A stretch of DNA of 25,361 bases from a virus. The notes under the pieces were generated by a model. The model worked only from the letters and a program-made list of their open reading frames with translations. It did no database searches and was not told where the DNA came from. The DNA lies in the IMG/VR virus record IMGVR_UViG_3300025770_000087, positions 1-25,361 of that record; one strand, given 5' to 3'. The position numbers were made by a program, and so were the translations under genes. Below, one piece after another: positions 1 through 25,361 of the stretch; the stretch's first letter is position 1; every line of letters begins with the position of its first letter.

Positions 1-31
1 TGAAAGACAAAAAACATTTTACACAAAACAA

Positions 32-66
32 AACACCGAAACCCTTTATGGGAATCGGTGTTTTTT
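32..66 (+). terminator. Intrinsic terminator hairpin
   Basis: An 8-bp stem (AACACCGA with TCGGTGTT), two A/A mismatches, then CCC/GGG closes a short loop. It is followed by a run of six T. It probably ends a rightward transcript entering from the left of the window. Confidence 0.75.
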
Positions 67-161
67 ATATTTGACTGATACAGTGTAGGAGTCGTTACTC
101 CATTCATTGCACTAGGGATAGGACTTGGAACTTCGCTACCTTAGAATCGTCAAAAAAGAAT
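67..161. other. Unexplained spacer between two terminators
   Basis: About 95 bases lie between two rightward terminator hairpins. I see no ATG-started reading frame with a ribosome binding site and no tRNA cloverleaf. The stretch contains small self-complementary pieces such as GGAGTCGTTACTCC. A short noncoding RNA ending at the second hairpin is possible but not shown. Confidence 0.3.
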
Positions 162-198
162 AAGCATTTAGTAACTTGTGGCACTAAATGCTTTTTCT
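162..198 (+). terminator. Intrinsic terminator hairpin
   Basis: A perfect 11-bp stem (AAGCATTTAGT with ACTAAATGCTT) and a 10-base loop are followed by TTTCTATTT. It lies upstream of the RuvC-like gene, so it closes whatever is transcribed from the 67-161 spacer rather than that gene. Confidence 0.75.
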
Positions 199-242
199 AT
201 TTAATATGTATAACATATATATTATAGAAAGGTTATACAATT

Positions 243-815
243 ATGATTATTGCAGGAATAGATTACAGTTTACGAAGCCCGTGCGTTTGTGTATTTGCGG
301 GATTAAAAAACGAAACATTTAATTTTAATCGTTGCACCTTTTACTTTCTTACCGATACAAAAAAATATGCTACATTCTTTTTAAAGAATATTTACGGTGA
401 AAGATTTCAAGATTGGAATCAAGACTTTCAAAGATATAAATCAATTGCAGATTGGACTATGGATAAACTTGCGGGGTGTGAACAAATTGCCCTTGAAGGA
501 TATTCGATGGGAAGTAAAGGTAAGGTATTTCACATTGCAGAAAACACAGGTGTGTTAAAATATAAAATCTATAACGCAGGTGTTCCTCTTGAAATTATTC
601 CACCAACTTCTTTGAAGAAGTTTGCAACTGGCAAAGGCAATGCAGACAAAGATGTGATGCACCAAAAATTTATGAGGGAAACTGGAATGGATTTGAAATC
701 TAAAATTACACCAGACAAAACAAAAGTCGGAAATCCAGTTTCCGACATTGTTGATTCCTATTATATTTGTAAGTTTCTATATGATAAAATTATTGAGAAC
801 TCTACTAGGAGTTAA
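243..815 (+). CDS. RuvC-like Holliday junction resolvase
   Basis: 190 residues, close to the size of bacterial RuvC. The RNase H-fold acidic residues are visible: Asp7 in GIDYS at the end of the first strand, Glu85 in ALEGYS, and Asp168/Asp171 near the C-terminus in SDIVDSYYI. PPTSLKKFATGKGNADKDVM (residues 120-139) is the typical basic loop before the last helix of phage and bacterial RuvC proteins. The family is known to cut four-way or branched DNA, which phages need before packaging. A weak ribosome binding site (AAAGG) and an AT-rich TATATATTATA element lie upstream. It ends directly against the convergent lipoprotein gene. It is separated from the other DNA enzymes of the window. The fold assignment is firm; the exact substrate is inferred. 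Confidence 0.85.
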   Translation: MIIAGIDYSLRSPCVCVFAGLKNETFNFNRCTFYFLTDTKKYATFFLKNIYGERFQDWNQDFQRYKSIADWTMDKLAGCEQIALEGYSMGSKGKVFHIAENTGVLKYKIYNAGVPLEIIPPTSLKKFATGKGNADKDVMHQKFMRETGMDLKSKITPDKTKVGNPVSDIVDSYYICKFLYDKIIENSTRS

Positions 816-1721
816 TTACTTATGCCAACCATTCTTAATCTTGATTTTAGAAATGATGTTCTTGGTTAAATTACTCGTCATTCGTGATGCCACTCCATCC
901 TGACCAAAAATTGCTTTTCGTTCCTTATCAGAAAGTTTGTCTTTCATCGCTTCAACCAGTTGAACCACTTCCAACATTGCTTTCTCACTATTTTTACCGT
1001 TGAGTAGCATATATGCAACAATAACAACAGTCAATAAGAATCCACCGATTAGAACATACAGTCCTACCTGTGCAATTTCTTCCATGTAAAATTGTGATGC
1101 TGATGCAAACCCTACCGTCAAGAATCCAATTCCTAACAGTGTTGCACCAAGTTTCTTAGAAATCCAGAACATTACAAATGCACCACCAATGACCATTGCA
1201 AACCCTATTACAAAGAATAGTGTTATAGAATTATAAAGGTTTTCAAGTGCTTCTTTCCTAACCTCTCGGTCGGATTGTTCGTACTCTTTGACTAGTTCCT
1301 CTAGTTCCTCTATCTGACCAACTGCGGCGGCCACTCTGTTGTTTGCTTGCTCCAAATCTTCGAGTGACTCGTCTATCCTTACCTGTTCCTTTTGTGCATC
1401 GTCCACAGTTTCCTTGATTGCCTCTGCTGAATCCTCTATGCTCTCTAGAGTCGGGTCGATGTTGTAGTTGTGGTCGTCTGGAACTAGTGCGATGTCGTTC
1501 AGAATCGAATTCGCTTGGTCGTCTATCGTTTCCAAGTCGTTCCCGATTACTTCTGATGCGTTCGTTATCTCGTCCGTCTGTTCTCTCTGCTCCCTTACGG
1601 AATCCACGACTGTGGTTGAAGTGTTCGCTGGTACTTCTTTGTTCACCTCTTGGAACATCTCGCATCCTGTGGTCGATATCAACGATGCGAACATTATTGC
1701 GGTTATCATTATGTTTTTCAT
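816..1721 (-). CDS. Lipoprotein with coiled coil and three membrane helices
   Basis: 301 residues. The N-terminus is a lipoprotein signal with Cys20 after ISTTG (an imperfect lipobox). Residues about 35-155 are Glu/Asp/Gln-rich with heptad character, so probably a long coiled coil. Three hydrophobic helices follow at roughly 165-187, 191-210 and 219-241, and then a charged tail. A strong GGAGGT sits 5 bases before this ATG, which fixes the start inside the upstream reading frame. The first 154 codons overlap the 177-residue ORF in another frame. A lipoprotein overlapping an upstream membrane-targeted ORF recalls spanin pairs, but three C-terminal membrane helices are not a spanin feature. A role at the envelope (lysis or superinfection control) is only a guess. 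Confidence 0.75.
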   Translation of the reverse strand: MKNIMITAIMFASLISTTGCEMFQEVNKEVPANTSTTVVDSVREQREQTDEITNASEVIGNDLETIDDQANSILNDIALVPDDHNYNIDPTLESIEDSAEAIKETVDDAQKEQVRIDESLEDLEQANNRVAAAVGQIEELEELVKEYEQSDREVRKEALENLYNSITLFFVIGFAMVIGGAFVMFWISKKLGATLLGIGFLTVGFASASQFYMEEIAQVGLYVLIGGFLLTVVIVAYMLLNGKNSEKAMLEVVQLVEAMKDKLSDKERKAIFGQDGVASRMTSNLTKNIISKIKIKNGWHK

Positions 1722-1791
1722 TCTTTACCTCCGAATCTGCATATGCACTCACACATATTAAACTAATTATTAATATCATTAATGTCTTCAT
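1258..1791 (-). CDS. Secreted Arg-rich ORF overlapping the lipoprotein gene
   Basis: 177 residues. Its ATG overlaps the stop of the 68-residue gene (ATGA), and AAGGATAGGA precedes it. The first 19 residues (MKTLMILIISLICVSAYAD) look like a cleavable signal peptide. Codon 24 onward overlaps the lipoprotein gene for about 464 bases, shifted by one frame. The remainder is rich in Arg, Ser, Gly and His, with no recognised domain. By hand count, GC is 205/420 in the overlapped part (1261-1680) against 153/420 in the next 420 bases of the same lipoprotein gene, so base choice changes close to where this frame ends. That fits dual coding. A short secreted peptide with an incidental tail, or a chance ORF, remains possible. 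Confidence 0.5.
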   Translation of the reverse strand: MKTLMILIISLICVSAYADSEVKNEKHNDNRNNVRIVDIDHRMRDVPRGEQRSTSEHFNHSRGFRKGAERTDGRDNERIRSNRERLGNDRRPSEFDSERHRTSSRRPQLQHRPDSREHRGFSRGNQGNCGRCTKGTGKDRRVTRRFGASKQQSGRRSWSDRGTRGTSQRVRTIRPRG

Positions 1792-1994
1792 TTCCTATCC
1801 TTTTTTCTTTTTTTATATTTATGAAATGCTTTAATTATTTCTCTATATTTTCCTACCCCTTTTTGGTCGGGGTTTATTTTAATTTTACCTTGCTTTCTCT
1901 GTTTGGTAACATCTGCTGCCATTGTCAGGGGACTGTCGTGTTTGTCAAAGGTTTTTGACAGGGGACTTTCGGAAAATTGTTTAAAGGATTTCAT
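1788..1994 (-). CDS. Small basic protein with capsid-targeting-like N-terminus
   Basis: 68 residues starting MKSFKQFSESPLSKTF, one of the window's repeated MKSFKQ N-termini. The T4 internal protein signal MKTYQEFIAE has the same pattern: Met-Lys, aromatic, polar, aromatic, then a Glu where prohead protease cuts. The rest is Lys/Arg-rich (over 20 basic residues) and ends KKRKKDRK, suiting nucleic acid binding. Its ATG overlaps the stop of the 714-residue gene as TAATG, so translation is probably coupled. I recognise no domain. A packaged, DNA-binding internal head peptide is inferred. Confidence 0.7.
   Translation of the reverse strand: MKSFKQFSESPLSKTFDKHDSPLTMAADVTKQRKQGKIKINPDQKGVGKYREIIKAFHKYKKRKKDRK
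1816..1823 (-). promoter_or_regulatory. T4-like late promoter word CATAAATA
   Basis: On the minus strand this reads CATAAATA, one base from the T4 late -10 word TATAAATA. It lies 25 bases before the start of the secreted Arg-rich ORF and inside the end of the 68-residue gene. It could give the envelope pair its own late transcript. This rests on motif similarity only. Confidence 0.35.
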
Positions 1995-4138
1995 TACCTT
2001 GCGCGTCCGCGGGCACTTGGACCACTCAGAGGTCCTCTATTTAGTCTTCTTTGTGCTTTCCCAAAACCCTGTATTCTTTGTATTGTCTTGCCAGACTGTT
2101 GTTGTCCTCTGATGGACTGGTCATGGGCTTTCTTCATATAACTTTTCAAAGTTTTCTTGGTCAAACCTGTTTCATCGGATTCATTCAACCCAAGTGCTTT
2201 TGCCAGTGCTTTTGCCCAATGGTCAACACTTGCACTGATAATTTTATCGCTGATGTTACCGTAAGAGATGTTACTCTTATCTTTGATATTTGCTTTGGGG
2301 TACATGACATCAAGCATCATCTTACGAAGTTTGTTATCAATATTATCCGACATTACCATAATGAATCGAGTCTTACCACCCTTTGACTTAACAGTGAGTT
2401 TACCTTTTGTATATTTCTTTACTGCTTGTTTTAATTGCTTTGCAAATGCGGCGGTGTTGTCTTCATCCAGTTCAACGGATTCTTTGACAACTTTGATTTT
2501 ACCAAATCTTTTCATTTGATTGCTCACGATATCTGCACCAAGTGGAACTTCAATAACTCCAAGTTTTCCTCTTAGTTTCTTTTTCTGACTGTATGTATTT
2601 TTGATATATTGTCGTGCAATTTTTTCTGTGGGAAATGCTTTGATAAACATACCACTCCCAACGCCAGCAACAGCAAATTCGGTTTTACCTTCATCCAGTT
2701 CAACGGATTCTCTTAAAGTTTCCTTCTTCCAAGTATCAAGCAACTTCATAAACTTGTCGAATGGAAGTTCGCCACTCTTTGGTTTCCATGGCATATTCCT
2801 GTTGTTGTATCTCACCTTACCGTTTCCAATAAGGAAAGACCAATCACCTCTACCTCTACCTTGTTGATATTCAACACTGTTGGGGCTGGAAATCTTTAAT
2901 TCCTTGGATAGTTTTGCAGTAACATAATCACCAAATGAATCTGTCCATTTATCTTTGTGCTTTGCTACACTGTCGATGAATTTAATAATCTGCAATGCCT
3001 GTTTGTGCATTTTCGTATGCAGAGCGGTGTGTGCTTTAGTAAACCTCGCCATCTCTCTGTCACTTAGAACCTCATCCAGTTCAACGGATTCTTTTGCATA
3101 GAGAGGATTTCCCTTTGCATCTTTCCTTGCAACAAGTTTATGTTTCTTTGCAAAGTCCATTGCCTTTTGATGACTAACATGACTACCGTGGTATGCGAAC
3201 ATCTTGATGCGACCCTTCTTTGGGTCACTGATGGTTGCCATTAATACTTTGTCTTGGTTTGAACGCAATTCACCCCTATGTCCCAGAGGTCTTTGAATAA
3301 CAACAAACCTCGCAGTCTTATTGAGAGAGGATGGCACATTTATTAGAATCTTTGACTTAGGGTGTTGAATAATTTCTGTGGTTTTCTTATCCGCAGGGAT
3401 GTTCGTGTCCCCACCGAACCGTTCATTCAACTCTGATTCATCATATTCTGTTGATGCAGTTACTGGTATTCCTACCATCTTATTATATTTTTTAATTTTC
3501 TTCGTATTGTCTTTTTTGCGTTTTCTCTCACTTCTACTAAACTTATCCATCTTTAGTCTTCTAAGAATACTTGATTCATCAACTTCAACATGGTCTTGTA
3601 ACTTCTTCCACCTATCCGCAACATACGCATCCAAGTTGCCGTGGTCTTTGTAAGAACTCTTTTTCACAGGTTGTTTCACAGGTTGTTTCACAGGTTGTTT
3701 GACTTCAACGGATTCACTAACCTCTTGCTTTGGTGGAACAAAATATGACATCGTTCCATATCTGTCGTCTTTGACAATGATAGGTTGACCTGGATTTCGG
3801 TGTGCATATGAGCGAATCTCTTGATTGTCAATTTCTTCCATGTTTAATTTCTTGTTCCATCTTTCATATCGCATTCTTCCGTGCATACATTTTGCATAAT
3901 CATCACTGGATACAGTGAAAACTGGACAACCTGCAAAGGATTCATTCTTTTTCTTTCTTCTTGGTTTAATGGCAAGTCTATCTGCTTCCCTTCCAGCAAT
4001 TTGTGGTAAACCATCAAGGGGTTCAATAGATTGATGCAGTCCGGCAATACCAGTACCATTGCCACCACCTGTAGATGAATTCGCAGCCACTTCTTCTGTA
4101 AACTGTTTATATGTTTTTTTCATACTATTATGTATCAT
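1994..4138 (-). CDS. Modular protein with ESVELDE linkers, possible internal-head polyprotein
   Basis: 714 residues. After MIHNS comes MKKTYKQFTEE, resembling the T4 capsid-targeting sequence. The ATG at 4138 has GGGAAGGG upstream; the ATG at 4123 (Met6) has no visible ribosome binding site but matches the signal better. Domain-sized modules follow: about 25-138 (basic, ends in a SYFVPP motif), 160-245, 250-345, 357-470, 484-550, 560-650 and 655-714. ESVELDE recurs identically at 350-356, 477-483 and 553-559, with relatives ESVEVKQPV (142-150) and LNESDE (651-656). KQPV is repeated three times at 147-158. VELDE fits the (L/I)xE rule of T4 gp21-type protease. The last module (LTKKTLKSYMKKA) recurs in other marine phage proteins as I recall them. 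No enzyme motif is seen. Confidence 0.8.
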   Translation of the reverse strand: MIHNSMKKTYKQFTEEVAANSSTGGGNGTGIAGLHQSIEPLDGLPQIAGREADRLAIKPRRKKKNESFAGCPVFTVSSDDYAKCMHGRMRYERWNKKLNMEEIDNQEIRSYAHRNPGQPIIVKDDRYGTMSYFVPPKQEVSESVEVKQPVKQPVKQPVKKSSYKDHGNLDAYVADRWKKLQDHVEVDESSILRRLKMDKFSRSERKRKKDNTKKIKKYNKMVGIPVTASTEYDESELNERFGGDTNIPADKKTTEIIQHPKSKILINVPSSLNKTARFVVIQRPLGHRGELRSNQDKVLMATISDPKKGRIKMFAYHGSHVSHQKAMDFAKKHKLVARKDAKGNPLYAKESVELDEVLSDREMARFTKAHTALHTKMHKQALQIIKFIDSVAKHKDKWTDSFGDYVTAKLSKELKISSPNSVEYQQGRGRGDWSFLIGNGKVRYNNRNMPWKPKSGELPFDKFMKLLDTWKKETLRESVELDEGKTEFAVAGVGSGMFIKAFPTEKIARQYIKNTYSQKKKLRGKLGVIEVPLGADIVSNQMKRFGKIKVVKESVELDEDNTAAFAKQLKQAVKKYTKGKLTVKSKGGKTRFIMVMSDNIDNKLRKMMLDVMYPKANIKDKSNISYGNISDKIISASVDHWAKALAKALGLNESDETGLTKKTLKSYMKKAHDQSIRGQQQSGKTIQRIQGFGKAQRRLNRGPLSGPSARGRAR
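2463..2482 (-). repeat. ESVELDE linker repeat, copy 1
   Basis: The 20-base sequence TCATCCAGTTCAACGGATTC (plus strand) encodes ESVELDE in the 714-residue protein. It is identical at 2691-2710 and 3072-3091, although the flanking modules are unrelated. A fourth copy with two differences lies at 12833-12852 in the 1509-residue gene. Confidence 0.9.
2691..2710 (-). repeat. ESVELDE linker repeat, copy 2
   Basis: Identical over 20 bases to the copies at 2463 and 3072. It separates two modules of the 714-residue protein. Confidence 0.9.
3072..3091 (-). repeat. ESVELDE linker repeat, copy 3
   Basis: Identical over 20 bases to the copies at 2463 and 2691. It separates the third and fourth modules of the 714-residue protein. 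Confidence 0.9.
3663..3700 (-). repeat. 12-bp tandem repeat encoding KQPV
   Basis: Three units of TTCACAGGTTGT encode (KQPV)3 in the linker after the first module of the 714-residue protein. Such units expand by slippage; the encoded segment looks like a flexible spacer. Confidence 0.85.
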
Positions 4139-6164
4139 TTGAATACCCTTCCCAGAATTTTTGTCTTTCTATATTTGATTTTTTAAGTGGTCTATTTGAT
4201 TTTGGTCGTAAACTTCTCTCAACCACAATCTCTCCATCCATACTTTTTTCCCAATTAATACATCCTGCACAAAAACCATCCACACAACAGCAGTGATGAT
4301 TTATATTATCTTCACATCCTGCATTTATACAATCTTCACAAAGAGTAATTGGACCACCTTGAGAATCAACACAACCACAAGATACATCCGATGAACATAT
4401 ATTGTAAGGATGAATTTCAGGAGGATAACAATCAACTCCTTCTTGATATGTACCATTATACAAGGTGGCACAAACATTCTCTGTTGCATCCAAACAGAGC
4501 CAGTGCGGGTCAGTTTTTAAATTCCCCGGTGTTGGATTTCTGCCCGATTGAAAACAACATGAACCTATTGGACCATCAGGGCAAAGAGATGTTGAACAAG
4601 AAACACCACCACCTTGAAATGTACCACCACTATTGATGCATTCCAGTGGTGTAAGGTCGGCGCAATTACCATTTCCAAGACAACATGCGCCACTCGGACT
4701 CCAGTCACAATCATCATGGTTTGGAGTACAACTTTCATTTGGATGTGTGGGGAGATGTCCGGGGTTGCTGTAACCACATTTTACTTCCATACACGATTTT
4801 AATCTTCCCCAGTGTGTGTCATTCCAATTAGTTGGATTAACATGACCACACCAACCTCCTTGATGCATTCTTCCTAAATCTTCGCAAGTATAACATCCAT
4901 CTAGTCCATGTCCTTGACAATTCGTGGTACTGTGATTTGTCCATCTTAATCTATAACATCTAAGTAATAATTTGCTTATTCTTTCTTTTTCTGCACAACA
5001 TTCTGCTTCAGTGGCAAAACCACAGTGACTTCCAGTTGCACCTGTTGCACCTGTTACAAAATTATGTGGAATTATCTCATTAGTTACTGCACACTTACAA
5101 TTTTCACTGCAAAGTATATCTCCAAAAGTAGAGTCATTACATATCGCACAACATGTTGGGTCTGTAATATGACCCCATCCACAAGATTCACATATATCAT
5201 GTTCAAAAGCATCAGGGTTTATTTGATAAGGACCACAATCTTTTCCTCGTTTTTTCGCAGGTATACTTTGATTTGGAACTTTTGGTCCTGTACTTGGTGG
5301 GTCACAGTGACCATTGTCGCAACTACTACCACATTCCACTTTTCGCATACAATCATCCAAGCAATCTATGCACGGACAACAATGATTTACACCTTCCATA
5401 CAGTCTGTTCCAGACATTGCCCTTTCATCTCCAATAGTACCAGGTCCAGTGGGGGTGTACTGCGGAACGATGTCGTACCTTCTTTTGAAAATGCATTTGT
5501 CGTATTTTTCTTGTGCCCGTTGCATACAGTACTCGAATTCAATTTCTGCTAAGTTCGTGCCGTACTCATTATCAAATTTTACATTACACGCCATCGCCAA
5601 TGTGCATTCCAGAATATCATTATTGTGGTAGCACTCACATTGTTCTATATGTTGGTCAGTCTGTTGATTTGGCATTTCGTCACAAGTTTTTCTCATGTTA
5701 GCAATCACTGGTGCAAAGGCAGCAATGCACTGTGCCCAGCACATATTTTCGACATGGTCTGTGTCCATACAAGGCTCATCATCGGGGTTTGGACAATCCT
5801 CGAACGGAACTTCACTACATGGTGTGTCTGACCAAGAGTTTTCGGGGTCTAAAGCACCACACATCGACTCGGACATATTTTCGCATGTACACGCTCCAGA
5901 GAAAGGCATGAGGCAACCACCCATCTCACCATCTGGTGGGCACTCAAAATTTGAACATCTTCCCCCACCATGATAATCATTGTCGTGCCACGGCTGGCTC
6001 CCGTCCTCGCAGGCAATAGAAGGAACACCATTAATACACCATCCATCTCTGTATATACACGATTTACATATATGCCCCGAGTCAGGTCTCAAATTTGGCC
6101 TCTTATCGTCATCAGGAACGCCTGGCCCCATCATACTTCTTAATGGTACTGCATCACCATTCAT
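4128..6164 (-). CDS. Cys-rich protein with invertebrate-type lysozyme signature
   Basis: 678 residues from ATG at 6164; a TTG at 6173 would add three. It carries dozens of Cys across its length. CGPYQINPDAF (about 310-320), and later RCYRLRW, TCEDLGRMHQGG (about 426-437) and HWGRLKSCM, match the order and spacing style of invertebrate-type lysozyme/destabilase (CGPFQIK, CYMQRY, TCEDFARIHNGGP, YW..V..C). About 90 Cys-rich residues separate the two halves. VECGSSC (about 276-282) may hold the catalytic Glu; the usual Asp site is unclear. Two GxCC...GGTFQG-type repeats follow (about 493-530, 535-580), plus a GATGATG stretch. No signal peptide is seen, so delivery by the virion (tail or head cargo) or after lysis is inferred. 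Peptidoglycan cleavage is the family's role; activity here is unproven. Confidence 0.7.
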   Translation of the reverse strand: MNGDAVPLRSMMGPGVPDDDKRPNLRPDSGHICKSCIYRDGWCINGVPSIACEDGSQPWHDNDYHGGGRCSNFECPPDGEMGGCLMPFSGACTCENMSESMCGALDPENSWSDTPCSEVPFEDCPNPDDEPCMDTDHVENMCWAQCIAAFAPVIANMRKTCDEMPNQQTDQHIEQCECYHNNDILECTLAMACNVKFDNEYGTNLAEIEFEYCMQRAQEKYDKCIFKRRYDIVPQYTPTGPGTIGDERAMSGTDCMEGVNHCCPCIDCLDDCMRKVECGSSCDNGHCDPPSTGPKVPNQSIPAKKRGKDCGPYQINPDAFEHDICESCGWGHITDPTCCAICNDSTFGDILCSENCKCAVTNEIIPHNFVTGATGATGSHCGFATEAECCAEKERISKLLLRCYRLRWTNHSTTNCQGHGLDGCYTCEDLGRMHQGGWCGHVNPTNWNDTHWGRLKSCMEVKCGYSNPGHLPTHPNESCTPNHDDCDWSPSGACCLGNGNCADLTPLECINSGGTFQGGGVSCSTSLCPDGPIGSCCFQSGRNPTPGNLKTDPHWLCLDATENVCATLYNGTYQEGVDCYPPEIHPYNICSSDVSCGCVDSQGGPITLCEDCINAGCEDNINHHCCCVDGFCAGCINWEKSMDGEIVVERSLRPKSNRPLKKSNIERQKFWEGYSNDT

Positions 6165-6169
6165 ATCAA

Positions 6170-6430
6170 TCAACCATCACAATCTTTTTTACGAACTCGT
6201 TCACTCATCATATGGTCTGCTATATTTCTTTTTATTTGTTTGCGAACTTCTCTTGGATTTTTATTTCTTGTAGAAGCCTGTTCATTATTAATTTTTGCAA
6301 TGGTACTTCTCCTTTGGTCAGGAGTCATATTTTGCGGAACAAGTATATTTCCTATCTTCTTTGGTTTTGATGCTGGCATCCTAGAAGATTGTTTATTCTT
6401 ATTTTTGTTCTTTCCGCAACCACATCCCAT
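6170..6430 (-). CDS. Small basic protein beginning MGCGCG
   Basis: 86 residues. AGGAG lies about six bases before the ATG, and the start overlaps the stop of the 126-residue gene (TAATG). The protein opens MGCGCGKNKNKNK and is Lys/Arg/Asn-rich throughout, with a PREVRKQIKRNIADHM helix near the end. The N-terminal CGCG could bind a metal or, if exposed, be modified. I recognise no family. It immediately precedes the Cys-rich lysozyme-like gene and may be co-translated with it. Confidence 0.7.
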   Translation of the reverse strand: MGCGCGKNKNKNKQSSRMPASKPKKIGNILVPQNMTPDQRRSTIAKINNEQASTRNKNPREVRKQIKRNIADHMMSERVRKKDCDG

Positions 6431-6810
6431 TATGAACTCCTAGTAATATTCAATATCTTTTGAATTTGTAATTCGCATTTGGCTTCTCTTTGACCACCTG
6501 GCCAGTAGAGATAATCCTTTACTTTATTCTTTTTCAAGTTTACAAGTAGTGGTAGTGTTGCCTTTTCAATTTCTTCCATCTTAACCTTTAATAATTCATC
6601 ATACTGTTCTTTGACAGCATATGAACCTTCGCATGTTGAATTCATTTGAAGAATCAAATCCAACTTCTCTTGCATATCTTTGATTTCATCGGGAGTAGTT
6701 TGGTCATCAAGTTGAACCAATGCATTCAGTTCATCTTCATCGGCTGCTGTAAATCCGAAATCGAAATCTCCACTTGAGTATTCTTCTGGAATTTGTGGTT
6801 CGTCTGCCAT
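6430..6810 (-). CDS. Conserved small phage protein, unknown function
   Basis: 126 residues with AGGAG seven bases before the ATG. The N-terminal third is acidic (EEYSSGDFDFGF, DEDELNAL); the middle is helical with many Glu and Lys; the C-terminus has KKNKVKDYLYWPGGQRE followed by a short helix. As I recall, small cyanophage and marine T4-like proteins end in a similar Y-x-WP motif. No function is known to me. It sits three bases after the 146-residue gene, in the same operon. Confidence 0.75.
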   Translation of the reverse strand: MADEPQIPEEYSSGDFDFGFTAADEDELNALVQLDDQTTPDEIKDMQEKLDLILQMNSTCEGSYAVKEQYDELLKVKMEEIEKATLPLLVNLKKNKVKDYLYWPGGQREAKCELQIQKILNITRSS

Positions 6811-6812
6811 TT

Positions 6813-7253
6813 TTATTCTCCTGCTATTTCTTCAAATAGATTGTTTACCATACTGGTTTCAGTATCTTCTATATTTAGACCATATTCTTCTCGTATGTGT
6901 TCTCGTATTTCTGCCAACACTTGTTCTCCATCAACACCAAGTTTTTCTATGTCATCTTTCAAAAGAACCATGGCTGTTGGAAGTCTTTGTAGGTTTGCTT
7001 TAAGTGATGGGTCGGGAACTTTTGCGATTATCTTTTTGAAATTAATTACCAACCTATTAAAAGCATCCACAGATTTTCTTTCTTGGTTTGTAGTAAGTTG
7101 GTCTAACTTCTTTATAAACTTTCCCTTAGAATCAATTATGCCAAGGTCGTAAGCATCCATTTGCTTGAACGGAGTAGTCATGGCTTTGATAAACTTAAAT
7201 ACAGTGAAAGCACTTATTACTTTGTTAAGTTCTCTGGTATCTTCATATATCAT
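6813..7253 (-). CDS. Conserved marine-phage protein, unknown function
   Basis: 146 residues, mostly helical. The stretch from TPFKQMDAYDLGIIDSKGKF (residues 27-46) to about residue 100 has a pattern (TTP-K-DA-LGIID--GK) that I recall from hypothetical proteins of many marine T4-like phages. The start overlaps the preceding stop as TAATG, and GGAG lies nine bases upstream. The C-terminal third is a Glu-rich helix. The conserved company of the 125- and 126-residue neighbours suggests a shared structural or replication role, but none is shown. Confidence 0.75.
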   Translation of the reverse strand: MIYEDTRELNKVISAFTVFKFIKAMTTPFKQMDAYDLGIIDSKGKFIKKLDQLTTNQERKSVDAFNRLVINFKKIIAKVPDPSLKANLQRLPTAMVLLKDDIEKLGVDGEQVLAEIREHIREEYGLNIEDTETSMVNNLFEEIAGE

Positions 7254-7630
7254 TACAAGTTCTCCAATTCTGTTTTTATTCTATTTTCTATAGGAATTTT
7301 TTCCAACGATGCTTCTGGAATTGAATGTGGTAAATATTGAAGGTATGAAAGAAATGATTTTAAATATGAATGAAACTTTTCTTCTATCCTGTAGAATAAT
7401 ATTCTACAACATGCTTCTGAACCAAATACATTATTAAGAACTATTAAATGGTTTAGAATTAGACGAGTTCTCAAATCTCCGCTTTTTTCATACTTTCCAA
7501 AAAGTCTTTTAATATACTTTATTTTATTCATGTCTTCGTAAAACTCATCCATACTTTCACACTGTGGATTTGTATACATTTTCATGGTATACATTGTGAA
7601 GTTATTCTTGTTTAAATTTTTAAAGTCCAT
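7253..7630 (-). CDS. Conserved small phage protein (DUF7207-like)
   Basis: 125 residues. The pattern NPQC..MDEFYEDMNKIKYIKRLF...LILNHLIVLNNVFG matches, from memory, a family of small proteins in cyanophages and other marine T4-like phages often labelled DUF7207. The fold is probably all-helical. No ribosome binding site is obvious before the ATG, and 22 bases separate it from the upstream gene. Its function is unknown. Its stop overlaps the start of the 146-residue gene. Confidence 0.75.
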   Translation of the reverse strand: MDFKNLNKNNFTMYTMKMYTNPQCESMDEFYEDMNKIKYIKRLFGKYEKSGDLRTRLILNHLIVLNNVFGSEACCRILFYRIEEKFHSYLKSFLSYLQYLPHSIPEASLEKIPIENRIKTELENL

Positions 7631-7652
7631 AATAAATAATTCAATTCAGATA

Positions 7653-8132
7653 TCAATCCTCCACGGAAGGAACAATTTTAGCATCAAGTAAGTACAGTCC
7701 GCCATCTTCTTGGTCTGCACTTACTCTAAGTGACAAACCAACACCGTTATTAAATTCTTTGATGTTATCACCTCTATAGAATCCAGTACTTAAATCGTGA
7801 GTTGGTGTTGTTCCGAATGAACCACCCCACCTTGCAAGAGGAAGATGTAATTCTTCGGCAGTTATTGTGGAGTTGTTATTCCATTCAAAGTCTAACCCTG
7901 TTGTGTTTAATTTATGGCGAATTTGAACCATTGCTGTCCTTGGACTGAGGAATTCTTTGTCTGTGAAAGAATTCAGGAATGAATTAAGCCTTCCTACTTG
8001 TTCTTCGTTTTCTACACGATGAATACCAAAGTCATCTCTCGCACTTCTGGCCGCACCACCATTTACGACTTCACCACCACCACTTTCTGTGATATTGTCC
8101 ATTTTTTCTTGTAATTCTTTATATGTTTTCAT
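7653..8132 (-). CDS. Putative internal head protein with MKTYKELQE N-terminus
   Basis: 159 residues beginning MKTYKELQEKMDNITESGGG. MKTY is identical to the start of the T4 IPII/IPIII capsid-targeting sequence, and LQE fits the prohead-protease rule. The rest (LNSFLNSF, then GLDFEW, GGSFGTTPTHDLS) matches a conserved protein that I recall in marine phages, with a beta-rich C-terminal part. GGAG lies seven bases before the ATG. The function is unknown. Packaging in the head and removal of the first 9-17 residues are inferred. Confidence 0.8.
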   Translation of the reverse strand: MKTYKELQEKMDNITESGGGEVVNGGAARSARDDFGIHRVENEEQVGRLNSFLNSFTDKEFLSPRTAMVQIRHKLNTTGLDFEWNNNSTITAEELHLPLARWGGSFGTTPTHDLSTGFYRGDNIKEFNNGVGLSLRVSADQEDGGLYLLDAKIVPSVED

Positions 8133-8162
8133 ACAGTTTCTCCATTAGTAGATTGTTTCATA

Positions 8163-8393
8163 TTATTTATTCTTTTTAGGCGTTTGATTTTTGTTCCAGT
8201 GAGCAAAACTTTGTATTTTTGTTCCCACCTCACCGTTATTATAAGGATATCCCTTTAAGGGGTCTTCAAATCCTGTTTTTGCATCTATCCCTGTGGTAGA
8301 AGTTTTATATCTTTTCCAAGTTCCGTTTGAAGTTGCTGGTTCTTTCAACTTACTGACATCTTTGGGGTTTGGCAGTTTTTTCTTATTTGCCAT
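8163..8393 (-). CDS. Small basic hypothetical protein
   Basis: 76 residues, Lys-, Asn- and Pro-rich (MANKKKLPNPKDVSKLKEPA at the start, KKNK at the end), probably without a compact fold. Its first 11 bases overlap the end of the GAF-like gene, pointing to translational coupling. I recognise no family. Confidence 0.65.
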   Translation of the reverse strand: MANKKKLPNPKDVSKLKEPATSNGTWKRYKTSTTGIDAKTGFEDPLKGYPYNNGEVGTKIQSFAHWNKNQTPKKNK

Positions 8394-9045
8394 GTTTATT
8401 CTTCTTTAATATATCTAATTGAATTTCTACCAAACCTCTTGCATTTTCAATATATTCTGATACTTCTATTTCATCTGCACCATCTGCATGATTCCAACTA
8501 CACCATTGTACCATAACATATCCTACTGCTTGACCATATTTCTTGATTGGTAGGAAAGAAAATGCAACGACATTGCTATTTTCCATGAATTGTTTGCACC
8601 ACGAATCTTCCAATTCGTCTACTTTATATACTTGTGCATCATCTGATTGGAGTAGCATTAAACCATCCACACACATGGATAGTAATAGTTCTTGTTTTAA
8701 TGGCATCTCTGATGAAACACCTTTGTCTAGTGATTCGTGAGTGAGGGACATTTTCTTCATGGATATACCATCAAGGAATTCACCACCATTATGAAATTGT
8801 ACTATTTGTGCCCTTGCACAATTGGTTTTCACTCTAAGTTCTGTAAGAGTTTCATGTAAAACAGTATGCACATTCCAGAAGCAATTGTCTGGAAGATTTA
8901 CTATCTGTTTTTTAGATTCTTTTCTTTCCTTTAGTAACATACCAATCTTTCCTTTATTAATCAAATAATAAAATGCAGTACTTATGCCTGCAATTACTGC
9001 TGTAATTATACCTCCAATTTCGTACCAATGTGTTAGGTTATTCAT
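8383..9045 (-). CDS. Membrane-anchored GAF-like protein
   Basis: 220 residues. One hydrophobic helix lies at about 8-29, followed by a basic stretch (KERKESKK) that should stay in the cytoplasm. Residues about 55-180 have the alternating pattern of a GAF domain, including ARAQIVQFHNGGEFLDG, a variable middle, and FSFLPIKKYGQAVGYVMVQW as the closing strands. Similar FHNGG proteins are, to my recollection, found in marine phages. GAF domains usually bind small ligands; none can be named here. The gene begins 18 bases after the 1509-residue gene. It could sense or signal at the host inner membrane, which is inference only. Confidence 0.65.
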   Translation of the reverse strand: MNNLTHWYEIGGIITAVIAGISTAFYYLINKGKIGMLLKERKESKKQIVNLPDNCFWNVHTVLHETLTELRVKTNCARAQIVQFHNGGEFLDGISMKKMSLTHESLDKGVSSEMPLKQELLLSMCVDGLMLLQSDDAQVYKVDELEDSWCKQFMENSNVVAFSFLPIKKYGQAVGYVMVQWCSWNHADGADEIEVSEYIENARGLVEIQLDILKKNKHGK

Positions 9046-9063
9046 ATATAGGTGCCTTACCTT

Positions 9064-12000
9064 TTATAGTTCTTTTGAGAATTTATCATTTATGGTCATA
9101 TGTGGAGTATCTTTTAAATACTTTTTAAGTAATTCTTTTGTTCCCATATCACCTGCACCGTGTTCTTCGTTAGTCTTTTTTCTCCACTTATTGTTATCTC
9201 GTCCCCTGTTGAAACTTCTGTTCACCATTCTTAGATTTTTTGGTGAGTTGTTTAGTGGATTTCCGTCTTTATGGTCTAAATCCTTACCATCACCAACAGA
9301 TGCTCTACCAGAACGAATCAGTTTGTTTCGTGCATTTGTCCTTGCACTTCTTCGTTCTCGTTGTTCTGGTTTTGCACCATATTGCTTTAGATATGCGGTA
9401 CGATTTGCATCAGTAGCACTTGCAGATGCATCTCCCGCACCTGCACCTTCTTTAATTGGATGTGCATGAAGGTCTAACGGTTTTGGTGGGTCGCCCAATT
9501 CCCAACCTTTATCTCGTCCAAGAGTTTTATCAAACAAATCTTTAGTATGTTCTTTTCCTTGCTGTGGATATTTGGGAAGCATCATAATAACATCCTCATA
9601 AAATTGTGATTCGTGTATAAAGTTAGGACAATCTCCTTGTTCTATAAAGAAATTTAAAAGCATTGGCCAATCACTATTATCTTCTTCAATTTCTATATGT
9701 TCATATCCACTTGTCCACCTCATTACTTCATCAATCACCTGTCCACCGTTTCCAATTCTACTAAGAATTGTTTCTAGAACATAGAAATAATCAATGAATA
9801 ATTCTTCACCTTCTTTAATTTCTTTTAATGCATGTGCAGTAAAGTTTCCATTGTTTTCTATTAATGAAATATTTTCATTTATATGAGAATGATTTGTCCA
9901 TCTACAGAAATCTGTTCTTTGATATGAAGGAACATCTTCTAACAGATTGAGATAGTATAGTGAAATTTCTTCACCTGCTTTTATATCCTCTGTTGCAAAA
10001 GAACCTAAACCATGAACAGATGATTCTTTAAACTCATATGAATCGGTAACACTGTAAGTTTTACCACCTTGCTCTGCTGAAGTAATAGTGCCTGGTGCTA
10101 AACCTTGTAATTTTTCTGATGCTTTTGCTTGTTGTTGTAATTGTTTTTTCTTTGCTTTTTCGTCCCAACCTGATTGTTCAATAAATCCCTTCACAACCTT
10201 ATGACTTTTTTCTCTTTCAGACATCATTCGGAATTGCTCATTGAACAATGCATTTTCTTCTTCGGGACTGAGTGCAAGTCCTTCTTCTCTTTCTTCTTCT
10301 TCTCCTGTATTTTTCAACACTGAAACTTGGTGAGTTTTAAAACCCCTTTCACCATATACTTTAATTTGAGTGGTTTCTTCAGACTCTTGTTCTAGTCCAA
10401 TGTCAGACCAGTCTTCAATTTCAGAAGATTCCATATCTTCTATATCCCACCCCATATGGTCTATCAGTTTAAGTGGGTCACCCTTTACATTATTAAGTTC
10501 TTTAGAATTCCGTTCTGCAACTGCTTTACCTGCATCGACATCCTGTTTGAATAGTTGCATTGCTTCATTTTTGTCGATTTCTTCTAATATTAATCCTTGA
10601 TGGTGTGCAAAGGAATCTATAATAGAATCTGGTTCTTTAGTATGAACTTGTAAGGCAGCGTATCCTGCATAGTCGCCCAGTTTTAAATTAGAACCCATTT
10701 CCTTATCTGACCTTTTCATCAATTCCTCAACACTTATTCCTAAATCGTCTGCATATGCTTTTAATTTCTTTGATTTTTGTCCAGTTTTCCAAGAAAAAGC
10801 AGTATCAGATTTCTCCATAATTTTGTTTATTGTTGCCTTACCTTCGGCACTCCCTTTTCTAAGGTCGCTCATTGAAACATTAGTACCGTCTGCACTCATC
10901 GTCAACATATATTCTGCTACTTTAGATGTATTACAACCACAGTCACATCCTGTGTTACAACACCCACAGAATTTACAACATCCTGTGGCTGCTTCGGTAA
11001 ATAATATTTCTTTAAATTCTTTATTATTATTAAATACAGTATTGATTCTTTTTGCTAAATCTTTATGAAATTCATTACCTTCTTTTATTTTATTTACAAT
11101 ATCTGGATGGTATTTTGAAATGTCAGTACCTTCCCAATGCTCTGGTTGTGGTGGTTGTCCATAAACAGAAGACCACGAAACTCCATTCGCACCAGGTCCA
11201 GTAACATCCCACCACTTTGGTCCAGTATTTTCGTTACACCCTGCACAACGATATGTGCCACCTTCGGTAAACCATCCCAAAGGACCGACCCCGATTCCAG
11301 TGCTTAGATGTGTCCTCTCTCTATTCTTTAAGTCTTTAATTATTCCATCAACCAACTTATGTGTTTCTTTATCCATTCCCATTGTGCTTTCACAATTTAT
11401 TTTACCTCCACATTTTTCTTTTAACACCCCTCTTGCCATTTCAAACATTGCAACTGCTTCGCCTGGAGCAGAAGATATAAGTCTAGAAGGACCTGCTTTT
11501 ACAGACACACCATATCTTTTTTCTTTACCCTTACTGTCTGTACGAACTAGAATGATATCACTTTTGGAAGTTGGACCACTTCTACCCGCATGGCTTTTCC
11601 AGTACTTTGAAATTCCTTGTTTCTTTTCTCCAGGAATTTTCTTACCTGCATGGATGGCTTTCCATGTATATTCTTCGTTTTCATCACCCAGTTCACCTTT
11701 AGAATTTGCATCCATGAAGTCTTTTACTCCACCACGACCTTCAAAAACTCTTTTTGCCACAGAGCCTTCTTCAAGACCATACATCTCTGCTTTTGCTTGA
11801 CTCATTGTAATACTTGAATCTATTTTGCCTCTGTCTGTTGAAGATATGTCACCATCATATCCATTTCCAAAATGTAAATTGATGTGGTCTACAATTCCTG
11901 CTTCTACATCAACTGCATCAAAGTCTGTCGGATATGTTGCTTTTCCTTTTGGTTTTTTCTTCAACAACTTGTTGACTTGGTTTTGCATCTTTGCAGTGAG

Positions 12001-13593
12001 TTCTGCTTTGATTGCTTCTTTCGGTTCATTTTCAATTGCAGCGATTTCTCCATCTGTTTGCATTGTAGCAAGTTTGGTCTGTTTCTTTGCAAGTTTCTTT
12101 TCTTCTGGACTCAGTTCAGGTTCAGGTTTCCCTTCACCTTTTTTATGTTCACCACCCTGTACTGCTCTTGTGTCATCAACTGCTTTTTGTTCTTTTTGTT
12201 TCAAACCAATTGCAGTCGCACTATCTGTCCAATCAAAAGAATCAGGTTCATTTGCATATTTTTGTGCTACACCTTTGATTTGTTTTGCAGTACCTTCTTT
12301 TTCTACTGTGTGGTTCTTGGCAACTTTGTCTACCACTGCATGTTTTTTACCATTCTTTGTCTTTACAAGATAAAATACTGGCTCTTTCTTTCTTCTGTTT
12401 GCCTCGTCATTTGCTTTTACTCTTGCAACATTTTCTCTATCTTCTATCAAGACTTCGTTTTCAAAATTATAGTCAATACTTTCAACTGCTTTTGCTGGGT
12501 CATTTGTTGTCATTCTTGCTCTCACTTTTACTAGTCTTTCTTTTTCTGCTTTTTGCATTGCAGGCATCATTTTCCTGGCAATCGCGGCAATTCTTTTCTT
12601 CTTCTTCTTTATTTTTGCATCAATCTTTTCTCGTTGTAGGAATGGAACATCTTTCCACTTCATACCCTTGATTAACTTATCTCTCACTTTAGTAACAGCG
12701 GCTTTATTGGCTTTCTTTACTAAATCCTTTTTACCTTTTCTTCGTTTTTCTTTTAGTTTTCTTTTTCTTGCTCTTAACTTTGCAGTTCTTTTTGCAGACC
12801 TTGCCATCTTCCTTCTTGTTTGAACTGAAATCTCATCCAATTGAACGGATTCTTTCATATCTTTCATTAAGACCTTGACTGTCTTGAGGTCAATTCTCAT
12901 AATATTTGCAATCTGCTGGGCAGTTTTGCCTTCCTTAACAAGCATATGGAATTCGGACATCTTACTTTCAGCAAGATAGGATTCTGCAAACTCTACAAAC
13001 TCATCATAATCAAACCAAGTTTCTATAATTTTACCACGAACTCCCATACCCTTTCGTACTGCTTTGAATAGTTTTAATCTATCTGCTTCAGAAACATGAG
13101 AAGGTATACCCAATTTAAATGCATTGAAGTTTCCTTCAGCAGCCGCTGCCCTCATTTTAGATGCAGACATACCTTCAACACCTTCTGCATCTGGGTCCCT
13201 CTCTCCTGCGGATACAACATCGAAGTTTGCGATATTTTCATATCCTTTTTTTCCGATGTACTTCTTCATACCGTTTTTAAATTCTGAAACTCTATCTGCA
13301 CCCACCACCATAGTAATATCTGTGTATCCTTCTTTACTTAACTGTTGTAATACAGTAAAGGGGTTGCCAGATTTATTATTTACTATAACATTTGTATCTT
13401 TAAGCACTTTTTTCATAAATCTAGACTTATCTACCGAAGATAGTGGATTTCTTTTTGCATCTTGAGTATTACTTCCATATATTTTATAATCTGCACCCCT
13501 TCGTCTGGCTTCTTCTTTTACTTTGGTTGCAAGTAAAAGATGGCCGGTTGTGGGTGGATTAAATCTTCCGAAGGTAAAAACAATTTTTTTCAT
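9064..13593 (-). CDS. Giant multidomain protein: nucleotidyltransferase, nuclease-like, SET and HNH
   Basis: 1509 residues from the ATG at 13593, which has GGGAG six bases upstream. Residues 1-185 are a NadM/cytidylyltransferase-type domain with FGRFNPPTTGH (8-18) and GMSASKMR (141-148). ESVQLDE (248-254) then leads to a very basic helical region (255-360). A TKNGKKHAVVDK module lies at about 405-465. Residues 610-720 resemble a PD-(D/E)XK nuclease core (SKSD about 676-679, VSVK 696-699). CAGC and a nine-Cys cluster (872-887) are part of, or inserted after, it. A SET methyltransferase core spans about 1190-1272 (HGLGSF, RWTNHSHINEN, EGEELFIDYF). An HNH endonuclease spans about 1395-1473 (DLDHKDGNPLNNSPKNL). 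Whether it works whole or is cut at xLDE/LEE sites is open. Confidence 0.8.
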   Translation of the reverse strand: MKKIVFTFGRFNPPTTGHLLLATKVKEEARRRGADYKIYGSNTQDAKRNPLSSVDKSRFMKKVLKDTNVIVNNKSGNPFTVLQQLSKEGYTDITMVVGADRVSEFKNGMKKYIGKKGYENIANFDVVSAGERDPDAEGVEGMSASKMRAAAAEGNFNAFKLGIPSHVSEADRLKLFKAVRKGMGVRGKIIETWFDYDEFVEFAESYLAESKMSEFHMLVKEGKTAQQIANIMRIDLKTVKVLMKDMKESVQLDEISVQTRRKMARSAKRTAKLRARKRKLKEKRRKGKKDLVKKANKAAVTKVRDKLIKGMKWKDVPFLQREKIDAKIKKKKKRIAAIARKMMPAMQKAEKERLVKVRARMTTNDPAKAVESIDYNFENEVLIEDRENVARVKANDEANRRKKEPVFYLVKTKNGKKHAVVDKVAKNHTVEKEGTAKQIKGVAQKYANEPDSFDWTDSATAIGLKQKEQKAVDDTRAVQGGEHKKGEGKPEPELSPEEKKLAKKQTKLATMQTDGEIAAIENEPKEAIKAELTAKMQNQVNKLLKKKPKGKATYPTDFDAVDVEAGIVDHINLHFGNGYDGDISSTDRGKIDSSITMSQAKAEMYGLEEGSVAKRVFEGRGGVKDFMDANSKGELGDENEEYTWKAIHAGKKIPGEKKQGISKYWKSHAGRSGPTSKSDIILVRTDSKGKEKRYGVSVKAGPSRLISSAPGEAVAMFEMARGVLKEKCGGKINCESTMGMDKETHKLVDGIIKDLKNRERTHLSTGIGVGPLGWFTEGGTYRCAGCNENTGPKWWDVTGPGANGVSWSSVYGQPPQPEHWEGTDISKYHPDIVNKIKEGNEFHKDLAKRINTVFNNNKEFKEILFTEAATGCCKFCGCCNTGCDCGCNTSKVAEYMLTMSADGTNVSMSDLRKGSAEGKATINKIMEKSDTAFSWKTGQKSKKLKAYADDLGISVEELMKRSDKEMGSNLKLGDYAGYAALQVHTKEPDSIIDSFAHHQGLILEEIDKNEAMQLFKQDVDAGKAVAERNSKELNNVKGDPLKLIDHMGWDIEDMESSEIEDWSDIGLEQESEETTQIKVYGERGFKTHQVSVLKNTGEEEEREEGLALSPEEENALFNEQFRMMSEREKSHKVVKGFIEQSGWDEKAKKKQLQQQAKASEKLQGLAPGTITSAEQGGKTYSVTDSYEFKESSVHGLGSFATEDIKAGEEISLYYLNLLEDVPSYQRTDFCRWTNHSHINENISLIENNGNFTAHALKEIKEGEELFIDYFYVLETILSRIGNGGQVIDEVMRWTSGYEHIEIEEDNSDWPMLLNFFIEQGDCPNFIHESQFYEDVIMMLPKYPQQGKEHTKDLFDKTLGRDKGWELGDPPKPLDLHAHPIKEGAGAGDASASATDANRTAYLKQYGAKPEQRERRSARTNARNKLIRSGRASVGDGKDLDHKDGNPLNNSPKNLRMVNRSFNRGRDNNKWRKKTNEEHGAGDMGTKELLKKYLKDTPHMTINDKFSKEL
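12833..12852 (-). repeat. ESVQLDE linker repeat, diverged copy
   Basis: 18 of 20 bases match the repeat in the 714-residue gene. It encodes ESVQLDE between the nucleotidyltransferase part and the basic region of the 1509-residue protein. Confidence 0.8.
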
Positions 13594-13625
13594 ATTAGAC
13601 TCCCAATGCGTATTATATGTATAAA

Positions 13626-13664
13626 AAAACAAGAGAGCATATATAATGGATACTCTCTTGTTTT
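13626..13664 (-). terminator. Bidirectional intrinsic terminator
   Basis: A perfect 12-bp stem (AAAACAAGAGAG with CTCTCTTGTTTT) encloses a 15-base loop. On the minus strand a run of T follows the second arm, so it ends the leftward 16107-13757 operon just before the 1509-residue gene. Confidence 0.85.
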
Positions 13665-13672
13665 AATTTTGT

Positions 13673-13739
13673 CCCCACTGGCTTCAGCGGGTTAATTTAC
13701 TAATTGACCACCTCCTCCTCTTGTTAGAAGCCAGTGGGG
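13673..13739. other. 13-bp inverted repeat with exposed Shine-Dalgarno-like loop
   Basis: CCCCACTGGCTTC at 13673-13685 pairs perfectly with GAAGCCAGTGGGG at 13727-13739. The enclosed 41 bases form a second, smaller hairpin (GTTAAT with ATTGAC). On the minus strand the loop also reads AGAGGAGGAGGTGG, strongly complementary to the 3' end of 16S rRNA, but no gene follows: GTG-GTC-AAT is stopped at once. On the plus strand TATTTTTTAA follows, so it could also act as a rightward terminator. Confidence 0.65.
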
Positions 13740-13756
13740 GTATTTTTTAATTTAAG

Positions 13757-13888
13757 TTATTGATTCCAAGGAAACTTTTGTTTTACCCAGTTCCATAGGG
13801 GTGCGCCTAAAAAGGCACCTGCTACGAACACCAGTGCGGTAAACCACACAGTGCCTAAAAATCCGTCTATTGTTGCTAATGTTGTCAT
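13757..13888 (-). CDS. 43-residue membrane microprotein
   Basis: AAAGGAG sits seven bases before the ATG, a better ribosome binding site than most genes here. The protein starts MTTLATIDGFLGTVW and has one hydrophobic helix (about 12-31, ending GAFLGAPLW), then a short basic tail (WVKQKFPWNQ). Its size and single helix fit a small holin-like or membrane regulatory peptide, but no family is recognised. It follows the homing-endonuclease-type fragment by 12 bases in the same transcript. The 13-bp inverted repeat lies just beyond it. Confidence 0.65.
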   Translation of the reverse strand: MTTLATIDGFLGTVWFTALVFVAGAFLGAPLWNWVKQKFPWNQ

Positions 13889-13900
13889 AATCTTTCTCCT

Positions 13901-14224
13901 TTATGATGTTTTCCTACAAGTGTAACCTTTATGGTGTGACCTTTCACCCTTTATAACTTTGTGTATTGCACCTTTGTTTAAGTCGTTATCACGGCAAAAC
14001 TTTGAAAGGTTTTCCACTATGGTTATATTTCCGTCACCATCCTTAAATTCATATTGTGTCTTCTCGTCTATATGTATGCTTCGCCATTCCCAGACCCTAC
14101 CACTTTTTACAAATTCTCCACCATGCTCTGAAAGAAATGCTTCACGGTGTATGTGTGCCTTGGAATCTTCATTGCATTTTACCCATTCACGAGTGTTTCT
14201 TCGGTTTATTAAATCTTTATTCAT
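13901..14224 (-). CDS. Homing-endonuclease-type DNA-binding fragment
   Basis: 107 residues. The C-terminal 45 residues (ENLSKFCRDNDLNKGAIHKVIKGERSHHKGYTCRK) have the NUMOD/IENR-type repeat pattern that homing endonucleases use for DNA contact: a helix-turn-helix followed by a HHKG-Y/W-T tail. The N-terminal part (WEWRSIHIDEKTQYEFKDGDGN) resembles the strand pair before such repeats. No HNH or GIY-YIG catalytic motif is visible, so it is either a remnant of a homing endonuclease or a stand-alone DNA binder. AAAGGA lies upstream of the ATG. It starts four bases after the ligase-like gene stops. Confidence 0.65.
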   Translation of the reverse strand: MNKDLINRRNTREWVKCNEDSKAHIHREAFLSEHGGEFVKSGRVWEWRSIHIDEKTQYEFKDGDGNITIVENLSKFCRDNDLNKGAIHKVIKGERSHHKGYTCRKTS

Positions 14225-14227
14225 AAT

Positions 14228-15430
14228 TTATCCTTTAATCCAATTTTTATCTGCTGTAAAATTGGCTTTACTGAATTCCAATCTATCCACGAACTTCACA
14301 GCATTACTGGTATATTTATCAATCGCCACATATCCTTCTGGTGCAGTTACCTTGAATCCAGTTGGAGTCTGGATAAATGTTCCTATGGATTTTACCGATT
14401 CTAATTTCCTCAAGAGTATAATCTTACCCTTTGCTATTACGGACCTTAAAGAGAAAAGAGAATCCAATTCTGTATTTTTTGAGTTAAGATATTTAACTAT
14501 ATCATTTCTTGCTGATTCTTTTTTCTTCTTGGCGCCCTCTGTTTTAAGACCATCAATCTGTCCTTGTATTTTGTCATTCACAAAACTTATGAACTCCTCT
14601 GTGGACAGACTGAGTGAACCCTCTCTAACTTTAGAATTTGCGTAAATATTTAAATTGTCTATCACCATTTTGTTATTTACAACATCATCCAAAAATGATT
14701 TAGATGATGACAATTTTACTTTTGCATCGGAGATTACACTTTCAATCGTGGTTGACTCTGAACTGGTAAGAGTTGCTGTGCCACTCACATCCTTGAAGTA
14801 TGCATCTTCCACCCACACCATTCTACTTTTCTTTAATGATTTTACATTAACACCAAACGATGCAGACATGCTTGATATATCTCTACCTGAGTATGAAGTA
14901 TGAAAAACTATACCCATCTTTGCACTTTTAATTCTTTTACCTTCATTTGAATCTACAGGAATTGCATATGTAATTGTATTGGGAGTGAAAACATAATGAC
15001 TTATACCATCTATAGATTTTGTTTTTACATCACTTGGACCAAACATCATATCTCCTTGAAGCACCCCTTTGATTGGCAGTTTCTTCAAATATTTTAATGC
15101 GGTTGTGAGTTTACCCACCACACCACCTTTATGATTTTTTCGTATATCTGATGGTGTGTAGTTTATCTTTGGCGTTTTATTGAACACACTTTTTGAACCA
15201 ACAAAGAATTTACCATTCTCTGGATTGATTCCACATATAATTGCAGGTGCGCCATCCCACTTCACTGTTGCATTTGTTTTTGACTTGGTGTTACCATTAA
15301 GCATTAATGCAATTTCTTCCAAGAATGAAATTGCTTCTGAGGCTCGTTCACTGCCCTCGAATACCAAATCCTCCACATGTATCATGTGGGTGTTCTTACC
15401 TTCTACCAGACAATCTGTGAATGTTTTCAT
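14228..15430 (-). CDS. Ligase-like nucleotidyltransferase (DUF6267-like) with cargo-type N-terminus
   Basis: 400 residues beginning MKTFTDCLVEGKNTH; LVE followed by Gly fits a prohead-protease site, and MKTF recalls the T4 capsid-targeting sequence. VKWDGAPAI (56-64) matches motif I (KxDG) of ATP-dependent ligases and capping enzymes, with Lys57 as the possible AMP-accepting residue. VLQGDMMF (123-130) could be motif III, PEGYVAI (364-370) motif IV, and KFVDRLEF (379-386) motif V. I recall this family from marine phages as DUF6267. Its ATG overlaps the exonuclease stop (ATGA). Polynucleotide joining or end activation is inferred from the motifs; the arrangement is unusual for a classical ligase. 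Confidence 0.65.
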   Translation of the reverse strand: MKTFTDCLVEGKNTHMIHVEDLVFEGSERASEAISFLEEIALMLNGNTKSKTNATVKWDGAPAIICGINPENGKFFVGSKSVFNKTPKINYTPSDIRKNHKGGVVGKLTTALKYLKKLPIKGVLQGDMMFGPSDVKTKSIDGISHYVFTPNTITYAIPVDSNEGKRIKSAKMGIVFHTSYSGRDISSMSASFGVNVKSLKKSRMVWVEDAYFKDVSGTATLTSSESTTIESVISDAKVKLSSSKSFLDDVVNNKMVIDNLNIYANSKVREGSLSLSTEEFISFVNDKIQGQIDGLKTEGAKKKKESARNDIVKYLNSKNTELDSLFSLRSVIAKGKIILLRKLESVKSIGTFIQTPTGFKVTAPEGYVAIDKYTSNAVKFVDRLEFSKANFTADKNWIKG

Positions 15431-16107
15431 ACCATATTTAGGGTTTTATTATGTTCATGATATTTTTGTATGGTATCATGTAAAGGTTTAACATAGTCTA
15501 TTGTGTTGCCAGTGAACACCTGACATGGCATTCCGTCTTCATTAGAAACAATTATATTAAATTTCTTAATTTCTGTTCCTGTTCTTTCTTGCCACATCAA
15601 TGCATATGCTGTTCCTTGAAGAAAATAGTTCTGAATGTCTGCTTCATACTTTTCTCTTGTGCTTCCCTTGAAATCTATAATTGACAATTCGCCATTATAT
15701 TCTGCAACACAATCTACTCTCCCTGCAAGTCCCAAAGTTTTACTCCATAGTGGCACTTCAAGTGCATGGATATTGCCTATTTCGTCCAATTTTGATTTCA
15801 TTTGCATAAACAAACTAGCAACCACTGGAGGTTTTGACATCAAGTTGATGCTCTTGTTGTTTAGATAATCTTCAATGGTTTCGTGAAGAATGTTGCCTCT
15901 GTTGAGAACCCTTCTTGATTCTTTTGGATTCTTTTTTCTCCACTCTTTGAAGAACTGGCTTTTTTCCCAACCCACCACAGTAGTAACACTAGGGTATGTA
16001 CCAGATGGCGTTTCATAGTGCCTAGTGCCATTTGCGTTGGTTGTTGCGGGGATATCTAGAAAATCAATTCCAGCCTCATTATGTTCAAACACTTTCTGCA
16101 TATTCAT
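15427..16107 (-). CDS. PD-(D/E)XK exonuclease, RecB/MGME1-like
   Basis: 226 residues with AAGGAG seven bases before the ATG. The signature is complete: RGNILHE (70-76, the His/Glu helix), Glu117 on a strand, GRVD (129-132), IIDFKGS (143-149, with Asp145 and Lys147), and QGTAY (164-168, the QxxxY motif). This set defines the RecB/Cas4/MGME1 class of single-strand-dependent exonucleases, which is common in cyanophages and marine myophages. It heads a leftward operon with the ligase-like protein, consistent with joint processing of DNA ends. A TATAAATA word 54 bases upstream may drive it late. Confidence 0.85.
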   Translation of the reverse strand: MNMQKVFEHNEAGIDFLDIPATTNANGTRHYETPSGTYPSVTTVVGWEKSQFFKEWRKKNPKESRRVLNRGNILHETIEDYLNNKSINLMSKPPVVASLFMQMKSKLDEIGNIHALEVPLWSKTLGLAGRVDCVAEYNGELSIIDFKGSTREKYEADIQNYFLQGTAYALMWQERTGTEIKKFNIIVSNEDGMPCQVFTGNTIDYVKPLHDTIQKYHEHNKTLNMV

Positions 16108-16169
16108 ATTATAACTCCTTTTTCACATATGTCAATAATATATAGTATAGATTTAGGAGGTATTTATAC
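16108..16169. promoter_or_regulatory. Divergent promoter region with T4-like late word
   Basis: This 62-base gap separates two divergent nuclease genes. On the minus strand TATAAATA (16168-16161, partly over the start of the rightward gene's leader) lies upstream of the exonuclease. AATAATATATAGTATAG is an AT-rich element readable both ways. TTAGGAGGT serves as ribosome binding site for the rightward gene. Confidence 0.5.
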
Positions 16170-17180
16170 ATGGCACATCTAAACAGCAAAACTACCGATG
16201 GCACATTATCATTTGAGAAGTATGTTTCAAAGAATCCAAAGTGGCATTCTAGTATGGAATTTATAGTAGAGAATGGAGTGACCGAAGCACCAATAGTAGA
16301 AATAAAAGAAAACAGACCATTTGAAACAAAATTAACTGTGAAGCAGGGTGATAAATTATACATTCCAAGCAAATCATATAAGACAATAAACAACAACAAA
16401 AGGTTTACAAAGGTTAGGCTTATAAGTGGAGGCGTTGGATATTTAGAATTAAGGTTTATACGAAAACCCAGCAATGCAGATGTGATGAAAACAGAACTGA
16501 GAGCAATACGAGATTTAGATGATGCAATAAAAAGTGCAGATGCGCCAATAACAATAGTAGTAAATAAAACTGGCGCAAAACGAAAAAAATTTACAGTTAA
16601 AGATATTGTGGGAGCAAGAAAGATAGGAGGTACACCAAAAGCCGACCTTGCATTGTTTAACAGTAAGGGCAATCCTGTGTTTTGGATATCTCACAAAAAA
16701 GCAGGGGATGCATCTGCATTCCAACAATATTCTGGTATATCTGCACAGTCTGGTGCATCAATATATCAACACACAGAATGTCAAAACTTTATGAAAAGTG
16801 TTTCACAGTTTATTGAAGACGATAAATTATCCGTACCTCTGTGGAGCGAAATAAAAGACACCACATTGAGAAGGATGGCAATATATGGACCAGATGTGGT
16901 GTCTGGAATTAAGTTCGGACAAAACAATGTTCAATTGATTGGTCAGGGTGACCCAGTTCTTAAACCCATTAACGAGGATGTATTCACTCTGAGTTTTTCT
17001 TCTCATGTTGCAACAAATGAAGATATTTCTGGTTTAGGTGGGGACTATGAACCTGTGTTTGTTGCTACCTATCGTGCAGGCAGAGGATTCTCTGTCGGTG
17101 GTGAAACATATAAGGGAGCAAGGTTAGGTATTGCTCCCTATGCTATGGTTAAAAATAGAAAAGGTATACGAAAAGTATAG
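16170..17180 (+). CDS. Restriction-like (PD-(D/E)XK-type) nuclease family protein
   Basis: 336 residues with a strong TTAGGAGGT before the ATG. Residues about 105-200 hold a plausible restriction-endonuclease core: Glu109 on a helix, then TPKADLALFNSKGNPVFWIS (155-174) with Asp159, and WISHKKAGDASAFQQYSG, where Lys176 sits two residues after Ser174. The TPKAD...WISHK pattern is, as I recall, widespread in unannotated marine phage proteins. C-terminal residues 260-336 form a separate domain. It is the only rightward gene between two leftward groups and faces the exonuclease gene. DNA cleavage is inferred from the motif; the target is unknown. Confidence 0.6.
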   Translation: MAHLNSKTTDGTLSFEKYVSKNPKWHSSMEFIVENGVTEAPIVEIKENRPFETKLTVKQGDKLYIPSKSYKTINNNKRFTKVRLISGGVGYLELRFIRKPSNADVMKTELRAIRDLDDAIKSADAPITIVVNKTGAKRKKFTVKDIVGARKIGGTPKADLALFNSKGNPVFWISHKKAGDASAFQQYSGISAQSGASIYQHTECQNFMKSVSQFIEDDKLSVPLWSEIKDTTLRRMAIYGPDVVSGIKFGQNNVQLIGQGDPVLKPINEDVFTLSFSSHVATNEDISGLGGDYEPVFVATYRAGRGFSVGGETYKGARLGIAPYAMVKNRKGIRKV

Positions 17181-17192
17181 ATTAATTGTGAG

Positions 17193-17882
17193 TCAGACAG
17201 AAGGTCTTCCAAACTTCTTCCCAACAGGGTCAGATGAGATGCCAGTTTGCGTTGCTGAATCGTCGCGTCGTTGTTTAATTTGTTCCTTACCAAGTCCTAA
17301 TTTCTTTTGGTGTCCAAAAAATTCACGAAATGCTCTCATACCTGCTTCTTTTCGTGCGTCATATGAAGCATGAACTGGAACTGGTTTTTGAACTGGTTTT
17401 TTCGTCTTATCTTTACCACCCAATGCATTGCCAATCGCACCACCTGCAACACCACCTATGATACCACCTGCAACAGTTCCAACAGGACCTAAAGCACTAC
17501 CCAAAGCACCACCTGCAAGACTACCTGCAACACCACCTGCAATTTCACCCTTAACGCCTTCAGTTTCTAATTCTGCTTTTGGTTTTAATTTGTTGCCAAC
17601 TTTCTTGACGCCCTTCTTGGCCACCTCGACGCCCTTCTTGGCCACGCCTGTGGCAACATCTGTGGCAACATCTGTGGCAACACCACGAACAACTTCTTTC
17701 CCGGTTGCTTTCAATGCAGGTCCAGCCACGGCTTTCAATGTTGAAAAAGCGGGCGCAACCAACTCATCAACTTGTTGAACTTGTTTCATAGGGTTGAAAT
17801 GAGAACTTCTAAAGTCCTGCATTGGTTTGTTATCGTTTTGAGCAGTTTGAGCCCAATTTATAAAATCGTTTTTGTTAAACAT
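17193..17882 (-). CDS. Glycine-zipper protein with Ala/Val repeat
   Basis: 229 residues from the ATG at 17882, which has AAAGGAA just upstream; an earlier non-ATG start inside the preceding gene is unlikely. The N-terminus MFNKNDFINWAQ is amphipathic. QQVDE (36-40) and ETEG (106-109) are possible prohead-protease sites. Residues 64-96 carry VATDVATDVATG and two KKGVxVAKKG units, from 12-bp and 18-bp DNA repeats. Residues 114-156 form a long glycine zipper (GALGSALGPVGTVAGG, GGVAGGAIGNALGG), a class known for membrane insertion and helix packing. The tail is basic. A shared 49-base block links it to the gene at 19402. A packaged, membrane-entering peptide is inferred. Confidence 0.75.
   Translation of the reverse strand: MFNKNDFINWAQTAQNDNKPMQDFRSSHFNPMKQVQQVDELVAPAFSTLKAVAGPALKATGKEVVRGVATDVATDVATGVAKKGVEVAKKGVKKVGNKLKPKAELETEGVKGEIAGGVAGSLAGGALGSALGPVGTVAGGIIGGVAGGAIGNALGGKDKTKKPVQKPVPVHASYDARKEAGMRAFREFFGHQKKLGLGKEQIKQRRDDSATQTGISSDPVGKKFGRPSV
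17465..17513 (-). repeat. 49-bp glycine-zipper repeat, copy 1
   Basis: This block is identical, base for base, to 19458-19506, encoding GALGSALGPVGTVAG in two different proteins. Such identity, without silent changes, points to recent duplication or gene conversion. Confidence 0.9.
17607..17645 (-). repeat. Tandem 18-bp repeat, 21-bp period
   Basis: GACGCCCTTCTTGGCCAC occurs at 17607-17624 and 17628-17645, encoding KKGV-AKKGV units. A GTGGCAACATCT repeat (period 12, about three units) lies immediately beyond, to about 17683, encoding the VATD units. Confidence 0.85.
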
Positions 17883-17892
17883 ATGAATTCCT

Positions 17893-18603
17893 TTACTTGT
17901 CGTCCCAAGTTTTCTTTTTCTTTCCAATCCCAGTTACTGCGGCGCCTGCATCACCGAGTGCATATCCCAAAAGACCCCCAACAACCATACCAGCAGGACC
18001 TCCAAGACTACCCAATGCCGCACCTGCGGCAGCACCTTTCGCACCTTCTCTGACAGAAATACCAATTCTACTAACACCTTCTGCAACTCCACTGCCTGGA
18101 TTGTCCTTCTGGTACTGTTCTAAATCTTTTTTATCAATGGTCTTAACTTTACCTTTTGAGTCATGTACCAACACTTCTGTCTTTTTGTCTTTTAGTTGTC
18201 TTGGAGGAGTTGCAACTTCAGGGGCTTCATCTAAAGATGCACCATCGTGTTCAACATGGTCATAAGTATCCCAAGGTCCAGATTTCTTTTCATCTTTAGG
18301 TTTCTTTGGATTAGAACCGGCACTTTCTCGTTCTCTTTGCGCTTTTATTTTTTTTGCTTTATGCTCTCTATCCACCTGCATTTGCTTAAATGCGGATTCG
18401 TCTACCTTATCAGTCCACCCACCAAATGCTTTACCACTCGAAAGATGTTCTGTTGCTTTTGCGACTATATCATTAAGTTCTTTATTGTTATCTTCCATTG
18501 GTACACCTTTTTGTTTTTTTCTATCGAATGGTCGTGGACCTGGGAGTCCACTCAGAGGTTCTTCTAGATTACCTTGCTGTTCTTGCATATAGTATGTATA
18601 CAT
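17893..18603 (-). CDS. Glycine-zipper protein with charged N-terminal region
   Basis: 236 residues; GGAG lies seven bases before the ATG. The first 170 residues are highly charged and probably extended. GASLDEAPEV (121-130) contains an LDE site followed by Ala, fitting a prohead-protease cut. GVAEGVSRIG (172-181) precedes the hydrophobic glycine zipper at about 187-222 (GAAAGAALGSLGGPAGMVVG, then GLLGYALGDAGAA). The tail is KKKKTWDDK. Its layout, with a charged leader, possible cut, glycine zipper and Lys-rich end, parallels the 229- and 133-residue proteins. Its stop lies ten bases before the next start. Confidence 0.75.
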   Translation of the reverse strand: MYTYYMQEQQGNLEEPLSGLPGPRPFDRKKQKGVPMEDNNKELNDIVAKATEHLSSGKAFGGWTDKVDESAFKQMQVDREHKAKKIKAQRERESAGSNPKKPKDEKKSGPWDTYDHVEHDGASLDEAPEVATPPRQLKDKKTEVLVHDSKGKVKTIDKKDLEQYQKDNPGSGVAEGVSRIGISVREGAKGAAAGAALGSLGGPAGMVVGGLLGYALGDAGAAVTGIGKKKKTWDDK

Positions 18604-18668
18604 TTAGGAACTCCATGCATCTTAACTAATGCGGTTATATATATAATATAACAAGGAGATTTCATCAT
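18604..18668. promoter_or_regulatory. Divergent AT-rich promoter region
   Basis: TATATATAATA at 18638-18648 lies in a nearly palindromic AT run (18635-18651) between divergent genes. The same 11-mer occurs at 20176-20186 in another divergent gap of similar length. AAGGAG at 18653-18658 serves the rightward gene. Confidence 0.5.
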
Positions 18669-18935
18669 ATGGCTTTACCACAATATAATTCTATGCAAGA
18701 ACTGAACACTGGAAACGGTGGAAATAATACTGGACGATGGAAAGGTTTCATGCAATCAAATGGTGCAGGTGCAACTGCCAGTATTAGTATTACTACATTT
18801 AATGGTGAAGGTTTAACCTTTGATAATGTTAAAGCAGATACGGTGTATCCAATTGCCTTTAGGTCTACCTATGCAGTAGGATGTACCGCTGCAAATGGAG
18901 CAACTAATCCAATTACATTTTATGGTATGAATTAA
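18669..18935 (+). CDS. Small beta-rich hypothetical protein
   Basis: 88 residues. The sequence is rich in Gly, Asn, Ala and Thr, and alternates like a small beta-sandwich (SISITTFNGEGLTF, TVYPIAFRSTYAVG). MALPQYNSMQELNTGNGG opens it. There is no signal peptide. Its own promoter-like element and ribosome binding site sit upstream. It is the lone rightward gene in a leftward stretch and its stop overlaps that of the convergent 64-residue gene by four bases. A minor virion or decoration protein is possible, but I do not recognise a family. Confidence 0.65.
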   Translation: MALPQYNSMQELNTGNGGNNTGRWKGFMQSNGAGATASISITTFNGEGLTFDNVKADTVYPIAFRSTYAVGCTAANGATNPITFYGMN

Positions 18936-19126
18936 AAACCCTTCGCACCACTTACCCAATTAATATATTGTTCGGTTGCTTCTGGATTTGATTCAAAAGA
19001 ATCCCATCCAGAATTTTGTGATTCATTAAGTTTATTCCACCTTCGGGTGGACTTTGATTCTTCTGCCACAATATCTTCATATCGTTCTCGGTCTACTGAT
19101 TCTAAATATTGCTTAAATGATTTCAT
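18932..19126 (-). CDS. Small MKSFKQYLES protein
   Basis: 64 residues starting MKSFKQYLESVDRERYEDIV, a capsid-targeting-like N-terminus. The remainder is charged and Trp/Ser/Asn-rich (WNKLNESQNSGWDSF) with no recognised domain. The ATG overlaps the stop of the preceding small gene (ATGA). Removing the first 9-20 residues would leave a peptide of about 45-55 residues. An internal head peptide is inferred. Confidence 0.7.
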   Translation of the reverse strand: MKSFKQYLESVDRERYEDIVAEESKSTRRWNKLNESQNSGWDSFESNPEATEQYINWVSGAKGF

Positions 19127-19332
19127 TGTGCTTTAGCAAGGTGTTCTGGCTTTCTGCCGTCTTTACCCACTCTCCACTTTCTTTGTTGTGCATCATATTT
19201 TGCTTTCGGAAATGGTGGCCACTTCTCGTTATCTTTCATCGAGGCATTATAGGTTGCACTAAATGATTGGTCTTCAAAGTCTACAGCCGGTTCTACTGCT
19301 TCTATATTTAAATATTGCTTGAATGACTTCAT
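19123..19332 (-). CDS. Small MKSFKQYLNIE protein, possibly leaderless
   Basis: 69 residues from the ATG at 19332; an upstream GTG would lie inside a terminator stem. The protein starts MKSFKQYLNIEAVEPAVDFE, where NIE followed by Ala is a good prohead-protease site. The C-terminal half (WPPFPKAKYDAQQRKWRVGK) is basic and aromatic. There is no ribosome binding site; instead TATAAATA ends seven bases before the ATG. Confidence 0.7.
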   Translation of the reverse strand: MKSFKQYLNIEAVEPAVDFEDQSFSATYNASMKDNEKWPPFPKAKYDAQQRKWRVGKDGRKPEHLAKAQ

Positions 19333-19339
19333 GTAAATA

Positions 19340-19347
19340 TATTTATA
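19340..19347 (-). promoter_or_regulatory. T4-like late promoter TATAAATA next to a start codon
   Basis: On the minus strand this is an exact T4 late -10 word, directly after a terminator and seven bases before the ATG at 19332. If used with T4 spacing, transcription would begin one or two bases before the ATG. Confidence 0.45.
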
Positions 19348-19352
19348 TAAAA

Positions 19353-19377
19353 AAACAACCACACTAGGTGGTTGTTT
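19353..19377 (-). terminator. Bidirectional intrinsic terminator
   Basis: A perfect 10-bp stem (AAACAACCAC with GTGGTTGTTT) encloses a 5-base loop, with T-runs on both sides. It ends the leftward 133-residue gene and separates it from the MKSFKQY pair. Confidence 0.85.
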
Positions 19378-19401
19378 CTTTTTACTGTTTTATTGTTATA
19401 C

Positions 19402-19803
19402 TTATGCAGGTTGTTTCTTTTTGTTCCCTGCTTGTTGTATTTTGTGTCCTAGATATGCACCTGCAACAGTTCCAACAGGACCTAAAGCACTACCCAAAGC
19501 ACCACCCGCAACACCACCCATAACACCTTCAGTAACACCGAAGTATTCATTTACAGCAAGACATGTTGCATTCAGTTCCATGATTGCATTTGTAATGTCA
19601 TCGTCATCTGTGTCTTCGTTCAGTTCACCACCAAAATATGATTCAAGAAAAGAAACTACTAATGCTTCTTCAAGTTCTTGTGTGTCTATTTCTGTTGATT
19701 CTTCAACTTCAACTTCTTCCTTGCCTTCGTAAAGGCTTCGTTGATTGCTGTTGAGTACATTGTGAATGCTTGCTAAATGTCGTCTAAATTCGTTTGTGTT
19801 CAT
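19402..19803 (-). CDS. Glycine-zipper protein with acidic leader
   Basis: 133 residues with AGGAG seven bases before the ATG. The start MNTNEFRRHLASIHNVL is an amphipathic helix. Then come an acidic stretch (about 27-72), SLYEG (23-27), and VTEG (90-93) immediately before GVMGGVAGG. Residues 93-119 are a glycine zipper sharing 49 identical bases with the 229-residue gene. The end is basic (KKKQPA). Cutting after VTE would release a peptide of about 41 residues with a hydrophobic zipper and basic tail. Family recognition is limited to that shared module; delivery into a host membrane is inferred. Confidence 0.75.
   Translation of the reverse strand: MNTNEFRRHLASIHNVLNSNQRSLYEGKEEVEVEESTEIDTQELEEALVVSFLESYFGGELNEDTDDDDITNAIMELNATCLAVNEYFGVTEGVMGGVAGGALGSALGPVGTVAGAYLGHKIQQAGNKKKQPA
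19458..19506 (-). repeat. 49-bp glycine-zipper repeat, copy 2
   Basis: Identical to 17465-17513. The flanks diverge at once outside the zipper-coding region. Confidence 0.9.
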
Positions 19804-19848
19804 ATGAAACTCCTATGGTTTGTTTACTTATGTATAATATGGTATATT

Positions 19849-20148
19849 TCAACCTTTCCATCTCCTGCCGGTTCTATTAGTGGATTTGTCTAATCCTTCA
19901 TGGTATTTCTTTGGTATATTATTTTTGATTCTCCCCATCATTTCCGACCATTGACCACCTGTTTTCTTGTCGGGTGTTAAATTCGTATCAGAACCAAGAC
20001 CTGGCGTCACACCAGCCCAAGACTTTGTGACTTCCTTTTTGCCACATTCTGGGCAAGGTTCTTTTGTTGGTTTCATGTCATCGTCCATCATTTGAACGGA
20101 TTCAAACAGGTGTTCACAAGCATTACATCGATAATCGTATGTTGGCAT
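19849..20148 (-). CDS. FmdB-type zinc-ribbon protein
   Basis: 99 residues. MPTYDYRCNACEH opens a classic FmdB/CxxC zinc ribbon with Cys8, Cys11, Cys32 and Cys35 (CPECGKK). The rest is flexible and basic (GRIKNNIPKKYHEGL, TNRTGRRWKG). The family occurs in bacteria as a putative regulatory protein and is common in phages. Its precise role is unknown. FESVQMMDDD (15-24) between the Cys pairs resembles the ESVQLDE linker and shares the bases GAACGGATTC with it. It is first in a leftward group, with a promoter-like palindrome upstream. Confidence 0.8.
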   Translation of the reverse strand: MPTYDYRCNACEHLFESVQMMDDDMKPTKEPCPECGKKEVTKSWAGVTPGLGSDTNLTPDKKTGGQWSEMMGRIKNNIPKKYHEGLDKSTNRTGRRWKG

Positions 20149-20217
20149 AATATATTTCCTTTATGTTCATATTATTATATATAATAAGTAAAAGTTATTT
20201 TAATAAAGAGGAATACT
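20149..20217. promoter_or_regulatory. Divergent AT-palindrome promoter region
   Basis: ATTATTATATATAATAA (20171-20187) is nearly a perfect palindrome holding TATATATAATA on both strands. It is placed 31-47 bases before the rightward start and 23-39 bases before the leftward one. AAAGGA serves the leftward gene and AGAGGA the rightward gene. Confidence 0.5.
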
Positions 20218-21021
20218 ATGCAACCAAAACAATTTAGAAATCTTATAGAATCTGCCAGAAGTATTGTTAATCCTATGGTGGAGAACGGTGACCATGACTG
20301 TAAGGGTAAACATGACCATGAAAATGAAGACAGTGTACATCATGAGATTAAACACAAGGGAAAGACTTGTAAACAAGCACATCCCGGCATGGAACACGAA
20401 GAATGGGAAATGTCACAGAATGAAGGTCATGATGATGTTGAAGGCGTTGAACTAGATGAATATTCATCAACAAGTGATGCAGGACAGAAACAAGCGAAAT
20501 GGGCGATGCAGGTTAAACCAAGTACAATTAAAAAACATACTCCCAAGACAAATAAACAAGCGAAGTTACTTAGAAAGGTTTCTAGAAACCTGGAAAGACA
20601 AGATAAATTATATGCATCAACCGAATATGAACTACAAGACTCGACAAAGGAAAGTCTTGCTCGTTTTATAGGTGAAAAGATTGAAAGAGGCGAGGATGGA
20701 ATAAAGAGGCTTAAAGGAGCATTCCCATCACAAGGTTCGTTTCATGGTATGTCACAAAAAGGACAGGATGCCGTAAAGGCAAGACGAGAGAAAGAAGCCA
20801 AGAGCAAACCAAAGCAACAGAACAATTCAGTAGAATATGATGGTGATGGTATTCAAGAAGTATCGTCTTCCTCAAGACGGGATGTAGGTAAATTAGTGTC
20901 ACGGAGTATGCCTACCCTTCTCAAAGGCCTCGGAGGACCAAAAGTTAAACCCATTGCACCATCGATTGGTTCAAAACTCCGAAAAGCAAAGCCTATAAAC
21001 AAACCAATCCCTAAATTATGA
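20218..21021 (+). CDS. His/Asp-rich putative cargo protein with VELDE site
   Basis: 267 residues. The start MQPKQFRNLIESARSIV includes LIE followed by Ser, a possible processing site. Residues 24-62 are unusually rich in His, Asp, Glu and Cys (HDCKGKHDHENE, HHEIKHKGKTC), suggesting metal binding. GVELDEYSS (76-84) repeats the linker motif seen in the polyprotein. The remainder is basic, ending in a Lys/Pro-rich tail (KAKPINKPIPKL) and probably binds nucleic acid or is unfolded. It heads the rightward operon and overlaps the ParB-like gene (ATGA). No known family is recognised. Confidence 0.7.
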   Translation: MQPKQFRNLIESARSIVNPMVENGDHDCKGKHDHENEDSVHHEIKHKGKTCKQAHPGMEHEEWEMSQNEGHDDVEGVELDEYSSTSDAGQKQAKWAMQVKPSTIKKHTPKTNKQAKLLRKVSRNLERQDKLYASTEYELQDSTKESLARFIGEKIERGEDGIKRLKGAFPSQGSFHGMSQKGQDAVKARREKEAKSKPKQQNNSVEYDGDGIQEVSSSSRRDVGKLVSRSMPTLLKGLGGPKVKPIAPSIGSKLRKAKPINKPIPKL

Positions 21022-21824
21022 AATCCTTCAAGCAATATATTATTCCAGAAGCAATGAATCCTGTGGAAACTAAACCATCAGAATTCCCAAACCCATTACA
21101 AGGTACACTTAAAAAAGTGTTTCAGTATAAGGGTAAGCATGATGGTGATACCACAGATGATATAGTTAAAGTTAAAGCAAAACAATTTGATGCAAACAAA
21201 TTAAAACCAACACAACAAGATGTATACTTAGGTAAATCATTAGGAATGGCAATCAACGGTGTAAAGGGTGGTGACTTGGGTGCTGTAGTATCTAAAGACG
21301 GTCATGTTCTTGACGGTCATCATAGATGGGCAGCGACCAACCTTAATGTAGACCCTACAAAAAAACCAATGAACAAACCACCACCAAGAATTTCTACAGA
21401 GTCAGTAAAGGTTGGAGGTGTGCAAGCAGATTTGAATATTGGTGACCTTGTTCCTGTGATGAGAGGTATTGGTGATTCAATGAATAACAAAAGACGAGGC
21501 GCACCAGAGGGTAACGATAAGAACATATTCCAATCAGATACTAGTGATGCAATGGATGCAATCAATCATGGCAAACATATGAACCCTAAGTTTTATAATA
21601 AAGACAAAGCACAACAGTGGTTAAAAGGTATTGGTGGAAAGAAGGAACTTAACAAGAGATTGGATTGGATGAGGCAAAAACATCCACCGGCCGGTTCACC
21701 ATCAAGGAAAAATATGCCAGTCATAGACAACGACAAAGGTCAAGTCGGACAAGCATCAGGATTGTTGAATCGTGGTAACATAGATGTTCGTAAACCATAC
21801 GCAAAAGTACAACAACAGAAATGA
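21018..21824 (+). CDS. ParB-like nuclease-fold protein with MKSFKQY N-terminus
   Basis: 268 residues starting MKSFKQYIIPEAMNP; IPE followed by Ala is a fair prohead-protease site. Residues about 50-115 carry the ParB/Srx fold core: Gln/Val/Tyr strand, GMAINGVKGGDLGAVVSKDG, then VLDGHHRWAA (97-106) with the conserved DGHHR. ParB-family proteins bind DNA and, in several phage and plasmid members, act as NTP-dependent clamps or nucleases. The C-terminal half is Lys/Asn/Pro-rich. The gene overlaps both neighbours by four bases. A DNA-acting protein delivered with the genome is inferred from the N-terminus. Confidence 0.75.
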   Translation: MKSFKQYIIPEAMNPVETKPSEFPNPLQGTLKKVFQYKGKHDGDTTDDIVKVKAKQFDANKLKPTQQDVYLGKSLGMAINGVKGGDLGAVVSKDGHVLDGHHRWAATNLNVDPTKKPMNKPPPRISTESVKVGGVQADLNIGDLVPVMRGIGDSMNNKRRGAPEGNDKNIFQSDTSDAMDAINHGKHMNPKFYNKDKAQQWLKGIGGKKELNKRLDWMRQKHPPAGSPSRKNMPVIDNDKGQVGQASGLLNRGNIDVRKPYAKVQQQK

Positions 21825-22150
21825 AACTAGATTGGAATAAAATAGTATCAAATGCAGTGACCGTATTGGTCGCGAGTGTGTTCATGGGTGCCGCATTACA
21901 ATTGTGGAATGGTGTACAGACGATTGATTCACGAATCGATGCGAACCTCACAGACATCAAAGCCACGCAAAGTGTACTCGCACCGAAGGTAGACAAGATA
22001 GAAGAAAGACTTGCAGAGATACTGGTACACCTCGACCACGGTGATGAAATAATTAATTTCGAGAAGTCTACAAAGGGTTCACTTGAATTGATTGACGATG
22101 AGTATAGCAATCAACAGATGATGCAACAAAACCAGAGGACACCAAGATAA
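21821..22150 (+). CDS. Membrane-anchored coiled-coil protein
   Basis: 109 residues. A hydrophobic segment (about 8-29, AVTVLVASVFMGAALQLW) follows a short basic start, then a coiled coil runs to about residue 72 (TIDSRIDANLTDIKATQS, KVDKIEERLAEIL). The C-terminus is Gln/Asn-rich. This topology (N-terminal anchor, periplasmic or cytoplasmic coiled coil) fits an inner-membrane spanin subunit or holin partner, but no lipoprotein partner is adjacent. The start overlaps the ParB-like stop. Confidence 0.7.
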   Translation: MKLDWNKIVSNAVTVLVASVFMGAALQLWNGVQTIDSRIDANLTDIKATQSVLAPKVDKIEERLAEILVHLDHGDEIINFEKSTKGSLELIDDEYSNQQMMQQNQRTPR

Positions 22151-22491
22151 TGTACGAATATAAAGCCAAACTTGTAAGAGTGATTGACGGTGATACGATA
22201 GACTGTGTTATTGACTTGGGTTTCAATGTACGACTCAAAGAGAGAATACGATTCAAGGGTATTGATACACCCGAAACTCGTACCAGAGATTTAGAAGAAA
22301 AGAAACTAGGAATTGCTGCCAAAGAGAGAGTACAGGAAGCATTTCGACACTCGGACGACTTCACCATCATCACAGAGATAGATAAGAAGGGTAAGTACGG
22401 TAGGATACTTGGAACGATTATGTTGCCAGACCGTAAGATATCCCTCAACCAAATGTTACTAAACGAAGGGCACGCAAAGGTATACACATGA
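22150..22491 (+). CDS. Thermonuclease (SNase) family nuclease
   Basis: 113 residues, shorter than the 149 of mature staphylococcal nuclease but keeping the full OB-fold core. All catalytic positions can be matched: Asp13/Asp15 in VIDGDT, Arg34, Asp39, Thr40 and Glu42 in RFKGIDTPE, and Arg85 in KYGR. The family cleaves single- and double-stranded DNA and RNA with calcium. There is no signal peptide, so it would act in the host cytoplasm or arrive with the virion; degradation of host nucleic acid is likely. It overlaps both neighbours (TAATG and ATGA), so all three are probably co-translated. Confidence 0.9.
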   Translation: MYEYKAKLVRVIDGDTIDCVIDLGFNVRLKERIRFKGIDTPETRTRDLEEKKLGIAAKERVQEAFRHSDDFTIITEIDKKGKYGRILGTIMLPDRKISLNQMLLNEGHAKVYT

Positions 22492-24155
22492 ATAATAATA
22501 AACCATCAAAAAAACTAGTAGAATCTATACAACAAGTAGTAAACGAAACGATGTCTGTTTCAAGTACCACTGCGAGTAAAGTTGCACACATGGGTGATGG
22601 AATATCATTGGTGGATACACCACCACCAACTAAAGTTGGTCAAATTCCAGTTGGTAAGGGTAAAAGAGTAGGACTCGGTTGGGTGTCTACACCAAAAGAT
22701 TTTAAAGCAATAACAGATATAATTAAAGATGCTGGCATTAAAATTGAAGGCGACCCAGATGACCCAAGAGATGTACTCAAAGCACTGAACCAAGCAAAAC
22801 ATGAAAACCAAAAGAAACTTGCAGACGACCTTGCAAGCAAACTTAGTACGAGTATAGGACGACCAGAAGATGCAATCTCTGATGTCAAACAAGCCATAAT
22901 TCAATACGACAAGGCAAAAGCCGAATTTAGTAAGCACACAGAAAAGATTGCAGACAAAATACATCGCATCAATAAAGGTGTAATTGAAAAGAGATGGAAG
23001 AACACAGACAAACAAGACGGTCAAGCATCTAAGTATGTTGCATGGGATATAGAAGAAACAGGTGAAGAACATGAAACACAAGGCGCGTTGGCGAGACCAT
23101 TTGACCCGAAGGATAATCCGTTTCCGTGGTGGAATCCCTTTCGATATTATCCAATGAATCCTTACTCACCAATCTCCCCAATAAATGTATCTCCATTAAA
23201 CCCATGGTCACCTTTGAGTCCAGTTCAATTGAATCCGCTTTTCCGACCTTTACGACCTGGTGGACCCGTGCAGAGGAAGTGGGATGAGTGGAAGAAGAAG
23301 AAACCGAAGAAACCGAACAAGCATATCCCGGGCCCGACACCAATAGTACCCATTGCGCCAGGTGGAACGACACCAGAAACTCCAAGGGAAAAAGAAGAAA
23401 GAGAAAGACAACCGTATGGTCCGATGGCAGGACAAGGTGAACAAGAAACACAAGGCGCACAAGGACCTGGACCAGGTTCAGGTTCAGATGGTACAATTAG
23501 ACCTACAACAAATAGACTGAGTGATAGTGACCCAAAAGCCGCACAAGGACAACAAACACCAAAAGAGAGAATAATTGCAAATATAATACAAAAACAACAA
23601 ACCAAGAAATTGAAAAAGCAAGGTGTACCCACAACCAACAGTGACCCAAAAGCCGCACAAGATTCAGAAACAGCAGAAGCATGGTGGGACCCGTTTGACC
23701 TGTACCAATACAGTCCATTAAATCCCGATAATGTAAATCCCGATTGGTTGCAACCGATTTGGAACGAAAAACATCCAGCAAATCCTCTCATCCCCACCAA
23801 ACTTATACCGACCTTGTGGAAATACAGTCCATCAAATCCCAAATCTCCAACTTACATCCCACGATTTTTACCTACACCAGACGATGGTGATGAACAAGAA
23901 GAACCTGTGGACGAACCAACAATACCTGAAGTAGACCCAGATGTACTACCTTATGAAGAATTGCCGGTCAAGAAGCAACATAATGGACCATACATACCAT
24001 ATGAAGTCACACCATATGGTGAATATGAATCACAAGCCGCACAAGGACCTGGACAAGGTTCAGGTTCAGGTGGTACAATTAGACCGAGTGCCAGAAGAAT
24101 TGCAAATGTAAAACGAATGTTGAAAAAGAAAAAGAAGAGTAGTCGCACCACTTAA
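22488..24155 (+). CDS. Pro-rich repeat protein with two WW(N/D)PF modules
   Basis: 555 residues. Residues 1-170 are charged and helical (LVESIQQVVNETMSV, then Lys/Asp/Ala-rich). Two Pro/Trp/Asn-rich segments follow: about 214-251 (WWNPFRYYPMNPYSP, SPLNPWSPLSP) and 399-454 (WWDPFDLYQYSPLNP, KYSPSNPKSP). They alternate with low-complexity linkers: QGPGPGSGSDGTIRP (325-339), SDPKAAQG/D (347 and 385), and QGPGQGSGSGGTIRP (519-533). The end is KKKKKSSRTT. No domain is recognised. Polyproline-like segments and basic ends could make an extended fibre or a scaffold. Its start overlaps the thermonuclease stop. Confidence 0.7.
   Translation: MNNNKPSKKLVESIQQVVNETMSVSSTTASKVAHMGDGISLVDTPPPTKVGQIPVGKGKRVGLGWVSTPKDFKAITDIIKDAGIKIEGDPDDPRDVLKALNQAKHENQKKLADDLASKLSTSIGRPEDAISDVKQAIIQYDKAKAEFSKHTEKIADKIHRINKGVIEKRWKNTDKQDGQASKYVAWDIEETGEEHETQGALARPFDPKDNPFPWWNPFRYYPMNPYSPISPINVSPLNPWSPLSPVQLNPLFRPLRPGGPVQRKWDEWKKKKPKKPNKHIPGPTPIVPIAPGGTTPETPREKEERERQPYGPMAGQGEQETQGAQGPGPGSGSDGTIRPTTNRLSDSDPKAAQGQQTPKERIIANIIQKQQTKKLKKQGVPTTNSDPKAAQDSETAEAWWDPFDLYQYSPLNPDNVNPDWLQPIWNEKHPANPLIPTKLIPTLWKYSPSNPKSPTYIPRFLPTPDDGDEQEEPVDEPTIPEVDPDVLPYEELPVKKQHNGPYIPYEVTPYGEYESQAAQGPGQGSGSGGTIRPSARRIANVKRMLKKKKKSSRTT
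23455..24085 (+). repeat. Dispersed internal repeats of the Pro-rich gene
   Basis: A block of about 50 bases encoding QGPGxGSGSxGTIRP occurs near 23455-23503 and 24036-24085 with few differences. GTGACCCAAAAGCCGCACAA occurs near 23527 and again near 23641, encoding SDPKAAQ. Confidence 0.8.
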
Positions 24156-24215
24156 CATGACGCCATTCATTGTTAAATTATTAAACTACTATTGTCACTG
24201 GAACTTAAAACCCTA

Positions 24216-25205
24216 ATGAAATCATTCAAACAATACATCGAAGAAAAGAAACAAACTTATGTCAAGGGGTGGACATTAAAGAATAAGATACACACATCTA
24301 CGACCAACTTTCAAAACTGGCACATCAAACAAGTTGCAAACAATCTGAGCAAATTCGGTCTGAACAAAAGAAGTCTACTTAAAATAATAAATGATGCATG
24401 GCCAGATGCACCAGAAACTTTCCCAAACGAACATATAGAAGAATTAGAAAATGGTCTTGCAGACAACAATGTATACATTGAAGAAGTCTTGCAGAAGAAA
24501 GGGTATTGTATGTTTGTACTAGACCCTACACATGGTAGTATATCAGGATGGGATGAGAAATCTGCTAAACTAGGTGCAAAGGTATTAGACGACAAATATC
24601 TGCCATTTGAAAAAGATGGATTCAAGTTGTTTGAAATTAAAACTATAAAGGGTAAATCTAAGTACATCAAATCAAAATATGATTGGTACACTTGGTTAGA
24701 TGGTAAACAGGCTGCCGGTAAACGAACAGAGATTGGTAGCACAATGGCACAGTTTAGAGAAGAATACATCACAGAGATATTAGATAGACCGCTCAAGTGG
24801 AAAGAGTTTATCAACACAGACAAAGAGAGAAAAGCAGAGTTTGATGTTGGTGACTACAGTTATACTATATGGATTCGACTTGGTAACAAAAGACAAGCAA
24901 AAATACTTGGTGAACCACGAAAGATGCATTTAGAATTTATGCTTTCTTCGGAAGGTGGTGTTTCAAAAGGTAATGACGATAAACACTTAATCCTAAAGAC
25001 AGGAAATGCGGGTGCAGTATTCGCAACAGTCATTGATTATGCAAAGCATGTGGTCAAGCAAGAAAAAGTAAAAGAAATCCTATTCAGTGGTAAAGAAAAG
25101 TCACGGAAATCTTTATACAACGCAATGTTAAAGAGAATGAAGAGGATGGGTATAGTTAAAAGTTTTGAGCAAGAACACGGCGGATTCGTAGCACAAGTAG
25201 ACTAA
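24216..25205 (+). CDS. MKSFKQYIEE protein, conserved C-terminal phage domain
   Basis: 329 residues from the ATG at 24216; an upstream TTG at 24192 is rejected. The protein starts MKSFKQYIEEKKQTYVKGW, a capsid-targeting-like N-terminus with IEE as possible cut site. Residues about 70-200 form a mixed alpha/beta domain that I cannot name (CMFVLDPTHGSISGW, KSKYDWYTWLDGK). Residues 240-329 (HLEFML, GNAGAVFATVIDYAKHVVKQ, EILFSGKEKSRKSLYNAMLK) match, from memory, a C-terminal module of several marine phage proteins, with an acetyltransferase-like look but no clear acetyl-CoA loop. No ribosome binding site is obvious. The function is unknown; packaging in the head is inferred. Confidence 0.7.
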   Translation: MKSFKQYIEEKKQTYVKGWTLKNKIHTSTTNFQNWHIKQVANNLSKFGLNKRSLLKIINDAWPDAPETFPNEHIEELENGLADNNVYIEEVLQKKGYCMFVLDPTHGSISGWDEKSAKLGAKVLDDKYLPFEKDGFKLFEIKTIKGKSKYIKSKYDWYTWLDGKQAAGKRTEIGSTMAQFREEYITEILDRPLKWKEFINTDKERKAEFDVGDYSYTIWIRLGNKRQAKILGEPRKMHLEFMLSSEGGVSKGNDDKHLILKTGNAGAVFATVIDYAKHVVKQEKVKEILFSGKEKSRKSLYNAMLKRMKRMGIVKSFEQEHGGFVAQVD

Positions 25206-25210
25206 GTAAA

Positions 25211-25361
25211 ATGAAATCATTTAAAGACTATCTTGAAGAAGTTATTAAAGTGCCAATTAGTGTAGGAGATACTGTTTTAGGTGGAAAGTTTAAAAATAAA
25301 AGAATAGTAGTCAAGTCTATAGGAAAGAATGATAAGGGAGACATTGCAATCAATGGAAGAC
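25211..25361 (+). CDS. MKSFKDYLEE protein, cut by window edge
   Basis: The first 50 codons are visible. The protein starts MKSFKDYLEEVIKVPISVGD, then TVLGGKFKNKRIVVKSIGKN, a small beta-rich domain resembling conserved marine phage proteins that I recall with the same opening. LEE followed by Val is a possible prohead-protease site. It begins five bases after the previous stop. Confidence 0.7.
   Translation, partial: MKSFKDYLEEVIKVPISVGDTVLGGKFKNKRIVVKSIGKNDKGDIAINGR

Follow-up and report, generated by a model that had tools for sequence, protein, structure and literature searches.

What would a phage gain from joining a nucleotidyltransferase (NT), a nuclease-like domain, a SET lysine methyltransferase and an HNH nuclease in one reading frame, and in what form might such a chain reach the host? 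The question is raised by P0001, a 1509-residue protein encoded in a virus record of 25,361 bases, analysed over its whole length and referred to here as the window. The frame is real and lies where the first-pass annotation had placed it, on the minus strand, with an ATG at 13593 and its stop codon at 9064-9066. P0001 is probably a modular multi-enzyme phage protein packaged in the virion, and is composed as follows.

9064-13593, minus strand: gene of P0001, a 1509-aa fusion; same fusion in L002, L150-L155 and L157-L159
13036-13593, minus strand: NT domain, residues 1-186, with GRFNPPTTGH and MSASKMR (PF01467, phrog_3041/395, alignment A2)
12853-12975, minus strand: HTH-like module, residues 207-247; not in L002, present in other, different proteins
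12832-12852, minus strand: ESVQLDE joint, residues 248-254, with a predicted cut after E254
12499-12831, minus strand: highly basic coil segment, residues 255-365; encoded separately in Melnitz and C48C1, where it has a targeting-like N-terminus of its own
10759-11796, minus strand: nuclease-like domain, residues 600-945, with K677-x-D679, S697-x-K699, S708 and E867-AxTG; a separate gene in HTVC008M and Melnitz
10933-10980, minus strand: Cys cluster CCKFCGCCNTGCDCGC, residues 872-887, a possible metal site, partly conserved in alignment A5
10048-10233, minus strand: variable slot before SET, residues 1121-1182, with segments differing between members (omega 0.86)
9769-10041, minus strand: SET domain, residues 1185-1275, with HGLGSF, RWTNHSHIN and EELFIDY (PF00856, PDB profile matches, Foldseek)
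9178-9402, minus strand: HNH_3 nuclease domain, residues 1398-1472 (PF13392); a separate gene in L029
9091-9168, minus strand: conserved C-terminal tail EEHGAGxxGTxxLLKKYLKDTPxMTI; at a guess, a second targeting signal

The earlier proposal of four enzyme motifs in one frame stands for the NT, SET and HNH parts, all above Pfam gathering cut-offs, and not for the nuclease fold. CTP_transf_like (PF01467) matches residues 7-116 (28.2 bits, cut-off 21), SET (PF00856) residues 1223-1269 (31 bits, cut-off 22.4) and HNH_3 (PF13392) residues 1435-1462 (27.2 bits, cut-off 24.8). In PHROGs, the cytidyltransferase families phrog_3041/395 cover residues 1-274, phrog_28741 lies over the SET part, and phrog_4590 together with HNH families over the C-terminus. 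The HIGH-type nucleotidyltransferase (NMNAT/CTP) motifs are present as TTGH and MSASKMR, and their G, H, S and R residues are conserved in the 36 homologues of alignment A2. The SET lysine methyltransferase motifs GxG, N-H-S and E-E-L-x-x-D-Y occur as HGLGSF, TNHSH and EGEELFIDY, conserved in alignment A4. The SET part has PDB profile matches to MLL1/EZH2, and its low-confidence AlphaFold model (pLDDT 43, from a three-sequence alignment) has SET domains as best Foldseek matches, with vSET (3kma) among the matches; the nuclease-like part found no match by either route. The ESVQLDE linker (residues 248-254) and the basic spacer (residues 255-365), both previously noted, were recovered. Matches to BNR_assoc_N, T4_MRH, HTH_40 and GerE, all below cut-off, were disregarded, and a CAP-repeat match at residues 211-243, resting on weak repeated matches, was not used.

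P0001 belongs to a group, and there is no doubt about either the fusion or the group. Besides the window, ten IMG/VR contigs have the fusion as a single frame (L002, L150-L155, L157-L159), nine of them with all four parts and L158 without the HNH part; a scan for the SET part recovered 11 loci, that on L002's contig and ten more. In L150-L155 and L157-L159, the NT, basic coil, nuclease-like and SET parts share a single frame of 1265-1878 aa, and in L156 the parts are split over ORFs of 370, 795 and 214 aa. L002 encodes the whole P0001-type protein at 77% identity and is collinear with the window at 82-88% DNA identity across both flanks and most of the gene. The fusions end in the tail EEHGAGxxGT...DTPxMTI, which differs slightly from this form in L152 and L154. 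The NT, coil, nuclease-like and SET parts are under purifying selection (omega 0.09, 0.14, 0.21 and 0.17, respectively, for the window against L002); two variable linkers reach 0.60 and 0.86, and dS is saturated in the HNH part. The annotation's statement that no described phage protein combines the whole set agrees with 50,697 deposited phage records, 545 of which match P0001, none over 80%; among the matches listed, only the NT domain was matched.

The nuclease-like part is the least settled of the four. In its 12 members, the columns G, K, D, S, K, S, E, G and A are invariant, and all 12 keep the signature in the order K-[TS]-D, S-x-K, S, E-x-x-[TS]-G. The layout is similar to that of PD-(D/E)xK enzymes, with D679 and K699 invariant and S697 replacing the usual D or E. 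With the K[TS]D…SxK…S signature as its sole basis, the region can be called a probable nuclease. A structural or DNA-binding head domain at residues 600-945, a reading that concerns this part only, is a real possibility if a somewhat less than probable one: besides the serine at the usual E/D position and the Cys cluster, it is favoured by a segment with no Pfam or PDB profile match, whose low-confidence AlphaFold model (pLDDT 41, again from three sequences) gave no Foldseek match, including none to an alpha-beta-beta-beta-alpha core of PD-(D/E)xK type. In PHROGs, the segment matches phrog_22045 only (function unknown, five of 12 members). Against it, K, D, S, K and S are invariant in 12 copies, most of them 16-36% identical to P0001, and the same low-confidence model suggests a hairpin-then-helix setting such as a catalytic core would have.

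Several parts of P0001 have counterparts encoded by separate genes, and these may point to the phage head. The separate NT, nuclease-like and coil genes begin with targeting-like stretches that resemble T4 capsid-targeting propeptides. In Melnitz, the nuclease-like gene (gene 15) starts with MQGFKTFLSEA, the coil gene with MKKFSELTSELIE and the NT gene with MKKFSEIIEA, and its DUF6267 gene has INFSKYITE right after the start codon. The coil gene of C48C1 runs from a MLSFKQFVSE start straight into VLDATQRRKLAMKMKK (MLSFKQFVSE-VLDATQRRK), and at the matching place P0001 reads ESVQLDE-ISVQTRRKMARSAKR. NT homologues with SFKQYLVEE-type targeting-like starts were found, as judged by eye, in at least 18 loci. 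The partner gene upstream of P0001 is similar in this respect:

14228-15430, minus strand: phrog_455/DUF6267-type protein (Pfam family taken from the Melnitz homologue), with a KWDG motif and a targeting-like MKTFTDCLVEG start

An N-terminal propeptide of the capsid-targeting type (10-19 aa) is absent from P0001 and the other SET-type fusions, which begin at or just ahead of MKKIVFTFGRF; four other long forms also start at the NT domain. That the conserved tail does the targeting is a guess; the C48C1 NT protein also has a tail-like stretch. In work by others on cyanophage virions, NMNAT-like/cytidylyltransferase proteins were detected for S-SCSM1 and S-CREM2, with reports for S-CBWM1 and S-SZBM1 as well; the authors of both virion proteomes warn that the NT could be carried over in the preparation (PMC9602691, PMC10665884).

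The same head context is suggested by the joint. The prohead protease gp21 cleaves after L/I-X-E, and T4 internal proteins bear targeting propeptides of 10-19 residues (PMC9026906). P0001 contains a predicted site of this kind, and [LI]xE stands at the NT/coil junction, directly before the coil, in 12 of 12 fusion-type homologues (QLDE, residues 251-254, in P0001); divergent members keep it without the ESV part, as ELNE, ELSE, ELQE or INE. More generally, ESV[EQ]LDE appears to be a recurrent and widespread joint in proteins of marine T4-like phages, with 143 occurrences in non-redundant loci, or 200 when redundancy and a slightly wider motif are included. These loci were collected by a DNA pattern for the motif, which is thus present by selection; the next residue is not, and it is A, G, S or V in 66% of cases, against 27% expected from the same ORFs, and A in 34% against 8%. 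Eleven of 23 joint-bearing contigs encode the gp21-type protease Peptidase_S77 together with the major capsid protein Gp23, including all seven longer than 100 kb (G002-G008), and the propeptide region of all 11 Gp23 N-termini has a motif match to [LI]xE with a small residue after it (e.g., QLNE-V, LLQE-A, FLAE-S). Besides the carry-over warning, the fusions' lack of an N-terminal propeptide and the nuclease-like part with no fold match, some results weigh against a packaged and cut polyprotein: the window, a partial genome, holds neither a gp21 nor a gp23 gene, and HTVC008M is devoid of ESVELDE, as are Melnitz and S-MS29 in the stretches read, the LxE core alone being kept in these phages. 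A literature search for ESVELDE gave a sole, unrelated match, and a tblastn search of deposited phages with ESVELDE and one cassette gave none.

As regards expression, two elements were located upstream of the gene:

13616-13623, minus strand: predicted late-promoter-like element TATACATA, 30 nt before the ATG
13622-13662, minus strand: terminator-like hairpin AACAAGAGAG / CTCTCTTGTT with a T run, as read from the sequence

The T4 late promoter is TATAAATA, and most relatives have TATACATA or TATAAATA at the matching place. In the window, most TATANATA sites are followed by a gene start at a distance of 30-42 nt; the TATACATA/TATANATA elements resemble T4 late promoters.

We consider it moderately probable that P0001 is a late-made polyprotein that is packaged into the head, cleaved at LxE sites and then delivered by injection, as a kit for host takeover. 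The gene belongs to a marine T4-like phage, and its product would be built into the prohead core, where a gp21-type prohead protease would cut it behind [L/I]-x-E; the clearest such site is ESVQLDE, between the NT and the basic coil. The predicted products (the NT, the basic coil with the nuclease-like domain, the SET methyltransferase and the HNH nuclease) would remain in the head and pass into the host together with the DNA. Once inside, the SET part may methylate host proteins, the nuclease parts may attack host DNA, and the NT part may act on a nucleotide cofactor of NAD type. The joints also act as recombination sites at which segments, the presumed cargo, are exchanged between such genes. 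An unpackaged multifunctional enzyme is an unlikely alternative: made during infection and kept whole in the cell, it would supply cofactor through its NT part, methylate proteins through SET and break down host DNA through its nucleases, the LxE motifs being ordinary linkers. The long forms without an N-terminal propeptide would suit it, co-regulation can explain the fusion, and a chain of about 170 kDa is large in comparison with the T4 internal proteins; against it stand the targeting-like starts on separate counterparts of three parts, the LxE kept 12 times out of 12 at the coil junction while the preceding linker varies freely, and the NT homologues in virions, the observations from which packaging gains indirect support.

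The exchange of segments at the joints can be followed in the DNA itself. A block of 309 nt is fully identical (100%) between the L072 locus (same contig as L150) and L002, whose contigs come from two data sets (L072:927-1235, L002:19277-19585), and the ends of this block are the outer ends of two ESVELDE copies; it lies just before SET in L072 and in a different gene in L002, and elsewhere the genes of these contigs share 67-71% identity. Among 35 non-redundant internal shared blocks (identity 88% or higher), 23 end on at least one side no more than 12 nt from a joint copy and eight do so on both sides, against means of 4.0 and 0.38 (maximum 3 with both) in matched random shifts, figures de-duplicated in view of the contig redundancy that otherwise inflates the count, and to be read with the contigs' shared descent, the approximate BLAST ends and the many blocks with the motif at an end in one copy only in mind. 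L002 is devoid of P0001 residues 207-250, the HTH-like module, which recurs beside ESVxLDE in other proteins. A further ORF of the window carries the joint three times:

1994-4138, minus strand: neighbouring ORF with ESVELDE at 3071-3091, 2690-2710 and 2462-2482 and a targeting-like MKKTYKQFTEE start

Its segment 2700-3094 is common to L105, joint to joint. ESV[EQ]LDE is also a recombination joint where segments are swapped. That it is nothing but a scar of recombination or fusion, which gene conversion has spread and which has no protease role, seems improbable to us: the exact ends of the 309-nt block, the excess of blocks ending at copies (23 of 35, 4.0 expected) and the unusual codons of the motif relative to the same ORFs (Leu CTG 41% vs. 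9%, Leu TTA 1% vs. 21%, Val GTT 78% vs. 43%) would all be explained, but the small residue that follows the motif and the [LI]xE kept without ESV argue for constraint on the protein. The scar and cut-site roles are compatible, and we tentatively propose that in marine T4-like phages a single conserved 21-nt ESV[EQ]LDE sequence serves as both head-protease cut site and recombination joint, by which cassettes would be swapped between packaged polyproteins, the NT/nuclease/SET/HNH fusion being one, and freed within the head as individual enzymes. An assembly join of unrelated genes, for which the only points are the metagenomic origin of the record and the short repeats at the joints, is so improbable as to be negligible, given ten other contigs with sequence-divergent fusions from several data sets, a conserved frame with omega of 0.09-0.21, the collinear flanks of L002 and parts that are separate genes in other phages.

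Among known systems close to P0001 is the cytidylyltransferase/NMNAT-like virion protein of cyanophages and pelagiphages (phrog_3041, phrog_395, phrog_455), which shares the NT domain of P0001 at about 45-53% identity, likewise has a DUF6267-type gene nearby and has homologues detected in virions. Unlike P0001, the isolate NT proteins read are of 388-650 aa and several have a targeting-like N-terminus; none in the 50,697 records adds the nuclease-like, SET and HNH parts. T4 injects Alt and the internal proteins (IPs) into the host, on which Alt and IPI act. Alt, IPI-IPIII and the gp21-cut core proteins are similar to P0001 in the L/I-X-E rule, the small residue that follows and their basic parts; P0001 differs from Alt and the IPs in starting without a capsid-targeting sequence and in holding several enzymes per chain with internal sites, and homology to Alt or the IPs was not detected. 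Homologues of the nuclease-like part are AGE60460.1 of HTVC008M and the product of Melnitz gene 15; both are encoded in the vicinity of DUF6267-type and NT genes, as stand-alone proteins with their own targeting-like N-terminus rather than fused. A kit of the proposed kind exists in another virus, Chlorella virus PBCV-1, which packages vSET and restriction endonucleases (PMC7019647); a SET methyltransferase and nucleases enter the cell together, a parallel to P0001 as proposed here from sequence, although in PBCV-1 they are separate proteins of an algal virus acting on histone H3, and P0001 is a fusion in a tailed phage. The shuffling of fragments between phage proteins is a general phenomenon (PMC10684548); here, the exchange breakpoints coincide with one short motif that also fits a head-protease site.

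If the proposed reading is true, a single packaged chain would bring nucleases and a histone-type lysine methyltransferase into a bacterium, as a phage counterpart of PBCV-1 in algae; "cut after ESV[EQ]LDE" would become a simple rule by which cargo could be predicted for many uncultured marine phages, and the evolution of such cargo by segment exchange would come to light.

Some further observations concern the neighbourhood and relatives of the gene. The KWDG of 14228-15430 (minus strand) is reminiscent of ligase motif I. The cluster is adjoined at 15427-16107 (minus strand) by a Cas4-like exonuclease (phrog_298; TIGR00372 below cut-off), and C48C1 has an exonuclease gene at the matching place. 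Between the exonuclease and DUF6267-type genes of C48C1, CDS0086 (OQ984149.1, 60526-61827) has a D...SVKSGGGG motif of its own, and similarity between it and the nuclease-like part is not detectable. A phrog_13937 protein at 16170-17180 (plus strand), with PKADLAL...WISHKKAG, is possibly a further nuclease of D...SxK type. Two of the 36 NT homologues in alignment A2 match RimK ATP-grasp and Zn_protease, at a guess the loci L094:767-3058 and L097:4142-6589. A small ORF at L102:1296-1532 (minus strand) passes from a propeptide-like start directly to SGAGDWGTDELTKTLKGDTPGQ, the tail motif of the fusion. MKSFKQY starts, similar to capsid-targeting propeptides, are found in the window's ORFs at 19126-19332 (minus strand), 21018-21824 (plus strand) and 24192-25205 (plus strand).

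Follow-up and report, generated by a model that had tools for sequence, protein, structure and literature searches.

Constant leaders and changing glycine-rich tails in three predicted proteins of a marine T4-like phage contig, with a possible role inside the head

The 25-kb viral contig analysed here (25,361 nucleotides in its whole length, called the window below) encodes three small proteins, A, B and C, each of which carries a glycine zipper, and the locus raises the question of what such proteins might do for a phage. The sequence represents part of the genome of a marine T4-like (Kyanoviridae-type) myovirus. No near DNA match to it was found among GenBank phages, and tblastn of A and C against GenBank phage records gave no match. 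Its DUF6267 protein (14228–15430, minus strand; PF19782, 383 bits), which has the leader MKTFTDCLVEG and a KWDG motif, is 37–45% identical to proteins of pelagiphage HTVC008M, methylophage Melnitz and cyanophages, and these relatives are T4-like Kyanoviridae wherever taxonomy is given. In G001 (157 kb) and G004 (126 kb), two relatives of greater length, genes for a T4-type prohead protease (Peptidase_S77) and for gp23 are present; neither gene lies on the 25-kb fragment. At the position where T4 gp23 is cleaved (LTE in T4), the gp23 proteins of relatives have ITE, LFE or LTE, those of G001 and G004 having ITE or LFE.

The three genes, with all the features described for them here, lie on the minus strand, and their places and lengths agree with the original prediction. 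Gene A (17193–17882) encodes 229 residues comprising a leader helix, an [LIV]xE site, an amphipathic segment, a glycine zipper and a long basic tail. Comparison with the related locus L004 places the end of its leader (residues 1–40; 17763–17882) at V-D-E, a candidate prohead-protease site, and its zipper (residues 112–156; 17415–17549) is marked by the GxxxG run and by Pfam. Directly upstream, gene B (17893–18603) encodes 236 residues, with a candidate site V-A-E (residues 173–175; 18079–18087), where L004 has I-A-E in the same place, and a zipper (residues 187–217; 17953–18045) followed by GKKKKTWDDK. The start of B that is conserved in relatives, MQEQQG, lies 5 codons later, at 18588. Gene C (19402–19803) encodes 133 residues: a leader helix, an acidic helical hairpin (residues 41–87, YFGGELNEDTDDDDI; 19543–19683), a motif also seen in small proteins that relatives encode, a candidate site V-T-E (residues 90–92; 19528–19536) and a tail cassette of 41 residues made of the zipper and NKKKQPA (19405–19527). 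A Lys-rich tail had been expected in each protein; it ends C and nearly ends B, but in A the zipper precedes about 70 more residues. Immediately 5' of A, B and C, no T4-type late promoter motif (TATAAATA) was seen, which decides nothing.

The GxxxG runs (6 in A, 5 in B and 4 in C) are real in all three proteins and are matched by only 0.06%, 0.4% and 1.3% of whole-protein shuffles, respectively. When shuffling is confined to the Gly-rich segment, the values become 2.7%, 2.4% and 10%; the run in C is thus weak taken alone and unexceptional within its own segment. The same GxxxG periodicity underlies the Pfam glycine-zipper models, whose matches in A and C scored 20.6 bits for PF13488 (Gly-zipper_Omp) and 16.2 bits for PF05433 (Rick_17kDa_Anti), both below their curated cut-offs (25 and 24.2); B matched none. 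As a peptide pattern, the zipper was matched by only two stretches across the viral contigs.

The predicted 49-nucleotide block common to A (17465–17513) and C (19458–19506) is exact, stands in the same frame in both genes and encodes GGALGSALGPVGTVAG. Around it, the similarity of A and C reaches 91% over 70 nucleotides, and the longest common stretch in the A/B and B/C pairs is at most 10 nucleotides. For one and the same peptide, the chance that all 16 codons would also be identical is about 10^-7 (log10 of -7.3 with the codon usage of the window and -6.8 with that of A, B and C), and for this reason the block must have been copied recently between the two genes. The zippers of A and C thereby have a recent common DNA ancestry that goes beyond shared composition. 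Both of these zippers contain 12-nucleotide tandem repeats.

Relatives of the locus indicate which parts of the proteins are constant. Orthologues were assigned from the likeness of their leaders and from conserved gene order (C ... B, A, nuclease-like gene, exonuclease, DUF6267, cytidylyltransferase), some assignments of A leaning on position more than on sequence; A was recognised in 11 further loci, and B and C in several each. Judged from these alignments, the leaders are conserved and the tails are not. The trio with strict zippers is confined to this contig: they occur three times in the window and once more in the B tail of L004, and the same slot elsewhere holds other Ala/Gly-rich amphipathic tails, for example LDE-IAPLLLGIGSAAARLAPW, IDE-IAPLVAGVARKAAGGLV and VDE-GIIGTALKGAAVGAAGYGAYKG. 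With such variety in one slot, the glycine zipper is one version of a tail cassette. A tail of this kind is absent from some C orthologues. The zipper of A in the window, GGALGSALGPVGTVAGG, resembles the B zipper of L004, GGAIGSLVPGVGTAIGS, so that one cassette type is found on different carriers. Two further loci, L084 and L085, were rejected as relatives of C, having matched through the Gly-rich stretch only and belonging to unrelated phages.

Against the closest relative, the similarity of A and of C drops at [LIV]-x-E, and that of B does so less abruptly. In A, identity to L004 is 75% before VDE/LDE and 16% after it; in C, the local similarity ends exactly at the E of GVTE/QIDE; in B, identity is 62% ahead of VAE/IAE and, beyond it, 45% across the 33 zipper residues that align. 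Among 53 acid-free segments rich in Gly and Ala, counted in 21 carriers and the virion protein gp111 of phage S-CREM2, 25 have [LIV]xE immediately before their first residue, compared with 6.2 (11.7%) expected from each protein's own acidic residues. The Poisson-binomial p of about 5e-11 is optimistic, as the sequences are related, and the acid-free segment rule was chosen after inspection of the sequences. An earlier and broader test, taking all hydrophobic segments of all open reading frames in the loci, gave 18 of 91 against 16%, with no clear enrichment of the site, and the signal is present only in A, B and C carriers with acid-free runs. Over the whole window, the [LIV]xE count is mildly raised (125 versus 102, sd 9).

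The junction resembles the motif of the T4 prohead protease gp21, which cuts after L/I-X-E (PMC9026906). All three candidate sites of the window (VDE, VAE and VTE) have Val at P3, where the T4 rule lists Leu or Ile. Of the cutting points proposed earlier, VTE in C fits if Val is accepted at P3, as does VAE in B. ETE in A was rejected, its P3 Glu lying outside the L/I-X-E consensus; VDE (residues 38–40), ahead of a different, amphipathic segment, is the more probable site in this protein. The release of short peptides, as originally envisaged, would apply to C only (41 residues), but a cut at ETE would leave about 120 residues of A.

Entry into the head would depend on the leaders. In T4, the propeptides of internal proteins are capsid targeting sequences (CTSs), whose first 10 residues suffice for packaging and in which residues 4 and 7 are important (PMC9026906); IPII and IPIII start with MKTYQEFIAE-A. 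The likeness of the A and C leaders to a CTS is limited to an aromatic-xx-aromatic/His core (aromatic-xx-Trp/His) in a predicted helix, and at the N-terminus of B no CTS-like pattern, that is, aromatics near positions 4 and 7 followed by the site, was seen. Other genes of the window fit a CTS much better, with starts such as MKSFKQYLE, MKSFKQFSE and MKTYKELQE; among them are two small proteins encoded on the minus strand at 19123–19332 (MKSFKQYLNIE, comparable to the IPII/IPIII start) and 18932–19126 (MKSFKQYLE).

The published virion proteome of S-CREM2, comprising 52 virion proteins (PMC10665884), links such leaders to virions. The motif [FYL]xxF[LIMV]xE occurs in the first 30 residues of 7 of 219 S-CREM2 open reading frames, 6 of which are in virions (p=0.0008); this motif was sharpened after a looser first test (5/7, p=0.009), and a broader version gives 6/9 (p=0.006). 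Five of the six are non-structural (a cytidylyltransferase, a SAM hydrolase, a kinase-like protein, a Cas9-like protein and the small gp13), with leaders such as MKNFSSFLTE-A and MKRFDAFLTE-E, and the sixth, a baseplate protein, is probably a coincidence. Among proteins with experimental data, S-CREM2 gp111, which was detected in virions through 8 peptides, comes closest in architecture to A and B. It has a charged leader, a Glu site (MVE, which misses the strict consensus) and an Ala/Gly-rich amphipathic C-terminal tail, MVEAAMAALAPLLGKVAGAAKGAKLGAVAKG with further residues; such features recur in other virion-packaged cyanophage proteins. It differs from A, B and C in lacking a strict GxxxG zipper, and sequence homology to them is not established. 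A cytidylyltransferase was also reported from S-SM1 virions (PMC3037559) and an NMNAT-like protein from S-SCSM1 virions (PMC9602691), and the authors of both the S-CREM2 and the S-SCSM1 studies warn that such proteins may be carried over from the lysate (PMC10665884, PMC9602691). Taken with the junction motifs and the Peptidase_S77 of relatives, these leaders make the predicted head packaging and proteolytic cutting the best reading, apart from the ETE site, and by sequence and analogy A, B and C are likely to be packaged in the head and cleaved.

A membrane role of the tails is suggested by analogy. The closest functional precedent is Tde1, a type VI secretion system (T6SS) effector whose glycine zipper permeabilises the inner membrane and is required for entry into the target; glycine zippers have also been noted in phage tape-measure proteins (PMC10240207). 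With these precedents, a zipper in delivered proteins is not the new use of the motif that had been proposed. Tde1 shares with the window proteins the GxxxG repeats and, if the phage reading holds, delivery by a contractile machine and a postulated crossing of the inner membrane of the target cell (PMC10240207); it differs in that its zipper is N-terminal and not C-terminal, in that it carries a DNase, and in being chaperone-loaded on VgrG with no release by a protease. A, B and C do not look like tape-measure proteins, which are long and would show homology along their length: PHROG matches to these short proteins span the Gly/Ala-rich portion only. Hydropathy of the zippers is moderate, with highest means over 19 residues of 1.42, 1.36 and 1.25 (A, B and C), below the 1.6 usual for transmembrane helices. 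AlphaFold2 gave fair confidence only for the leader helices (in A, a helix at residues 4–16, with a pLDDT of about 85 in the first block) and for the acidic hairpin of C, predicted most of A to be disordered and did not predict the zippers as a soluble core, although the low confidence there proves nothing. Foldseek with the model of C returned nothing meaningful.

These observations fit a scheme to which, as a whole, we assign a probability of about 0.45. A, B and C would be carriers of the prohead core, brought into the prohead by their N-terminal leaders. A gp21-type prohead protease, whose gene, like the link of CTS-like leaders to virions, has support from relatives, would cut after [LIV]-x-E and part leader from tail; in C, the acidic helical domain would be removed together with the leader. 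The basic Gly/Ala-rich tail would remain in the head with the DNA and be ejected alongside it. From the sequences, the cassettes and the recent copy are evident, as is the [LIV]-x-E junction of A and C; the tail would be an exchangeable element, mostly a glycine zipper here and an amphipathic Ala/Gly helix in relatives, and recombination at the site would recently have copied one zipper between A and C. We infer cleavage, ejection and membrane action, in which the tails would most probably insert into or pass the host inner membrane and so aid the entry of DNA or of co-packaged enzymes.

Several other readings share part of this evidence. The proteins might be packaged and cut but act in the producing cell, their tails perhaps keeping the nascent core in one piece or anchored to the inner membrane and then persisting as leftovers like the fragments of T4 gp67 and gp68. 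In T4, gp21 does cut core proteins into fragments, proheads form on the membrane (PMC9026906, PMC9958956), and the acidic helical domain of C is reminiscent of the acidic gp67; we nevertheless regard this as rather unlikely, given that tails which vary and swap while leaders stay are the reverse of what a core-building interface would lead one to expect, and that the basic portion, which an internal protein of T4 would retain, is the tail in A and B. Another possibility is that the tails condense or protect DNA, as internal head proteins with no membrane activity. The tails are acid-free and rich in Lys and Arg, and T4 IPI guards DNA against the GmrSD nuclease (PMC9958956), but DNA binding requires neither repeated GxxxG runs nor long stretches without charge, and this account seems unlikely.

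The tails may also be disordered Gly/Ala linkers that evolve fast and do little of a specific nature, in which slippage of the 12-nucleotide repeats produced the zippers and the 49-nucleotide copy was accidental. The tandem repeats in both zippers, the disorder predicted for most of A and the differing cassettes of close relatives agree with this; recurrence of the [LIV]xE junction far above expectation, and the persistence of tail type, charge and position across relatives, make it improbable. Membrane proteins made during infection and never packaged, of the holin, antiholin or superinfection-exclusion type, would account for the glycine-zipper segments and the small size, against a background in which such membrane proteins are frequent (PMC10240207). 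The long charged N-terminal regions and the clustering of the three genes with others of the CTS-led and virion types speak against this reading, as does the lack of any signal or strong transmembrane segment or holin family match in A, B and C, so that it appears very improbable.

Under the preferred reading of cleaved and ejected tails, the proteins are best compared with T4 IPI, IPII, IPIII and Alt (CTS plus gp21 cleavage), with which they share an N-terminal leader and a candidate site with P1 Glu and an aliphatic P3; other window genes, with MKSFKQYLE or MKTYKELQE leaders, resemble the T4 MKTYQEFIAE directly. They differ in their longer, atypical leaders, in having further sites deeper in the protein, in their GxxxG or amphipathic tails and in the Val at P3. 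What is unusual here, on the theme of T4-type internal head proteins, is cassette exchange at predicted protease sites. The crossing of the inner membrane by the DNA and proteins of contractile-tailed phages is still poorly understood, and should the tails prove to be packaged in the head and active on membranes, abundant phages of the ocean would carry a modular kit for this step, parallel to T6SS effectors. It is a doubtful proposition, for now, that marine T4-like phages load their heads with changeable membrane-active peptides, leader-carried, protease-freed and cassette-swapped, by which DNA and co-packaged enzymes cross the host inner membrane. Independently of the membrane reading, the link between CTS-like leaders and virions could serve as a simple predictor of unknown proteins injected by marine T4-like phages. 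The same cluster also encodes a multidomain protein with cytidylyltransferase, SET and HNH domains (9064–13590, minus strand). A CTS on the cytidylyltransferase of all these phages was considered and rejected: in the window and its close relatives the protein starts with MKKIVFTFGRF.

Long proteins of the window carry recurring ESVELDE/ESVQLDE linkers (1994-4138 and 9064-13632, minus strand), of which the window proteome holds four, as against none in shuffles. In their sequence, these linker-bearing proteins look as if they were polyproteins meant for cutting by the prohead protease.

A single 1508-aa protein (9064-13590, minus strand) combines cytidylyltransferase-like, SET and HNH domains. 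The DUF6267 protein (14228-15430, minus strand) begins with the leader MKTFTDCLVEG, which resembles a capsid targeting sequence (CTS), and contains a KWDG motif similar to that of ATP-dependent ligases. Because phrog_455 matches both this protein and the cytidylyltransferase, the shared match suggests that fused forms of the two exist. The compared locus L018 encodes, at 7340-7768, a SET-like protein whose leader, MMRSFVNFLRE, is likewise CTS-like.

The mature N-terminal arm of the head protein gp23 is copied in an internal-type protein, both in L018 (19227-19610) and in the window (1994-4123, minus strand). In L018, the internal-type protein reads LTE-TIANSMGGGFAVNQAAETGNPNLAGYDPVMGF, compared with ITE-QPTNNMGGGFSVSAAASATGNLAGYDPILISL in gp23 of the same phage, and gp160, a virion protein of cyanophage S-CREM2, shows the same likeness. 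Basic amphipathic C-terminal tails follow a Glu motif in the proteins upstream of DUF6267 in HTVC008M (locus L107, 10953-12011; LLHE-GVLDKLKDIYGKVKDFIVNLFKKIM) and Melnitz (locus L108, 10884-11969; ILTE-IRLFKNLTAKVKGFFNKVWKKATNFF).

Many of the small proteins that these phages encode share a short motif, acidic and helical, with the pattern YFG(G/D)xLNE(S/D)TSxxDI; some of them contain two copies. The motif occurs in the window at 19543-19683 (minus strand) and in three compared loci, L014 (1-1034), L034 (4414-5071) and L086.

On the minus strand, a lipoprotein-like gene (816-1721; MKNIMITAIMFASLISTTGC) overlaps another ORF (1258-1791) that lies in a different frame and whose start, MKTLMILIISLICVSAYA, is signal-like, an arrangement resembling nested spanin genes.
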